The notes under the pieces: generated by a model
What the model saw: only the letters and a program-made list of their open reading frames with translations
What the model was told of the DNA's origin: nothing
The model's database searches: none
Translations under genes and position numbers: made by a program
From: Paenibacillus sp. Soil787
GTDB lineage: Bacteria > Bacillota > Bacilli > Paenibacillales > NBRC-103111
Assembly (NCBI RefSeq): GCF_001429545.1
Contig: NZ_LMSP01000045.1
Span: forward strand, 63,731 to 127,730
DNA: 64,000 nucleotides
Direction of reading: 5' to 3'
Shown here: piece after piece, positions 1 through 64,000 of the stretch
Position numbering within the stretch: the first letter of the stretch is position 1
Layout: each line of letters begins with the position of its first letter

Positions 1-1222
1 TGTTAGCAAATATGAAATCGGGTCCATCGCTTTGGTCCGTCGCATGAATAATATTAGCAGCAACTTCACTGTCTGCGATATAAGGACCTGAATAGTTAGG
101 CTTAAAATATTCGATTGGAATATACTTGGAGAAGCCAAAGTACTTATATATTTTATTACTGTTGAAAAACCAGTTGTAGAATGGACTTATCGCTGTTGAT
201 GTATAACCTTGTCTAGCATAAATACTTGCCAAAGAATCTACTTCATTGGTAATGAATTGATTGTAGGCGATTGACCCTTGCGGTAGGAAACGCATAGAGT
301 TGCCGGTCAAAACCTCGAACTCGACGTTAGCTGTACCCCCGCCATACTGCGGTGAAAGCATCGTGCCGCTTGTCCCTGTCTGCTGCAGCTTATGGAAGAA
401 AGGGATGGGATCGCGACTGAATTCCACACCTTTAATGACGGTAGGATCCCAGAAGGCCTCACTTAACACGACAATAACATTTGGTTTTACATGGTTGTTT
501 AGGTCCCCAGCTTTAATCGGTTTAGGTGAATTACTGACAATAGCTTCGACAGCTTTATCATCGTAACCTTCTCGTTTATCGGTTAACATCGATTTGGTAT
601 TTAGAAACGTTGCTAATGCGTAGCCGTTCGTTTGGGTATTCTCAACTTGGTTCCATACGGATGCTTTGATCCCGAACCATTTCTGAATCGGAAGGGGGAG
701 ATCCGTGTAAACCGCAGACAACATTGCAATCGCGATAATAGCAAGGATTCCACGTTCTTTTAGGACGACCTTCTTCGAGAATAAGGTCGTGCGGTATAAC
801 AAAAAATAACTGGCCGCGAGGAAAAGAAAAAGCATTATCAAGATTTGGAAGCTAAGAATATTGGAGATATATTTCACCATATCCGACGCTTCGCCGGCCA
901 AGACGATATCCCAAGGTGTTAATGGGACCCCTAATATTTTCAACTTAACGCCGCTTACGAGAGCCAAGGTAAGAAGTATACCTGAAATGACCCAATAGGC
1001 AATTCTAGTCCGGCCAATCATGGCGATGAACAATAATAACAAACTGAATACGATCCATTCATTGAATAGCAGTTCAAGCAGATGCTTGTAACTCCAAGTT
1101 ATCATTTCTATATAATTTCCGCGGCTCAAAATTTCCATGATCAAGACAGGAATTAGAGCAATTAATAATAGTGGCAATCGTTGCCGGGTTAGAAGCAATA
1201 AGCGATTAATGTGCTGGTTCAT
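1..1222 (-). CDS. LTA synthase-like membrane sulfatase, partial (C-terminus beyond window)
   Basis: The reading frame is open on the minus strand from the ATG at 1222 to the window edge, about 407 codons, with no stop. The ATG follows GGAGACATAT on the minus strand. The first ~200 residues are hydrophobic with several membrane spans. An extracellular alkaline-phosphatase/sulfatase-fold domain follows, with the motifs NVIVVLSEAFWDP and GGGTANVEFEVLTGNSMRF; the latter carries the Thr that acts as nucleophile in LtaS-type enzymes. This family transfers glycerol-phosphate or related groups onto lipid anchors at the outer membrane face. The product is a clear paralogue of the gene at 6938-9025. 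The C-terminal third is not in the window. Exact substrate (lipoteichoic acid synthesis versus another polymer or modification) cannot be told. Confidence 0.85.
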   Translation of the reverse strand, partial: MNQHINRLLLLTRQRLPLLLIALIPVLIMEILSRGNYIEMITWSYKHLLELLFNEWIVFSLLLLFIAMIGRTRIAYWVISGILLTLALVSGVKLKILGVPLTPWDIVLAGEASDMVKYISNILSFQILIMLFLFLAASYFLLYRTTLFSKKVVLKERGILAIIAIAMLSAVYTDLPLPIQKWFGIKASVWNQVENTQTNGYALATFLNTKSMLTDKREGYDDKAVEAIVSNSPKPIKAGDLNNHVKPNVIVVLSEAFWDPTVIKGVEFSRDPIPFFHKLQQTGTSGTMLSPQYGGGTANVEFEVLTGNSMRFLPQGSIAYNQFITNEVDSLASIYARQGYTSTAISPFYNWFFNSNKIYKYFGFSKYIPIEYFKPNYSGPYIADSEVAANIIHATDQSDGPDFIFAN

Positions 1223-1420
1223 ATATGTCTCCTATGATATTCAAATTAAGAAATTGTAAATGATAACAGCCATCATTATACCATGGCCAACGTTAATATT
1301 CGATGGTATATTATCTAACAATTTTTATAATAAAGTATCAAAGGAAAGGCCTAATTTGCAGGAAATAGATGGTTTTGTCGAGAAATGTATGTATAGAGGA
1401 TAGAGAAATGAGGGGATTGT

Positions 1421-2326
1421 ATGGCAGAAGAACAAATTCAATTGGTGAAAAAAGCAGCAATGCAAATGCAGCATCGAAGAATGACCAAGAAAGCTTTACT
1501 TCGGCGCAGCGTGTTTTTATTTTTAGGTGCTGTGTTAATGTCTATTGGATTGGAGATTTTCTTAGTACCTAACAGAATTATTGACGGAGGAATCACGGGG
1601 ATATCGATCATTTTATCATATCTAACCAATATTCAAGTCGGGATATTTTTGACCTTATTAAATCTTCCATTCCTGTTTATCGGATATAAATTAATAGGAA
1701 AAACGTTTGCCTTATCAACGCTTTTCGCAATTCTGGTCATGTCCACAGGAACGTATCTGCTACACCCCGTTAAAGAGCTAACGCATGATCCTTTGCTTGC
1801 AGCTGTATTCGGCGGCATTATTCTCGGTATTGGGGTAGGAATGGTGATTCGTTTCGGGGGTTCACTCGATGGGACGGAAATTGTTGCGATTCTCGTGTCC
1901 AAAAAAATTCCATTCTCCGTAGGTGAGATTGTGATGTTTTTCAACCTATTTATTCTAGGCAGCGCAGGCTTTGTATACAGTTGGGATCGTGCGATGTATT
2001 CTCTAATCGCTTATTTTATTGCTTATAAAATGATTGATGTGACCATTGAAGGGTTTGATGAGTCGAAGTCCGTGTGGATTATCAGTGATAGCTTCAGACA
2101 AATAGGTGAAGCTATACTGGACCGCTTAGGGCGCGGTGTCACTTATCTGGAAGGGGAAGGCGGCTTCACGGGAGATAACAAAAAGGTCATCTTCTGTGTC
2201 ATTACACGGCTGGAGGAAGCGAAGTTAAAATCCATCGTGGATGAGCTCGATTCTGCAGCATTTCTCGCAGTTGGCAATATCCACGATGTCAAAGGCGGAC
2301 GATTCAAGAAGCGGGACATCCATTAG
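1421..2326 (+). CDS. YitT family membrane protein (DUF161/DUF2179)
   Basis: A 301-residue protein beginning at an ATG preceded by GAGGGG. After a basic N-terminus there are about five or six hydrophobic segments (roughly residues 30-200). The family signature DGTEIVAILVSKK and FNLFILGSAGFVY lies mid-protein. The soluble C-terminal DUF2179 domain has the GRGVTYLEGEGGFTGDNKKVIFCVI motif, quoted here in two parts: GRGVTYLEGEGG and KKVIFCVITRLE. Family members are widespread integral membrane proteins of Firmicutes without an established biochemical function. The stop codon overlaps the stop of the convergent response regulator gene. Confidence 0.9.
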   Translation: MAEEQIQLVKKAAMQMQHRRMTKKALLRRSVFLFLGAVLMSIGLEIFLVPNRIIDGGITGISIILSYLTNIQVGIFLTLLNLPFLFIGYKLIGKTFALSTLFAILVMSTGTYLLHPVKELTHDPLLAAVFGGIILGIGVGMVIRFGGSLDGTEIVAILVSKKIPFSVGEIVMFFNLFILGSAGFVYSWDRAMYSLIAYFIAYKMIDVTIEGFDESKSVWIISDSFRQIGEAILDRLGRGVTYLEGEGGFTGDNKKVIFCVITRLEEAKLKSIVDELDSAAFLAVGNIHDVKGGRFKKRDIH

Positions 2327-3021
2327 TCCCCTTTTCCGTTTCCGCCGCTTTCATTTCCTCGTTCAAACAAACCCAAGTCTCTGATTTTCTGCGCGGCATC
2401 TTTGCTGCTCGGACTACCTAGTTTTTTCAAGATATGCCCCACATGAATTTTGACGGTTCGCAAAGATATGAAAAAGCGATTAGCAATTTCTGTTTGCGTA
2501 TGTCCTTGATCAATCATCTCCAGTACCTGAAGCTCTGTTGGCGTGATTAGATCGCTGACTTCTTTGACTTTGAATTGGTGTTCTAACCGTTTGAGTCTGC
2601 GGAATTCCTCTCGCATCTGTTCAGCTACTGCCGCGTTAATGGAAGATTGACGTGCATGCACGGCTCGAATAATGGCAGGAAGCTCTTCGAATCGGGATTT
2701 GATCTGGTAGTCAATAGCACCGGCTTGAAAGGAACGGAAGATGAAATCCTTCTCCTCCATCGAAGTAAGCATAATGACTTTAGCTCCCCAAGATAAAAGA
2801 GCTTGTTCAGCAAGTCCAATGCCCGCAGGCTCATCTTGCAGCATGATATCCATAAGTACGACATCGGCTTCTGGTTCCGCATTAGCAAATAGTTCCCTTG
2901 CCTCTTCTGCGGTTGTTAAAGTGCCCACGACACTCAAATCTGGCTGACGATTCAAATAAGCTTTAAGGCCGCGTAGCCAGTCAAGGTCATCCTCAACAAT
3001 CAAAATACGAATTAGTTCCAA
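2323..3021 (-). CDS. NarL/LuxR-type response regulator
   Basis: A 232-residue two-component response regulator. The N-terminal receiver domain has the acidic pair in ILIVEDDLDW, the phospho-acceptor Asp in VVLMDIM and the conserved Lys in DYQIKSRF. The C-terminal LuxR-type helix-turn-helix (about residues 155-215) contains LTPTELQVLEMIDQGHTQ-like and SLRTVKIHVGHILKKL segments. It lies 14 nt downstream of a histidine kinase on the same strand, so the two form a likely cognate pair in one transcript. Target genes are unknown; the adjacent CPBP protease or YitT genes are candidates only by position. Confidence 0.93.
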   Translation of the reverse strand: MELIRILIVEDDLDWLRGLKAYLNRQPDLSVVGTLTTAEEARELFANAEPEADVVLMDIMLQDEPAGIGLAEQALLSWGAKVIMLTSMEEKDFIFRSFQAGAIDYQIKSRFEELPAIIRAVHARQSSINAAVAEQMREEFRRLKRLEHQFKVKEVSDLITPTELQVLEMIDQGHTQTEIANRFFISLRTVKIHVGHILKKLGSPSSKDAAQKIRDLGLFERGNESGGNGKGD

Positions 3022-3035
3022 GTGGGAGTCCCCCT

Positions 3036-4394
3036 TTATTTCTTTCGTCGGTTGCCCGGGAAGGTTAGAAACACACTCGTGCCTTTCCCTGGCGCACTGC
3101 TTAATTCCAAGGCCCCTCCATGTTTCTTCATGACACTGTAGCAGTAGGCGAGTCCGAGTCCAAAGTTGCTATGACTGCCGCTTTTGGTCGTATAAAACGG
3201 TTCTAATACTTGCTTCAATACGGATTTCTCCATCCCTATTCCGGTATCTCTTATTTCCAAAATAATATTCTTTTTGGCATGAAACGCTTTAAGAGTAAGG
3301 TCGCCACCTTGTGGCATAGCTTCTACCGCATTCATGAGTATATTCGTTAACGTTTCCGCAATTTGAATAGGATCTAAATGAAGAATTAAGTTCTCAGGGA
3401 TGTTCTGATTCACCTGGATATTACTTAGGTAAGGTCTAAGTGGAAGAAGGACTTCATTAATAAGTTCAGCTAAATCATTTGAGGATTCCCGAAGAGGGAG
3501 CTCTTGTGTTTGTTCGTGTACTCGGCTAATCATATCACGGATATGCATGGAAGATCCCATAACGACATCGATGTCCTGCATAAGTTCCGACTGATTCGTT
3601 TCCCCGGCATACTGCTTCATTTTCTCGAGGAACAAACGCATTTTCCCGACATCGTTCTTAATCGAATGGTTTAAAATCGCTGTTCCCGATGTGATGGCGC
3701 GGAGCGTCGAGTCCAGTTTGCGACGTTCGATGAGCAGACGCATGCCGAGAAAACCATATTTGAAAAAGGTGAATACGAAAAAAGGCACAACGAAAGCAAG
3801 AATCCATACGTGATAGACCCACATACGGTAAAAACCGAAGCTTGGCATAACGTAATTAAGTATCCCTACACAAAGGATAGGAGGAAGGAGGGCTAAGCAG
3901 GTGAAGAGGTGCGTTCGCTTCATAGCCGGAAGCCGTTCTGTTTTGATTACAATAAGTACAGTGCCAATGAAAATGTAAGGAACAGCCCAGGAGGCTACGA
4001 TGGGAAAGGTAATAGGCATTTCCTCCGTGTAACCAGGTGTGAATAGTATACAGGCAATGGGAGGAATAAGTAGACCTATTGGCAGCCACGTTTGAATGGC
4101 TGGTTTCTGCCAGGATGCGTTATATCTCAAAGAAAGCATGGCAAATGAGTATGGCAAGCCGTAGTAAGATAACAGTGAGCTAATGCTCATGACGCGATAA
4201 AGATGAGCACTAATGGATGGGTTGGGTACTGTTTGCTGAATATAGGGGATAAAAGTTTCAGATAAAACAGCAGCAAGTGCGCCGAATCCACCAGTAAAAG
4301 CAATAGCGCTCATCCAGCGCATCGTACTGGATCGTGGATCAACCATGACAAGCCCCAACGCGATGATCCAGAGTGCAAATAGAACGAAAAGCAT
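3036..4394 (-). CDS. Membrane sensor histidine kinase
   Basis: A 452-residue kinase starting at the ATG at 4394, which is preceded on the minus strand by GGAGGAAAC; a longer frame to 4457 has no such site. Residues ~1-225 form about seven hydrophobic segments, a wholly membrane-embedded sensor. The phospho-acceptor region is ILNHSIKNDVGKMR. The HATPase_c domain has the N box (NILMNAVEAMPQGG), the G1 box (DTGIGM), the F box (FYTTKSG) and the G2 box (FGLGLAYC). It pairs with the response regulator directly downstream. The signal sensed is unknown. Confidence 0.92.
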   Translation of the reverse strand: MLFVLFALWIIALGLVMVDPRSSTMRWMSAIAFTGGFGALAAVLSETFIPYIQQTVPNPSISAHLYRVMSISSLLSYYGLPYSFAMLSLRYNASWQKPAIQTWLPIGLLIPPIACILFTPGYTEEMPITFPIVASWAVPYIFIGTVLIVIKTERLPAMKRTHLFTCLALLPPILCVGILNYVMPSFGFYRMWVYHVWILAFVVPFFVFTFFKYGFLGMRLLIERRKLDSTLRAITSGTAILNHSIKNDVGKMRLFLEKMKQYAGETNQSELMQDIDVVMGSSMHIRDMISRVHEQTQELPLRESSNDLAELINEVLLPLRPYLSNIQVNQNIPENLILHLDPIQIAETLTNILMNAVEAMPQGGDLTLKAFHAKKNIILEIRDTGIGMEKSVLKQVLEPFYTTKSGSHSNFGLGLAYCYSVMKKHGGALELSSAPGKGTSVFLTFPGNRRKK

Positions 4395-4535
4395 GTTTCC
4401 TCCGTCAAATGAGTCTAATGTTTCTTCTATTGTGGCATGGAGCCAACATTTGCACAAGAGTATCCTTTCCTTCTGAGACTGGCAGGATATAGGCGATTAT
4501 TCTCGAATAAGTGATTTAGAAGGGAGTGGAACCTT

Positions 4536-5456
4536 ATTGAAGTAAACAAGTCAAAGTTTTTATCCATACTAACGATTGTGGGTAAAGTATTATTAACACT
4601 CGTTTTTATTGTTGTTATTACCGTGTTATTATCAATCGTAGCCGCGGTTGTATCTATTCTGAGACATCCTGCACCTCAGGAGTTAAGTATGGCAGGAGTT
4701 GCTGGAGATCCATTCTTTATAAAGGCAGCTTTATGGGCGCAAATCATTGGTTTTATTAGCGGGGTTATTCTTTCGTATGCCATTTTTGAAAGACATAAAG
4801 GATGGACACTTGGTCTTCATACTCATCTGCTTGGCAGAAGAGTAGGAGAAGGCTTCGCTGCAGGCGCTTTACTTATTACGATCAGCAGTGCAGGGATATG
4901 GCTGCTGGGCGGGATTAAGATCATTTCGTTGCAATGGACTGAAACGCTCGGGATCGAGCTGATGTGGGGTTTTTTACTCTTCATAGGGGTTGCAGTTAAT
5001 GAAGAGTTATTCGCACGCGGCTATTTACAAGGACTGGTGAAGATAAGGTTCGGCACCAAATCTGCAATAACGGTCTCGACCGTTGTATTTGCCTTTTTGC
5101 ATACATTTAATCCAGGCATGTGGAATTCGCCTCTTCCAGTCTTGAATTTACTTCTAGCAGGCCTATTATTCGCCTTAAGCCGAGAGTACTCGGGCGGTTT
5201 GTGGATGCCGATAGGCATGCACTTGTCTTGGAATTTTTTTCAGGGCTGTATCCTCGGATTCGAAGTTTCCGGTACACCGATGTCGTCGCTCATTAAGACC
5301 GAGATACAGGGAGCTTCACTTATCTCAGGAGCTGACTTTGGGGCTGAAGGCAGCTTGGTCACCACCATCATCCTTGTACTTGGAATTGTTTTGATATCTA
5401 GATACTATCAAAGTCGTGCTAAGCAAATGCTACATACCAAGGAGGATTCATTATGA
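4536..5456 (+). CDS. CPBP-family intramembrane metalloprotease (CAAX/Abi type)
   Basis: A polytopic membrane protein with the Abi/CPBP motif: NEELFARGYLQG (EExxxR variant), FAFLHTFNPG with the His, and MHLSWNFFQG near the C-terminus. These residues coordinate metal and make the protease active site. The most obvious start, GTG at 4578, has no ribosome site. In the same frame 14 codons upstream an ATT at 4536 sits about 9 nt after AGGGAGTGG and is preceded by a TGA, so a rare ATT start is possible; if not, use 4578. The gene's stop overlaps the ATG of the epimerase gene (ATGA), implying translational coupling. Function may be proteolysis of membrane peptides or prenylated substrates; the true substrate is unknown. 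Confidence 0.85.
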   Translation: MEVNKSKFLSILTIVGKVLLTLVFIVVITVLLSIVAAVVSILRHPAPQELSMAGVAGDPFFIKAALWAQIIGFISGVILSYAIFERHKGWTLGLHTHLLGRRVGEGFAAGALLITISSAGIWLLGGIKIISLQWTETLGIELMWGFLLFIGVAVNEELFARGYLQGLVKIRFGTKSAITVSTVVFAFLHTFNPGMWNSPLPVLNLLLAGLLFALSREYSGGLWMPIGMHLSWNFFQGCILGFEVSGTPMSSLIKTEIQGASLISGADFGAEGSLVTTIILVLGIVLISRYYQSRAKQMLHTKEDSL

Positions 5457-6418
5457 GTCAGTACGAGATTATCAGCAGCGAGTGGGACGGGGAGTCGACC
5501 CTGCGCCTAGTCGACCATCATGCACAGGCCGAGGCCGAAGTCATTCCGGCCGTCGGATTGCATCTGTTCCGCTTCGATGTGCGGAACCATGCCTACATCG
5601 CGAAGCCAGCCAGCTTGGCTGAGCTTCGCGTGAAGTCTTCGCGCTACGGCGTGCCCATTCTGTTCCCGCCGGGGCGCGTCAAGCTTGCGGCCTTCTCCTT
5701 CGAAGGCCGCGAGTACCGGCTCCCCGCGAATCGGGAGCCGGACCACGCCCACGGCGAGCTGCGCGAGCGGCCGTGGAAGGTCATTGCCAGCGGTGCGGAT
5801 GCCGCTGGCGGGGCGTATGTCTCCGCGGAGTATCCTGACATGCTGGCGTATTATCCACACGCCGCATGCTTTCGATTCACGTACCGTCTGAAGGACGGTA
5901 CGCTGTCGCTCAGCGGTGAAATCGCCAACCGCAGCGGCCAAACGATGCCGCTATCTCTTGGCTTTCACCCGTACTTCGCGTTCGCGAAGGGTGAAGCCGG
6001 CCGCGTGCGGGTCGTGATCCCCGCGGCGGCAGAGTGGCCGCTCAGCGCGGATGGCTACGCGGCAGCGGAGCCCGTGTCTTCGCCGCTCACTGCGGCGCTG
6101 CAGGAAGGCGCGCTCATCACGGAGCTGCCGAATTACCCGGGCGGCTCGCAGATGCTCAGCATCGAGCCGGGCCCGCAAACCTGCGAGCTTCAGTATGAAG
6201 CTCGAGGGACTAAGCTTGTGTACAACACGGGAGACAAGTTTCCCATTCATGTGCTATTCACAGCGCCATGGACGGAAGCTGTGTCGCTTGAACCTTATAC
6301 AAGTATCATGAACGTGTTCAACGAGCCCTTTTCTCCAGAAATTTCGGGTGCCCAAGGCTTAGCAGCGGGTGAATCATTCAATTTCAATTGGTCAATCCAT
6401 ATTGAACCATTGCAATAA
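5453..6418 (+). CDS. Aldose 1-epimerase family protein
   Basis: A 321-residue galactose-mutarotase-like protein. Visible family features are the substrate-pocket motifs GVPILFPPGRV near residue 65, a His in PDHAHGELRERPW, the SLGFHPYFAF segment around 165-175 and the C-terminal EPYTSIMNVFNEP. The family interconverts alpha and beta anomers of hexoses or handles related sugars. It starts at the ATG overlapping the stop of the CPBP gene, after AAGGAGG. Most of the coding region up to about 6200 is strikingly rich in GCG/CGC-type codons compared with its neighbours, whereas the last 70 codons return to the local composition. It is followed by a strong terminator. Confidence 0.88.
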   Translation: MSQYEIISSEWDGESTLRLVDHHAQAEAEVIPAVGLHLFRFDVRNHAYIAKPASLAELRVKSSRYGVPILFPPGRVKLAAFSFEGREYRLPANREPDHAHGELRERPWKVIASGADAAGGAYVSAEYPDMLAYYPHAACFRFTYRLKDGTLSLSGEIANRSGQTMPLSLGFHPYFAFAKGEAGRVRVVIPAAAEWPLSADGYAAAEPVSSPLTAALQEGALITELPNYPGGSQMLSIEPGPQTCELQYEARGTKLVYNTGDKFPIHVLFTAPWTEAVSLEPYTSIMNVFNEPFSPEISGAQGLAAGESFNFNWSIHIEPLQ

Positions 6419-6423
6419 CACTC

Positions 6424-6474
6424 AAAAAAGAGTCAAAGGAAGGCACATCAGCCTTCATACTTGACTCTTTTTTT
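6424..6474. terminator. Rho-independent terminator, bidirectional
   Basis: The inverted repeat AAAAAGAGTCAA / TTGACTCTTTTT encloses a second stem AAGGC..GCCTT and is flanked by A-run and T-run. It lies between the convergent epimerase and YmaF-like genes and can serve both. Confidence 0.9.
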
Positions 6475-6493
6475 AATTCCAATTTATGACTAC

Positions 6494-6877
6494 TTACCAT
6501 GGCTCATAACCAAAACCAACAGATGAATAACCAGCGTAACTGTGTCGGTGCAACTCCTGAATATGACCTTCTATTTGCTTAGATTTAACCACTGCACCTC
6601 CACGCGAGGTGTTGTAAGCGTTAAGCTCAACAGTGCCTTCAAGTAAATGAAAGTGAGTTCCATCTTGGAGCGCAATGGCAGGCCCAGTCGTACCATAATA
6701 AGCATGATAATGGCCATATCGGATGCCGGAAATGCCTTGGTATTGATGTACGTGATTGTCGTAAGCCGTACCGTTAACACTAAACGTATATAGTCGCAAT
6801 AAGTGATGATGGTGTAATACTTCTGATGTTATTATTTTAAAGAAATGAACATGAGCAGGCGGTATACGTGGGTGCAT
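6494..6877 (-). CDS. His-rich YmaF-like protein
   Basis: A 127-residue soluble protein very rich in His and Tyr: AHVHFFK, HHHHLLRLYTF, DNHVHQYQGISG, YGHYHAYYGTTGPAI, GTHFHLLEG and GHIQELHRHSY. Repeated HxH blocks separated by aromatic, Gly-rich strands resemble the Bacillus YmaF family; I assign it from pattern memory only. The spaced histidines suggest metal binding, but no function is established. The ribosome site, GAGGGGG, lies inside the 3' arm of the terminator hairpin immediately upstream. A second frame (6571-6780) is a shadow. Confidence 0.6.
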   Translation of the reverse strand: MHPRIPPAHVHFFKIITSEVLHHHHLLRLYTFSVNGTAYDNHVHQYQGISGIRYGHYHAYYGTTGPAIALQDGTHFHLLEGTVELNAYNTSRGGAVVKSKQIEGHIQELHRHSYAGYSSVGFGYEPW

Positions 6878-6879
6878 GA

Positions 6880-6926
6880 AAAACCCCCTCGGCTACAGGA
6901 TATGTTTCATCCTATTCGATGGGGGC
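6880..6926 (-). terminator. Terminator hairpin that also carries the ymaF-like gene's ribosome site
   Basis: Read on the minus strand, CCCCCATCG and the inner arm AGGAT pair with ATCCT and CGAGGGGG, followed by TTTTT and then the ATG of the YmaF-like gene. The hairpin follows the stop of the LTA-synthase-like gene by about 10 nt. Its 3' arm (GAGGGGG) is the only Shine-Dalgarno candidate for the next gene. Confidence 0.75.
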
Positions 6927-6937
6927 TAGAGTCATGA

Positions 6938-9025
6938 CTAGGGGAGAGGATAAAGGTTGGATTGGCCGATCTTCATCTTTTTATCATCGTGAATACGTAC
7001 TTCAACTTGATGAGGTTTCCCAGGCATTAATGGTGGGTTATCTGACAGATCGACATAAAGCGTATCTTCACCATTGAAATTGGATTTAAAAGCTACACCA
7101 TCAATATAAACATTGCAGGAAGAATAAAAGGGACTACCAACAACCTGAAGTTTATTTTCACTTTGAATTACTTTTGTTATAACGGGATCGCCGTAACCCA
7201 AGGTATATCCAGGTTGTACAATCGAGTTTTTAAAACCCTTGGCTTCGTACCCATACCGGCCTCCGAATAAGTTATCGTACTGAAGCTTCATGTAGTCGGA
7301 GAGATCACTATCTTTTATTTGATATTTGTCCCACATCTCATTTGGCGGAATAACAGGGATTTTTTGTGATAATTCGTAAAGATAGTCTGTGTAGTAACTG
7401 CCCTGAACACCAGCCATTTGAAGAACCTTAGGGCCTAGAAAGGAAGGGCTGATCTTTATATCCTTTTTCTCTTGATCCGCAGGCAGGAAATTGTTCCAAA
7501 TTAAGAAAGGCGTGTAATGTGTCTTTGTATATAAATCCGGATCATCAGGAAGAACATACTTGGCATCGCGGTAGACTTTATAATTTTCCTCGAAAAAAGG
7601 TAAATGATCTCCGAAAAAGAGAATGATCGTTGGCTCGGACTTTTTTGAGTAATAGTCAACTAGTGACTGCAGCGCTTTGTCAGTACCCGAGATACCCTGG
7701 GCGTATGTCTCCAAAATACCCTTGGATTCAGGTGTGATATCTCCTTTAACTTCAATCGTGTTTTTGATGAATTTCCCCGGTTTAAAGGGATGATGATTCT
7801 CCATGGTGTTCGCGAAAATGAAATCAGGCCCCTGGCTTTTCTCCGTTTCTTCAATAATCTTTTTTACAACAGCTCTGTCCGCATAGTTCGGTCCTTCAAA
7901 ATCATTTGGGAAAAACTCACTGGCAATGAATCGCGAAAACCCAAAATGCTTATACACCTTTCTGCTATCGAAGAAATAGCTGAAGAATGGGTTAATGGAG
8001 GTGGCGGTATAACCCTGCCGCGTCGTAATACTGGCTAAAGAGTCAACGCCATGATTCATATACTCGATGTAAGGCAATATTTTATCCGGTGATTTCCCAA
8101 AGAATCGCATGGAATTACTGGATAAGACTTCAAATTCAACATTGGCAGTGCTGCCTCCGAATTGTGGGGACAACATCCAACCGCTGGTGAATGTTTTTTG
8201 TAGCTGATGCAAATTGGGTATCGGATCCCGGCTAAACGTGATGTTTTTCATGATCGTTGGATCCCAGAAGGCTTCTCCAAGCATCACGATGATGTTTGGC
8301 TTTTTGTCATTCGCCGCTTTTTTCTCTGGAATTTGTTCCAGAATAGACGTAACGGCTTTTTTACTATAACCATCTGGTTTTGCTACATTCAGAAAACCTA
8401 ACATTTGTACAGAGGAATACAAGTATCCATTCTCGTCGTAAGTGATTGTTTGATCCCAAGGCACCGTGTAAATGCCGTATAGATTCATGAAAGGAATAGG
8501 CTTGTCCATATAAAGACTAGTCGCCATAATGATGGCAATGATGGCATAAATACTACGTTCAATCCAAGTGAATTGGATACGTCGATGCAGCAACATCAAA
8601 TGAAATAATAAAGCAATTATTGCGATGAAAATGATGACTGTACCCAGTAATCTATAATTGAGATACCCTTGCAAAAAAGCTCTGTACTCAACAATTTGAT
8701 TATTAAATACGAGGTCCCATGGATAATAGGGCGCTCCAATGGCTTTTAATTTACTGCCGCTAATTGCTCCTAGAGGAAGTAAAATGGCACAAAGCACCCA
8801 AAAAGATAACCGGCTTCGACCAGTTATTGCAATAAGGAACAAATACATAGTACCAACAACAAAGTAGGCAAGAACCATTGATAGCGGGTGAGACATGATC
8901 CATTTATGAAGTTCTTCATAAGAGCCTCTTTCTAAGTATTCAACCATGTCCATCAGTAGAAAAGGTAATACAATAATCAAAATGCGAGAGGGTACATGCT
9001 TTAGTGTTTGAAGTAAATTAGTCAT
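6938..9025 (-). CDS. LTA synthase-like membrane sulfatase
   Basis: The protein has 695 residues from the ATG at 9025, which follows AGGAG on the minus strand; an upstream in-frame extension to 9187 would run into the preceding gene. There are about five N-terminal membrane segments (residues ~10-200), then an extracellular sulfatase-fold domain. Motifs include NIIVMLGEAFWDPT, GGSTANVEFEVLSSNSMRF with the nucleophile Thr, FANTMENHHPF and ILFFGDHLPFF (metal-binding Asp/His). The last ~120 residues add a beta-rich extension (GYTLGYGDPVITKV ... VEVRIHDDKK). It is a paralogue of the gene cut at the left edge. It probably builds or decorates a glycerol-phosphate-type envelope polymer; which one is unclear. 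Confidence 0.9.
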   Translation of the reverse strand: MTNLLQTLKHVPSRILIIVLPFLLMDMVEYLERGSYEELHKWIMSHPLSMVLAYFVVGTMYLFLIAITGRSRLSFWVLCAILLPLGAISGSKLKAIGAPYYPWDLVFNNQIVEYRAFLQGYLNYRLLGTVIIFIAIIALLFHLMLLHRRIQFTWIERSIYAIIAIIMATSLYMDKPIPFMNLYGIYTVPWDQTITYDENGYLYSSVQMLGFLNVAKPDGYSKKAVTSILEQIPEKKAANDKKPNIIVMLGEAFWDPTIMKNITFSRDPIPNLHQLQKTFTSGWMLSPQFGGSTANVEFEVLSSNSMRFFGKSPDKILPYIEYMNHGVDSLASITTRQGYTATSINPFFSYFFDSRKVYKHFGFSRFIASEFFPNDFEGPNYADRAVVKKIIEETEKSQGPDFIFANTMENHHPFKPGKFIKNTIEVKGDITPESKGILETYAQGISGTDKALQSLVDYYSKKSEPTIILFFGDHLPFFEENYKVYRDAKYVLPDDPDLYTKTHYTPFLIWNNFLPADQEKKDIKISPSFLGPKVLQMAGVQGSYYTDYLYELSQKIPVIPPNEMWDKYQIKDSDLSDYMKLQYDNLFGGRYGYEAKGFKNSIVQPGYTLGYGDPVITKVIQSENKLQVVGSPFYSSCNVYIDGVAFKSNFNGEDTLYVDLSDNPPLMPGKPHQVEVRIHDDKKMKIGQSNLYPLP

Positions 9026-9101
9026 TTTTTTAACTCCTGTTCTATATGAGCCAGTTCCATTCGTCCATTGTCTCAATAATAGAGAGTCGGTTATTTTTGT
9101 T

Positions 9102-9746
9102 TTAAGCCTTTTCTTCCGTTTGCTCCTCGCTGATTTGCTGCAGGGCTTGCAGGAAGGTAGCCGAAGGCTGAGCGCCAGTAAGCGCATATTTACGATTGAT
9201 TACGAAAAAGGGAACTCCCGAAACTCCAGCTTGTCTGGCAAAATCAAGATCATCCTCGACTTGCTTTAACCCTTCCTTTGCATTTAAGCGAGTGGAGGTT
9301 TGTACCCGATCCATGCCGAGTTTCTCAGCAAAATCAAGCAAAACATCCACTTTCCCAATATCTTTTCCATCTTCAAAATAAGCTTTAAACAAATCGTCAA
9401 CAAGCTCTTTTTTACGATCTTCCGGTGCGATAGCGATGAGTTGATGCGCCTTTAACGTATTCGGCATCTTCTCAACTTTTGAGAAATCAAAATATAAACC
9501 TGACGCTTGACCAGCTTGAGTAACCTGCTGCAGCATGCCATTCAGCTTAGCTTCATCCGCTCGAACCTTTTGGAGCATAACATCACGGAAGGGTGATCCA
9601 TCTGGAGGTGTTGAAGGGTCAAGTTGATAAGCACGATACTGGATTTCAACAGGCTCTGATGTAAAATTGGCTAACGCATCAGTCAAATTCTTTTTGCCGA
9701 TACGGCACCATGGACAAACAATATCTTGAAATATTTCAATAATCAT
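9102..9746 (-). CDS. DsbA family (FrnE-like) oxidoreductase
   Basis: A 214-residue thioredoxin-fold protein with the N-terminal redox motif IVCPWCRIGKKNL (CPWC, residues ~11-14), the helical insertion typical of DsbA/FrnE, and the cis-Pro motif GVSGVPFFVINRKYALTGAQ near residue 175. There is no signal peptide, so it is probably cytoplasmic, like FrnE (COG2761). It lies 76 nt upstream of the LTA-synthase-like gene on the same strand and may be co-transcribed. The start ATG at 9746 follows AAGGAG on the minus strand. Confidence 0.9.
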   Translation of the reverse strand: MIIEIFQDIVCPWCRIGKKNLTDALANFTSEPVEIQYRAYQLDPSTPPDGSPFRDVMLQKVRADEAKLNGMLQQVTQAGQASGLYFDFSKVEKMPNTLKAHQLIAIAPEDRKKELVDDLFKAYFEDGKDIGKVDVLLDFAEKLGMDRVQTSTRLNAKEGLKQVEDDLDFARQAGVSGVPFFVINRKYALTGAQPSATFLQALQQISEEQTEEKA

Positions 9747-9798
9747 AAATTAGACTCCTTTGATGAAAAAATAGTAACTATATTTTAATTATAGCACA

Positions 9799-10620
9799 TT
9801 AATTCATTTGCCTAAACCGCTCGGGTGTGAGTCCGACGTGCTTTCGAAAACTCGCGACAAAGTGGCTTGTATCTCGGAAACCTACCTGCTCAGCCACATC
9901 CTTGACAGTCTGATGCTGCTGCTTCAATAGCATCTCTTTGGATTTGCGAAGACGCAGCATAATTAAATAGGAATAAGGAGACAGCCCAAAGGCATGCTGA
10001 AACAGTGTATTCATGTGTCTAGGCGTAATCTGTAGGATCCCTGACATTACTTCAAGTCCGATATCAGGGTTATGATAGTGACTATCAAGCCAAATCAATA
10101 ATGGCTGCAGCTGGACCATTTGATTACGAATAGAGGCGCGGTTATTGATTTGTCCATGCTTTTTTAGCTGAATTAGAAAGTAATATAAATCCGCGGAGGC
10201 TTCATACCCTGAATATTCGTGTGCTGCATCCATATTGGCCAAAATTCGTCCTATTTCCACTTGCAGCGGGCCTTCCTCATCCCAACGAAAAATTGCAGTC
10301 TCCATCAAATCAAAGGAACGAAGAATGGCATCTGCACAAGTCCCTCCGAATGTGACATATTGCGTACACCATTGTTCAGTTACAGCCCAATAAGAATGAG
10401 GTACACCTGGAAGCAATAAAATCCCTGAACCTTTGGTTAAGCTAAATTTTTTTCCTTCTATAATGAACTCCCCTTCACCTGCATAAGTTTGCAGCCAATG
10501 ATAACTGGGAAACCCCTCAGGTCTTACTAATTTTTCTTGATCCTCATGGTGACCAATACTTTCAATAAATAATGGGAACGGTTGCGCAGTTGAAGGCATT
10601 AATTCATATCTCTTATGCAT
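9799..10620 (-). CDS. AraC-family transcriptional regulator
   Basis: A 273-residue protein. The N-terminal ~130 residues look like a cupin sugar-sensing domain (GEFIIEGKKFSLTKGSGILLLPGVPHSY). The C-terminal ~100 residues form two helix-turn-helix motifs ending in VKDVAEQVGFRDTSHFVASF and RKHVGLTPERFRQ. It is divergent from the GH42 beta-galactosidase with only 112-121 nt between them, so it most likely regulates that gene in response to a galactoside or plant oligosaccharide. Confidence 0.92.
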   Translation of the reverse strand: MHKRYELMPSTAQPFPLFIESIGHHEDQEKLVRPEGFPSYHWLQTYAGEGEFIIEGKKFSLTKGSGILLLPGVPHSYWAVTEQWCTQYVTFGGTCADAILRSFDLMETAIFRWDEEGPLQVEIGRILANMDAAHEYSGYEASADLYYFLIQLKKHGQINNRASIRNQMVQLQPLLIWLDSHYHNPDIGLEVMSGILQITPRHMNTLFQHAFGLSPYSYLIMLRLRKSKEMLLKQQHQTVKDVAEQVGFRDTSHFVASFRKHVGLTPERFRQMN

Positions 10621-10657
10621 TTTTCACCATCCTGTTCCATTTTATTATATAGTTGTG

Positions 10658-10712
10658 TAAGAATATTATATTTTAAGCCAGAAAATAATCCAATACAATG
10701 TACTTATTCTTA
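10658..10712. promoter_or_regulatory. Divergent intergenic region with inverted half-sites, possible AraC operator
   Basis: TAAGAATA (10658-10665) and TATTCTTA (10705-10712) form an inverted pair with centres 47 bp apart, in the 112-121 bp between the AraC regulator and the beta-galactosidase. Spaced half-sites are usual for AraC-type control, but the region is A/T-rich and the match could be chance. Confidence 0.3.
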
Positions 10713-10741
10713 TATTAATTCCAAAAAAAGAGGTGCAAAAC

Positions 10742-12769
10742 TTGATTAACAAGAAACTTCCTAAAATTTGGTATGGTGGAGACTACAACCCAGAGCAATG
10801 GGACAAAGAGATCATGAATGAAGATCTACGGATGTTTAATCTTTCAGGGATTGATGTTGCGACCATAAATGTTTTTTCGTGGGCGCTTTCACAGCTGAAT
10901 GAAGATACCTACGACTTTACATGGCTGGACGAAATTATCGACCGTTTGTTTGACAACGGAACTTTCATATGCCTTGCCACAAGTACAGGGGCTCATCCTG
11001 CATGGATGGCACGTAAATATCCAGATATATTACGAGTTGATTTCGAGGGCCGTAAACGTAAATTTGGAGGACGACATAATTCTTGTCCAAATAGCCCAAC
11101 CTATCGAAAATATTCGGAGCGAATTGCAGAAAAGCTTGCAGAACGCTACAAGGATCACCCAGCCATTTTAATCTGGCATGTTTCTAATGAATACGGTGGC
11201 TATTGTTACTGCGATCATTGCGCGGACGGCTTCCGGAATTGGCTCCAAGAGCGTTATACAACACTCGAAACCTTGAATAAAGCATGGAATTCAGGTTTCT
11301 GGGGTCATACTTTCTATGAGTGGGAAGAGATCGTTCCACCAAATGCTATTTCTGAAGAATGGGGAGTGGATAATACCAACTTCCAAGGAATCTCGCTTGA
11401 TTACCGCCGTTTTATGTCAGATAGCTTGCTGGAGTGCTACAAACTAGAATATAACGCCATCAAAAAACATACACCTGACCTACCCGTAACAACGAATTTA
11501 ATGGGACTATATAAAGAATTAGACTATTTCAAATGGGCCAAACATTTAGATGTTGTCTCATGGGATAATTATCCTTCCCTAAATACACCTATTAGTCTGA
11601 CCGCTATGACCCATGACCTTATGCGCGGCTTGAAACAAGGACAGCCATTCATGCTTATGGAACAAACCCCGAGTCAGCAAAACTGGCAGCCCTATAATTC
11701 CCTCAAACGGCCCGGAGTTATGAAGCTTTGGAGCTATCAGGCGGTGGCTCATGGAGCAGATACCGTGATGTTTTTCCAGCTGCGCAGATCAGTAGGAGCA
11801 TGTGAGAAATATCACGGTGCCGTCATCGAGCACGTGGGACATGAACATACACGAGTGTTCCGCGAATGCGCGGAGCTAGGTTCTGAATTGCAAAAACTGT
11901 CCGACAGTCTGCTAGACACCAGAATCAACGCTCGAGTCGCCATTGTTTTCGATTGGGAGAATCGCTGGGCAATAGAACTGTCAAGTGGCCCAACCGTTGC
12001 GCTCAACTATGTGGACGAAGTCCACAAATATTATGACGCTCTATTTCAGCAAAATATTCAAGCCGATCTAATAGGTATAGATACAGATCTATCAAACTAT
12101 GACATCGTTATTGCACCTGTGCTATACATGGTGAAAAAAGGCTACGCGAAGCAGGTAGAGGACTTCGTTCGTTCAGGAGGAACCTTCCTGACGACATTCT
12201 TTAGCGGAATAGTCAATGAGAACGATATCGTTTCACTTGGCGGTTACCCTGGGGAATTACGTGAGCTGCTCGGAATATGGGCAGAAGAAATAGATGCGCT
12301 TTTCCCTGACCAAAAAAACCAAATCGTACTAAACGAACCGTGGGGAGCGCTCAGCGGTGAGTACCAATGTGGACTTCTATGTGACTTAATCCATTCAGAA
12401 GGAGCCGAAATAAAAGCGGTCTATGGCAGCGATTTCTATCAAGGAATGCCAGCACTTACCGTAAATAAATTCGGAGCAGGTCAAGCTTGGTATGTAGCCT
12501 CTAGTCCGGAACCATCCTTCTTGAAGGGGTTTCTAGCAAATTTGTGCAAAGAAAAAGGGATAACAGCACCTATTACCCCAGTTCCTGGTGTTGAAATTTC
12601 ACAAAGAACCAATGAGAGTGAAACATATCTGTTTATCCTGAATCACAATGATCAACCCGTTAATGTAGATTTAGGTACCTTAAAGGGATTGGATTTAATA
12701 AAAGGTCAACCAGTAACCGATACCGTTACACTTTCAACAAAAGGTGTTCTCATTCTATCAATAAGCTGA
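10742..12769 (+). CDS. GH42 beta-galactosidase
   Basis: A 675-residue family 42 glycosidase. KIWYGGDYNPEQW near the N-terminus is the family signature. The acid/base Glu is in WHVSNEYGGYCYCDHC, and the nucleophile Glu in FMLMEQTPSQQNW. Four Cys (one in HNSCPNSP and three in YCYCDHC) fit the structural zinc site of GH42 enzymes. The TTG at 10742 is 6 nt after AGAGGTG, whereas a GTG at 10733 overlaps that ribosome site, so TTG is preferred. There is no signal peptide, so it acts inside the cell on imported galactosides. The divergent AraC gene is its probable regulator. Confidence 0.93.
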   Translation: MINKKLPKIWYGGDYNPEQWDKEIMNEDLRMFNLSGIDVATINVFSWALSQLNEDTYDFTWLDEIIDRLFDNGTFICLATSTGAHPAWMARKYPDILRVDFEGRKRKFGGRHNSCPNSPTYRKYSERIAEKLAERYKDHPAILIWHVSNEYGGYCYCDHCADGFRNWLQERYTTLETLNKAWNSGFWGHTFYEWEEIVPPNAISEEWGVDNTNFQGISLDYRRFMSDSLLECYKLEYNAIKKHTPDLPVTTNLMGLYKELDYFKWAKHLDVVSWDNYPSLNTPISLTAMTHDLMRGLKQGQPFMLMEQTPSQQNWQPYNSLKRPGVMKLWSYQAVAHGADTVMFFQLRRSVGACEKYHGAVIEHVGHEHTRVFRECAELGSELQKLSDSLLDTRINARVAIVFDWENRWAIELSSGPTVALNYVDEVHKYYDALFQQNIQADLIGIDTDLSNYDIVIAPVLYMVKKGYAKQVEDFVRSGGTFLTTFFSGIVNENDIVSLGGYPGELRELLGIWAEEIDALFPDQKNQIVLNEPWGALSGEYQCGLLCDLIHSEGAEIKAVYGSDFYQGMPALTVNKFGAGQAWYVASSPEPSFLKGFLANLCKEKGITAPITPVPGVEISQRTNESETYLFILNHNDQPVNVDLGTLKGLDLIKGQPVTDTVTLSTKGVLILSIS

Positions 12770-12811
12770 ACAAAAACTAGCATAAATTATTCAATAAGTT
12801 CTCGAAAACGG

Positions 12812-12838
12812 CCTCTGTCTAAAGACAGAGGTTATTTT
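12812..12838 (+). terminator. Rho-independent terminator after beta-galactosidase
   Basis: Perfect 8-bp stem CCTCTGTC / GACAGAGG with TAAA loop, followed by TTATTTT. Confidence 0.88.
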
Positions 12839-13008
12839 CATTTTTGAGAAATTTTATCTCGCTATAGACGTAACTAATGTTAGTAAAAGCGTCTTGAAAT
12901 GGGTAAGGTCGATATTTTCAGTCACTGTGAGGAAAAGCCAGTCCCAGGTTATTCATCAGCAAAACGTATATTCTGTGGTATCTACAATGAATAAGAAAAG
13001 GATAACCT

Positions 13009-13135
13009 AAACTAAAAATTAATAATTAATAATTAAAAATTAAAAATTAAAAACTAAAAACTAATAATTAATAATTATTAATAACTGATATCTGATCTAA
13101 TATCTGATTGCTGATTACTAAATCAAACTTAAAGC
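13009..13135. repeat. A/T-rich degenerate heptamer tract and CTGAT-type repeats
   Basis: About ten tandem copies of a 7-mer of the form AATTAAA/AATAATT/AACTAAA run from 13009 to ~13085. They grade into repeated TATCTGAT / TGCTGATTA units to ~13120. No coding frame or hairpin terminator is evident. The unit repetition suggests replication slippage. Confidence 0.75.
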
Positions 13136-13247
13136 AATTCTTTTAATAATTAATTGAACTACTGAATATCAACCGAATCATCAAACTAAACAGTTCGTCC
13201 AAAATGGACTACTGTGAGTACTATAATAACTTGAATAAACTTAGTAA

Positions 13248-13395
13248 CTGAGTTTGCAAAGTTACCAGAACCATGCATATGGGCAGAGCTTGCGGAGTAG
13301 CAGAGTAAACAGAATTACAGATTGGCAAAGCTTGTGGAGTTGCAGAGTAACCAGAATTAACAGACTGGCAGAGTTTGCAGGGTGAGCAGAGTTAG
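13248..13395. repeat. Degenerate ~43-bp tandem repeat (about 3.5 units)
   Basis: Units starting GGGCAGAGCTTGCGGAG (13281), TGGCAAAGCTTGTGGAG (13323) and TGGCAGAGTTTGCAGGG (13366) share the layout GCAGAGTAA-CCAGAATTAACAGA, with period 42-43 bp. A further diverged partial copy (GAGTTTGCAAAGTTACCAGAA) precedes them. No open frame spans the array. The rest of 12840-13560 shows nothing else I can name. Confidence 0.75.
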
Positions 13396-13548
13396 GCGGC
13401 CCTTAAACTCCAACAAATTGAAAATTCGATTAGAGGTTAATTGAAGTAATATTTCTAGTTTGAAAATGTATTTTAATGGCTTTGTATATGTCACAGAATT
13501 TCATTTCTGCCAAGTATATATTGCTAGCTCGAGTAGCCTGAAAAGAAC

Positions 13549-13577
13549 TTCACAAGAGAACATTTGTTTGGTATAAT
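13549..13577 (+). promoter_or_regulatory. Sigma-A-like promoter for zinc-ribbon gene
   Basis: TTCACA, 17-bp spacer, TATAAT, 42 bp before the ATG of the next gene. Confidence 0.65.
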
Positions 13578-13619
13578 ACATATAGGAACAAAAGTTCGCG
13601 TATGTAAAGGAGTGAGGAA

Positions 13620-14309
13620 ATGGAACTGCATTTTAGCGATGTGCAATCTCATATGTTTCAAACAGAAGAGGAATGTGAGAATTTCTTAATGAAGATGCGC
13701 TGGTCTAATGGGTTTTGTTGTCCTTGCTGTGATTATAATGAAGCTTTTAAAATCCGTACACGTAGATTATTAGAGTGCAAGGAATGCAGAATGCAAGTCT
13801 CCATAACTGCTGGGACGATTATGCATAAATCCAAACTCTCATTACTCCATTGGTTCCGTGCCATCCAACTGCTATTGCAAGAAGGCAAAGAGTATACTGC
13901 GAGTTCATTGTCACATATCCTTGAAATTAATTATAGAAGTGCTAGATTGATGCTTCAGAAAATTCATTATGCAAATTTGATTAAAGAAAATAGGCTTAAT
14001 TATTTTCAAAAAGTTAGAGAATCAGCCTCTGAAGCTCCGATATTTAATGATCAGGAATCTAATGAAGAAACGCCTCAAACCCACTTAAACCAAAACTCCT
14101 CTAATGAGTGGAGTCTACGCTTATACCTAGAATCCAAATTAAATAGACTCAATACCAAACTGATGATACAGAATATTTTGCCTAATGAATACCGAAGATA
14201 TTTGGGTAATAAGAATCGATCGGGGTTTACGTTTAATTATTGGATCAAGACGTTTATGTCGGTCTATTTATATCCTACTTTTCTTAAGTGCTATCAACTC
14301 TCTGCGTAA
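13620..14309 (+). CDS. Solo IS1595-type zinc-ribbon transposase-like protein without nuclease domain
   Basis: A 229-residue protein. Residues ~12-70 match the IS1595 transposase zinc ribbon: [20 protein letters not shown], then CPCC and CKEC metal-binding pairs, then [21 protein letters not shown] helical segment resembling the transposase HTH follows ([19 protein letters not shown]). The C-terminal half has no sign of the ISXO2-like DDE nuclease; it is polar and ends in [16 protein letters not shown]. No terminal inverted repeats or target duplication were found nearby. The gene has a good ribosome site (AAAGGAGTGAGGAA) and its own promoter. It is either a decayed transposase or a domesticated DNA-binding protein. 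Confidence 0.65.
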
Positions 14310-14401
14310 CACAATGGCTTGAATTGACTCAGTCCTTTTTTTCAGGCATGATGGAAGTGCAGCATGTTTTGAAAAACAATGGAGTAGGGAGAGAGGCTCG
14401 G

Positions 14402-14650
14402 TTGAAAAAGACTTTACAAGTACCTATTCATTTCTATCGGAAGTTTATTTCTCCGTTGAAGCCGCCTACTTGCCGATTCTATCCCACTTGTTCGCAATAT
14501 GCGTTAGAAGCAATTGAAGTCCACGGTGCGTTGAAGGGATCATGGTTGACGGTGAAACGGATTTGTAAATGCCATCCTTTTCATCCGGGTGGTGTTGATC
14601 ATGTGCCGGTACGAGCGGAAAATTTATCTCATAACGATCAGTCTGCTTGA
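14402..14650 (+). CDS. yidD: YidD membrane protein insertion efficiency factor
   Basis: An 82-residue protein from a TTG at 14402 that follows GGGAGAGAGG; an ATG at 14288 lies within the previous gene and would add 38 unrelated residues. It has the YidD signature: amphipathic N-terminus [19 protein letters not shown], then [16 protein letters not shown] with the conserved Cys pair, and [15 protein letters not shown]. The family helps YidC-mediated insertion of membrane proteins at the inner face of the cytoplasmic membrane. Length is normal for the family. Confidence 0.9.
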
Positions 14651-14699
14651 CAGGCAGCTCATTTTTTCGATATATTTGCCTTAAGTTGTAAATATGGTT

Positions 14700-14985
14700 T
14701 CGATGAACGGATAAGTACAAACGGATGCCTATAAACAGAGAGCCGGGTTAGGTGAAAGCCGGTATAGGAGTAGGTTTGGAATATGGTCCCGGAGAATAGG
14801 CCTTCGAGCTGCCCAGATTGCATTTGTGAAGCAAATGGTAAAATGGGAGTAAGCTGGCCTCGTGTCCCAGCGTTAATGGGCAAGTCGTAATCGACTTACT
14901 GAGCCCCGAGCTTGTGAAAGGCGGGGGAACCTGGGTGGTACCGCGTGAGTTAAGCTCTCGTCCCAAGATGGATGAGGGCTTTTTG
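14700..14985 (+). ncRNA. T-box leader of metG (methionine)
   Basis: The canonical T-box sequence TGGGTGGTACCGCG lies at 14932-14945. It is followed by a terminator, AGCTCTCGTCC / GGATGAGGGCT plus TTTTT (14953-14984). Stem I has the AGTA motif (~14769), and a candidate specifier ATG at 14783-14785 in GGAATATGGTCC. Uncharged tRNA-Met should pair with the ATG and the T-box bulge to stabilise the antiterminator and allow transcription of methionyl-tRNA synthetase. Confidence 0.92.
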
Positions 14986-15005
14986 TGTTTTCTACTATTT
15001 GCTAG

Positions 15006-17015
<2,010 letters not shown>

Positions 17016-17037
17016 ATAGTAGTTAAAACGAACAAGT

Positions 17038-17070
17038 ACCTCATCCCTTATTTTTCCGGGATGGGGTGTT
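17038..17070 (+). terminator. Terminator after metG
   Basis: ACCTCATCCC / GGGATGGGGT stem (10 bp with one G-T pair) and a weak GTTTGTG tail. Confidence 0.65.
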
Positions 17071-17137
17071 TGTGTTAGAAGGGTGTTTTTAATGTGAGTG
17101 GGGCATGATAAAGGAAACTAACCACGGAGTGAGGCAT

Positions 17138-17566
17138 ATGAGAGTTCGGTTTCTTGTGAAAATAATGGGAATTACAGGAATGGTTATTCTTGTATCGGCT
17201 TGTTCAATTTTCGGTGGCGACTCGGCTAAGAAGAAGGAGGATGCCAAAAAGGAACAATCGAAATCTAAAGAGCAGAGTACGAAAGGGAAAGAGAGTATTA
17301 TTAATCAAGAGTTGAAAAAGCAATACCAGATCTACAATGAGATTGTTCAGTATAAGATAGAACAGGATAAAAAGCTCATTAAACAGTCAGAAGAGCATTA
17401 TAAGAAGTTAAAAGAGGAAAGTGAAAAACCATCTGGTTCAAAGAAAACTGAGGATTCAAGTAAAAAGGACTCAGGTGGGAAGAAAAGTAAAGAATCAGGT
17501 GGGTCAAAGGAGGGAGGTTCAGATAGCTCGAAAAAGACAGAAGGTGGCGGAGAACAATCGGAATAA
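17138..17566 (+). CDS. Small lipoprotein with Lys/Ser-rich tail
   Basis: 142 residues from the ATG at 17138, which follows GGAGTGAGG; an ATG 11 codons upstream lacks a comparable site. A hydrophobic signal ending in LVSAC is a lipobox, so the mature protein should be lipid-anchored at Cys ~21. The rest is hydrophilic: a short coiled-coil-like helix (QELKKQYQIYNEIVQYKIEQ) followed by ~50 residues of Lys/Ser/Gly/Glu repeats. No function recognised. A terminator follows at 17597. Confidence 0.8.
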   Translation: MRVRFLVKIMGITGMVILVSACSIFGGDSAKKKEDAKKEQSKSKEQSTKGKESIINQELKKQYQIYNEIVQYKIEQDKKLIKQSEEHYKKLKEESEKPSGSKKTEDSSKKDSGGKKSKESGGSKEGGSDSSKKTEGGGEQSE

Positions 17567-17596
17567 TCATTACGAACAATACTTGCAACAGTTGGG

Positions 17597-17629
17597 GCCA
17601 TGCTGCGAATTCAACAGCTGGCTTTTTTG
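17597..17629 (+). terminator. Rho-independent terminator
   Basis: GCCA-T-GCTG / CAGCTGGC stem with an 8-9 nt loop and a TTTTTTGTTTTTTG tail. Confidence 0.75.
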
Positions 17630-17648
17630 TTTTTTGCGCTTAGATGTA

Positions 17649-17677
17649 TTGACTTCAATTAAGGGGACTCGTATAAT
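17649..17677 (+). promoter_or_regulatory. Sigma-A promoter of the zinc uptake operon
   Basis: TTGACT, exactly 17 bp, TATAAT. It predicts a transcription start near 17684, about 45 nt before the znuA ATG. Confidence 0.85.
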
Positions 17678-17681
17678 CAAT

Positions 17682-17706
17682 TCGTTAATAAAAATTATTA
17701 CGATTT
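17682..17706 (+). promoter_or_regulatory. Candidate Zur-like operator
   Basis: TCGTTAATA and TATTACGA are imperfect inverted halves around AAAAAT, directly at the predicted start site. The right side, ATTACGATTTA, matches the right half of the Bacillus Zur box as I remember it; the left half is imperfect. This would give zinc repression of the znu operon. Confidence 0.5.
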
Positions 17707-17728
17707 AGAAATGGGTGGATTGATTGTA

Positions 17729-18649
17729 ATGTTAAGAAATAAGAAAGTTCTTTACATAGTCTTGTTGGCTATTTTAACTGTTATCATGGCGGGTTGTGGA
17801 AGTACTGTAAGTTCGAAAGCTAAGATGGTTCAAGGCAAAGTCAATGTGGTGACCAGTTTTTACCCCCTTTATGAATTTACCCGCAACATTGGCGGGGAGT
17901 ATGTCAATGCAATCAATTTGGTCCCAGCAGGCGTAGAACCGCATGATTGGTCGCCAAAGAGCAAAGATATCAAAAATATGACCCAAGCTCAGGTTTTTGT
18001 GTATCAAGGAGCAGGGTTTGAAGGTTGGGTGCAAGACTTCCTCGGTAGTTTGTCAGCAGACTCTTCTTTAAAGGTAGTTGAGGCTAGTAAAGGGGCAGAT
18101 TTAATAAAAACGACGGAAAATAAAGAGGAATATGATCCTCATGCTTGGTTAAGCCCGTTAAATGCTGTGAAAATGGCTAATAATATTAAAATAGCATTGA
18201 TTGATGCGGATCCTGCTCATAAGGATGTTTTTGAGCAAAATTATACGAAATACGCAGCTAAATTGACCGATTTGGATGCACGATACAAAAAAGAAATTGC
18301 TCGTACATCGAAGAAAGAAATTGCGGTTTCTCATCACGCTTTTGCGTATTTATGTCGGGATTATGGTTTGACACAAATGTCCATAATGGGTTTATCACCG
18401 GATGCGGAGCCGACTGCTCAGGATTTGAAAAAAATGAATGAGTTTTTGAAAGATCATGACTTGAAATATATTTTCTTTGAAGAGCTGGTATCCGATAAAT
18501 TAGCCAAGACGTTAGCTAAAGATGCGAAAGTGGACACAATGGTGCTTAACCCAATTGAAGGATTAACCGATGAACAGATGAAAGCAGGCAAAGATTATAT
18601 CTCAATCATGGACGAAAATTTGAAAAACCTAGTAATTGCCTTACAATAA
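17729..18649 (+). CDS. znuA: Zinc ABC transporter substrate-binding lipoprotein
   Basis: A cluster A-1 metal-binding lipoprotein, 306 residues from the ATG at 17729 (GGGTGG upstream). Signal peptide with lipobox IMAGC. Metal ligands expected for the ZnuA/AdcA family are visible: His in GVEPHDWSP, His in YDPHAWLSP and His in AVSHHAFAYLC. The last has His where manganese-binding PsaA-type proteins have Glu, which favours zinc. The long His-rich loop found in many ZnuA proteins is absent. It captures zinc outside the membrane and delivers it to the permease encoded two genes downstream. Confidence 0.92.
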   Translation: MLRNKKVLYIVLLAILTVIMAGCGSTVSSKAKMVQGKVNVVTSFYPLYEFTRNIGGEYVNAINLVPAGVEPHDWSPKSKDIKNMTQAQVFVYQGAGFEGWVQDFLGSLSADSSLKVVEASKGADLIKTTENKEEYDPHAWLSPLNAVKMANNIKIALIDADPAHKDVFEQNYTKYAAKLTDLDARYKKEIARTSKKEIAVSHHAFAYLCRDYGLTQMSIMGLSPDAEPTAQDLKKMNEFLKDHDLKYIFFEELVSDKLAKTLAKDAKVDTMVLNPIEGLTDEQMKAGKDYISIMDENLKNLVIALQ

Positions 18650-18688
18650 GGAGAGGAATTCCATTCTTAATAAGTCAGGAGTAAGAAG

Positions 18689-19468
18689 ATGGAGAATAAC
18701 AGTACAAACTTTTGCCATCGGAGCATAGTATCTATTGATAACCTTTCATTCTCTTATGATAATAAGAAAGTGATAGATAAGCTTCATTTCGATGTTCTTG
18801 AACGTGATTTTGTGGGTGTCATTGGTTCCAATGGCGCTGGTAAAACCACACTGCTTAAAATGCTTGTCGGTTTGTTAAAACCAACTATAGGGGAGATCAG
18901 GTTGTTTGATCGCCCGCTGAGCCAATTCAAAGATTGGGAACGTATCGGTTATGTTCCTCAAAAGAATGCGTTCAACCCCTTATTCCCAGCTACAGTCAGG
19001 GAAATTGTTCTATCTGGTATGTATAGCAAGAAGCGGGTCTATCGCCGGCTGACCAAGGCCGACCTTCAAAAGGCCGAAGATGCGATGCTCGCAATGCGCA
19101 TCGAGGATTTGGCTGACCGACGCATCGGTCAACTGTCTGGCGGACAGCAGCAGCGTGCTTTCCTCGCACGCGCGATCGTAAACAACCCTGAGCTGCTCAT
19201 TCTCGATGAGCCGACGGTAGGGATCGATGCTGAAACGCAGGTCGGATTTTTCCGGATGATCCGCCATATGCACCAGCATCATCATATGACCTTCATCATG
19301 GTATCCCATGATATGGACATGATGCAGTCTTATCTAGGTACAGAGCCGCAGAAGGTTAGCGGCGGTATTAAATTTTATGTAAAGCATACCCATGATCCGG
19401 AGGATTGCCGTGAAACGAATTTGACACACTCAATCGGCCAGATACGTGAGATGATCGGAATTCAATAA
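18689..19468 (+). CDS. znuC: Zinc ABC transporter ATP-binding protein
   Basis: A 259-residue ABC ATPase. Walker A GSNGAGKTTLLK (~residue 48), Q-loop GYVPQKNAF, signature LSGGQQQRAFLARAI and Walker B LLILDEPTVGID, with the switch His in MVSHDMD. A His-rich stretch HMHQHHH lies between Walker B and the switch. It powers zinc import with ZnuA and ZnuB. ATG after AGGAGTAAGA. Confidence 0.95.
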   Translation: MENNSTNFCHRSIVSIDNLSFSYDNKKVIDKLHFDVLERDFVGVIGSNGAGKTTLLKMLVGLLKPTIGEIRLFDRPLSQFKDWERIGYVPQKNAFNPLFPATVREIVLSGMYSKKRVYRRLTKADLQKAEDAMLAMRIEDLADRRIGQLSGGQQQRAFLARAIVNNPELLILDEPTVGIDAETQVGFFRMIRHMHQHHHMTFIMVSHDMDMMQSYLGTEPQKVSGGIKFYVKHTHDPEDCRETNLTHSIGQIREMIGIQ

Positions 19469-19521
19469 AGAGGAGAAACTTTGTTCTCCGAACAAAGATC
19501 CCTATATTAGGAGCGGGCATT

Positions 19522-20322
19522 TTGGACATATTTACGGAACACTTTTTTCAACGTGCATTACTTGGCGGCATACTGATTGGGCTTACAGCGCCTTTAATGG
19601 GCGTTTTTCTTGTCCTTCGACGGTTATCAATGATTGGGGATACACTAGCGCATGTCTCAATTGCGGGCGTTGCTCTTGGATTTCTCATTAATGTGTATCC
19701 TTTAGGTGTTGGCCTAGTGTTCGCTTTGCTTGCATCGTTTGCCATTGAACGTTTGCGCAAAGCCTACAAGACTTATGCTGAGCTATCCATAGCCATTATT
19801 ATGTCAGGCGGCGTTGCACTAGCGACTCTCCTTTTTACCATTGGCAAAGGCTTTAATATGAACGTCATGAGTTATTTGTTCGGCAGTATTTATACATTGG
19901 ATTCAACCGATTTATGGGTTGTTTTTATTGTTTGTATACTTGTTGTTGGCGTAATCGCGGCTCATTTCAAGGAGTTCTTTCTTATGTTCTTTGATGAAGA
20001 TGCAGCGAGTGTAAGTGGACTTCCGCTTAAATATTATAATATGATGATTACAATGCTTACGGCTCTTGTAATATCAGTCGCTATCAAAATTGTTGGAGCA
20101 CTGCTTGTTTCTTCGTTATTAACGATACCGGTAGCGTGCAGTTTATTGATCGCTCGGAGCTTTAAGCACTCCGTCTTTTTAGCGATACTATTTTCTGAAA
20201 TTGCTGTGGTCATTGGTCTTGTCGTTGCGGGTGTGTGGGATCTTGCTCCAGGCGGAACGGTTGTACTCACGCTTATAGCGATACTGATCGGGATCATTTT
20301 GAAAAGAGGATTGAGGATTTAA
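19522..20322 (+). CDS. znuB: Zinc ABC transporter permease
   Basis: A 266-residue integral membrane protein with about eight membrane spans and the cluster-9/ABC-3 family layout (LRRLSMIGDTLAHVSIAGVA, SLLTIPVACSLL). TTG start after TTAGGAGCGGG. A short hairpin (CTTTGTTC/GAACAAAG, 19488-19507) sits in the 53-nt gap after znuC. It forms the channel of the zinc importer. Confidence 0.94.
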   Translation: MDIFTEHFFQRALLGGILIGLTAPLMGVFLVLRRLSMIGDTLAHVSIAGVALGFLINVYPLGVGLVFALLASFAIERLRKAYKTYAELSIAIIMSGGVALATLLFTIGKGFNMNVMSYLFGSIYTLDSTDLWVVFIVCILVVGVIAAHFKEFFLMFFDEDAASVSGLPLKYYNMMITMLTALVISVAIKIVGALLVSSLLTIPVACSLLIARSFKHSVFLAILFSEIAVVIGLVVAGVWDLAPGGTVVLTLIAILIGIILKRGLRI

Positions 20323-20323
20323 T

Positions 20324-21037
20324 ATGGATTCTGTTAATTTGTGGATTGCTTTATGGGCGGGAATTGCTTCTTTCATATCACCTTGTTGTTTGCCCTTATA
20401 TCCTTCTTATCTTTCTTACATAACGGGAATTTCAGTTAGTGAATTAAAATCTGGGGAATCTTCTTCAGCAGTTCGGCGACAAACGATGCTTCATACGTTA
20501 AGTTTTATCGTTGGGTTTTCGATCATTTTTTATGCTTTAGGCTTAACAGCGGGCTTCCTAGGCAATTTTTTCATCGATTATCGTGATTTGCTTCGACAAA
20601 TAGCAGCTTTATTAATTTTCATTATGGGATTATTCCTGATTGGCATTTTCCAGCCTCAATGGTTAATGAAGGAACGTAAATTCAATATCAAATTTCGTCC
20701 TGCTGGGTATGTTGGTTCTGTTCTTGTTGGAATGGGCTTTGCAGCAGGATGGTCTCCTTGTGTTGGACCGATTCTGTCCGCCATCCTTGCACTGGCAACA
20801 ACGGAACCTGGAACATGGTTTCAATTAACGACAGCCTATTCACTTGGTTTTGCAATTCCATTTTTTGTATTATCTTTTTTTATTGGATCTACGAAATGGA
20901 TACTACGTTATTCCAACCTGATTATGAAAATAGGAGGGGGCTTGATGATCGTCATTGCGGTTCTGCTCTATACGGGCAAAATGACGCAAATTACGCTTTG
21001 GTTAAATTCCATAACCCCCGATTGGCTAAAGTTTTAG
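20324..21037 (+). CDS. ccdA: CcdA-type cytochrome c biogenesis / thiol transfer protein
   Basis: A 237-residue membrane protein with six hydrophobic segments. The first carries SPCCLPLYPSYLSY and the fourth carries GWSPCVGPILSAIL, the two redox Cys of the CcdA/DsbD-beta family. These move electrons from cytoplasmic thioredoxin to extracytoplasmic thiol proteins, for cytochrome c maturation or spore cortex assembly in Bacillus. The ATG is 1 nt after the znuB stop, so it shares the znu transcript. There is no obvious terminator between them. Confidence 0.93.
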   Translation: MDSVNLWIALWAGIASFISPCCLPLYPSYLSYITGISVSELKSGESSSAVRRQTMLHTLSFIVGFSIIFYALGLTAGFLGNFFIDYRDLLRQIAALLIFIMGLFLIGIFQPQWLMKERKFNIKFRPAGYVGSVLVGMGFAAGWSPCVGPILSAILALATTEPGTWFQLTTAYSLGFAIPFFVLSFFIGSTKWILRYSNLIMKIGGGLMIVIAVLLYTGKMTQITLWLNSITPDWLKF

Positions 21038-21120
21038 TTATTTGACCGTATCTAGGTTGATGCATTATGATAGTTAAGCAGTAGGCAGCAAATAAAGGAA
21101 AAGCAGGGGGAAATAAAGCA

Positions 21121-21546
21121 ATGGCAACGCCAAGCATGGAAGACTATTTGGAGAGAATATACAAGCTTATTGACGAGAAAGGTTACGCTCGTGTCTCCGA
21201 CATTGCTGAAGGGCTTGAGGTGCACCCCTCTTCTGTAACTAAAATGATTCAAAAGCTGGATAAAGATAATTACTTGATCTATGAAAAATATCGCGGACTC
21301 ATGTTAACTCCCAAAGGGAAGAAAATGGGGAAACGTTTAGTGGAGCGTCATCAACTTCTAGAAAATTTCTTAACGACTATTGGTGTCCAAGAGGACAATA
21401 TATATAAGGATGTAGAAGGAATTGAGCATCATCTAAGCTGGGATTCCATTACTTGTATTGAAACGTTATTAGAATATTTTCGAAGAGAACCGAATCGGAT
21501 GGATGATTTAATGAATGTTCGTAAAGAATTAGAAGCTGAAAGCTAG
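21121..21546 (+). CDS. mntR: Manganese-responsive regulator MntR (DtxR family)
   Basis: A 141-residue DtxR-family repressor with an N-terminal winged helix ([26 protein letters not shown]) and a short dimerisation domain without SH3. The MntR metal ligands are visible: Asp8/Glu11 in SMEDYLE, His in VERHQLLE, and Glu/Glu/His in [10 protein letters not shown]. It normally represses Mn uptake genes when Mn is high. None of its usual targets is in this window; it lies behind the zinc operon. It starts at an ATG after AGGGGGAAAT. Confidence 0.95.
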
Positions 21547-21547
21547 G

Positions 21548-21583
21548 CAGAGACCGCTATTCGCGGTGCTTTGTCTTTTTTTA
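21548..21583 (+). terminator. Terminator after mntR
   Basis: ACCGC / GCGGT stem with TATTC loop, outer AGAC..GTCT pairing, and a TTTTTTT tail. Confidence 0.75.
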
Positions 21584-21659
21584 TGGGTATATAAACAAAC
21601 TGCCTTCGCATACATAACAATGGAAGCCCTATCGTCGATATACTAGGAGGGGTGTCGAT

Positions 21660-22622
21660 TTGAAGATCAATGGCGTGTTTGAAGGCGGTGGCGTAAAGGG
21701 GATTGCACTGGCTGGCGGAGTAAGCGCGGCGATGAAGCAAGGGCATGTCTTCAATGAAGTCGCAGGTACAAGCTCAGGGGCCATTGTAGCGGCTCTTTTG
21801 GCCGCAGGTTATACAGGGGAAGACATGAAAGAAATGATCCTGAGAGCACCTTTCAGGTCGTTTATGCAGCGCTCACCTATTTTTAATACAAAAATTATTG
21901 GTCCAGCCGCGCGGCTATTCATCAAAAAAGGCTTGTACTCCGGAGCAGCGCTCGAGGAATGGGTAAATCAACAATTAGCAGCTAAAGGAATCCGTACATT
22001 CGGTGACTTGAGACACAATCAGCTGCGCGTTATTGCATCCGATATTACGCAAGGTAAGCTTTTGATCTTACCGAATGACATAGCGCAGTATGGGATCGAT
22101 CCACGCAAATTTTCTATCGCGAAAGCCGTTCGGATGAGCTCAAGCATTCCTTATTTCTTCGATCCTGTCATGATTCGGCGCCAAATAAAAAGCTCTGCAA
22201 AGGCAGCGCCATTCGCAGAGCAGTTTTATTATATTGTAGACGGCGGCTTGTTAAGCAACTATCCACTTTGGGTGTTCGACCAGGAAACGGATCGCGAGGA
22301 TATCATCCCTGTTATTGGGTTCCAATTAGTCGGTAAAAGCGATATGCCCACACGTAAAATTAAAGGACCGATAACCATGCTGGAAGCGTTATTTGGAACG
22401 ATGCTGAGCGCTCATGATGAGCGCTACATTGAGCAAAAGAATCGGTTTCGTACGGTCAAAATCCCTACGTTAGGTGTGGGGAATACTCAGTTTAACTTAT
22501 CGAAGGAACTCAGTATGTCTTTATACGACTCGGGCTTTCAAGCTTCCAATGATTACTTCAATAATTGGTCCGCCGAAACTTATGAACAAAACTATGAGAA
22601 GTTAGTATTGCGACGCCCATAA
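21660..22622 (+). CDS. Patatin-like phospholipase
   Basis: A 320-residue serine hydrolase. Oxyanion-hole motif GVFEGGGVKGIALAGG at the N-terminus, nucleophile motif GTSSGAI (Ser ~residue 40) and catalytic Asp in DGGLLSNYPLWVFD. These make the Ser-Asp dyad of bacterial patatins, which act on acyl lipids. TTG start after AGGAGGGGTG. There is no signal peptide, so cytoplasmic. Substrate unknown. Confidence 0.92.
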   Translation: MKINGVFEGGGVKGIALAGGVSAAMKQGHVFNEVAGTSSGAIVAALLAAGYTGEDMKEMILRAPFRSFMQRSPIFNTKIIGPAARLFIKKGLYSGAALEEWVNQQLAAKGIRTFGDLRHNQLRVIASDITQGKLLILPNDIAQYGIDPRKFSIAKAVRMSSSIPYFFDPVMIRRQIKSSAKAAPFAEQFYYIVDGGLLSNYPLWVFDQETDREDIIPVIGFQLVGKSDMPTRKIKGPITMLEALFGTMLSAHDERYIEQKNRFRTVKIPTLGVGNTQFNLSKELSMSLYDSGFQASNDYFNNWSAETYEQNYEKLVLRRP

Positions 22623-22634
22623 TGCTTAGTGATA

Positions 22635-22892
22635 TTAATGATATTTGGGGAAATCATCCGAATCAGAATCTTTACTGCCGTTGATAACGCGGAACTTGGC
22701 GTTTTTCCTTTTTCCTTTGGCAGGCCCACGACCCGTCGAATTCTTTTTCCAACGAGAAGGTGGGAATTTGTATAGAAGAAAAATAATCCCTAACACGAGA
22801 ATAGGAATGAATAAAGTTCGCAAACTTACCAGCAAACCAATCGCAATCAAAATCGCAATGGCGACCTCGATCGGGGAAAATTTTCTTCTCAT
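22635..22892 (-). CDS. Small membrane protein of unknown function
   Basis: 85 residues: two closely spaced hydrophobic segments (about residues 9-42), then a basic tail KFPPSRWKKNSTGRG and an acidic end. Its ATG overlaps the stop of the DUF1385 gene (4 nt), so the two are translationally coupled. No family recognised. Confidence 0.7.
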   Translation of the reverse strand: MRRKFSPIEVAIAILIAIGLLVSLRTLFIPILVLGIIFLLYKFPPSRWKKNSTGRGPAKGKRKNAKFRVINGSKDSDSDDFPKYH

Positions 22893-23833
22893 GCCCGTCC
22901 CTCCAAAATTCGTTGTTCTGCTTCACGCATGCGGTTGAAAGAAGCGATCGATACCTCAACTTGACTGTCTTCAGGTTCCTTGGTCGTAAGCAGTTGAAGC
23001 CATAGTCCAGGATATCCTAAGTAACGAAGGACAGGAACCTCACGAAGCGAGTTAGTGAATCGTAATACCTCGTAAGAAACACCGATTACTACAGGCAGCA
23101 ATATTAAACGCTGCACGATGCGTTCGACATATCCGTCATAGTGTAGGAATGAGTAAATGACGACCCCGATCAATACGGTGAAAACGATGAAACTGCTGCC
23201 ACAACGATAATGAAGCGTGTTGAATTTCTGTACGTTACTTACCGTAAGCTCTACGCCAGCCTCATAAGCACTAATAACCTTGTGCTCAGCGCCATGATAT
23301 TGAAACAATCTGCGAATCATGGGTGTCAAAGATATGAAATAAATATATCCGACAAGTAAAATAATCTTAATAATACCTTCTATAAGATTATGAAGAAATT
23401 GATTGCTAAATACATTTTGGAACAAAAACTGTTCGATGACAGCTGGAACCAGCGTGAATACGAATTTCCCGAATAAAAATGAAAGTACACCCACAACAGC
23501 TACGCCAAGAATCATCGAAATGTTAGAAAAGAAACCTGGTTTTTCTTCTTTCTTGGCATTGTTGCCATCCTCACCCTCTTGTTCAGCAAAGGATTCAGCC
23601 GAGAAATTCAAATGCTGAGCGCCTTTAGCGCTAGATTCTATGATTCCCACAATACCGCGAATAAACGGAATTTTCTTGAGTGTTTGGACCCAAGGGATCA
23701 CTTTCTTCGGTACTTCCAAGTAATCAAGGGAACCGTCTTTTTTGCGCACAGCGGTTACATGCACATTTTTTCCTGCGAACATGACGCCTTCAATGACGGC
23801 TTGTCCTCCGTATATACTGTTTTGTTCTGCCAC
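22889..23833 (-). CDS. yqhQ: DUF1385 membrane protein YqhQ
   Basis: About 314 residues. The N-terminal GGQAVIEGVMFAGKN and central FQYHGAEHKVISAYEAG, followed by LHYRCGSSF, are the DUF1385 signature with conserved His/Cys. There are four or more membrane spans. The function is not established. Start is either GTG 23842 or GTG 23833; the latter is 5 nt after AAGGTGG and is preferred. It is divergent from yqhR, as in the Bacillus yqhQ-yqhR-yqhS-yqhT-efp neighbourhood. Confidence 0.88.
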   Translation of the reverse strand: MAEQNSIYGGQAVIEGVMFAGKNVHVTAVRKKDGSLDYLEVPKKVIPWVQTLKKIPFIRGIVGIIESSAKGAQHLNFSAESFAEQEGEDGNNAKKEEKPGFFSNISMILGVAVVGVLSFLFGKFVFTLVPAVIEQFLFQNVFSNQFLHNLIEGIIKIILLVGYIYFISLTPMIRRLFQYHGAEHKVISAYEAGVELTVSNVQKFNTLHYRCGSSFIVFTVLIGVVIYSFLHYDGYVERIVQRLILLPVVIGVSYEVLRFTNSLREVPVLRYLGYPGLWLQLLTTKEPEDSQVEVSIASFNRMREAEQRILEGRA

Positions 23834-23983
23834 AAGATCCACCTTCTTATCTTTCTCAAATTCAGTTATTTGTACTTCCTTATTGTAACGGATTCGCAGG
23901 TTGAATGCTACCGATAGCGGTAGAACATACTATTCTTACCTAAGGAAAGACAAGTAACATCTGCAGAGAAAGGAAGAAAATGC

Positions 23984-24475
23984 ATGGAGAGAGATAAAAA
24001 GGAGGAAAAACTTCTGACAAACCGTTGGCTGTTTGTCCTTTACATCGGTTTTTTCGCTGGATTCATATGGGGGGCAATCAAAATTGTTGAGAACTATTTA
24101 AAGTTCACTACGATTATAATCGGTTTTCTTGTGGAGCCTTTTTTCAAGCATGATTTTCTGCATACCTGGCAAGGAACGCTCATTGGTTGGGGGTTCTTCA
24201 CTGTATTTTCAATCTTTGCAGCGCTCATGTATATGGTTATGATGTGGAAGCTTCAGGGCCCTTGGTGGGGTCTTGGGTATGGAGCTTTATGGTGGGCTGT
24301 GATATATCTACTCATAGGGCCGTTATCGGGGATGACCTATTGGATTTATGATCTGGATCTAGATACAGTTCTTAGTGATTTTTGTTTGTTCCTACTGTGG
24401 GGGATGTTTATTGGTTATTCCATTTCCATTGAGTACACGGATGCAAGAACAATACGGCCTATACACAAGACATGA
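23984..24475 (+). CDS. yqhR: YqhR-like membrane protein
   Basis: 163 residues with four hydrophobic segments (residues ~12-32, 62-90, 98-118 and 128-148) and a charged N-terminus MERDKKEEKLLTNRW. Conserved small-residue/Trp patches such as PWWGLGYGALWW are visible. Assigned mainly by synteny upstream of aroQ. Function unknown. Confidence 0.75.
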   Translation: MERDKKEEKLLTNRWLFVLYIGFFAGFIWGAIKIVENYLKFTTIIIGFLVEPFFKHDFLHTWQGTLIGWGFFTVFSIFAALMYMVMMWKLQGPWWGLGYGALWWAVIYLLIGPLSGMTYWIYDLDLDTVLSDFCLFLLWGMFIGYSISIEYTDARTIRPIHKT

Positions 24476-24555
24476 AAGTTATGGTAAAATATCAAAGGTT
24501 AAATAGGCTCATAAAGCCCATTTTTCAATGAAAAATGCTTGGGAGTGATTTCTTG

Positions 24556-24987
24556 TTGAAAAAGGTTCTAGTCATTAATGGTCCGAACTTAAATATGCTC
24601 GGCGTACGTGAACCTGGCGTGTACGGAACGCTTTCGCTTTCAATGATTATTCAAGGTTTAAATGATTTAGCTGGGACGCTGTCGATCGAGCTTGAGAGCT
24701 TTCAATCGAATCATGAAGGCGAGATTATTGATAAAATTCATGAAGCGTTCGGCAGTAAAGACGGTATAGTGATCAACCCAGGCGCATTCACGCATTATAG
24801 TTATGCCATTCGCGATGCACTTTCCGCGGTTCAATTGCCAACTGTAGAAGTTCACATTTCGAATATTCATAAGCGCGAGGAGTTCCGTCATCATTCGGTT
24901 ACTGCGCCGGTTGTTATCGGTCAAATCAGTGGATTCGGTGCACAGAGCTATGAACTTGGTTTAAGAGCATTATTACCTCATCTGTAA
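24556..24987 (+). CDS. aroQ: 3-dehydroquinate dehydratase, type II
   Basis: 143 residues; dehydrates 3-dehydroquinate to 3-dehydroshikimate in the shikimate pathway. Motifs: [21 protein letters not shown] with the catalytic Tyr, [28 protein letters not shown] and [15 protein letters not shown] with the catalytic His. The start is one of two adjacent TTG codons (24553, 24556); the second is 7 nt from GGGAGTGA. A perfect hairpin CATTTTTC/GAAAAATG sits just upstream of that ribosome site. Confidence 0.95.
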
Positions 24988-25005
24988 GAAAGAATGGTGA
25001 TCTGA

Positions 25006-26079
25006 ATGCAGGAGAAACGTCTTGAACGTCTTCGCAAGGTTATGCAACAGCAAGATTTACCGGCAATACTCATCACGAACGCATACAACCGTACATATGT
25101 ATCTGGTTTCACTGGTTCTTCCGGCTATGTTCTTATAACGTTAGACCGTGCCTTATTGTTAACTGATTTTCGTTATATGACGCAGGCGCCTCAGCAAGCT
25201 AAGTTATTTGAAGTTGTTGAGCACAAAGCTAAAGCCATCGAAACAGTGAAGGAACTCTTGCAGCAGCAAGGGATCACGAAGCTTGGTTTCGAGCAAGTGG
25301 ATGTATCCTACGGCGATTTCCTAAGCTACCAAGAAGGATTAGCGGGTATCGAATTGGTGCCTACATCACGCGTTGTTGAGTTGATTCGTATGGTTAAAGA
25401 TGAGGCGGAATTACAGATCATGCAAGAAGCCGCCGATCTAGCCGATCAAACTTTCTCACACATTCTGTCTTTCATCAAGCCAGGTGTTAAGGAGAAGGAT
25501 ATTGCCCTTGAGATCGAGATATTTATCCGCAAAAATGGCGGGACTTCAACTTCGTTTGAAACAATCGTTGCTTCTGGCGAACGCTCTGCGCTTCCTCATG
25601 GCAAAGCGAGCGATCGCGTGCTACAATTAAACGAATTTGTCAAATTAGATTTTGGAGCGTATTATAAAGGGTATTGCTCAGATATCACTAGAACGGTTAT
25701 GCTAGGTAAGCCGACAGACAAACATAAAGAAATTTATGACATTGTACTGGAAGCCCAATTAAACTGTTTAGCCAATCTCAAACCAGGTATCTCTGGCAGA
25801 GAAGGCGATGCTTACGCACGTGATGTGATTGTGAAGCATGGTTATGGCGATTACTTCGGTCACGGTACCGGACATGGTTTAGGCATGGAGGTACATGAAA
25901 ATCCACGCTTGTCGAAAACCGAGGACATGATTTTAACACCTGGTATGGTGGTTACTGTTGAACCCGGCATTTATCTCCCCGGCTTTGGCGGAGTTCGAAT
26001 CGAGGATGATGCAGTAATTACTGACACCGGCATTAAAATACTTACACATTCTACCAAAGATTTTCTTATTATTGACTAG
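25006..26079 (+). CDS. yqhT: Xaa-Pro aminopeptidase (M24B)
   Basis: A 357-residue pita-bread-fold metallopeptidase. The N-terminal creatinase domain has AILITNAYNRTYVSGFTGS. Catalytic metal ligands are visible: Asp in LDFGAYYKGYCSDITRT (two Asp), His in FGHGTGHGLGMEVHE, Glu in VTVEPGIYLPG and Glu in GVRIEDDAVI. It releases N-terminal residues ahead of Pro. It lies between aroQ and efp, as in Bacillus. Confidence 0.95.
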   Translation: MQEKRLERLRKVMQQQDLPAILITNAYNRTYVSGFTGSSGYVLITLDRALLLTDFRYMTQAPQQAKLFEVVEHKAKAIETVKELLQQQGITKLGFEQVDVSYGDFLSYQEGLAGIELVPTSRVVELIRMVKDEAELQIMQEAADLADQTFSHILSFIKPGVKEKDIALEIEIFIRKNGGTSTSFETIVASGERSALPHGKASDRVLQLNEFVKLDFGAYYKGYCSDITRTVMLGKPTDKHKEIYDIVLEAQLNCLANLKPGISGREGDAYARDVIVKHGYGDYFGHGTGHGLGMEVHENPRLSKTEDMILTPGMVVTVEPGIYLPGFGGVRIEDDAVITDTGIKILTHSTKDFLIID

Positions 26080-26094
26080 CGGAGGGATTCACAA

Positions 26095-26658
26095 GTGATA
26101 TCAGTTAATGATTTTAAAACAGGCCTTACGATTACAGTTGAGCACGATATTTTCACCGTTCTGGATTTCCAACACGTTAAACCAGGCAAAGGTGCAGCAT
26201 TCGTGCGCTCCAAGCTTAAAAACCTGCGTAACGGGAATACCGTTGAACGTACTTTCCGTGCTGGTGAGAACGTTGGCCGCGCACACATCGAAAACCGTGA
26301 AATGCAATACTTATACGCAGCTGGTGACGAGTATACGTTCATGGATACAGAAACGTTTGATCAGATTTCCCTTTCCCACGAACAATTGAAATGGGAATTG
26401 AACTTTCTAAAAGAAAACATGAACATCAAAATCTTGAGCTATCAAGGTGAAATTCTTGGGATTAACCTTCCGAAGAGCGTTGACTTGAAAGTTATCGAAA
26501 CTGATGCAAGCGTTAAAGGAAACACAGCACAAGGTGCTTTGAAAAATGCGAAAGTGGAAACAGGTCTTAACGTGATGGTGCCACTTTTCATCAACGAAGG
26601 AGATATTCTTTCCGTTGATACGGATGATGGAAAATACCTTTCACGCGCGAGCAGCTAA
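26095..26658 (+). CDS. efp: Elongation factor P
   Basis: 187 residues; three beta-barrel domains. The tip loop is [12 protein letters not shown] with Lys32, the residue that is modified in Bacillus EF-P and relieves ribosome stalling at polyproline. GTG start after GGAGGG. The operon ends at a terminator 6 nt after the stop. Confidence 0.97.
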
Positions 26659-26663
26659 TGACT

Positions 26664-26704
26664 AAAGCCTTTCAGACTCTTTGGAGTCCAAAAGGCTTTT
26701 TTTC
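26664..26704 (+). terminator. Terminator after efp
   Basis: AAAGCCTTT...AAAGGCTTTTTTT outer stem with inner GACTC/GAGTC. Confidence 0.9.
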
Positions 26705-26794
26705 ATTTCATGTGGATTTCTTACCACAACAAGGCGTTTTTATGCTATAATGTTGAATTGTTATGCTACTTGATGCGTTGGGAGTGGGTCGGCT

Positions 26795-28051
26795 TTGTCT
26801 CTTATAGTGATGAAATTTGGCGGAAGCTCTGTCGGTGATGCGGAGCGAATGAAGCGTGTTGCAAAAAGAATCGTTGAGCGAAAACAAGCAGGACATAGCT
26901 GCGTTGTTGTCGTCTCGGCGATGGGAGATACAACGGATGACTTGATCGACCTGTCTAAGCAAATTTACGATGGAGCCCCTCCGGCTCGTGAAATGGATAT
27001 GCTGTTAACGACAGGAGAGCAGGTATCGGTAGCTCTCTTATCGATGGCGATACATAATTTGGGTGAGCAGGCGGTGTCTTATACCGGTTGGCAAAGCGGT
27101 ATATTTACGGAACCGGTTCATGGTAAGGCAAGAATTACGGATATTCAGCCGCACCGTGTTCTGAAAGCTCTAGAACAAGGCAATGTCGTCATCGTAGCCG
27201 GCTTCCAAGGTATGACCGAAGCGGGTGAGATTACCACACTAGGCCGCGGCGGGTCCGATACAACGGCTGTTGCGCTTGCTGCTGCAATTAAAGCGGATCT
27301 ATGTGAGATTTATACCGATGTAGACGGGATTTATTCGACAGATCCGCGCATCGTGAAGGTTGCGAGAAAGCTTAATGAGATTTCCTATGATGAGATGTTG
27401 GAGCTTGCTAATTTAGGGGCTGCTGTTCTGCATCCAAGGGCTGTAGAATATGCCAAAAATTATAACGTTACCTTAGTGGTGCGTTCCAGCTTTACTTACA
27501 ATGAAGGTACCAACGTGAAGGAGGAAGCAGTGATGGAGCAAGGAATCGTCGTTAGAGGCATCGCTTACGATAAGAATGTGGCAAGAATTAGTATTCTGGG
27601 TGTACCTGAGAAACCGGGACAGCTGGCGAAAGTGTTCATTGCGCTTGCCGAAGAGCAAATTGATGTCGACATCATTGTACAAAGCGGTGTGATCAGCGGT
27701 TCGGCTGATTTCTCTTTCACAACGACCCTTGCAGATCGCGAAAAAGCATTGACCGTCATTGAACAAATTCGCCGTGACATCGGATACCGTGAAGTGACTT
27801 CGGAAGTGAATCTTGTGAAAGTGTCCATTGTTGGCGCAGGTATGGTAAGTACACCAGGTGTTGCTGCAACGATGTTCAAGGTAATTTCTGATCTTGGTAT
27901 TTCAATTTCGTTAGTCAGTACGTCGGAGATTAAAATGTCCTGTGTCGTTGACAACACGAACCTTACTGAAGTAATCAGTGCTCTGCACACAGCATACGGC
28001 CTGGACACTAAAGAGCAGGCATTTGTTGGTGGACCAGAAGATCGCAGATAA
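26795..28051 (+). CDS. lysC: Aspartate kinase
   Basis: 418 residues; phosphorylates aspartate, the first step to Lys, Met, Thr and diaminopimelate. Kinase motifs IVMKFGGSSVGDAERM, VVVVSAMGDTTDDL and TTLGRGGSDTTAVALAA; tandem ACT domains for feedback control in the last ~150 residues (VRGIAYDKNVARISILG, VKVSIVGAGMVSTPGVAATM). TTG start after GGGAGTGGG. A TATAAT at 26746 could be its -10. No riboswitch was seen in its short leader. Which amino acid inhibits it cannot be read from sequence. Confidence 0.95.
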   Translation: MSLIVMKFGGSSVGDAERMKRVAKRIVERKQAGHSCVVVVSAMGDTTDDLIDLSKQIYDGAPPAREMDMLLTTGEQVSVALLSMAIHNLGEQAVSYTGWQSGIFTEPVHGKARITDIQPHRVLKALEQGNVVIVAGFQGMTEAGEITTLGRGGSDTTAVALAAAIKADLCEIYTDVDGIYSTDPRIVKVARKLNEISYDEMLELANLGAAVLHPRAVEYAKNYNVTLVVRSSFTYNEGTNVKEEAVMEQGIVVRGIAYDKNVARISILGVPEKPGQLAKVFIALAEEQIDVDIIVQSGVISGSADFSFTTTLADREKALTVIEQIRRDIGYREVTSEVNLVKVSIVGAGMVSTPGVAATMFKVISDLGISISLVSTSEIKMSCVVDNTNLTEVISALHTAYGLDTKEQAFVGGPEDRR

Positions 28052-28059
28052 TCGAAACA

Positions 28060-28524
28060 TTAATGCAACTTATCCGAAATAAAATAAGCCAGCTTTAATA
28101 AAAAAGCCGTTATCCCGGCTGCCATTAAGGGACCAACCGGAATTCCACGCATAAATATAATGCCAAATATAGAACCAATCACAAGACCCACAATTAATTG
28201 TGGGTCTAATTTCAGCAGTTCCAACCCTTTTCCATTCATATAGGTGGCAATAGCTCCGCCAAGTAGTGCGATGATGCCCGGCCAAGTGGTGAATACCGAC
28301 AGGATATCCTTCAAGGAGATGCGCTCGCTGGCAAAGGGGACCAGCACCCCAATCGTTAAGAACAATAACCCGAGTTCTAAACCTCTGCGCTCCATCGTAG
28401 GGAAAAAACGGTCTAACCCAATAAGCTTGATCGCAAGTAAAATGCAAGCCGCGGTCGTAATAATTGGTGATCGGCCAATGAGTCCAATAATAATGAGAAT
28501 AACTAAGAGCAAATCGCCATTCAT
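28060..28524 (-). CDS. DUF441 membrane protein (YtwI-like)
   Basis: 154 residues from the ATG at 28524 (GAGGGG upstream on the minus strand). Almost wholly hydrophobic with about four or five spans. Characteristic segments are [35 protein letters not shown] and [18 protein letters not shown]. The family has no known function. It converges on lysC with 8 nt between stops and no separate terminator. Confidence 0.88.
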
Positions 28525-28601
28525 AATGTCAAAACCCCTCGTCCTCATAACTTCAATCTTAGTTTATGAGAAGGGCTTGTATTTAGAACGAAGCGTGTCT
28601 G

Positions 28602-29321
28602 TCAAAGATGCATGAGTACCATCTGATCTCTTTCCAATATGGGAACTTGATCTGTGGTATTCGCTTTTGAACACATAACCAAATCAGCCTGGAAACCAGT
28701 TTTATTCATTTTCTTTCCATTACTGCAAGTTAATATGGTTTCATGCAATGTATTCTTCGATTGCAGATAACACCCTCGCATGGCCATGCCGAAATCATTG
28801 ACTGCCATGTTCTTGTCACCGAGTAAAATTGACAATTCCTCAAGGATTAGACCTGCGCAAAGCCCATCTTCCAATGAGAAAACATCTTGAGTTCCTGCAC
28901 ACAATATAACGGTGTCCCGTTTGAAATCGACCGCTGCCCTCGCACAGGCTCTGCTATTTAGTAGGGCTCCAGCTAATACGTGATCGGCTTTCATCGCTTT
29001 CTGAATGCCTCTTGTTCCATTTGTGGTTGTAAGAATAATTCGCTTGCCCTGAACGGCTGCCTTTGTGTATTCCAGCGGCGAATTGCCGAAATCGAAACCA
29101 GGTATCTTTTTGCAAAAACGCTCGCCTCCAAGCAAATCACCTTCGCGAAATAACTCTTTGGCCTTCAGAACCGTTTCCACAGGAACAATGGCTTTGCAAC
29201 CGTTCATTAGTGCGGTGATGATCGTGCTTGTTGCACGTAAAACATCAACGACTATGACGGTTTTATGGAGAAATTCGTCACTTCTAGCTTCGCCGATGTT
29301 GGCGACAACCTCGATATGCAT
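28602..29321 (-). CDS. comB: 2-phosphosulfolactate phosphatase
   Basis: 239 residues; hydrolyses 2-phosphosulfolactate to 3-sulfolactate. ComB-family features are VIVVDVLRATSTIITAL near the N-terminus, GFDFGNSPLEYT, ILTTTNGTRGIQKA and AGTQDVFSLEDGLCAG. It begins 3 nt after comA. In Bacillus the homologues (YitC/YitD) make 3-sulfolactate, a major solute of the spore core; in methanogens the same steps lead to coenzyme M. Here the sporulation neighbourhood favours the former. Confidence 0.92.
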   Translation of the reverse strand: MHIEVVANIGEARSDEFLHKTVIVVDVLRATSTIITALMNGCKAIVPVETVLKAKELFREGDLLGGERFCKKIPGFDFGNSPLEYTKAAVQGKRIILTTTNGTRGIQKAMKADHVLAGALLNSRACARAAVDFKRDTVILCAGTQDVFSLEDGLCAGLILEELSILLGDKNMAVNDFGMAMRGCYLQSKNTLHETILTCSNGKKMNKTGFQADLVMCSKANTTDQVPILERDQMVLMHL

Positions 29322-29324
29322 CGT

Positions 29325-30128
29325 TTAATCCTTTCTGGTACCCAACGACAACGTATCGGAACGGAGTCCTCTCCGTAATGCTTCCAACGCAATCAACTCA
29401 TCCGGTGGAATATTGCCCAAGTGGATGTTGGGGCCTAGCATGTTAATTAAATGCACCTGCTGACTTTTGAGCGGTGCTTCCCATAAGAGCTGCTGCCCTG
29501 GAATGGCGGAAATAACTCTTTGCAGTTCATCATCTTTACATTTCCCGCTATGATCAAAAATACCTACGCCCATGCCGGATTCCCGGGCTTCAATGGTAAC
29601 CATTTTTGCCCCGAGTTCGGTGTCGATCAAGACCGTTTCAATTAATTCCTCCAACTCAATGGAGGATCCCCAGCCTTTCTTGCCATATTCGGTAATGACC
29701 TCGAAACCCTCATCCAATCCTCTGGCAATAAGCTCATTTCGAAGTCTGCGCTCCATCTCAATGGTCCCATCGGAAATTTCAATGCCATTAAAACCAAGTG
29801 CGATAAGCATGTCAAAAAAAGAGTTTACCTCATTTTGTCGGATGGCGACCTCCAGAAAGGTACCACCCGGGTAAATGCAGATGCCGCTTTCTTTGGCTGA
29901 GTTAATCTTACTTTTAAGTACGTTAAGCGGATATAGCGGCGAGGTACCGAAGCCAATTTTGATCATATCCAGATGGCTGCTAGACGTGCTGAGCAGATCT
30001 TGAAAAGCGTTCAAGCCTAATCCTTTATCCATCACCATCGTTTTGCCAAGCGTTCGTGGTTTAGCCTGCCTTTGTCCTGAGGGGTCGGCTAGAACGGGGT
30101 TCCATTTCAAATGAGAGGTCACTTTCAT
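29325..30128 (-). CDS. comA: Phosphosulfolactate synthase
   Basis: 267 residues; adds sulfite to phosphoenolpyruvate to give 2-phosphosulfolactate. TIM-barrel ComA motifs are MDKGLGLNAFQDLL, HLDMIKIGFGTSPLYP, IYPGGTFLEVAIRQ and FNGIEISDGTIEM. First gene of the comA-comB pair; ATG after GTGAGGAG on the minus strand. Divergent from yqhV with about 350 nt between. Confidence 0.92.
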   Translation of the reverse strand: MKVTSHLKWNPVLADPSGQRQAKPRTLGKTMVMDKGLGLNAFQDLLSTSSSHLDMIKIGFGTSPLYPLNVLKSKINSAKESGICIYPGGTFLEVAIRQNEVNSFFDMLIALGFNGIEISDGTIEMERRLRNELIARGLDEGFEVITEYGKKGWGSSIELEELIETVLIDTELGAKMVTIEARESGMGVGIFDHSGKCKDDELQRVISAIPGQQLLWEAPLKSQQVHLINMLGPNIHLGNIPPDELIALEALRRGLRSDTLSLGTRKD

Positions 30129-30477
30129 CTGTAATTCTCCTCACTGTCCTTTGAAGGTTCAATTCTGTGTTCAGCATATGCATCTTCGCAAATGGAGGTG
30201 CCCAGCATGCCTAAAATCAGACGAGCCTGCATAAGGTAGGGTAAAAAGAGTGAGCTGCTGTTGAACCCTGCCTATAAGATACTGTCGAGTGCTCCACGAT
30301 TTTATAAAAACCTCCAGGACTCCATTGTAAAACTGTTCCTTTTATTGGATTGGCCTTCGGGTGGTAGGAACAGTTTTACAAAAGTCGTTCTTCCGGCCTT
30401 TTATAAAATCACTCCGCTGAGTAACTTTGGCATTGTTCAAAAGAGCTATTACTTTTTAAGGGAGGTAGTAGAAAGAA
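30129..30477. other. Gene-free region between comA and yqhV
   Basis: No convincing gene is present; a frame from 30261 runs out of phase through yqhV and is a shadow. It contains the nested inverted repeat listed separately, then the yqhV ribosome site AAGGGAGG. Confidence 0.6.
30298..30410. repeat. Nested 113-bp imperfect palindrome
   Basis: Inner perfect 16-bp arms TTGTAAAACTGTTCCT (30325-30340) and AGGAACAGTTTTACAA (30366-30381) surround a 25-nt loop containing CCTTCGGG. Outer perfect 12-bp arms are GATTTTATAAAA (30298-30309) and TTTTATAAAATC (30399-30410). The 15-17 nt between arms pair only partly. There is no T-run after it, so it is not a simple terminator. It could be a small palindromic mobile element or a transcript structure. 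Confidence 0.8.
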
Positions 30478-30741
30478 ATGAACAAAATTGTCCTAACGAT
30501 GGCTTCGCTGAGGATGATGTCGGGGAGTATCGAAATTATTGCGGCGATCTTGATGCTGAGGCTCGCGACGGTGGAGAAAGCGCTGCTGGTGAACTCGGGT
30601 TTGGCTCTAGTAGGTCCTCTAGTATTACTAGCAACAACGACGATTGGATTAGTAGGGATCGCAGAGAAACTATCAATGGGTAAGATGCTTTGGGTGATTG
30701 CTGGGGTTAGCTGTCTGTTTATAGGTATTTTAAAAAAGTAA
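30478..30741 (+). CDS. yqhV: YqhV (DUF2619) small membrane protein
   Basis: 87 residues, three hydrophobic segments (SGSIEIIAAILMLRL, GLALVGPLVLLATTTIGLVG and MLWVIAGVSCLFIGIL). It is conserved next to spoIIIAA in Bacillus. ATG after AGGGAGGTAGTAG. Role unknown, probably sporulation-associated by position. Confidence 0.88.
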   Translation: MNKIVLTMASLRMMSGSIEIIAAILMLRLATVEKALLVNSGLALVGPLVLLATTTIGLVGIAEKLSMGKMLWVIAGVSCLFIGILKK

Positions 30742-30744
30742 TCG

Positions 30745-30774
30745 GTCATATTTCTTTCTATTAAGCATAGAAAT
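30745..30774 (+). promoter_or_regulatory. Sigma-E-like promoter of spoIIIA
   Basis: GTCATATT, 13 bp, CATAGAAAT resembles the mother-cell sigma-E consensus (about KMATATT ... CATACANT), 40 nt before the spoIIIAA ATG. The spoIIIA operon is sigma-E-dependent in Bacillus. Confidence 0.6.
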
Positions 30775-30813
30775 AAGTATAGAAGACTGGACAACTTGGA
30801 GGGATGTCTCCCT

Positions 30814-31797
30814 ATGCTTGATTCGATTATGTACTTGCTGCCTCAAACTTTCCGATTTCTCTTAGCCGCACTTCCGCCAGACGTACAAGCTAGTGTTGAA
30901 GAAATCAGGGTGAGAGAGTCACGGCCTCTTGAGATTAGCTGGGGGGATCGTTATACCTTTGTGGGTGAACGGGGAGAGATGGTGACTCAGGAAATGAAGG
31001 CATATAAGCCGACACGGCAAGATTGTCTGACGCTGCTAGAGATGCTCACGAATCATTCCTTATACACCTTCGAGGAAGAGCTGCGTAGAGGCTATATCAC
31101 GATTGCTGGCGGTCATCGAGTAGGACTAGCAGGGCGAACTGTTTTGGATCAGGGGCATGTCAAGCAAATTCGTGATGTGAGTTCTTTCAACATAAGGATT
31201 GCCCGTGAGATCCAAGGGGTCGGCCAAGAGGTGTTGCCACATCTATTCGATCCTTTGCTGAGAAGCATCCATCATACGCTCATTATTTCACCTCCGCAGC
31301 ATGGGAAGACAACGTTGATCCGCGATTTAGCTAGATTGATAAGCCGGGGAGAATGGGGGGCGAATAACGTATCTGCGTCTGGTAAGAAGGTGGGGGTTGT
31401 GGATGAACGATCGGAACTGGCTGCGTGTGTCAAAGGTGTACCTAGATTCGATCTGGGGCCGCGAACTGACGTCATGGATGGTTGCCCGAAGGCGGAAGGC
31501 ATGATGATGATGATTCGGTCGTTATCACCGGAAGTCCTGATTGTGGATGAGATTGGGCGTCCAGAAGATGCGAACGCCATTCATGAGGCTGTACACACGG
31601 GGATTCGCGTCGTAGCCACTGCGCACGGTGCTGATTATGACGATGTACGCAGGAGGCCTGTTCTGAAGCAGTTGTTGGATGAAGGGGTATTCACGAGGTA
31701 TGTCATCCTGCATAGAAGAAAAGGTGCGCCGGCATCGTATCGCATCTTGGATTATCAGGGCAAGTCCTTGGAACTCTATCCTGTTCGCAAAGGATGA
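30814..31797 (+). CDS. spoIIIAA: Stage III sporulation protein AA
   Basis: 327 residues; secretion-ATPase-like motor of the SpoIIIA-SpoIIQ channel between mother cell and forespore. P-loop ISPPQHGKTTLIRDLAR (~residue 155), Walker B VLIVDEIGRPEDANA, and ADP-sensor TAHGADYDDV. ATG at 30814 follows GGAGGG with a 10-nt spacing; a TTG at 30796 overlaps that site. Confidence 0.95.
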   Translation: MLDSIMYLLPQTFRFLLAALPPDVQASVEEIRVRESRPLEISWGDRYTFVGERGEMVTQEMKAYKPTRQDCLTLLEMLTNHSLYTFEEELRRGYITIAGGHRVGLAGRTVLDQGHVKQIRDVSSFNIRIAREIQGVGQEVLPHLFDPLLRSIHHTLIISPPQHGKTTLIRDLARLISRGEWGANNVSASGKKVGVVDERSELAACVKGVPRFDLGPRTDVMDGCPKAEGMMMMIRSLSPEVLIVDEIGRPEDANAIHEAVHTGIRVVATAHGADYDDVRRRPVLKQLLDEGVFTRYVILHRRKGAPASYRILDYQGKSLELYPVRKG

Positions 31798-31803
31798 TGT
31801 GAG

Positions 31804-32322
31804 ATGCTGAAATTTATCGGCGGGGTTCTTATTATCGGTGCTGCCACATTGTTTGGCTTCCTAAAGGCTGCGCACTATGTTAGGCGTCCCAAGCAAATCC
31901 GCAGCCTTATTAGTGCGTTAGGGAGAATGGAGACGGAAATCATGTATGCACTCACACCGCTGCCTGAAGCATTCGTCTCGCTGAGCAAGCAGGTTGCAGA
32001 ACCGCTATCTTCCTTATTTCGAATAACTTCAGAGCGTTTATTGAAGAGCGACGGTAAATCCACACGTGAGATTTGGCAATGGAGTGTCAATGATGTATGG
32101 ACAAGAACTTCGATGAAGCAAGCGGAACAAGAGGTGGTGCTTCAGCTGGGTGCTGTTCTTGGACTCACAGATCGAAGTGATCAAATCAAACATCTACGGC
32201 TCGCAATTAGCCAACTTCAAACGGAAGAAACCGAGTCCAGGGAAGAGCAGCGGCGCTACGAGAAAATGTGGAAAAGCCTCGGTGTCTTAATCGGAGCATT
32301 GATCGTGATATTGATGTATTAA
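31804..32322 (+). CDS. spoIIIAB: Stage III sporulation protein AB
   Basis: 172 residues, hydrophobic N-terminus and C-terminus (LIGALIVILMY) around a helical domain, similar to the type II secretion F protein fold. Part of the SpoIIIA complex. It starts 6 nt after spoIIIAA. Confidence 0.95.
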   Translation: MLKFIGGVLIIGAATLFGFLKAAHYVRRPKQIRSLISALGRMETEIMYALTPLPEAFVSLSKQVAEPLSSLFRITSERLLKSDGKSTREIWQWSVNDVWTRTSMKQAEQEVVLQLGAVLGLTDRSDQIKHLRLAISQLQTEETESREEQRRYEKMWKSLGVLIGALIVILMY

Positions 32323-32384
32323 GGGTAGCAAGGGATACTTGGCCGTACAAGAGAGTTCCTTGTGAACAGAGTGAGGTGCCTGGA

Positions 32385-32588
32385 ATGAACGTAGATGTGA
32401 ATGCCATTTTCCAGATCGCCGGCATCGGTATCATCATCGCGATGATCCATTCGGTGCTCAAGCAGATGGGCAAAGAGGATATGGCACACTGGGTCACGGT
32501 CATTGGCTTCGTGGTCGTGCTCTTTATGGTCGTCAGTATGCTCGATCATTTATTTAAAGAAATCAAAACGATCTTCCTATTCCAATGA
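32385..32588 (+). CDS. spoIIIAC: Stage III sporulation protein AC
   Basis: 67 residues with two membrane spans (FQIAGIGIIIAMIHSVL, WVTVIGFVVVLFMVVSML), the usual size. ATG at 32385 after GAGTGAGGTG; longer upstream frames overlap spoIIIAB. Confidence 0.95.
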   Translation: MNVDVNAIFQIAGIGIIIAMIHSVLKQMGKEDMAHWVTVIGFVVVLFMVVSMLDHLFKEIKTIFLFQ

Positions 32589-32598
32589 GGTGGGCCTG

Positions 32599-32988
32599 AT
32601 GGAAATCATCCAGATCGTAGGTTTAGGACTCATCGTTACGATATTAACGCTCATCATCAAAGAGCAGAAGCCAATGTTCGCTTTCTTGCTGGCAGCATTT
32701 ACGGGCATCATGATTTTCTTGTTCCTGATCGGTAAAATTTCTTCTGTCATCCAGGTGCTCGAGGACTTAGCTCAAAAATCTAGCATCAATATGGTTTTTC
32801 TCAAAACGATTCTGAAAATCATTGGTGTTGCTTACATTGCTGAATTCGGTGCTCAAATCGTGCGAGATGCCGGCCAAGAATCTATAGCCTCCAAGATCGA
32901 GCTTTCTGGGAAAGTGCTCATTATGGTGATGGCTATTCCAATTATTTCTGTCATCATTGAGACCGTCGTTAAACTGCTCCCCGCTTAG
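32599..32988 (+). CDS. spoIIIAD: Stage III sporulation protein AD
   Basis: 129 residues, about four spans, begins MEIIQIVGLGLIVTIL at the ATG after GAGGTGGGCC. A conserved membrane component of the spoIIIA-encoded channel, with a spoIIIAC-like N-terminus. Confidence 0.95.
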   Translation: MEIIQIVGLGLIVTILTLIIKEQKPMFAFLLAAFTGIMIFLFLIGKISSVIQVLEDLAQKSSINMVFLKTILKIIGVAYIAEFGAQIVRDAGQESIASKIELSGKVLIMVMAIPIISVIIETVVKLLPA

Positions 32989-33011
32989 ATGATCCATGAG
33001 GAGTGACATTT

Positions 33012-34211
33012 ATGAATCTACTTTATTCGCACCAGAAGCTGAACAACCGCTGGATTATCTTGTTCATCATGATAATGGGTCTTTGGCTTGGATTGACGGG
33101 TACTATGGCCGCTGAATCGCCAACGGATATCATGATCAAGGAGCAGGCCAACCATCTAAATACGGAGCCTGTTGAGCAATATTGGGATAAGCTCATGAAG
33201 GATTACGGCGGTTACTTCCCTGAAAGTAAGACGCCAACCTTCATGGAGTTGCTGCTTGGGACTAAGGGTATTAGTATGAAGAGCATTTTCAAGGGGCTGC
33301 TAAGCTATGTGTTCCACGAAATCATCATTAATGGAAAGCTGTTAGCTTCGATCGTAATCCTGACGATTTTCAGTATGATTCTTGAAACACTTCAAAGCTC
33401 CTTTGAGAGAAACACGGTCAGCAAGCTTGGTTATTCAATTACCTATATGGTTCTGATCATTATAGCAATCAACAGCTTCAGCGTAGCAATCGGTTACGCC
33501 AAAACGGCTATTTCATCCATGATTCAGTTCATGATTGCCATTGTACCTTTGCTGTTAACTCTTTTGGCATCCATGGGAAATGTTACTTCTGTGGCGATTT
33601 TACATCCACTGATTGTGTTCATGATCCATTCAGTTGGCACAGCGATATATGTGTTTATATTCCCTTTGTTGTTCTTTTCGGCTGTCCTGCACATCGTAAG
33701 CTCGCTAAGTGAGAAATACAAAGTCACCCAGTTAGCAAACCTGCTGCGCACAATAAGTTTAAGCATGCTGGGCATATTCGTCACTGTTTTCCTAAGCGTA
33801 ATATCGATTCAAGGGACTGCTGGAGCGGTTAGAGACGGGGTTGCGATTCGAACGGCAAAGTACATTACCGGAAACTTTGTTCCTGTAGTGGGACGCTTAT
33901 TCTCGGATGCGACAGAGACAGTGATTGGGGCATCCCTGCTTGTGAAGAATGCAATCGGACTCGTCGGAGTAGTCATTCTCATCATGTTGTGCGCGTTTCC
34001 GGCTATCAAAATTTTAACACTAGCTTTCATCTATAATTTATCCGCAGCGATCATGCAGCCCTTGGGAGATAGTCCAATAATCGCCTGCTTGCAAACGATT
34101 GGGAAGAGCTTAGTTTATGTGTTTGCGGCACTAGCAGCCGTCAGCCTAATGTTCTTTCTAGCTCTAACGATCATGATTGCGATCAGTAATGTCTCCGTGA
34201 TGATGCGGTGA
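33012..34211 (+). CDS. spoIIIAE: Stage III sporulation protein AE
   Basis: 399 residues from the ATG at 33012 after GAGGAGTG. It has a signal-like N-terminus ending near TGTMAAES, then about seven membrane segments in the C-terminal two thirds (ASIVILTIFSMILETL, ATETVIGASLLVKNAIGLVG). Polytopic channel component. Confidence 0.95.
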   Translation: MNLLYSHQKLNNRWIILFIMIMGLWLGLTGTMAAESPTDIMIKEQANHLNTEPVEQYWDKLMKDYGGYFPESKTPTFMELLLGTKGISMKSIFKGLLSYVFHEIIINGKLLASIVILTIFSMILETLQSSFERNTVSKLGYSITYMVLIIIAINSFSVAIGYAKTAISSMIQFMIAIVPLLLTLLASMGNVTSVAILHPLIVFMIHSVGTAIYVFIFPLLFFSAVLHIVSSLSEKYKVTQLANLLRTISLSMLGIFVTVFLSVISIQGTAGAVRDGVAIRTAKYITGNFVPVVGRLFSDATETVIGASLLVKNAIGLVGVVILIMLCAFPAIKILTLAFIYNLSAAIMQPLGDSPIIACLQTIGKSLVYVFAALAAVSLMFFLALTIMIAISNVSVMMR

Positions 34212-34223
34212 AAGGAGGCAGCT

Positions 34224-34973
34224 ATGGATTGGTTAGCGGGATGGCTAAAAAGCGTCATCATGGTCATTATGTTGGCTACATTTGTTGATCTGCTACTTCC
34301 TAGTAATACCATGCAGCGATATGTCAAAACGGTTATGAGTTTATTCATCCTGCTCACGCTTTTAACGCCAGTACTTCAATTGTTTCAGAAGAATTGGGAC
34401 ATCGATCAATTGATCGGTCAAGCGGAGCAGCGGCAAAACGAGAAAACCATGCTTGCGAGCAGCGGCGGTGGAAATTCATTAATGAAATCGCTCGATGTAA
34501 TTACGAAGGATGCTCAAAAGCTTCAAGAAGCAGGACAAAAACAATCACAGCAAATGATTCAAACACAGCTGGCTGAGCTGATGAAAGAGGATTTACAGAA
34601 GCAAACCGAGCTGATCATCCAAGATGTTCAAGTGCTGGCGCAAATCGACAATAACGGGAAACCCGCTATAACGAAAGTCAGGGTAACCCTTGATGATATA
34701 GAAGCGACGAAACAGGGACAATCAAAGTCAGCCTCCAAAAGCATAGCTGTCATGGAACCAGTCAAGCCAATTGATCCGATACGGATCGAACCAACAACGA
34801 AGCAGCAGGGAAGTAACCCAAGCGACAAAGAAGCAGCTGCTATGCCTAAGTTATCCTCACGAATCGAGCAAGAGGTCGACCATCTCAAGCAAAAAATCGT
34901 GCGTGATTGGACCTTGGAGCCTGCACAGATTGATATCCAAATGAAACAAAGGAATGGAAGGATTGCGAGGTGA
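34224..34973 (+). CDS. spoIIIAF: Stage III sporulation protein AF
   Basis: 249 residues: two N-terminal spans (VIMVIMLATFVDLLLPS, TVMSLFILLTLLTPVL), then an extracytoplasmic soluble domain with the EAQ/RLD-rich helix and the C-terminal ring-building fold. The linker is Gln/Lys rich. Confidence 0.93.
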   Translation: MDWLAGWLKSVIMVIMLATFVDLLLPSNTMQRYVKTVMSLFILLTLLTPVLQLFQKNWDIDQLIGQAEQRQNEKTMLASSGGGNSLMKSLDVITKDAQKLQEAGQKQSQQMIQTQLAELMKEDLQKQTELIIQDVQVLAQIDNNGKPAITKVRVTLDDIEATKQGQSKSASKSIAVMEPVKPIDPIRIEPTTKQQGSNPSDKEAAAMPKLSSRIEQEVDHLKQKIVRDWTLEPAQIDIQMKQRNGRIAR

Positions 34974-34977
34974 TAGG

Positions 34978-35616
34978 GTGGGAACATTGCTGCAATGGAT
35001 GGAGCACAAATTCGGCGGAGGTCCGGGAGGACCCAAACGAAAGAACACGCTCTTGTGGGTCGTCATGATTGGACTCTTGGGAGCTGCGCTGATGATTATG
35101 AATGCATTTATGACTGTAAAAGATGTTGATCCCATCAATGCGGGCAGAGCCTCTCCGCAACCCAGCAAAGAGACATTTCTCAACAGTACAGCCAAAGAAA
35201 ATTCTACCTTTCACGATTATGAAGCGGCTTATCAAACACAGTTGAAGGAGATTTTGCAGAAAATTGTGGGCGTAGGCGATGTTGAAGTGCTCGTTACAAT
35301 TGAGTCCACGGAAGAACTGACAGTCGACAAAAATTATAATGACAATCAGCAAATGACGGTAGAACGCGACAATGGTGGAGCGACACGGAATATATCCCAG
35401 GTAACGCGGAGCGGTGAAGTGGTTGTCTATCAAGTTTCCGGTGACCAGAAACCGCTTGTGCTCAAATACATTAAACCTAAGATCAGAGGCGTCATCGTTG
35501 TCGCCAAAGGCGCCGAGAATCTCACGGTGAAAAAAATGATTACAGAAGCTGTAGAGCGAGGACTTGATGTGCAAGCGAGTAGGATCTCTATTTTACCCCG
35601 CAAAACTGGGGGATGA
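34978..35616 (+). CDS. spoIIIAG: Stage III sporulation protein AG
   Basis: 212 residues from a GTG at 34978 after GCGAGGTGATAG, 4 nt after the spoIIIAF stop; an ATG at 34954 lies within spoIIIAF. One membrane span (LLWVVMIGLLGAALMIM), then a ring-building domain (LQKIVGVGDVEVLVTIEST, VKKMITEAVERGLDV), consistent with the large AG ring of the channel. Confidence 0.94.
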   Translation: MGTLLQWMEHKFGGGPGGPKRKNTLLWVVMIGLLGAALMIMNAFMTVKDVDPINAGRASPQPSKETFLNSTAKENSTFHDYEAAYQTQLKEILQKIVGVGDVEVLVTIESTEELTVDKNYNDNQQMTVERDNGGATRNISQVTRSGEVVVYQVSGDQKPLVLKYIKPKIRGVIVVAKGAENLTVKKMITEAVERGLDVQASRISILPRKTGG

Positions 35617-35651
35617 ATGTGGTAGTCAATCAAAATTGAGGAGGAATTTCA

Positions 35652-36410
35652 ATGAATGCGAAAAGACAAACAATTTGGCTCGTTTCTATGCTTAGTTTAA
35701 TGGTGGTGCTTTCTGCCTATTATCTGTTCACAGAGGATGTCAATAAGCTTGACTTAGCAACAACACAATCGATCAATAAAACACAAGAAGTGAAGATTGA
35801 TATGAGTCAGGTTGACCCTGCGAACGCGGCCAAAACAGATGTGAAAGCATCAACAGGTGGAGATGCAAAAGTCGACACAAAAGCTGTAACTCCGCAAAAT
35901 TCAACAAAAACAGACGTGAAAACCGATGCAAAAACGGATGTTAAAACAGATGCTAAAACAACAACGACGCAAGATGCTTCCAAAGAAACGAAACCAAATA
36001 CAGCCAAAACAGATGATCAAGTTCTGAAGATCGTTGAAGAGCAAGCGAAAACGACATCTGCTAGCGATTATTTCACGAATGAGCAAATGAAACAAAGTGA
36101 TTATTTTAGCAAAACGTCGACGGCTTTAATGGAGATTATTACCGATTCGAAGAAGACGCCAGAAGCTGTGGCTAAAGCGACAAACGATTTAGCGAAGCTG
36201 ACAGATATCCAAGATAAAGTAGAAAATATAGAAGCTTTACTTTTGAAAGATTTTCCACAAGCCATCATTAATCAAGATGAAAACAAGTGGAAAGTGACAG
36301 TTCAAAGCGATAAATTGGAGAAAAGCCAAGGTGTATCGATTGTTGATTTGGTGATGAAAGAGCTTGGTACGGGTCCGGAAAATATTAAGATTCAATATGT
36401 TCGTCCTTAG
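35652..36410 (+). CDS. spoIIIAH: Stage III sporulation protein AH
   Basis: 252 residues; one N-terminal span (TIWLVSMLSLMVVLSAYYLF), a long Thr/Lys/Asp-rich linker with tandem TDAKTDVKTDAKT repeats (residues ~55-120), then the conserved YscJ/FliF-like domain that docks with SpoIIQ in the intermembrane space (QAIINQDENKWKVTVQSDKL). The linker is longer and more repetitive than I expect for the family. Confidence 0.93.
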   Translation: MNAKRQTIWLVSMLSLMVVLSAYYLFTEDVNKLDLATTQSINKTQEVKIDMSQVDPANAAKTDVKASTGGDAKVDTKAVTPQNSTKTDVKTDAKTDVKTDAKTTTTQDASKETKPNTAKTDDQVLKIVEEQAKTTSASDYFTNEQMKQSDYFSKTSTALMEIITDSKKTPEAVAKATNDLAKLTDIQDKVENIEALLLKDFPQAIINQDENKWKVTVQSDKLEKSQGVSIVDLVMKELGTGPENIKIQYVRP

Positions 36411-36447
36411 TAAAAATAGGTGAGAATAGCCTGCCTAGGATGGCAAT

Positions 36448-36481
36448 GGAAAGGGTCCGGACAAACTGGACTCTTTCCATT
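36448..36481 (+). terminator. Hairpin after spoIIIAH
   Basis: GGAAAGGGTCC / GGACTCTTTCC (11 bp, one G-T) with loop, followed only by ATTT. Its right arm overlaps the -35 of the accB promoter. Confidence 0.6.
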
Positions 36482-36502
36482 TCCTGCGTTTATGGGTATA
36501 AT
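36474..36502 (+). promoter_or_regulatory. Candidate accB promoter
   Basis: TTTCCA, 17 bp, TATAAT, 64 nt before the accB ATG. Good -10, weak -35. Confidence 0.5.
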
Positions 36503-36565
36503 ACATACGTTGCGGCTATGAAACCGCATTTTTACTGGTTCACCAACCTTGAAGGAGTGACATGA

Positions 36566-37063
36566 ATGTTCAAATTGAGTGAAATCAAAGAGTTGATCAA
36601 ACTCGTCGATCAATCCTCTTTACAAGAGCTTGAAATCGAAAATGAAGGTGCACGCCTTTCTATTCGCAAGCCGAATAAAACGGAGCCTGTCTATGTAACA
36701 GCCCCCGTTCAACACACGTATGCTCCGATCGGTCAAGCAAGCATTGCTAACACAGCACCTGCTGCCGCTCTCGAAGCTTCTATCCCTACGACTAATGGAC
36801 ATGCTAAGCAAGAGGACTCATCTTTACATAAGATAGTTTCACCGATGGTAGGAACGTTCTATCAGTCTGCTTCTCCTGGCTCTGCTCCTTTCGTAAGTGT
36901 TGGCTCCAAAGTAGGCGACAAAAACGTTGTCTGTATTGTGGAAGCTATGAAATTGATGAATGAAATCGAAGCTGAAATAAAGGGTGAAATCGTTGAAGTG
37001 CTCGTAGATAACGGTCAGCTTGTTGAGTACGGACAACCTTTATTTTTAGTTAGACCGGAGTAA
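36566..37063 (+). CDS. accB: Biotin carboxyl carrier protein of acetyl-CoA carboxylase
   Basis: 165 residues; carries biotin for malonyl-CoA synthesis. N-terminal helix, Ala/Pro-rich linker (residues ~45-85), then biotinyl domain with PMVGTFY and the biotinylated Lys129 in VEAMKLMNE. ATG after GAAGGAGTG. Co-oriented with accC 104 nt downstream. Confidence 0.96.
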   Translation: MFKLSEIKELIKLVDQSSLQELEIENEGARLSIRKPNKTEPVYVTAPVQHTYAPIGQASIANTAPAAALEASIPTTNGHAKQEDSSLHKIVSPMVGTFYQSASPGSAPFVSVGSKVGDKNVVCIVEAMKLMNEIEAEIKGEIVEVLVDNGQLVEYGQPLFLVRPE

Positions 37064-37080
37064 GCGATTAGTAAGCATAT

Positions 37081-37160
37081 GCTTATGACGCAGTTTTGCT
37101 TGAGCAAAACTCAGAACACGCTTATGATGCAAGTTTTCCTAACGGAAAACTCTTAGGAGG
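37081..37160 (+). promoter_or_regulatory. Two tandem SD-hairpin leader motifs before accC
   Basis: Copy 1: GCTTATGACG then AGTTTTGC-TTGA-GCAAAACT (37092-37111). Copy 2: GCTTATGATGCA then AGTTTTCC-TAAC-GGAAAACT (37132-37151), running straight into CTTAGGAGG, the accC ribosome site. Related motifs precede asp23 and nusB (and weakly folD). Confidence 0.75.
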
Positions 37161-37167
37161 AAAAATA

Positions 37168-38526
37168 ATGGAATTTCATAAAATCCTAATAGCGAACCGC
37201 GGAGAAATTGCTGTTCGTATTATCCGAGCTTGTCGTGAGCTCGGCATTTATACAGTTGCTGTTTATTCAGAAGCTGATCGTGATGCGCTTCATGTGCGTC
37301 TAGCCGATGAAGCTTATTGTATTGGGCCGACTGCCTCCAAGGACAGCTATTTGAACTTCACGAACTTGATGAGTGTTGCTACACTAACAGAATGTGATGC
37401 GATCCATCCGGGATATGGCTTCTTAGCAGAAAATGCGGACTTCGCAGAAATTTGCGAGAGCTGCAATATTACATTTATCGGTCCATCCCCAGATGCCATA
37501 AGCCGGATGGGTGATAAAGCGGTTGCCAAGCAAACGATGAAAGAAGCTAGAGTTCCGATCATTCCAGGTTCAGACGGTTTAGTTGAGAACGTTGATGACG
37601 CGATAGTCATTGCCAGAGATATCGGTTACCCGATTATTATTAAAGCGACAGCAGGCGGCGGCGGTAAAGGTATCCGTATTGCCGAGAATGAGGAAACACT
37701 CGTACAGCAAATAACTGCCGCGCAGCTAGAAGCACAAAATGCTTTTGGCAACGCAGGTATATATTTAGAGAAATACTTAACAGGCATGAAGCATGTTGAG
37801 ATTCAAATTTTAGCTGATAAACACGGTAATGTTGTTCACTTAGGTGAGCGTGACTGTTCCGTTCAGCGCCGTAGACAGAAGCTTGTTGAGGAAGCACCAT
37901 GCCCGATTCTGACAGCTGAAACACGCACAGCAATGGGGCAAGCGGCCGTTCGTGCAGCGAAAGCCGTTAATTACTCAGGTGCAGGAACACTTGAGTTCCT
38001 GCTTGGTCCTGATGGGAAGTTCTACTTCATGGAAATGAACACGAGAATTCAGGTTGAGCATCCGGTAACTGAAATGATTACAGGAATCGATATCATCCAA
38101 GAGATGATTCGTGTTGCAGAAGGCAATCCATTATCATTTGCGCAAGAGGACGTCCGCATCAATGGATGGGCCATCGAGTGTCGTGTGAATGCGGAGGATC
38201 CGAATCGGAACTTCATGCCTTCAGCCGGTCAAGTGAAGTTTTACTTGCCGCCAGGTGGCTTTGGTGTTCGTGTTGACAGTGCGGTATATCCGGGCTATAC
38301 AATCCCGCCACACTATGATTCCATGATCGCGAAGCTGATCGTTTGGGGAAGTACGCGTGATGAAGCGATTGCCCGTATGAAAAGAGCGCTCACCGAATTT
38401 GCGGTAGATGGTGTGAACACGACAATTCCATTCCATTTGAAGCTGCTTGAACACAAGAAATTTATCAAGGGTGACCATGATATTAAGTTCTTGGAAGAGC
38501 ATGACGTGAATGATCCAGAATCGTAG
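37168..38526 (+). CDS. accC: Biotin carboxylase subunit of acetyl-CoA carboxylase
   Basis: 452 residues from the ATG at 37168 after AGGAGG; the frame extends upstream through the leader hairpins but lacks a ribosome site there. ATP-grasp enzyme that carboxylates biotin on AccB. Motifs: [31 protein letters not shown] (ATP lid), [17 protein letters not shown] with catalytic residues, and a C-terminal biotin carboxylase domain. Confidence 0.97.
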
Positions 38527-38609
38527 ACAAACATTTGTCATATTTTTGGTGAAATGGTATACTTATAAATTAAGATGGCTTATCCAAACCATGGATTATG
38601 CAAGAGAAT

Positions 38610-38647
38610 GCTTACGAAGAAAGTTTGTTCCACAAACTCTAGGGAGG
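38610..38647 (+). promoter_or_regulatory. SD-hairpin leader motif before asp23
   Basis: GCTTACGAAGAA, then AGTTTGT-TCC-ACAAACT (38622-38638), then CTAGGGAGG. Same layout as the accC and nusB leaders, with compensating stem differences (AGTTTGT/ACAAACT). Confidence 0.7.
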
Positions 38648-38654
38648 TGCCACA

Positions 38655-39068
38655 ATGAGCACAATCGCTCCGGATTACGTTAAAACAGACATGGGCAGCA
38701 TCCAAATTGCCCCCGAGGTTATCGAAATCATTGCCGGTTTGGCAACGGTGGAAGTGCAAGGAGTAGCGGGGATGAGTGGCGGATTAGCTGGCGGCATTGC
38801 TGAATTACTTGGACGCAAGAATTTGTCCAAAGGCGTAAAGGTAGAAGTCGGACAACGTGAAGCAGCCATTGACGTCTCCATCATTATTGAATATGGCAAT
38901 CGAATTCCTGAAGTTGCAAGCGACATTCAACAAAATGTGAAGCAGGCAATTGAATCGATGACAGGCTTGAACGTTGTTGAAGTCAACGTTCATATTCATG
39001 ATGTTCATTTTAAACAGGCAGATAAACCGGTTGAAGAAGAAACAGCAGCTGCCCTTCGAGTGAAATAG
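38655..39068 (+). CDS. yqhY: Asp23/Gls24 family envelope stress protein (YqhY-like)
   Basis: 137 residues; Asp23/Gls24 domain IQIAPEVIEIIAGLATVEVQG, followed by VEVGQREAAIDVSIIIEYG and VNVHIHDVHF. These proteins associate with the membrane through AmaP; in Bacillus yqhY neighbours accBC and affects fatty-acid/acetyl-CoA carboxylase balance. Next to amaP and a DUF2273 gene, as in the usual alkaline-shock cluster. Confidence 0.94.
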   Translation: MSTIAPDYVKTDMGSIQIAPEVIEIIAGLATVEVQGVAGMSGGLAGGIAELLGRKNLSKGVKVEVGQREAAIDVSIIIEYGNRIPEVASDIQQNVKQAIESMTGLNVVEVNVHIHDVHFKQADKPVEEETAAALRVK

Positions 39069-39097
39069 GCGGATTGCTGCATCCATATGGATCAATT

Positions 39098-39127
39098 GAA
39101 ACCCCCTACAGGTTGCAGGGGGTTTCC
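39098..39127 (+). terminator. Hairpin between asp23 and amaP
   Basis: GAAACCCCCT / AGGGGGTTTC perfect 10-bp stem, 9-nt loop, weak U-tract (TTTCCTCT). Probably attenuates rather than fully stops transcription into amaP. Confidence 0.7.
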
Positions 39128-39155
39128 TCTAACTATAGGAAGGGGACAAGCTTAC

Positions 39156-39716
39156 GTGGGTAAAATTGTGGACAGGCTCTTGCTACTTCTCTATAGCCTA
39201 ATTATTCTAATTGCTTCTATCGTTGTTTTGTTCACAGCTTCGAGCTGGATCCCGTTAGAACAAGCAGGCCAAATGCTAAGAAATTTTTATTTCGAAAAAA
39301 GCTTTGCGTACCCGGCGATTATCATCAGCTTAATCATGCTGCTGATCTCTGTTCGCTTCCTCATTTTGACGCTGCGTCGTGGTCGTTCTCAGGCGCCATC
39401 GATTGACCAACGAACGGATTTCGGAGATATTCGCATCTCGATCGAAACGGTTGAGAATTTATCTTTGAAAGCTGCTGGTCGTATCAAAGGTTCCAAAGAT
39501 CTACGTGCCCGTGTTAGGGTGAATCAATCAGGTCTAGAAATTACGATCAGAACTATTGTGGATGGGGAAAGTTCGATTCCTGAACTTACTGAAGAGATGC
39601 AAAGTACAGTGAAAAGTTACATCGAAGATATTACTGGCATTCCTGTAGCTTCCGTAACCGTATTCGTAGCGAACATCGTGCAATCAGCCCCAACTTTTAA
39701 AAGCCGAGTCGAATAG
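39156..39716 (+). CDS. amaP: Alkaline shock response membrane anchor protein AmaP
   Basis: 186 residues from a GTG at 39156 (GGAAGGGG upstream); an upstream in-frame start at 39087 would translate through the terminator hairpin. Two N-terminal membrane spans (LLLLLYSLIILIASIVVLF, PAIIISLIMLLISVRFLIL) and a C-terminal Asp23-like domain. It anchors Asp23 at the membrane. Confidence 0.93.
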   Translation: MGKIVDRLLLLLYSLIILIASIVVLFTASSWIPLEQAGQMLRNFYFEKSFAYPAIIISLIMLLISVRFLILTLRRGRSQAPSIDQRTDFGDIRISIETVENLSLKAAGRIKGSKDLRARVRVNQSGLEITIRTIVDGESSIPELTEEMQSTVKSYIEDITGIPVASVTVFVANIVQSAPTFKSRVE

Positions 39717-39730
39717 AGGTGAACCCACTC

Positions 39731-39958
39731 ATGTGGAATGAGCTGTGGGCGTCCCATAGGGGCAAAGTGATCGGAGTGGCAGCAGGCGTTTTCTTCGGCT
39801 TCATTTATTTATTTTTTGGTTTTTGGGATATGTTGATCTTTGGATTCATTGTTCTGCTCGGATTGTATGTAGGGAACAAATTGGATCGGAAAGAAAATTT
39901 CGTCATTCTTGAAGACATTTGGCGCTACCTCACGCAAAAATGGAGAATGTTTCGCTAA
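39731..39958 (+). CDS. DUF2273 small membrane protein
   Basis: 75 residues from the ATG at 39731 after AGAGGTGA; a GTG at 39719 overlaps that site. Two hydrophobic segments (VIGVAAGVFFGFIYLFFG, LIFGFIVLLGLYVGNKLD). Regular partner of asp23-amaP. Confidence 0.88.
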   Translation: MWNELWASHRGKVIGVAAGVFFGFIYLFFGFWDMLIFGFIVLLGLYVGNKLDRKENFVILEDIWRYLTQKWRMFR

Positions 39959-40055
39959 AATCCCTGGTTCTACCATGGATTTTTTTGTTTGGATTCATTC
40001 CAATATGACGTATACTAGTAAAAAGAGTTTTTTAGGACGAATTACACAATCGAAT

Positions 40056-40093
40056 GCTTACGAAGTCAGTTTTCTGGCGAAAACTTTAGGAGG
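40056..40093 (+). promoter_or_regulatory. SD-hairpin leader motif before nusB
   Basis: GCTTACGAAGTC, then AGTTTTC-TGGC-GAAAACT (40068-40085), then TTAGGAGG. Nearly the same as accC copy 2 with a different loop. Confidence 0.75.
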
Positions 40094-40099
40094 ACCACA

Positions 40100-40558
40100 A
40101 TGAAACGCAGAGTTGCACGAGAAATTGCTGTACAAAGCCTTTACCAAATCCAGATGAATGAGGCTACACCTCAGGAAGCTGTCCAAATTGCGATTCATGA
40201 AGCAGAGCATGATAATGAAACAGAGTTGAATTTTTCCGGAGATAAAATTGACCCTCTTTACATTATTGAACTCGTTGAGGGTACATACAGTAACAAAGTT
40301 AGAATTGATGAACTGCTTGAAGAGTACTTAAAAGGTTGGGCGATGGACAGGCTCTCACGGATTGATCGTGAAGTGCTGCGTTTGGCTGTGTATGAAATGC
40401 TGTACAGAGATGATGTTCCACCTAAAGTTGTCGTCAATGAGGCGATTGATTTGGCCAAGCATTATGGCACGGAGGAGTCAGGTAAGTTCGTTAACGGTGT
40501 ACTTGGTAAAATGATTAAAGAAGTTGAAGATTTAAAGGGTAAAGTAACACCATCCTAA
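40100..40558 (+). CDS. nusB: Transcription antitermination factor NusB
   Basis: 152 residues, all-helical. RRVAREIAVQSLYQIQMNE at the N-terminus and WAMDRLSRIDREVLRLAVYEML plus VVNEAIDLAKHYGTEESGKFVNGVLGKM-type C-terminus (quoted in part) are the family signature. Binds boxA RNA in rRNA antitermination. Confidence 0.97.
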   Translation: MKRRVAREIAVQSLYQIQMNEATPQEAVQIAIHEAEHDNETELNFSGDKIDPLYIIELVEGTYSNKVRIDELLEEYLKGWAMDRLSRIDREVLRLAVYEMLYRDDVPPKVVVNEAIDLAKHYGTEESGKFVNGVLGKMIKEVEDLKGKVTPS

Positions 40559-40594
40559 TTAACATTGATTATTCAACCATTTATATATTTAGCT

Positions 40595-40636
40595 TTAGCA
40601 AGCCCGAAGCAAATGTTTTTCACAAAACTCTTAGGG
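40595..40636 (+). promoter_or_regulatory. Degenerate SD-hairpin leader motif before folD
   Basis: CCGAAGCAAAT then GTTTT-TCA-CAAAAC, then TCTTAGGGGG. Weaker than the copies before accC, asp23 and nusB, but keeps the AAAACTCTTAGG junction. Confidence 0.55.
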
Positions 40637-40645
40637 GGAAATAAC

Positions 40646-41512
40646 ATGTCTGCACAAGTTATTAATGGGAAAGAACTCGTGAGTTCCATCCGTGAGGAGA
40701 TCAGGTCGGATGCGGCCGCGCTAACAGCGCAGGGCAGCCAGCCTGGTCTTGTTGTTGTTATTGTGGGAGAAGATGCGGCGTCACAGGTATATGTAAGAAA
40801 CAAAGCGAAGGCCTGCGATGATGTAGGGATTTATTCCGAAGTCCATCGTTTGCCAGAACATACAACACAACAAGAGTTAATCGCACTTATTCATAAATTT
40901 AATAGTGATAACCGAATTAACGGCATACTTGTTCAATCGCCGCTGCCTAAGCATATCAATGAAGAAGCTGTTGTTGACGAAATTGATCCGCTTAAGGACG
41001 TAGATTGTTTCCACCCCATTAATGTCGGCAACTTGATGATTGGCAAAGACGGCATGAAGCCATGTACACCGCAAGGTGTAATCGAAATTCTAAAACGCAC
41101 TGGAGTAGAAATAGCTGGTAAGCATGCTGTTGTTGTAGGAAGAAGCAACATCGTTGGCAAGCCAATGGCTATGCTGCTTCTACGCGAGCACGCGACGGTA
41201 TCTATTGTTCACTCCCGTACTCCGAATATGGAGGAAATCACGAAACAAGCGGATATTCTTGTTGTTGCTGTCGGTAAAGCGCATTTGATTAAAGCTCATC
41301 ACGTGAAGCCTGGTGCTGTCGTTATCGATGTGGGGATGAATCGTCCTGCTGACGGTAAACTGACAGGGGATGTTGATTTCGAAGCGGTTAAAGAGGTTGC
41401 AAGTAGCATCACACCCGTACCTGGTTGCGTAGGTCCCATGACGATTACCATGCTTCTTCGCAACACGGTAGATGCAGCGGGTCGCGCAGCTAAAGCGAAT
41501 GTGAGTGTTTAA
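40646..41512 (+). CDS. folD: Methylenetetrahydrofolate dehydrogenase / cyclohydrolase
   Basis: 288 residues from the ATG at 40646 after TTAGGGGG. Bifunctional folate enzyme interconverting 5,10-methylene-, methenyl- and 10-formyl-THF. Motifs: VGEDAASQVYVRNKAKACDD with catalytic Lys, GILVQSPLPKHI, KDVDCFHPINVG and VVGRSNIVGKPMA (NADP site), PGCVGPMT near the end. Confidence 0.97.
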   Translation: MSAQVINGKELVSSIREEIRSDAAALTAQGSQPGLVVVIVGEDAASQVYVRNKAKACDDVGIYSEVHRLPEHTTQQELIALIHKFNSDNRINGILVQSPLPKHINEEAVVDEIDPLKDVDCFHPINVGNLMIGKDGMKPCTPQGVIEILKRTGVEIAGKHAVVVGRSNIVGKPMAMLLLREHATVSIVHSRTPNMEEITKQADILVVAVGKAHLIKAHHVKPGAVVIDVGMNRPADGKLTGDVDFEAVKEVASSITPVPGCVGPMTITMLLRNTVDAAGRAAKANVSV

Positions 41513-41520
41513 CAAGGAGT

Positions 41521-42891
41521 ATGGCGAGAAACGAGACGAAGATCTTATCTGTTAAGGATTTGAACCGGTATATTAAACTCATGCTAGAAGGCGATTCCCG
41601 ACTGCAGGATGTTTGGGTTCGTGGGGAAATTTCTAATTTTACTCACCATTCCAGCGGCCATATGTATTTTACTATTAAAGATGCGGATGGCAGGCTCAAA
41701 AGCATCATGTTTGCTTCTCATAACCAGAAGCTCGGTTTTATACCGAAAGAGGGAACGAAAGTGATCGCTCGCGGTAATATTTCCGTATATGAAAGAGACG
41801 GAGCATATCAGTTCTATGTGACGGCGATGCAGCCGGATGGCATCGGCAGCTTGTATATGGCCTTCGAGCAGCTTAAGAAGAAGCTCGAAGGGGAAGGGCT
41901 GTTCGCGGCGGAGCGCAAGAAACCGATTCCTCGGTTTCCGCGCGCGATCGGCGTGATCACGTCTCCGACGGGGGCCGCCATTCGTGATGTCATCATCACA
42001 CTGCAGCGGCGTTTTCCGTCGATTCCGATTCTCCTGTACCCAGTCTTGGTACAGGGGGCGCAAGCGGCGCCTTCGATCGTCAAGGCGATCGAAGCGATGA
42101 ACCGGCTCGGTGAAGCCGACGTGCTCATCGTGGGCCGCGGCGGCGGCTCGCTCGAGGAGCTCTGGGCTTTCAACGAGGAAGCCGTTGCGCGGAGTATCGC
42201 GGCCTCCGCAATCCCTATCATCTCGGCCGTCGGCCACGAGACGGACTTCACGATCGCGGACTTCGTCGCCGATCTCAGAGCGCCGACGCCTACGGCGGCG
42301 GCCGAGCTCGCGGTGCCGCACCACCTCGAGCTGAAGCAGCAGCTATCGCAGCTCGCGCAGCGGCTGCACTACGGGCTGCTCCAGCAGCTGCGCCGCAAGC
42401 AGGAACGGCTGGAGCGCGCGAAGCGCTCTCCGTTCCTGACGAACCCCCGCAGGCAGCTGCTGATGCAGCCTGCGGAGCGGCTCGACCGGCTGGCGGAGCA
42501 GCTTAGGTTTCGTATGCGCCAGCGCCTAACGCTGCTGGCGGAACGGCGATTGAAGCTGGAGCGCCGCTTATCCAGCTTCAATCCCAAAGAGCAGGCCGTG
42601 GCCGCAAGGCGCCGTTTGAATACGGCGGAGCGGCAGATGCTCACGGCTATGCAGACCCTCCTGCGTACGAAGAAGCAGGAGTGGCAGTCCGGCGTCCGTC
42701 ATTTGGACGCCCTCAGCCCGCTGAAGGTCATGCAGCGAGGCTACAGCTTGGCGTACGACGAACGAGAGCATGAGCTCATTCGTTCCGTCTCCCAAGTGAA
42801 GGTTGGGGATTTCGTTAAGATTCGTCTCAAGGACGGAAGGTTGAATTGTCAGGTATCGGGGATGGAGGAGAACAAAGATGTCAACGAGTGA
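41521..42891 (+). CDS. xseA: Exodeoxyribonuclease VII large subunit
   Basis: 456 residues; single-strand exonuclease with XseB. N-terminal OB fold (DVWVRGEISNFTHHSSGHMYFT-type, in part WVRGEISNF), catalytic core GVITSPTGAAIRDVI, IVGRGGGSLEELWAFNEE and SAVGHETDFTIADFVAD; coiled-coil C-terminal arm rich in Gln/Arg/Leu. The 41,880-42,700 part is markedly richer in G+C than flanking genes. ATG 6 nt after the folD stop, after AAGGAGT. Confidence 0.97.
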   Translation: MARNETKILSVKDLNRYIKLMLEGDSRLQDVWVRGEISNFTHHSSGHMYFTIKDADGRLKSIMFASHNQKLGFIPKEGTKVIARGNISVYERDGAYQFYVTAMQPDGIGSLYMAFEQLKKKLEGEGLFAAERKKPIPRFPRAIGVITSPTGAAIRDVIITLQRRFPSIPILLYPVLVQGAQAAPSIVKAIEAMNRLGEADVLIVGRGGGSLEELWAFNEEAVARSIAASAIPIISAVGHETDFTIADFVADLRAPTPTAAAELAVPHHLELKQQLSQLAQRLHYGLLQQLRRKQERLERAKRSPFLTNPRRQLLMQPAERLDRLAEQLRFRMRQRLTLLAERRLKLERRLSSFNPKEQAVAARRRLNTAERQMLTAMQTLLRTKKQEWQSGVRHLDALSPLKVMQRGYSLAYDEREHELIRSVSQVKVGDFVKIRLKDGRLNCQVSGMEENKDVNE

Positions 42892-43132
42892 AACGGAAGT
42901 TAGCTTTGAACTGGCCATTGAACAGCTGGAACGTATTGTTGCCCAATTGGAAAGCGGCGATGTGCCTTTGGAGAAAGCCATTGAGTTATATCAGGAAGGC
43001 GTTCGGCTCTCCCATCTGTGCGGTGTGAAGCTTGAACAAGTAGAGAAGAAAATTGAGATGCTGGTTGAAGGTGAAACGGGTACTGTAAGCAGGAAGCCTT
43101 TCCAGCCTGTCTTGGAAGATAAGGGGAATTAG
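42878..43132 (+). CDS. xseB: Exodeoxyribonuclease VII small subunit
   Basis: 84 residues, with the family motif SFELAIEQLERIVAQLESGD and PLEKAIELYQEGVRLS. The start overlaps the end of xseA by 14 nt (GGAGGAGAACAAAG before the ATG). Confidence 0.96.
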   Translation: MSTSETEVSFELAIEQLERIVAQLESGDVPLEKAIELYQEGVRLSHLCGVKLEQVEKKIEMLVEGETGTVSRKPFQPVLEDKGN

Positions 43133-43133
43133 G

Positions 43134-44039
43134 TTGAATAAGACGTCTACGATTCATGAATATATAGCTTCCCATGCAGACATGGTCGAAGCGGCTTTAA
43201 TTCAGGCGCTGCCTGCAGCTTGGGACGTTCCTGGTTCTCTTCGTGAGTCCATGAACTATTCCTTAATGGCTGGGGGCAAGCGCTTGCGCCCCATTCTGGT
43301 ACTTGCAGCAGCTGAAGTGCTTGGGGGTTCCCTAGAGGCAGCGATGCCTGTTGCAATAGCCATTGAGATGGTTCATACATACTCCCTGGTTCATGACGAT
43401 TTGCCAGCAATGGATAATGATGATTATCGCCGCGGCAAGCTGACGAATCATAAGGTATATGGTGAGGCTATGGCCATTCTAGCTGGCGATGCATTGCTGA
43501 CTCAAGCATTCTTCAGCATTACGCAAGCTCATAAAAGTCATGGCATTCCAGCAGAACGCGTGCTGGCCATTACAGAAGAACTTGCCGTATATGCAGGAGC
43601 AAGAGGGATGGTTGGCGGTCAAGCCGCTGATATGCTCGGGGAGCAAGGCATAACAAAGCTTGAAGAATTAGCTTTCATTCATACGCATAAGACAAGTGAT
43701 CTCATTGTTTTTTCCTTACGTGCTGGCGGTCATATTGCCGGCGCAACGGAAGCGCAACTGAGTGCACTTAGTGAATTCGGCAATGCCATTGGTCTTGCTT
43801 TTCAAATTCAGGATGATATTTTGGATATTATCGGTGATGAGAAGAAGTTAGGTAAGCCTGTGAAGAGCGATGAGAAGCAGCAGAAGGTAACTTATCCCTT
43901 TTTTATCGGGATGGAAGCTTCGGAGCAGAAGGTCAAGGATTTAACGAATCACGCCAAAGAAACACTGCTTCGTGCACAGATTGCGCACCCTGAGAGGCTT
44001 CTCCAACTGGCGGATTACTTAATGCAGAGGGATCATTAA
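43134..44039 (+). CDS. ispA: Polyprenyl synthetase (farnesyl diphosphate synthase)
   Basis: 301 residues. First Asp-rich motif VHDDLPAMDNDDYRRG and second QIQDDILDIIGDE, with GGKRLRPIL for substrate phosphate binding. Builds C15 (or C10) diphosphate from IPP and DMAPP; placed directly before dxs. TTG start just after the xseB stop. Confidence 0.93.
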   Translation: MNKTSTIHEYIASHADMVEAALIQALPAAWDVPGSLRESMNYSLMAGGKRLRPILVLAAAEVLGGSLEAAMPVAIAIEMVHTYSLVHDDLPAMDNDDYRRGKLTNHKVYGEAMAILAGDALLTQAFFSITQAHKSHGIPAERVLAITEELAVYAGARGMVGGQAADMLGEQGITKLEELAFIHTHKTSDLIVFSLRAGGHIAGATEAQLSALSEFGNAIGLAFQIQDDILDIIGDEKKLGKPVKSDEKQQKVTYPFFIGMEASEQKVKDLTNHAKETLLRAQIAHPERLLQLADYLMQRDH

Positions 44040-44156
44040 TCCTATGTTGCGTGTATTTTCTCGTTGCATTTTTGTCGTTTTACACGAAATACCCAAATTA
44101 TGATATAATAGTGAAATCGATCTCAGTATTTTCACATTGAAAGTGAGGAAACAAGC

Positions 44157-46043
44157 GTGCTGCTCGAACAAATCAATCGGCCTGAGGACTTGAAGCGTTT
44201 ATCCTTGACGGAGCTTGAGACATTGGCTGGTGAAATCCGTCAATTTCTGATTGAGAAGCTGTCCGTTACAGGGGGACACCTTGCCCCGAACTTAGGCGTG
44301 GTTGAGCTCACCATTGCTTTACACACCCTGTTCCACAGCCCGTACGATAAATTTATTTTTGATGTGGGTCATCAAGCTTACGTACACAAAATTTTAACCG
44401 GTCGCAAAGATAAATTCGATACCCTGCGCAAGTACAAGGGGCTTTGTGGATTCGTGAAGCGTTCCGAAAGTGAACATGACGTATGGGAAGCCGGACATAG
44501 CAGTACTTCTCTGTCAGCCGCCATGGGTATGGCGATGGCGCGTGATCTCAAAGGTGAACATAATAAAGTTGTTGCCATAATCGGTGATGGGGCGATTACT
44601 GGTGGTATGGCTCTGGAAGCTATGAATCATATTGGTCATGAAAAGAAAAATATTATCGTCATTCTGAATGACAATGAAATGTCGATTGCGCCCAATGTCG
44701 GGGCTATTCATAATTATTTGAGTAAAATTCGTTCGGATCGTCATTATTTGAAAGCCAAAGAAGAAGTTGAACATTTACTGAAGAAAATTCCTGCCATCGG
44801 CGATACGCTGGCAAAAACAGCGGAAAAACTGAAGGACAGTCTCAAATATTTTGTTCTAAATGGAGTTTGGTTCGAAGAGTTGGGTTTCACATACATCGGT
44901 CCTGTTGATGGACATAATTTACAGGTACTGTTCGATACGCTTAAGCAAGCAGAAAAAGTGAACGGTCCTGTGCTTGTACACGTCGTTACAACCAAAGGAA
45001 AAGGCTATATACCTGCGGAGAAGGATTCGCATACATGGCATGGTCTGGGACCTTACAAGATCGAATCAGGTCAAGTGCTTAAATCCGTAGGTCCTCCTAT
45101 GTATACAGAAATTTTTGGGAATACGTTAATCGAGCTTGCTGAGAAGGACTCCAGAATTATTGCGGTTACTCCTGCTATGCCTGGAGGCTCAGGGTTACTG
45201 AAGTTTGCGAAGCAATTCCCTAACCGGATGATTGACGTCGGGATTGCGGAGCAGCATGCGGCTACACTTTGTGCAGGACTTGCGAGTGAAGGTTTGAAAC
45301 CTGTATTTGCGGTATATTCCACTTTTCTACAGCGAGCTTACGACCAAGTCGTTCACGACATTTGCCGTCCGAAGCTGAATGTTACATTTGCAATTGACCG
45401 TGCGGGGTTTGTGGGTCCAGATGGCGAGACCCATCATGGTGCCTTCGACATTTCATTTCTACGGACTCTTCCGAACATTGTTGTTATGATGCCGAAGGAC
45501 GAACGTGAGTTAAGAGATATGATGCAGACTGCGCTTGAGTACAATGATGGACCTATCGCATACCGCTATCCAAGAAGCAGTGGAACGGGATCGAGCATTG
45601 TTGAAGCGCCAAAAGCGATTCCAATTGGTACGTGGGAGACACTACGTGACGGTGAATATGCTGCTGTACTTGCTGTTGGACCGATGGTGCAGATTGCTGA
45701 AGAGGCAGCCGAACAATTAGCTAAGGAAGGCATCAACCTTCGCGTTGTCAATGCACGATTCATTAAACCGCTTGATGAATCCTACTTACTTCAGTTAGCG
45801 AGCGAGTCTATTCCAATTATCACGATGGAAGAAGGGGCAATCCAAGGCGGACTTGGCAGCAGCATCATGGAATTCTATGCAGCCAAAGGGGTCGTAGGAT
45901 TGAACGTTCAAATCATGGGTATTCCGGATTACTTCGTAGAGCATGGAAGCGTGAAGGAACAACTTGAAGAAGTTGGACTTACCGCTCAAAACTTAATCGC
46001 TGAAGTGAAGAAGCTAGTGCCGCGTAAACGACAACGAGCTTAA
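44157..46043 (+). CDS. dxs: 1-deoxy-D-xylulose-5-phosphate synthase
   Basis: 628 residues; thiamine-diphosphate enzyme, first step of the MEP isoprenoid pathway. Motifs: [30 protein letters not shown], ThDP site [34 protein letters not shown] and the C-terminal [17 protein letters not shown] and [11 protein letters not shown] start after GTGAGGAAA; a TATAAT at 44104 gives a candidate promoter. Confidence 0.97.
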
Positions 46044-46047
46044 GGCT

Positions 46048-46914
46048 ATGGATGATAAGAATAGGAGTAACACAAACACAATGTCATCGGATAAAGAACG
46101 ATTAGATCTATTGCTTCTTGAGCAAGGTTATTTCGAAAGTAGAGAAAAGGCAAAGGCCGCCATTATGGCAGGCCTTGTTTTTGCTGACGAAGAACCAGTA
46201 GATAAAGCGGGAATGAAGATCAGCCGAAAGGCTGTTTTGAAAGTGAAAGGTGCCATTCATCCTTATGTAAGCAGGGGCGGCCTTAAGTTAGAGAAGGCAT
46301 TGAAACACTTTGATATCGACTTAAACGGAGCAGTTATGTTAGATATCGGAGCTTCGACAGGCGGGTTTACAGACTGTGCTCTGCAAAATGGTGCTTCTTC
46401 TGTGTATGCTGTCGATGTTGGTTATAATCAATTGGACTGGTCGCTTCGTAATGATGAACGTGTTCATGTTATGGAGAGAACGAATTTTCGCTATACGAAA
46501 ATGGAGGATTTGAACGGTCCACGACCTACATTTGCAAGCATTGATGTTTCTTTCATTTCATTGCGTATTATTTTACCGCCATTGAAAGAGATCTTGTTAA
46601 ATCAGGGGCGAGTGGTTGCCCTCATTAAACCTCAGTTCGAGGCAGGTAGAGAGAAAGTTGGTAAATCCGGTGTTGTACGCGATCCCGATGTGCATGTGGA
46701 TGTGCTGACTACTGTGTTAACTTTTGCAGAAGAGTTAGGCTTTCGCTTGATAGGGCTGACCTACTCACCAATCACAGGAGGGGAAGGGAATATTGAATTC
46801 CTTGCCTATTGGTCTAGTGATACAGATGAAAGTACTTCTCTTGCTGACGCTTCTTCTCTGAAAGTTTTGATAACGGAGACAGTCAAAGAAGCACAAAAAT
46901 TGCACGGTAAATAA
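46048..46914 (+). CDS. tlyA: TlyA-family rRNA methyltransferase (YqxC-like)
   Basis: 288 residues. S4 RNA-binding domain (RLDLLLLEQGYFESREKAKA) then an FtsJ-like methyltransferase (VMLDIGASTGGFTDCALQNGA, ASIDVSFISLRIIL, ALIKPQFEAGREKVGKSGVV). Family members 2'-O-methylate rRNA. The start is uncertain: ATG 46048 directly follows dxs; an internal ATG at 46081 would begin MSSDKERLDLL. Confidence 0.92.
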   Translation: MDDKNRSNTNTMSSDKERLDLLLLEQGYFESREKAKAAIMAGLVFADEEPVDKAGMKISRKAVLKVKGAIHPYVSRGGLKLEKALKHFDIDLNGAVMLDIGASTGGFTDCALQNGASSVYAVDVGYNQLDWSLRNDERVHVMERTNFRYTKMEDLNGPRPTFASIDVSFISLRIILPPLKEILLNQGRVVALIKPQFEAGREKVGKSGVVRDPDVHVDVLTTVLTFAEELGFRLIGLTYSPITGGEGNIEFLAYWSSDTDESTSLADASSLKVLITETVKEAQKLHGK

Positions 46915-46960
46915 ACTCATCTTTGAGAACGCCTTTTTGCGGCCCAGAGATGGGTTTTTT
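46915..46960 (+). terminator. Terminator after tlyA
   Basis: ACTCATCTTTG / CAGAGATGGGT 11-bp stem and TTTTTT. Confidence 0.85.
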
Positions 46961-46969
46961 CAGTAGATA

Positions 46970-47060
46970 GTAAAGTATAAGGTTTTATACTTTTGCTTCG
47001 CATCTACCTTGACAAATGCGCTCGTCCCAGAAGGACGACGGAGTCGTTTATCCTTACTTC
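46970..47060. repeat. Palindrome-rich intergenic segment
   Basis: AAAGTATAA-GGTT-TTATACTTT (inverted, ~46973-46994) followed by CGTCC-CAGAA-GGACG (47022-47038). There is no T-run. It looks like a dispersed intergenic repeat, but no second copy is present in this window. Confidence 0.45.
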
Positions 47061-47113
47061 ATAAAAAAGGGTTTTCCGGGTAAATTCGCGAATACTATGG
47101 CGAGGTGAAGGAC

Positions 47114-47566
47114 ATGGAACAAGGCGATGTTAAAGTCATTTTGTTAATCCTGATCATAGTTGTAGGCATTATCTTTTGGCGATTCCAAAGGTGGCTTGAC
47201 GGACCGAAAAAGAAGCGAAGAAGGATTCCTAGACACTCAGTAGTACCACAGGATGAAGTCGTGGAGCTGCTTGAAGGGGCCGGCTTCGATGTGCTTGCAG
47301 GTAAAACCAAAATCCCCATCAGCATGACGATCAATGAAAGAGAACAGCTGGAAAGCCGGCTATTCATTGACTATTTTGCTCAGAAAGAAGAACAGATTTA
47401 CCTCGTGAAAGTAGCGAAGGAACGTAAACCGCTTGAAATGACAGGCAGCGCTGTTCGTGATATGCTGCTAGCCTATAGTCTGATTTACCCAGAAGCTGAC
47501 GGCATGCTTTATGTGGATATGGCTCTAAACAAAATTAAAAAAATCACATTTCATATAGAGGTGTAA
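47114..47566 (+). CDS. Membrane-anchored protein of unknown function
   Basis: 150 residues from the ATG at 47114 (GAGGTGAAGG upstream). One N-terminal membrane span ([17 protein letters not shown]), a very basic stretch [10 protein letters not shown], then a soluble alpha/beta domain ([38 protein letters not shown]), reminiscent of endonuclease-like folds but without a recognised catalytic motif. It sits between tlyA and argR. Confidence 0.75.
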
Positions 47567-47568
47567 GG

Positions 47569-48018
47569 ATGAAAGGTCAAAGGCATGTAAAAATCAGAGA
47601 GATTATAACGAACCACGAGATTGAGACGCAGGATGAATTGGTGGAGACGCTTCGGGCTGCTGGCTTTCATGTCACACAGGCGACAGTCTCACGCGATATC
47701 AAAGAGCTTCATCTGATTAAGGTTCCCTTGGATGATGGCAGATATAAGTACTCCATGCCTGCTGATCAGCGATTTAATCCGATGCAAAGACTGCGTAGAG
47801 CTTTAAGTGACCATTTTGTAAGCATCGACCATACCGACAATCTTGTCGTGATGAAATGTTTGCCAGGCACCGCGAATACGATATGCGCACTTATTGATAA
47901 TCTGGAGTGGAACGGTGTTATGGGAACAATTTGCGGAGATGATACCATTCTTGTGATTTGCCGCGGCAAAGAGAATAGCCTTACTTTTGTGGATGAAGTC
48001 ATGTCATTACTATCTTAA
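47569..48018 (+). CDS. argR: Arginine repressor ArgR/AhrC
   Basis: 149 residues. N-terminal winged helix ([33 protein letters not shown]) and C-terminal arginine-binding hexamerisation domain ([28 protein letters not shown]). Represses arginine synthesis and activates catabolism with arginine. ATG after AGAGGTGTAAGG. Confidence 0.96.
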
Positions 48019-48033
48019 TTTCAGGGGGAGCAC

Positions 48034-49761
48034 ATGCTTACAGAACTTTCGATTCGTAATTTGGCTGTAATTGAACATGTACATATTCGTTTTAAAGCTG
48101 GTTTTCATGTCCTAACAGGAGAAACAGGTGCAGGTAAATCGATCATTATCGATGCCTTAACACTCATTGTTGGCGGTAGAGGATCTTCGGAGCTGGTACG
48201 TTATGGTGCCGACAAAGCGGAGATTGAAGCGTTGTTCGAATTACCACCTGCGCATCCGGTTTGGCATACGCTTACAGAACTTGGCATAAGTGCGGATGCT
48301 AGTGAACATTTACTCATTCGTAGAGAAATCACCGCATCGGGTAAAAGCTCAAGCCGAATTAACGGTCAGCTTGTTAACTTGACAATGCTTCGCAAAACAG
48401 GGGAGTGGCTGGTTAATATTCATGGTCAGCATGAGCATCAATCCTTGTTGAATGTAGATGAACATATAGATTCTCTTGATTTATTCGGTGATTCTGAAGT
48501 TGAGGCCGCGAAAAAAAACTATCAAGCTAGCTATGATCAATATATGAAGCTGCAAAAAGAGCTGCGAGAGATTCAAGAAACTAGCAAACAGGCGCTACAA
48601 ATGCTTGATTTATATCGCTTTCAAATCGATGAAATTTCGGCTGCAAAGCTCAAAATGGGGGAAGATGAGACCTTAATCGAAGAGAAGCGAAAGCTGGCTA
48701 ACGCGGAAAAATTATTTCAAAGCTCTTCCGAGGCGTATGATTTCCTCTACGCGACGAACCGCGGCTTAGATGCTGCCGGAAAGGCTGTTTCCAGACTGCA
48801 GGATATCGTACAACTTGATCCAACGAAGCTAAGTCCTCTTCTCGAGCAGGCGCAATCTGCTTATTATCAAATGGAAGACGCAGCATACCAACTGCGCGAC
48901 TATCGAGATGGCATCGAGTTTAACCCTTCACGTTTGGATTTTATTGAACAAAGATTAGATCTGATCACGTCTCTTAAACGAAAATATGGAGAGAATATTA
49001 AAGAAATACTCGTTTATTTGGATAAAATTAAAAGTGAAGTCGATACCATTGAAAATAAAGATGAGCATATTCGCAAATTAGAAGACAAGCTTGCGGCCGA
49101 AGAAAAACAGCTGGGCATAGCGGCTTTGGATCTTTCCAATTTGCGCAAAGGGATTGCTGAACAGCTTGCAAATCAAATTGAGCATGAACTTCGCGATCTG
49201 CAGATGGAACGCACGCAGTTCCGTGTACAAGTGGAACAAACATTTGACGAACGCGGGATTCTTGTTGAAGGCAACAAAGTACGTTACTCACGGCAAGGGA
49301 TCGATCAAATTGAGTTTCTCATGGCACCCAATCCTGGAGAGCCTTTACGCGGTCTTAGTAAAATTGCTTCTGGCGGAGAGCTCTCTCGTATTATGCTCGC
49401 GATGAAAACCATATTTGCAAGGATTGATCAAATTCCTGTCCTTGTTTTCGATGAAGTGGATACTGGTGTAAGCGGCCGCGCGGCGCAAGCTATTGCCGAA
49501 AAAATATCCGCACTGTCGACAAACTGCCAAGTTTTCTCGATTACGCATTTACCTCAAGTGGCTAGTTTCGCAGATGTTCATTTCTACATTCGGAAAGAGG
49601 TTGATCAAGAACGAACATTTACACGTGTTCAAGATATGCCTGATTCTGGACGAATTGAGGAATTAGCGAGAATGCTCGGAGGTGTCGAAGTGACGGAAAC
49701 CACCCTGCATCATGCTGGGGAAATGCTTGCCATGGCAAGAAATAAGAAAGCAAGGGCATGA
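48034..49761 (+). CDS. recN: DNA repair protein RecN
   Basis: 575 residues, SMC-like. Walker A TGETGAGKSIIIDAL (~residue 30), two long coiled coils, the ABC signature LSKIASGGELSRIMLA and Walker B PVLVFDEVDTGVSG. Early responder to double-strand breaks. Follows argR as in Bacillus. Confidence 0.97.
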   Translation: MLTELSIRNLAVIEHVHIRFKAGFHVLTGETGAGKSIIIDALTLIVGGRGSSELVRYGADKAEIEALFELPPAHPVWHTLTELGISADASEHLLIRREITASGKSSSRINGQLVNLTMLRKTGEWLVNIHGQHEHQSLLNVDEHIDSLDLFGDSEVEAAKKNYQASYDQYMKLQKELREIQETSKQALQMLDLYRFQIDEISAAKLKMGEDETLIEEKRKLANAEKLFQSSSEAYDFLYATNRGLDAAGKAVSRLQDIVQLDPTKLSPLLEQAQSAYYQMEDAAYQLRDYRDGIEFNPSRLDFIEQRLDLITSLKRKYGENIKEILVYLDKIKSEVDTIENKDEHIRKLEDKLAAEEKQLGIAALDLSNLRKGIAEQLANQIEHELRDLQMERTQFRVQVEQTFDERGILVEGNKVRYSRQGIDQIEFLMAPNPGEPLRGLSKIASGGELSRIMLAMKTIFARIDQIPVLVFDEVDTGVSGRAAQAIAEKISALSTNCQVFSITHLPQVASFADVHFYIRKEVDQERTFTRVQDMPDSGRIEELARMLGGVEVTETTLHHAGEMLAMARNKKARA

Positions 49762-49869
49762 AAGTATAGATAGTCAGCATTTTCAGTTATAAAACGGGGT
49801 GAGTGGGGTTAACTTAAAGGTACGCATTTGACGACGACAATCGTCAGGGCTCAGGAAGTGTGAAGGAGC

Positions 49870-51219
49870 GTGAAGATATTGCAATCCAGCAAAAGAAAAA
49901 GATTGTTCGGACTCCTGCTCGTCTTCTTCGTTTGTATGGTAAGTTTGTCTCCGCCTTTTCAAAGCTTTGCCTCCTTCCCCCAGGAACTTCGCTTATTCAG
50001 CGGGCAAGGGAAGCAGCTCCAACTAACAATGCCGGTCAACGCCCAAGTCACGGTAAAAGATACGGATATTGTAAAGGTTAACGGCAATGCCAAGCACTCA
50101 TTTCAAGTTAATTTGAAAGAACCCATCTCTTTACAATCCGATCACTCTGGGCAAACAGAAATGAAGCTCAAGCTATTCGGTGCAATCCCCATCAAGACCG
50201 TTAAAGTCAATGTAGTGCCGGATTTGAAAGTCATCCCAGGTGGTCAAACTATCGGTGTGAAAATTAAGTCTGCCGGTATTTTGGTCGTAGGTCATCATTT
50301 AGTAACTGTTGCCCAAGACCAAAAAGTTTCACCTGGTGAAGAAGCGAAAATTCAAGTAGGTGATTTAATTACTAAGATCAATGGTAAAGATTCCAAGGAT
50401 GTCAGTAAGGTTGCTGATCTTGTAGCCAAATCCGGAGAAAGCAAATCACCGCTGGAGCTAAAAATCCTTCGTAACAATGAAGAGATTATTGTTAAGCTGC
50501 AGCCTGTCTATGACGTCGTAGATAAGTCCTATCGCTTAGGTTTGTACATTCGGGACTCAGCTGCGGGTGTTGGTACCTTAACCTTCTACGCACCAGATCA
50601 AGGCGTGTACGGGGCACTGGGACATGTTATCACGGATATGGATACCCAAACGCCAATTATCGTTGGAGACGGCGATATTGTGTACTCGAATGTGACCTCT
50701 ATTTCTAAGAGTCATAATGGAGATCCAGGCGAGAAACATGCTACCTTGTACAAAGATAGTAAAGTCATTGGCAATATCGAAAGAAACACAGCATTCGGTA
50801 TTTTTGGCAAAATGTATGCTGCTCCTGACCACAGCTTGGATAAAGAAGCCATACCTGTTGCTTTCGCTGAAGAAGTGAAAGAAGGTCCTGCTCAAATTTA
50901 TACAGTCGTGGAAGGACAGAAGGTTGAGAAATTTGACATTCAAGTTGTCCATGTGTCCAAACAAGACATTCCAGGAACCAAAGGAATGGTCATTAAAATC
51001 ACGGATCCGCGATTGTTAGATAAGACAGGCGGTATTGTGCAAGGGATGAGCGGCAGCCCCATTATCCAGAATGGCAAGTTAATCGGAGCCGTTACTCACG
51101 TATTTGTGAATGATCCTACAAGTGGTTACGGTTGTTTCATAGAGTGGATGCTTCAGGACTCAGGTATTATCCTTAGACCTTCTTCAGGAGCCTCGTACAA
51201 AGAATCAAAGGCGAGCTAA
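49870..51219 (+). CDS. spoIVB: SpoIVB peptidase (S55)
   Basis: 449 residues; made in the forespore, secreted, and triggers pro-sigma-K processing by cleaving SpoIVFA. N-terminal membrane/signal segment (LFGLLLVFFVCMVSLS), PDZ domain (~120-215; VSPGEEAKIQVGDLITKING) and the S55 protease domain with His in YGALGHVITDMDTQ and catalytic Ser in GMSGSPIIQNGKLIGAVTH. Start is GTG 49870 or TTG 49879 (AAGGAG upstream; TTG is better spaced). Confidence 0.95.
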   Translation: MKILQSSKRKRLFGLLLVFFVCMVSLSPPFQSFASFPQELRLFSGQGKQLQLTMPVNAQVTVKDTDIVKVNGNAKHSFQVNLKEPISLQSDHSGQTEMKLKLFGAIPIKTVKVNVVPDLKVIPGGQTIGVKIKSAGILVVGHHLVTVAQDQKVSPGEEAKIQVGDLITKINGKDSKDVSKVADLVAKSGESKSPLELKILRNNEEIIVKLQPVYDVVDKSYRLGLYIRDSAAGVGTLTFYAPDQGVYGALGHVITDMDTQTPIIVGDGDIVYSNVTSISKSHNGDPGEKHATLYKDSKVIGNIERNTAFGIFGKMYAAPDHSLDKEAIPVAFAEEVKEGPAQIYTVVEGQKVEKFDIQVVHVSKQDIPGTKGMVIKITDPRLLDKTGGIVQGMSGSPIIQNGKLIGAVTHVFVNDPTSGYGCFIEWMLQDSGIILRPSSGASYKESKAS

Positions 51220-51245
51220 AAGCCTTTGATTCTTTATTTTATTTT
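51202..51245 (+). terminator. Terminator overlapping the end of spoIVB
   Basis: GAATCAAAGGC / GCCTTTGATTC perfect 11-bp stem; the left arm lies in the last spoIVB codons; T-rich tail. Confidence 0.88.
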
Positions 51246-51285
51246 AACCTTTATTCTACAGGAAAAACACAGCTTTATATGAGAT

Positions 51286-51394
51286 TGTCGAAAAATGTTG
51301 GAAATAGAAGATAAATTTATTATTATATAAGAAAGTGAATTAAAAGAAAAGAAAAATAATATTCGACAGAAGGAATTTAAGTTAGGGTGTCGAA
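51286..51394 (+). promoter_or_regulatory. spo0A promoter region: 0A boxes and sigma-H promoter
   Basis: TGTCGAA (0A box) occurs at 51286-51292 and 51388-51394, and inverted (TTCGACA) at 51362-51368. A sigma-H promoter fits exactly: GAAGGAATT (51369-51377), 11 bp, GTCGAAT (51389-51395), its -10 overlapping the last 0A box. This is the autoregulated sporulation promoter layout known from Bacillus spo0A. Confidence 0.85.
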
Positions 51395-51452
51395 TACCTT
51401 TACTTAAGAGAGAATAACCAACTTGTATGAGTAGCTAAAGGAGGATTTTAAG

Positions 51453-52247
51453 TTGCAAAAAATTCAGGTGTTACTAGCAGATGACAATCGTGAGTTTACC
51501 CATTTATTATCAGAGTTCATTGGTGAGCAAGAGGATATGGAAATTGTAGGAGTGGCGTACAACGGTAACGAAGTTCTTCGTTTTCTTGAACAACAGCGTG
51601 AATTACCGGATGTACTCATTTTAGATATTATTATGCCTCACTTGGATGGCTTGGGTGTACTTGAAAAAATGCGTGAGATGAATCTTCCCACACAACCAAA
51701 AATCATCATGCTAACTGCATTTGGGCAAGAAAATATCACTCAAAAAGCTGTGCAACTTGGAGCCTCTTACTACATTCTCTAGCCTTTTGATATGGAAACG
51801 CTAACGAACCGTATTCGCCAGCTTGTTGGTAACAATCAAGCATCCGCAACCACTTCAACATCACGTGCAAATATCGTACATATGCCTAAAGGTAAAAACT
51901 TAGATGCTAATATCACTAGCATCATACATGAAATCGGCGTTCCTGCGCATATTAAAGGATATCAATATCTTCGCGAAGCGATTACGATGGTTTACAATAA
52001 TATCGAAATCCTTGGTGCGATCACCAAAACTCTGTACCCAGCTATTGCTGAGAAGTACAAGACTACACCAAGCCGAGTCGAGCGTGCCATTCGTCATGCG
52101 ATTGAAGTCGCTTGGACCCGCGGCAACATTGACTCCATCTCGTTTATCTTCGGATATACGATTAATATCTCGAAGTCGAAACCAACAAATTCGGAGTTTA
52201 TCGCCATGGTTGCTGATAAGCTTCGCATCGAGCATAAGGTTTCTTGA
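51453..52247 (+). pseudogene. spo0A: spo0A interrupted by in-frame amber stop at the conserved receiver lysine
   Basis: TTG start at 51453 after AAAGGAGG. The first 109 codons give a normal receiver domain: Asp10/Asp11 in LLADDNREF, phospho-acceptor Asp58 in [12 protein letters not shown] and Thr in MLTAFGQEN, ending GASYYIL. Codon 110 is TAG (51780-51782), where the family has Lys (ILKPFDM). The same frame then continues, [15 protein letters not shown], linker, and the complete Spo0A DNA-binding domain ([43 protein letters not shown]) to 52247. Read through, the protein has the normal length (~264 codons). An internal ATG at 51792 could restart the C-terminal part but lacks a ribosome site. 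Spo0A is the master regulator of sporulation entry. Only one base separates TAG from the AAG Lys codon. This may be a real null allele, a sequencing error or read-through. Confidence 0.9.
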
Positions 52248-52286
52248 GAGGGTTAGATTCTTTGTAATGTTTCGGAGGTCATCAGA

Positions 52287-52517
52287 ATGAAATATGAGCT
52301 CGGTCGCTGCCTGCTTAGTGAGCGATTACTTGAATCCAACATGACTGCCTTTGATCTCGCTCGAACTTTGCTTTACAAGCCAGAGCGGATTATCGACTTT
52401 GTTGAAAACAAAAGAATTATGCCGCTTAAGTCTGCTATATCTATCGCTGACACCCTAGGGTGTGATGTGAATGAATTGTATGAATTAGTCTCGATCGAGG
52501 CAAACGTATTGAATTGA
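52287..52517 (+). CDS. Small XRE-type helix-turn-helix protein
   Basis: 76 residues: helix-turn-helix layout LLSERLLESNMTAFDLARTL, KPERIIDFVENKRIMPLKSAISIADTL (quoted as two parts around the recognition helix), ending GCDVNELYELV, typical of Cro/CI proteins. ATG after CGGAGGTC. Directly downstream of spo0A; target unknown. Confidence 0.85.
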   Translation: MKYELGRCLLSERLLESNMTAFDLARTLLYKPERIIDFVENKRIMPLKSAISIADTLGCDVNELYELVSIEANVLN

Positions 52518-52542
52518 TGGCTGTAAGACTATATATCAAAAA

Positions 52543-52576
52543 GAGGGCGCTCTAATCCCAGAGCGTTCTTTTTTAG
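52543..52576 (+). terminator. Terminator after XRE gene
   Basis: GGGCGCTCT / AGAGCGTTC stem with AATCCC loop, then TTTTTT. Confidence 0.85.
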
Positions 52577-52657
52577 TTTTATTAAACTTTCATGGATTAG
52601 GGGAATGTCAGAAAGACTACCTATGATGATAGGTAGCCCTTCTGTATTTGTTTCAAT

Positions 52658-52753
52658 TTACCAAACAAAAGCGCTTGTGATGATAACCAGTAAAATGAAA
52701 AGTACCAAGATTGCTGCTGAAGAAGTATAACCTACGCCAGTTCCACAACTCAT
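52658..52753 (-). CDS. YjcZ-family sporulation peptide
   Basis: 31 residues: MSCGTGVGYTSSAAIL, then a hydrophobic helix VLFILLVIITSAFVW. The N-terminal Gly/Ser motif and single hydrophobic helix match the tiny YjcZ family of spore proteins. ATG at 52753 follows TTGGAGGTT on the minus strand; a longer frame upstream has no ribosome site. Confidence 0.85.
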   Translation of the reverse strand: MSCGTGVGYTSSAAILVLFILLVIITSAFVW

Positions 52754-52963
52754 TCGAATCAACCTCCAACTGAAAGTGGTTTGTGTTTCGAGATAGCTTA
52801 TGACTATTTTGGAGGAATGTTTGGGCGAATCGACTGATTGTGCTTTTGTCCCTATTTTCGAAAAAAAATTGAAATCAAATCTTGGAACCATACGATGCGG
52901 ATTTACGTTAATACATCTAGTCATAAAAAGACTATTCCAATAAGCTTAAACCTGGAGGCGGAA

Positions 52964-54058
52964 GTGAAGTTGTTACTTATATTAACGAGTATTGTAGTGG
53001 GAATTGTGTGCGTTATTGTTCTTTTTATGAAAGTTTACCCTGCTTTTGGGCGGAGACCCTCGAAGGAGAAGGCACAGGCTTTCTCTCGATCCTCTCAATA
53101 TTTGAATGGGAAATTTGAAAACCCTGTTCCTACCATGATGAATATGGGCTTCGGGAATACGGTGGGGATCTTGCGTGATTTTGCGAAAAACAGTCCTAAT
53201 CGACGTCCAAAAACGCAATTTGCGATGGGAACCCCCAATTTGATCAAGGATCAAGAAACGAAAGTGACTTGGTTTGGTCATTCCGCTTCCCTACTTACAA
53301 TCGATGGAAAAGCCCTATTATTAGATCCTATGCTCGGCAAAGCTCCTTCGCCGTTTCCATGGTTCGGGAAGGGAAGATATAGTGGGGGATTGCCCTTTGA
53401 AATTGTACAGCTGCCCGTGATTGATGCCGTTATTCTGTCACATGATCATTATGATCATTTGGATTATGGATCGATCATGAAAATAAAGGATAAAGTGAAC
53501 AAGTTTATTGTCCCTCTTGGGGTTGGCGGTCATCTGATCAGATGGGGTGTACAGCCTGAGAGGATCGAGGAGCATGATTGGTGGGAGGAGTTTATGTTTG
53601 AAGGTTTAACGATGGCCTGTACGCCAGCTACACACTTTTCGGGGAGAAGCATGACCGATCGTGGGGCTTCCCTTTGGTGCTCGTGGGTGATCAAAGGAAA
53701 GCAATGCAGCATCTTCTTCAGTGGTGATAGTGGTTATTCCTCTCATTTTAAAAAAATTGGGCTTAAATATGGTCCGTTCGATCTTACTCTGATGGAGTGC
53801 GGTCAATACGATGATCGCTGGTCTGATATTCATATGATGCCGGAAGAAACGGTCAAAGCCCATATGGATGTGAAGGGGAAGCTAATGATACCGATACATT
53901 GGGGAGCGTTCACGCTGGCCTTGCATGACTGGACAGATCCGGTAGAGCGTGCCATAAGGGCAGCGCAAACTAACAAAGTGTCAATTATCATACCGAAAAT
54001 AGGTCAAACTGTCATCGTGAATGCCGCGGAATATCCGATAGAAACTTGGTGGAAGTAG
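52964..54058 (+). CDS. Metallo-beta-lactamase-fold hydrolase (NAPE-PLD/UlaG-like)
   Basis: About 364 residues from a GTG at 52964 after GGAGG; upstream in-frame codons lack a ribosome site. One N-terminal membrane span (LLLILTSIVVGIVCVIVLF). Then the MBL fold: KVTWFGHSASLLTIDG, metal motif SHDHYDHLD, His in PATHFSGRSM, Asp in FFSGDSGYS, and His in IPIHWGAF. Probably a membrane-tethered hydrolase of a phospholipid- or lactone-type substrate; substrate unknown. Confidence 0.88.
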   Translation: MKLLLILTSIVVGIVCVIVLFMKVYPAFGRRPSKEKAQAFSRSSQYLNGKFENPVPTMMNMGFGNTVGILRDFAKNSPNRRPKTQFAMGTPNLIKDQETKVTWFGHSASLLTIDGKALLLDPMLGKAPSPFPWFGKGRYSGGLPFEIVQLPVIDAVILSHDHYDHLDYGSIMKIKDKVNKFIVPLGVGGHLIRWGVQPERIEEHDWWEEFMFEGLTMACTPATHFSGRSMTDRGASLWCSWVIKGKQCSIFFSGDSGYSSHFKKIGLKYGPFDLTLMECGQYDDRWSDIHMMPEETVKAHMDVKGKLMIPIHWGAFTLALHDWTDPVERAIRAAQTNKVSIIIPKIGQTVIVNAAEYPIETWWK

Positions 54059-54240
54059 AGGAGTCAAGCAGTTTCGTCATACCCATGAGTTTGTAAAGAC
54101 GCAATAACTACGTGAAGAAGATTGCCGAAGAGACAGCGGAGTCTTCAAGGTCTCCGAGGTAAGAACTGGATACTAAGACGGCCACATGGTATTATGGATA
54201 AGGTTGGTAGATCGAAGTGATCAGGAGAGAAGAAGAATCT

Positions 54241-54666
54241 ATGGTTGAACAAAAAAGTGAACGAAAATTTCATTTTCTGGGTGTACTTCTGGGTATAGCG
54301 GTTGATAACTTGGGGACTTTGATATCGACTTCGTTAATTGGCGGTATATATTTTGCTAATCGCCCGGTGGATGAGCAGGATGTAAGTGTTATATATTCGA
54401 ATGTCGGCTTATTACTTTTGCTTATGGTAGTTGGTTTGTTCTGGTCGTTTCTTGGCGGATACATCGCCGCTAAAGTTGCGAAGCGTGCCGAATATTTCAA
54501 TGCAGCCATTATTGGCGTCATCGGCGCTGCAGTCGGATTTGATTCCATGTTAACTAATCATAGCATTCCGTTATGGTATGAGCTGCTTGGTTTTGTCGTC
54601 ATCGTACCGGTTTCACTATTAGGCGGATTCGTGGCCTTGAAGCTGAAAAAAGCCCCATTAAAATGA
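54241..54666 (+). CDS. Four-span membrane protein of unknown function
   Basis: About 141 residues from the ATG at 54241 (a GTG at 54217 is another option). Four hydrophobic segments (FLGVLLGIAVDNLGTLIS, VGLLLLLMVVGLFWSFLGGYIAA, AAIIGVIGAAVGFDSM, LLGFVVIVPVSLLGGFVALKL), rich in Gly. No family assigned. The 180 nt before it show nothing recognisable. Confidence 0.75.
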   Translation: MVEQKSERKFHFLGVLLGIAVDNLGTLISTSLIGGIYFANRPVDEQDVSVIYSNVGLLLLLMVVGLFWSFLGGYIAAKVAKRAEYFNAAIIGVIGAAVGFDSMLTNHSIPLWYELLGFVVIVPVSLLGGFVALKLKKAPLK

Positions 54667-54673
54667 ATGTTGG

Positions 54674-54721
54674 AACGTAAAAAGAGACTCAGTGATGTCG
54701 GTCACCGGGTCTCTTGACGTT
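54674..54721. terminator. Bidirectional terminator
   Basis: AACGT..AGAGAC..GTGA-TGTCGG-TCAC..GTCTCT..ACGTT, a three-step stem between convergent genes. Confidence 0.75.
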
Positions 54722-54730
54722 ATTAGCCCA

Positions 54731-55309
54731 TTAACTAGTTGTAGTCGGCATGTGGGCAAGCATGGTTTCCTTCACTTTGTCGATCGTTTCTTGTAAATTC
54801 ATATTCTCAAAAACATGCTCACAATCCTTGCGGTAGGAGACTTCCTCTATGTAGTGGTTCATGTAGTGGTCTATGACGTCCGTTGGTGTGTTTCGAGCAA
54901 GCATGCGTTCCAATATCGTTTGTTTGTTGACATAGATGAACAAGCGGATAGCTCTTTCTCCAAATGTATACTTGAAACGATTAGCAGCATAACGATTCAC
55001 AATGACATAGATAAGTCCGTCTTTGCGAAGCGCTTCATCGATGTCCGCTTTCTTAATCCCATAGAAATTCCCGTCAATTTCAACAGTTTGAAAAAATTCA
55101 CCTGCAATGTCACTATCGATGAACACTTTGCGCGAGATGAAATTGTAATCCTTCCCGTTGATTTCTTTGGGTCTAGGTATTCGAGTTGTGTAGGAGACGA
55201 CAGATGAGAAACCAAGCTCTTTGGCAATGTGATGGGCAATTGTTTTACGACCAGAACCGCTAGTGCCAGTAAAGACAAACACCAATCCATTCGTTTCATG
55301 ACTGCTCAT
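54731..55309 (-). CDS. Guanylate-kinase-like P-loop protein with altered Walker A
   Basis: 192 residues with guanylate-kinase architecture: P-loop FTGTSGSGRKTIAHHIA (~residues 11-27), GMP-binding-type SVVSYTTRIPRPKEINGKDYNF with FISRKVFID, and EIDGNFYGIKKADIDEAL. The P-loop reads GTSGSGRKT where guanylate kinases have GPSGxGKGT-like, so the Lys is displaced by Arg with Lys one residue later. The housekeeping gmk is normally elsewhere in the genome. May be a paralogue with a different substrate. ATG after AGGAGG on the minus strand. Confidence 0.8.
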   Translation of the reverse strand: MSSHETNGLVFVFTGTSGSGRKTIAHHIAKELGFSSVVSYTTRIPRPKEINGKDYNFISRKVFIDSDIAGEFFQTVEIDGNFYGIKKADIDEALRKDGLIYVIVNRYAANRFKYTFGERAIRLFIYVNKQTILERMLARNTPTDVIDHYMNHYIEEVSYRKDCEHVFENMNLQETIDKVKETMLAHMPTTTS

Positions 55310-55473
55310 ATCAATTCCTCCTTCATATAATGAAAGCGATATCTTGATAGATTCATTATAGTACGAAAATTCTGAAAATTAAAGAAATACTTTCTCGTTT
55401 TGATAGGAATCAAAGGGTAAAAATACGTTATAATAGATAGCAACACTTCGTTTAAATGGAAAGGAACCTAACT

Positions 55474-55704
55474 ATGCCTAAATATGCGAATTTGAGTGCG
55501 GAAGCAACGGAATTTCTACGTCAAAAAACGGGAAGCAATCACTTAGAGTGCTATACTTATATTGACGCAGAGCGTGGGGATGATAGTTTTTTTATCGTTA
55601 AAACGATCAACAAGGTCATTCAAGTTTCTTTTGCTGAAATGACCTATAATCCAAGCAGTTACCAGAGTTTGATGGAAGGTCTCTACCAGGCCATCTATGA
55701 ATAA
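55474..55704 (+). CDS. Small protein of unknown function
   Basis: 76 residues from the ATG at 55474 (AAAGGAACC upstream): MPKYANLSAEATEFLRQKTG, then SNHLECYTYIDAERGDDSFF and a C-terminal helix. Soluble, acidic. TATAAT at 55429 may be its -10. Nothing recognised. Confidence 0.65.
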   Translation: MPKYANLSAEATEFLRQKTGSNHLECYTYIDAERGDDSFFIVKTINKVIQVSFAEMTYNPSSYQSLMEGLYQAIYE

Positions 55705-55756
55705 ATACGTGACAACCCTATCGATAGATGGTAGGATGATCGTAATTGCATATCAT

Positions 55757-55945
55757 AGGAATTAGGTGCCATATATCCTTTCGGGTGTATGGTTAAAAGG
55801 GAAGACTGGTGAAATACCAGCACGGACCCGCCACTGTAAAAATCACCGTTGATCACGGTAACTCCTTGCTACATGTCACTGGGTAACAACCTGGGAAGGC
55901 GCAAGGGAATGATTTAAGTCAGGAGACCTGCCTAATTCAACAACA
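55757..55945 (+). ncRNA. Cobalamin (B12) riboswitch
   Basis: Conserved core elements are visible: GGTGCC, GGTTAAAAGGGAA, GGTGAAATACCAGCACGG in part, CCGCCACTGTAA, and the B12 box AAGTCAGGAGACCTGCC (55916-55932). It precedes the cbi operon and should turn it off when adenosyl- or other cobalamins are abundant, through the terminator at 56020-56060. Confidence 0.95.
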
Positions 55946-56018
55946 CAATAACCCTACGAGGAATTAGGGAGTGTTAGAGAGCGGTTACTTCTGGTTTTAT
56001 TAACTGTAGTAATTTACC

Positions 56019-56060
56019 AAGCATTTCTAACATAAGACTTATGTTAGACATGCTTTTTTT
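56019..56060 (+). terminator. Riboswitch expression-platform terminator
   Basis: AGCAT-TTCTAACATAAG / CTTATGTTAGACATGCT with short loop and TTTTTTTT, 33 nt before cbiH60. Confidence 0.85.
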
Positions 56061-56092
56061 TGTTGTGTACTAACGGGGAAGGGTGATTCAAG

Positions 56093-57787
56093 TTGTCGGG
56101 AAAATTACTCATTATCGGCTTTGGGCCGGGGAGTTTTGAACATATTACGAAGCGTGCTCGGGAAGCGATTGGGGAAAGTGAAGTTATCATCGGATATAAC
56201 ACCTATGTGGATCTTATAGCAGGTCTATTATCCGAACAGCAAGTGGTTCGAACAGGCATGACGGAAGAAGTGAGTCGTGCGCAAGAGGCTGTACGGCAAG
56301 CCAAGCAGGGTAAGAAAGTTGCCGTTATTTCCAGTGGAGACGCCGGTGTGTATGGGATGGCCGGTCTTGTCTATGAGGTATTAATGGAACAAGGCTGGAC
56401 CCGTGAGGATGGCGTCCAAGTGGAAGTGATTCCCGGCATTTCAGCGGTTCATTCAGCTGGTTCTCTGCTAGGTGCGCCTATTATGCATGATTCTTGCACG
56501 ATTAGCTTAAGTGATCATCTGACGCCATGGGAGCTGATTGCGAAGCGGGTTGAGGCAGCAGGGTTGGCTGATTTCGTCATTGCTCTCTATAACCCGCGAA
56601 GCGGTAGACGGACCAGACAAATCGTGGAGACTCAGCGCATTCTCCTTAAGCATCGTTCTCCTTTAACGCCTGTTGGGATTGTAAAAAGCGCGTATCGAGA
56701 TCGCGAGCATGTTGTAGTGACGACGCTTGCTGAAATGCTCAATCATGATATTGGCATGTTAACGACCATTATTATTGGTAATTCCGCAACCAAGCTGTAT
56801 GACGGTCTTATGATTACACCACGCGGTTATCAGCGGAAATACACATTAGGGGCTGAAACACAGCCGCTTAAACCACATCAAAGGTTGAAATCCGAGGCTG
56901 AGCCTTGGGCTTTGGAACAATTGGATGAGCAGGACTTTGATGAATCCATGGAGGAGTTCGATGAAGAAGATGAGCTCATGGATGATGTGGTTACTGAAAG
57001 CAAAGAACCTTCTCAACTGAAGTCATCTTCGAATTTGACTCCTAGTAACTCCTTACAACTTGCTATGGAAGCTTTGCAGCTAGTATCCAAAGGGAATGAA
57101 GAGGTGTCTTTTGAATTTGACAATAAGTTGACTGCAACCCAATCTATCTTTGAGTTTGCCGTAAGTCCCGGTATTGCGAATAAAAAGTTAACAGCAGCCC
57201 AACTGTGTGCGTTAGGCGAGATTGTTGGAGATCGAGGAGATATTGAATACTCACCGCATCATCAACTGATTGTTCGTGTGCAAACCAATAACCCTAAGCA
57301 GATTACATCCGAACTAAGTGAACTTGGTTTATTGTTATCACCGATTGGTGATGTTGCCCAAATCAAAGCATGCGACTTTTGTAATTTGGAAAAAGGTGAA
57401 TCTATTCCTTATGCGGAAGCCATCCATCATCGTATTGGTAATCTAGAAGTACCTAAAGAGTTGAAAATTGGGTTCAACGGGTGTGGAATGGCTTGTTATG
57501 GGGCTGTCCAGCAAGATATTGGCATCGTCTATCGCAAAGAGAAATTTGATTTATTTCTTGGCGGAAAAACAGTAGGTCGAAATGCACATGCGGCTCAACC
57601 TGTTGCAGAAGGAATTGATCCTGATGAGCTTGTCAATTTAGTTGGCAGAATCGTGGAACGTTACCAAAAAGAAGGACATCCGAACGAACGGTTTCATAAA
57701 TTTTTTAAGCGTGTCAAAGAAATTGAAGGCTACCGCCATCAAGAAATGGTAGGTTTCGTTATCGAAAATGCCATTTGCGGCGATTAG
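56093..57787 (+). CDS. cbiH60: CbiH60: precorrin/cobalt-factor III C17-methyltransferase fused to Fe-S/siroheme-like domain
   Basis: 564 residues. Residues 1-~250 are the CobJ/CbiH tetrapyrrole methylase (IIGFGPGSFEHIT, VAVISSGDAGVYGMAGLV, VIPGISAVHSAGSLLG). An acidic linker (~280-320, DEQDFDESMEEFDEEDELMDD) leads to a C-terminal nitrite/sulfite-reductase-type domain with CDFCNLEKG and GFNGCGMACYGAVQQD, four Cys for a 4Fe-4S cluster. The fusion is known in Bacillus megaterium as CbiH60, which performs the ring contraction in the anaerobic pathway. First gene after the cobalamin riboswitch; TTG start after GGGGAAGGGTG. Confidence 0.93.
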   Translation: MSGKLLIIGFGPGSFEHITKRAREAIGESEVIIGYNTYVDLIAGLLSEQQVVRTGMTEEVSRAQEAVRQAKQGKKVAVISSGDAGVYGMAGLVYEVLMEQGWTREDGVQVEVIPGISAVHSAGSLLGAPIMHDSCTISLSDHLTPWELIAKRVEAAGLADFVIALYNPRSGRRTRQIVETQRILLKHRSPLTPVGIVKSAYRDREHVVVTTLAEMLNHDIGMLTTIIIGNSATKLYDGLMITPRGYQRKYTLGAETQPLKPHQRLKSEAEPWALEQLDEQDFDESMEEFDEEDELMDDVVTESKEPSQLKSSSNLTPSNSLQLAMEALQLVSKGNEEVSFEFDNKLTATQSIFEFAVSPGIANKKLTAAQLCALGEIVGDRGDIEYSPHHQLIVRVQTNNPKQITSELSELGLLLSPIGDVAQIKACDFCNLEKGESIPYAEAIHHRIGNLEVPKELKIGFNGCGMACYGAVQQDIGIVYRKEKFDLFLGGKTVGRNAHAAQPVAEGIDPDELVNLVGRIVERYQKEGHPNERFHKFFKRVKEIEGYRHQEMVGFVIENAICGD

Positions 57788-57806
57788 AATGAGGGGGAAA
57801 TAAAGG

Positions 57807-58802
57807 ATGAATGCTGTTTTATTTGTGGGTCATGGGAGTCGGGAAGAAGGCGGGAATGAGGAAGTTCGCCAATTCGTTTCCGAAATTGCAAGCAAAATGA
57901 ACGAGCAAATTGTGGAGACATGTTTTCTTGAATTTGTTCAACCAACGATCATGCAAGGAATTGACCGCTGTGTAGAATTAAGAGCCACTCATATTGTGGT
58001 CATTCCAATTATCTTATTTGCGGCTGGGCATGCGAAAATTCATATCCCGTCTGCTATTGATGACGCGAAAATTAAATATCCTTTGGTGAAATTTACATAC
58101 GGCAGACCTATTGGGGTGCATGAACAAATTCTGGGTATTTTATCCTCCAGGGTAGAAGATCTCGGAGTTCAAGTGAAAGAGGACTTAGGTGAAACAGCGT
58201 TGCTCATCGTAGGACGTGGAAGCAGTGATGCAGATGCGAATAGCGATCTGTTTAAAATCTCTCGCTTATTCTGGGAGAAGCTTCAGGTGAAATGGGTGGA
58301 AACCGCTTTTATCGGAGTTACGGCACCACTGATGGATGCTGGGATTGAGCGCTGTTTGCTGCTTGGGGCGAAGAATGTCATCATTTTGCCGTATTTCCTG
58401 TTCACAGGTGTTTTAATTGGACGTATGGAACAGATGGTTCAAGGATATCGGGAAACTTATCCGGATAAACAATTCCAGATGGCTCCTTATTTTGGCTTTC
58501 ATCCGCTGCTTCAGGAGATTCTGATTGGACGCGCACAGGAAGCGCTCCAGGATGAAGTGAAGATGAACTGTGACATGTGCCAATATCGGCTTGAGGCGAT
58601 GAAGCATATTGATCATCATCACCATCATGATCATGACGATCATCACCATCACGACCATGACCATCATGATCACGAGCATAAACACGATCACGATCATCAT
58701 GATCATGATCACGAGCATAAACACGATCACGATCGTCACGACCATGATCACAAGCATGATCACGAGCATGACCATGCTCATTCAAGAGGTGACAAAAGAT
58801 GA
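57807..58802 (+). CDS. cbiX: Sirohydrochlorin cobaltochelatase CbiX with His-rich tail
   Basis: 331 residues; inserts cobalt into sirohydrochlorin at the start of the cobalamin branch. Two CbiX-type halves: LFVGHGSREEGGNEEV (His ~10) and VIPIILFAAGHAKIHIP with catalytic His; then ALLIVGRGSSDADANSD and FLFTGVLIGRM. A Cys motif MNCDMCQYR (MxCxxC, Fe-S in the Bacillus enzyme) is followed by ~60 residues of His/Asp/Glu/Lys, encoded partly by a tandem repeat. The tail may bind or store cobalt. Overlaps cbiJ by 4 nt. Confidence 0.95.
   Translation: MNAVLFVGHGSREEGGNEEVRQFVSEIASKMNEQIVETCFLEFVQPTIMQGIDRCVELRATHIVVIPIILFAAGHAKIHIPSAIDDAKIKYPLVKFTYGRPIGVHEQILGILSSRVEDLGVQVKEDLGETALLIVGRGSSDADANSDLFKISRLFWEKLQVKWVETAFIGVTAPLMDAGIERCLLLGAKNVIILPYFLFTGVLIGRMEQMVQGYRETYPDKQFQMAPYFGFHPLLQEILIGRAQEALQDEVKMNCDMCQYRLEAMKHIDHHHHHDHDDHHHHDHDHHDHEHKHDHDHHDHDHEHKHDHDRHDHDHKHDHEHDHAHSRGDKR
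58610..58785 (+). repeat. Tandem GATCAY/CAYGAY codon repeats encoding a His-Asp tail
   Basis: Long run of GAT/GAC-CAT/CAC codons; the larger unit CGAGCATAAACACGATCACG occurs twice (~58673 and ~58712). Confidence 0.85.
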
Positions 58803-59575
58803 TACTCGTTCTTGCAGGTACAAGTGACGCGAGGGAGCTGGCGTTAGGAATTCGCGCAGCAGGTTATGCTGTGCTCACAACAGTTGTGACCGAAAGCGCA
58901 GCGAAAAGCATGGAGGCGGAAGGTCTTCCTGTACTCACAGGTCGCCTAACCGCGGAAGATATGAACAAGCTTATTCAGGATAATGGCTTGCGCGTAGTTG
59001 TTGATGCGACCCACCCTTTTGCGGAGGAAGCGTCGAAGAATGCGATGGCGGCTGCGAAGCTGGCGGCTGTACCTTATGTTCGTTTCGAACGTCAAAGCTT
59101 GTCCATCGAGGAAGGGGCGCTCATCACGACGGTTGACGATTATAAACAGGCTGCAGAATTGGCAGCTGAGAAGCGTGGCAGCATTATGCTGACAACCGGC
59201 AGCAAAACATTGAAAATTTTTGCTGATCGTCTGATCGGCCTTCCAGATACTAGGCTCATTGCGCGGATGCTTCCACGCCAAGATAATATGGAAAAATGTG
59301 AGGAACTAGGCATTGAGCAGAAAAATATTGTGGCCATGCAGGGCCCTTTTTCTAAAGAGTTAAATAAAGCTCTCTATGACCATTACAAAGTTACCTTGAT
59401 GATAACGAAAGAAAGCGGGAAAGTCGGTGCTGTGGATGAGAAGCTCGAAGCAGCGCTGGAAATGGGTATTCCGAGTATTGTCATAGGTAGACCGGAACTT
59501 GAATATGGGACGCATTATTCTGACTTTCAAGGCGTTATCCAATTTATAAATGATTGCATTCATAAGGAGGGCTAA
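58799..59575 (+). CDS. cbiJ: Precorrin-6A / cobalt-precorrin-6A reductase
   Basis: 258 residues. N-terminal MILVLAGTSDARELALGIR and the VVDATHPFAEEASKNAM motif define the CobK/CbiJ family, with YVRFERQSL and a C-terminal TKESGKVGAVDEK. Reduces the corrin ring with NAD(P)H. ATG overlaps the cbiX stop. Confidence 0.95.
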   Translation: MILVLAGTSDARELALGIRAAGYAVLTTVVTESAAKSMEAEGLPVLTGRLTAEDMNKLIQDNGLRVVVDATHPFAEEASKNAMAAAKLAAVPYVRFERQSLSIEEGALITTVDDYKQAAELAAEKRGSIMLTTGSKTLKIFADRLIGLPDTRLIARMLPRQDNMEKCEELGIEQKNIVAMQGPFSKELNKALYDHYKVTLMITKESGKVGAVDEKLEAALEMGIPSIVIGRPELEYGTHYSDFQGVIQFINDCIHKEG

Positions 59576-59580
59576 ATACG

Positions 59581-60231
59581 ATGGATTTTCACACGGATTT
59601 TAAACCTTTAACGGTTCAACCGCAAGAAATTGAAGAGAAAAGCTTTGAGATGATTACAGAGGAATTAGGCGAGCATACGTTTACTGCGGAGCAATATCCA
59701 GTTGTACAGCGTGTCATTCATGCTTCAGCGGATTTTGAATTAGGACGCAGTCTTGTCTTTCACCCAAGAGCAATCGAAGCGGGTATTGCTGCCATTCGAG
59801 CTGGTAAACTCGTTGTTGCCGATGTTCAGATGGTGCAAGTCGGCATCAGCAAACCGCGTATCGAGCAATTCGGCGGCGATGTGAGAGTGTATATCTCGGA
59901 CAAGGATGTCATGGAAGAAGCAAAGCGTCTGAACACGACACGGGCGATTATTTCAATTCGCAAAGCGATTAAGGAAGCGGATGGCGCTATTTATGCGATT
60001 GGGAATGCACCGACTGCCCTGCTGGAGCTGATTCGACTCGTCAAAGAAGGAATCGCGAAGCCAGGGCTCATCGTCGGTGTGCCTGTTGGCTTCGTTTCCG
60101 CAGCGGAATCGAAAGATGAACTGGCCAAGCTGGACATTCCGTTCATCACGAACATCGGCCGCAAAGGCGGAAGTCCCGTTGCTGTCGCAGCCGTCAACGC
60201 GCTGTCCATCATGGCGGCGCGCAAGGAGTAG
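59581..60231 (+). CDS. cbiC: Precorrin-8X methylmutase
   Basis: 216 residues; moves a methyl from C11 to C12 to give (cobalt-)hydrogenobyrinate/cobyrinate skeleton. Signature QRVIHASADFELG with catalytic His, AIGNAPTALLELI, VGVPVGFVSAAESKDEL and NIGRKGGSPVAVAAVNAL. ATG follows AAGGAGGGC. Confidence 0.96.
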   Translation: MDFHTDFKPLTVQPQEIEEKSFEMITEELGEHTFTAEQYPVVQRVIHASADFELGRSLVFHPRAIEAGIAAIRAGKLVVADVQMVQVGISKPRIEQFGGDVRVYISDKDVMEEAKRLNTTRAIISIRKAIKEADGAIYAIGNAPTALLELIRLVKEGIAKPGLIVGVPVGFVSAAESKDELAKLDIPFITNIGRKGGSPVAVAAVNALSIMAARKE

Positions 60232-60236
60232 CGCCT

Positions 60237-61367
60237 ATGGAGGAAGTACCGGGCAAGCCGCTGCGCCACGGCTACACCACCGGCTCCTGCGCAACCGCAG
60301 GAGCCAAAGCAGCACTAGTGGCGCTCATCGAGCAAGCGCCACAAACGCACGTGCACATCCGTATCCCCATCGGGGAGACGGTTGAGTTTGCCCTGCACAG
60401 CTGCGCGTACACGCAGCTGTGGGGCGAAGCCGCCGTCATCAAGGACGGCGGCGATGATCCCGATGCGACGCACGGTGCGGAGATCATCGTGCGCGTGAGC
60501 TTCCGTGCCGAGCCTGGCGTCGGCATCGATGGGGGTGTCGGGGTTGGGCGCGTGACGAAGCCCGGCCTGCCGGTTGAGATCGGTCAAGCAGCGATCAACC
60601 CGGTTCCGCGGAAAATGATCCGCGAAACCGTGCAGGAGGTGCTTGATCAGTACGAGATCGTGCACGGTGTAGACGTGCTCGTCTCTGTGCCCGCCGGCGA
60701 AGAAATCGCCAAGAAGACGCTGAACGGGCGTCTTGGCATCCTCGGCGGCATCTCGATTCTCGGCACCCGTGGCACGGTGGTGCCATTCTCGAGTGCGGCC
60801 TACAAGGCCAGTGTCGCACAAGCGATTCGCGTAGCCGTGAAATGCGGCTGCAAGCATCTGGTGCTCTCGACCGGCGGCCGGACGGAAATATTCGGGATTA
60901 ACATGTATCCCGAGCTTCCGGAGGAAGCTTTTATCGAGATGGGCGATTTTGTCGGGTTTGCTCTGATACAAGCCCAAAGACAAGGGATTCGTAAGGTAAC
61001 TTTGGTCGGCATGATGGGCAAGTTCTCTAAGGTGGCACAAGGTGTGATGATGGTGCATTCGAAAAGTGCTCCAGTTGATTTTGGGTTTCTTGCACAGGTC
61101 GCAATTGAATCGGAAGCGTCCGATGCACTTGTTGAAGAAATCAGGGGCGCTAACACAGCCTCGCAGGTTGGAGATTTAATGGCGGCTACGGGAAATTTGC
61201 GTTATTTTGAGCGGTTGTGCGAGCGATGCAACCTAGCTGGACTAGAAGAGGTTGCGAGAGACGGGTTTGATTTCATAGAAACAGTGATCATTTCAATGAA
61301 AGCCGAACTCTTAGGGAAATCGGCGATGGTGAAGCGGAGCGAGAATGGAGAGATGGCATACGAATGA
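60237..61367 (+). CDS. cbiD: Cobalt-precorrin-5B C1-methyltransferase
   Basis: 376 residues; methylates C1 in the anaerobic pathway. Opens with [19 protein letters not shown], the CbiD signature, and has [31 protein letters not shown] central motif (in part INPVPRKMI) and [20 protein letters not shown]. The first ~650 nt are much richer in G+C than the rest. Presence of cbiD marks the oxygen-independent route. Confidence 0.96.
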
Positions 61368-62599
61368 GTAGAAGCGTGAAAGTGATTGGTGTAGGCGATA
61401 ACGGACAAGGGAGCCTGCTCCCTTTATATATCAAATGGATTCATGAAAGTGAAGTGCTTGTTGGCGGCGAGCGGAATCTGGCCTTTTTTCCAGAATATAA
61501 GGGTGAGAAGATCGTCATAAAAGGCAGCTTGCCAGAGCTGATGAGTAAACTCCAGAAAGAAGATCGTTCCGTTGTTATCTTGGCTTCGGGGGACCCGCTC
61601 TTCTACGGGATTGGCGGTTATGTAGAGAAGAAGTTGGAAGGTGTACAAATTTACCCGGCTGTTAGCTCAATCCAACTGGCTTTTGCCCGCATGGGGGAAA
61701 GCTGGCACGATGCTTATATCACAAGTGTTCATGGACGGAGCATCAAGGGCTTGGCGCAGCGAATTGACGGGAAAGACAAAGTGGCCCTGCTCACGGATGA
61801 AACGAATTCACCGAGTGCGATTGCGGCTTATTTGCTTTCTTTTGGGATGACTGAGTATCGTGCCTTTGTGGCAGAAAATTTGGACGGAGCCGAAGAACGC
61901 TGTGGTTGGTACGATTTGGACCAGCTGGCCACGGAAACATTTTCACCGCTCAATGTGGTTATTTTGAAAAAACAAGCCCAAGGTCCTGTATGGCCGATTG
62001 GCATTGAAGATGATCAATTCGCCCAACGCAAACCGGATAAAGGGCTAATCACGAAAAAAGAAATTCGTGTATTAAGCGTCAGTCAATTAGCTTTACAAGT
62101 GGATAGTGTCGTATGGGATATTGGCACTTGTACAGGTTCCATTGCCATTGAGGCAGCACGCATAGCTCGTGAAGGCGCCGTATTTGCTATCGAGAAAAAC
62201 GAAGACGATCTCCAAAATTGCTTGGAAAACAGCGCCAAATTTCGTGTTGATCTTACGGCCGTGCATGGCAGAGCACCAAAGGGTCTCGATGCTTTCGATG
62301 ATCCGGATGCGATCTTTATTGGCGGAAGCGGCGGAGAGATGCAAGAGCTGCTTGAAATATGTGCAGCTAGACTGAAGCCGAATGGCAGGATTGTGTTGAA
62401 TGCAGCGACGATAGAGACGTTATACGAGGCTGATAAGACGTTCGAGAAGGTTGGTTTCGGGACGCAAATTTCGCTTGTACAAGTATCGCGCAGCAAGCCT
62501 ATCCTTCATATGAAACGATTCGATGCACTGAATCCGATCTACATCATCACAGCGCAGCGCAAGCAGACAGATATTGAGGGAGGAACAGGTGATGAGTAA
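61364..62599 (+). CDS. cbiET: Bifunctional cobalt-precorrin-7 C5-methyltransferase / C15-methyltransferase-decarboxylase
   Basis: 411 residues. N-terminal half CbiE ([31 protein letters not shown]); C-terminal half CbiT ([21 protein letters not shown] as SAM site, [15 protein letters not shown]). The ATG overlaps the cbiD stop. Confidence 0.95.
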
Positions 62600-63302
62600 T
62601 CTCGGCACGCTGTATGGTTTGGGTGTTGGCCCAGGCGATCCGGAATTAATTACGGTTAAGGCTTTTCGATTGTTAAAAGAATGTCCAGTAATCGCCTACC
62701 CAAGAAAGAAGCGTGGAGCCAAGAGCTATGCGCTAGCGATTACGGAGCTATACGTGAATACAGAGCAAAAAGAAATGATGGGGCTCACTTTTCCAATGAC
62801 AAGGGATAAAGAAGCGCTTGAAATGCAATGGACGAAGACAGTTGAAAGTGTTTGGGCTCATTTGGTCCAAGGGAAAGATGTTGCTTTCGTGACGGAAGGC
62901 GATCCGATGATTTACAGTACCTACATTCACTTGATGCGTCTTATGAACGAACGTCATCCTGAAGTAAAGGCTGTCTCTATTCCAGGGATTTCTTCGATTA
63001 ACGCGTCTGCTTCCCGTTTGGGTATCCCCTTAGCGGATGGTGATGAGCAAATTGCCATTGTCCCGGCTATGGACGACTACGACAAGATGCGCAAGGCTAT
63101 CGAAGAACATGATTGTGTCGTGTTCATCAAAGTCGCTAAAGTGATAGATTTGATGCTATCCGTACTTCGCGATCTCGGACTCGTGAATAAGGCATCCGTT
63201 TTAACCAAAGTCACTTCCTCGGAAGAAGAGATTTGGCGTAATGTGGAAGAACTGCAAGGACGAGAATTAGAATATTTAACCTTGATGGTGGTGAGAAAAT
63301 AG
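62592..63302 (+). CDS. cbiL: Precorrin-2 / cobalt-factor II C20-methyltransferase
   Basis: 236 residues from the ATG at 62592 after GGAGG, overlapping the cbiET stop. Tetrapyrrole methylase motifs [22 protein letters not shown] (in part [13 protein letters not shown]), [18 protein letters not shown] and [19 protein letters not shown]. Methylates C20 early in the pathway. Confidence 0.95.
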
Positions 63303-64000
63303 ATGAAACTCTATATTATTGGCGCGGGGCCGGGAGATCCGGATTTGATCACAGTGAAAGGATTAAAGCTTCTTCAACAAGCTGATGTTGTGATGTATAC
63401 GGATTCGCTTGTGAATGAAGAGTTGATCGCTAAGGCGAAGCCTGAAGCAGAGATATTGAAAAGCTCCGGTATGGAGCTGGTGGAAATGGTGGGCATCATT
63501 GTCGACCGGCTTAAACAGGGGAAGATGGTCGTACGCGTACATACCGGAGATCCGGCCATGTTCGGTGCGACGATGGAACAAATCGCTTTGCTGCGTAAAG
63601 AAAACATTGGCTATGAAATCATTCCAGGCGTTAGCTCCGTTTTCGCTTCAGCCGCGGCTGTTGGTGCAGAGCTCACGATTCCAGACCTTACCCAAACGGT
63701 TATTCTGACTCGAGCGGAAGGTCGTACGCCAGTTCCGGAGCTTGAGAAATTGCGGGATCTTGCCGCTCATCATTGTACAATCGCTTTGTTCCTAAGTGCT
63801 ACTTTAATCAAAAAAGTCGTTAGCGAGTTTATGGAGGCGGGGTGGAACGAGGAGACACCTGTTGCGGTTGTTCAGCGTGCTACTTGGCCGGATCAGCTTA
63901 TCGTTCGTACAACGGTAGGAAAGCTGGAAGAGGATATGCGGAGCCATGGTATCCGTTCGCATGCGATGATTCTGGCAGGCTGGGCGCTGGATCCAGAAAT
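63303..64000 (+). CDS. cbiF: Precorrin-4 / cobalt-precorrin-4 C11-methyltransferase, partial (3' end beyond window)
   Basis: 232 codons to the window edge. Motifs LYIIGAGPGDPDLITVKGL, VVRVHTGDPAMFGATMEQI, IIPGVSSVFASAAAVGAELT and PVAVVQRATWPDQ are those of CobM/CbiF. ATG directly after the cbiL stop. Its last ~20-25 residues are missing. Confidence 0.95.
   Translation, partial: MKLYIIGAGPGDPDLITVKGLKLLQQADVVMYTDSLVNEELIAKAKPEAEILKSSGMELVEMVGIIVDRLKQGKMVVRVHTGDPAMFGATMEQIALLRKENIGYEIIPGVSSVFASAAAVGAELTIPDLTQTVILTRAEGRTPVPELEKLRDLAAHHCTIALFLSATLIKKVVSEFMEAGWNEETPVAVVQRATWPDQLIVRTTVGKLEEDMRSHGIRSHAMILAGWALDPE

Follow-up and report, generated by a model that had tools for sequence, protein, structure and literature searches.

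Sporulation is described as easily lost within spore-forming genera (PMC3533761). In P. megaterium populations evolved in TSB, nonsense or frameshift changes are reported to have led the spo0A mutations at 21 days in nine of 16 populations, whereas populations evolved in soil never showed spo0A mutations (PMC12016532). A study of B. thuringiensis biofilm evolution on beads likewise lists spo0A among the repeatedly mutated genes (PMC10654089). Within Paenibacillus, laboratory P. polymyxa SC2 is reported to have acquired a spontaneous Spo0A R211H substitution together with a change in DegU and to have lost spore formation (PMC9195935, PMC10782996); since the second of these reports suggests that R211H retains some activity, this parallel is not a clean null. 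A further report on spontaneous variation in P. polymyxa (PMC7538429) was set aside as a parallel because it concerns lower spo0A expression and not a spo0A mutation. Among the papers listed by our literature searches on spo0A loss and on integration at spo0A, none dealt with the strain described here or with elements attached to the spo0A 3′ end.

The allele described here lies in a window of 64,000 nucleotides (G000:C44:63731–127730) from the genome of Paenibacillus sp. Soil787, which comprises 7.66 Mb in 47 contigs. It resembles the P. megaterium alleles from TSB, as these are described in PMC12016532, in being an apparently recent and independently repeated disruption of spo0A by a stop codon (stop or frameshift in P. 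megaterium), but those alleles were watched rising in culture, whereas the window allele is inferred from one assembly. With the change reported for P. polymyxa SC2-M1, which arose in laboratory culture with loss of spores, it shares both the gene and the genus. In contrast to our stop codon, however, the SC2-M1 change is a missense mutation in the DNA-binding region that is accompanied by the DegU change and possibly leaves the protein partly active.

The spo0A gene occupies positions 51453–52247 of the plus strand and begins with a TTG codon at 51453. In frame with this start, a TAG at 51780–51782 (plus strand) forms codon 110, the position of the receiver-domain lysine. Lysine is found at this position in 103 of the 104 distinct spo0A alleles compared, the window allele being the one exception, and the solved Spo0A receiver 9phz carries ILKPFDME at the same place. 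The initial annotation had described an amber codon at this lysine with a good reading frame on both sides and no other damage to the gene, and had called for comparison with sibling strains. The observation is correct and exactly placed. In family searches, the 109 codons 5′ of the TAG (51453–51779, plus strand), which end just short of the conserved lysine position, match the receiver family Response_reg (PF00072, E 9.7e-23), and the 154 codons 3′ of it (51783–52247, plus strand), which continue in the same frame through the end of the receiver, the linker and the DNA-binding domain, match Spo0A_C (PF08769, E 4.3e-45). All 795 bases align without a gap to 11 sister alleles, so the gene contains no indels, and the TAG at codon 110 is unique to the window allele, its sisters having kept the lysine. 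A premature in-frame stop therefore precedes an essential domain in a gene that is otherwise intact. Searching the genome for Spo0A_C gave a single match, spo0A itself, and no second copy was found. Among the 32 proteins returned by a search with the receiver fragment, the window's own 109-residue product was absent; the 120 proteins listed out of 1243 that match the C-terminal half are mostly full length.

The surroundings of the gene look intact, as the initial annotation had held for both the promoter with its 0A boxes and spoIVB. The promoter region (51286–51394, plus strand) contains three 0A boxes found by searching for the pattern TGTCGAA (51286–51292 and 51388–51394 on the plus strand, 51362–51368 on the minus strand), and it is conserved in an alignment with six sister genomes. 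Since the same pattern occurs 12 times in the whole window against 9.6 expected, it is the cluster upstream of spo0A that stands out. The upstream neighbor spoIVB (49870–51219, plus strand), which served as a control gene, is open throughout and matches its own family (PF05580, E 7.8e-88). SpoIIE and SpoIVA, encoded elsewhere in the genome, are both open.

Stops inside other conserved genes had also been proposed as a check. The closest relatives that bear names belong to Paenibacillus and include Paenibacillus sp. Root444D2 (G020) and V4I3. In a syntenic comparison of four genomes, with an interior stop defined as one at 15–90% of length and with 61–63 query ORFs per relative matching the window, no conserved window ORF except spo0A was interrupted by an interior stop. 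In V4I3 the same comparison flagged spo0A along with a truncated relative of window positions 13620–14309; it flagged no ORF in G006 and one in Root444D2, which is on the minus strand and lies across plus-strand ORFs of the window. Under a looser criterion, 13 rows with stops were listed for window ORFs: three are spo0A, seven fall within about 35 residues of the query start and reflect start-site choice, and the remaining three are short minus-strand ORFs (91–139 residues) that overlap plus-strand ORFs. The window also lacks about 1.6 kb at 9071–9073, present in G006, Root444D2 and V4I3 with an ORF of 468–487 residues, and about 1.1 kb at 21036–21039, present in G006 and Root444D2 with an ORF of 353 residues.

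To judge from its codons, the spo0A allele is young and the gene is without decay, because its differences from sister alleles are nearly all synonymous. The window and V4I3 genes differ at 34 codons, of which 32 are synonymous differences and two are stops; 1753 of the 2273 possible non-stop one-step changes in spo0A would alter an amino acid. Comparison with G006 and with G004 gave in each case 32 synonymous and two non-synonymous codon differences, the stop included, and comparison with Root444D2 gave 50 and one, respectively. Among 12 alleles, the changes private to the window allele are two synonymous changes and the stop, a branch so short that the case for youth rests mainly on the pairwise comparisons. 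We rejected an already decaying pseudogene on the same near-absence of non-synonymous differences.

The sister species V4I3 also has an amber codon in spo0A (NZ_JAUSZA010000001.1), in a protein otherwise identical to that of the window. Its TAG occupies codon 36, which specifies tyrosine in 103 of 104 alleles, and since the two stops affect different codons (36 and 110) they represent two independent events. V4I3 differs from the window further in carrying about 11 kb of inserted DNA at the spo0A 3′ end and in its spoIVA (G026:C1:4097300–4098900), which is split by a one-base insertion that is either real or an assembly error.

In relatives, and not in the window's genome, the 3′ end of spo0A seems to serve as an attachment site for integrative elements. 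V4I3 (locus G026:C1:3991501–4004700), G009, G052 and G057 each carry a second copy of 137–161 bases around the spo0A 3′ end, about 5–11 kb away on the same strand, and similar partial copies occur in G004, G032, G064, G081 and G098. The insert contains a tyrosine integrase in G052 and G057, and in V4I3 an N-terminal integrase piece lies beside spo0A. Such flanking copies and integrases are the leftovers expected of elements attached at this site. The V4I3 insert bears OLD-family and Mrr-like genes, and the three ORFs tested in G009 encode a group II intron reverse transcriptase and two transposase-like proteins. In a Paenibacillus metagenome-assembled genome, spo0A is followed, about 285 bases downstream, by a partial copy of its own 3′ end that has diverged (L037:4759–4887). 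Spo0A_C-like stretches were also seen in 14 phage records, including MT835504.1, the ten listed being unannotated and from human fecal samples, and divergent Spo0A_C matches (45–52% identity) were seen in G096, G099 and G101.

We put at about 80% the probability that a recent point mutation has produced a null allele of spo0A, one that most likely became established while the strain was being isolated or passaged in the laboratory in rich medium, where a block in sporulation can pay. The mutation creates a TAG at which translation would end after 109 residues, leaving a product cut off ahead of the switch lysine and missing the remainder of the receiver, the linker and all of the DNA-binding domain. 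Such a protein should be inert, with no means of binding 0A boxes, and sporulation should not start in the strain. What the sequences show is the stop codon, a single copy of the gene, no decay in its surroundings, no suppressor machinery among that examined, and the V4I3 amber; that function is lost, that the strain is asporogenous and that culture selected the allele are what we infer. Of the interpretations offered in the initial annotation, a recent null allele has gained from the young and isolated lesion, the amber in the sister and the published parallels, whereas amber suppression fared badly when tested. Were the TAG suppressed or recoded, full-length Spo0A would be made, perhaps as a means of controlling sporulation, and both TAG-bearing sister genes would be readable; that the two independent stops, in the window and in V4I3, are both TAG and that the protein on either side of them is unchanged between the two genomes speaks for this. 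TAG is, however, an ordinary stop codon in this genome and recoding is unlikely. For 56 conserved window ORFs the match extended to the end in two or more of three relatives; TAA closes 29 of them, TAG 15 and TGA 12. RF1 is intact (an open frame of 360 residues, 529.9 bits), as it also is in V4I3; neither loss of RF1 nor avoidance of TAG was thus found. The earlier remark that no pyl gene is in view extends to the genome, whose best PylS-family match scored 32.7 bits against a cutoff of 178.15, and the V4I3 match is likewise far under that cutoff. With sub-cutoff PylS, an intact RF1 and 15 of 56 ORFs ending in TAG, pyrrolysine decoding or TAG reassignment is unsupported. A tRNA family search, in which 150 of the 394 first-look candidates were scored, gave at least 88 matches, and none of the 85 tRNAs read by ARAGORN in fetched stretches of the genome, which are not paired one to one with those 88 matches, has a CUA anticodon. 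Patterns for a CUA tRNA, which left out anticodon-to-T-loop spacings of 17–21 and unusual T-loops, matched nine places at spacings of 14–16 against 17 in the reversed control (12 against 13 in V4I3) and, at spacings of 22–36, two places in the window's genome against 16 in the control; at the 23 places in both genomes, 11 of them in the window's genome, ARAGORN read either a tRNA with a different anticodon or no tRNA at all. Folding of the RNA after the TAG yielded nothing beyond shuffled sequences (z 0.38 and −0.69), and we rejected a read-through structure on that basis. Taken together, these results make decoding of the TAG extremely improbable.

Two further explanations would leave some or all of Spo0A function in place. 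The TAG may be a base-call or assembly error in an organism whose spo0A is really intact, and the genus offers some grounds for such caution: spo0A is split by frameshifts in G017 and G022, which, as possible assembly errors, we did not count among the loss alleles, and G022 is split in spoIVB too. The lesion here is, however, a substitution and not an indel, it falls in a gene where it is biologically expected, and since no other compared conserved window ORF has an interior stop, sequence errors are probably rare in this stretch, so that we consider an error unlikely. Alternatively, translation may restart at an in-frame ATG that begins nine bases after the TAG, as found in the ORF list and the sequence, so that a receiver fragment is accompanied by a separate DNA-binding domain of 151 residues (51792–52247, plus strand) active without phosphorylation. 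The Spo0A_C domain is intact in this frame, and B. subtilis Spo0A lacking its receiver domain is constitutively active. Inspection by eye showed no Shine-Dalgarno-like sequence close upstream of the ATG at 51792, though, and because methionine is encoded there in all 12 alleles shown, the ATG is not a new feature; the arrangement also differs in V4I3, in which the first listed start after the stop is codon 51, opening an ORF of 214 residues. Restart is in our estimation highly unlikely; it could leave a little unregulated DNA-binding domain, which counts against a clean null and which we rate as minor.

The second amber raises the question of spo0A loss in related genomes. In the GTDB family, 104 genomes yielded 100 full-length spo0A rows, of which 98 are free of stops and two, from the window's genome (G000) and V4I3 (G026), have one TAG each; both genomes belong to this genus of 30 genomes. 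Two incomplete genomes, G036 and G055 (68 and 78% complete), gave no spo0A match at E 1e-45. A search across the order covered 392 genomes, with stop status for the matches listed. Stops in partial second spo0A copies in G032, G042, G064 and G098 are a matter separate from the full-length gene. Apart from the stops, otherwise invariant arginines of the DNA-binding domain are changed in G007 (R208C), G013 (R211H) and Paenibacillus sp. GSMTC-2017 (R211C), and Spo0A of G002 carries G38E. Residue R208 in the window's numbering corresponds to residue 211 of the 267-residue Spo0A of P. brasilensis, and P. polymyxa Spo0A is presumably numbered like the latter.

The control genes temper these observations. 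Of the stops flagged in spoIVB, those of G009 and G100 fall on codon 3 and on the natural C-terminus, and spoIVB is split in G022 and G052, in the latter with a TGA. Radical private changes within the genus number four in Spo0A (Y36*, G38E, K110* and R208C; 238 columns) against one in SpoIVB (262 columns), and across 80 named loci they number three in Spo0A, four in SpoIVB and three in RecN. The excess over control genes is weak, being modest in the genus and absent among the named loci. A post hoc Fisher test of four of 30 in the genus (the two stops, R208C and R211H) against one of 74 other alleles (R211C) gave p 0.024, and stops alone (two of 30 against none of 74) gave p 0.081, or 0.084 with 72, the groups having been picked after looking and the 74 alleles having been drawn from a list ordered by how similar the C-terminal half is, which favors intact genes. 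Given this comparison list, the post hoc groups and the lack of an excess over controls among named loci, we do not claim a statistical excess of spo0A loss in this genus. There are nonetheless hints in these sequences of recurrent loss. In this plant- and soil-associated genus, spo0A may be the route of several independent losses of sporulation, perhaps in nature as well as in culture: its 30 genomes include two different ambers in sister species together with R208C (G007) and R211H (G013). We offer this reading tentatively and consider it rather doubtful.

The window allele is thus, most probably, an ordinary null allele that arose recently and belongs to a well-known kind, and no new decoding mechanism is shown. 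What is new beyond the initial annotation is the independent amber in V4I3 and the other suspicious spo0A changes in the genus; the V4I3 amber is the one unexpected fact, and it raises the question of whether spo0A loss is unusually frequent here. The two independent ambers in sister species suggest that spo0A should be checked routinely in Paenibacillus genomes. If the isolate is asporogenous, the genome that represents its species misrepresents it, and trait predictions from it, such as that of a spore former, as well as inoculant work relying on it, could err.
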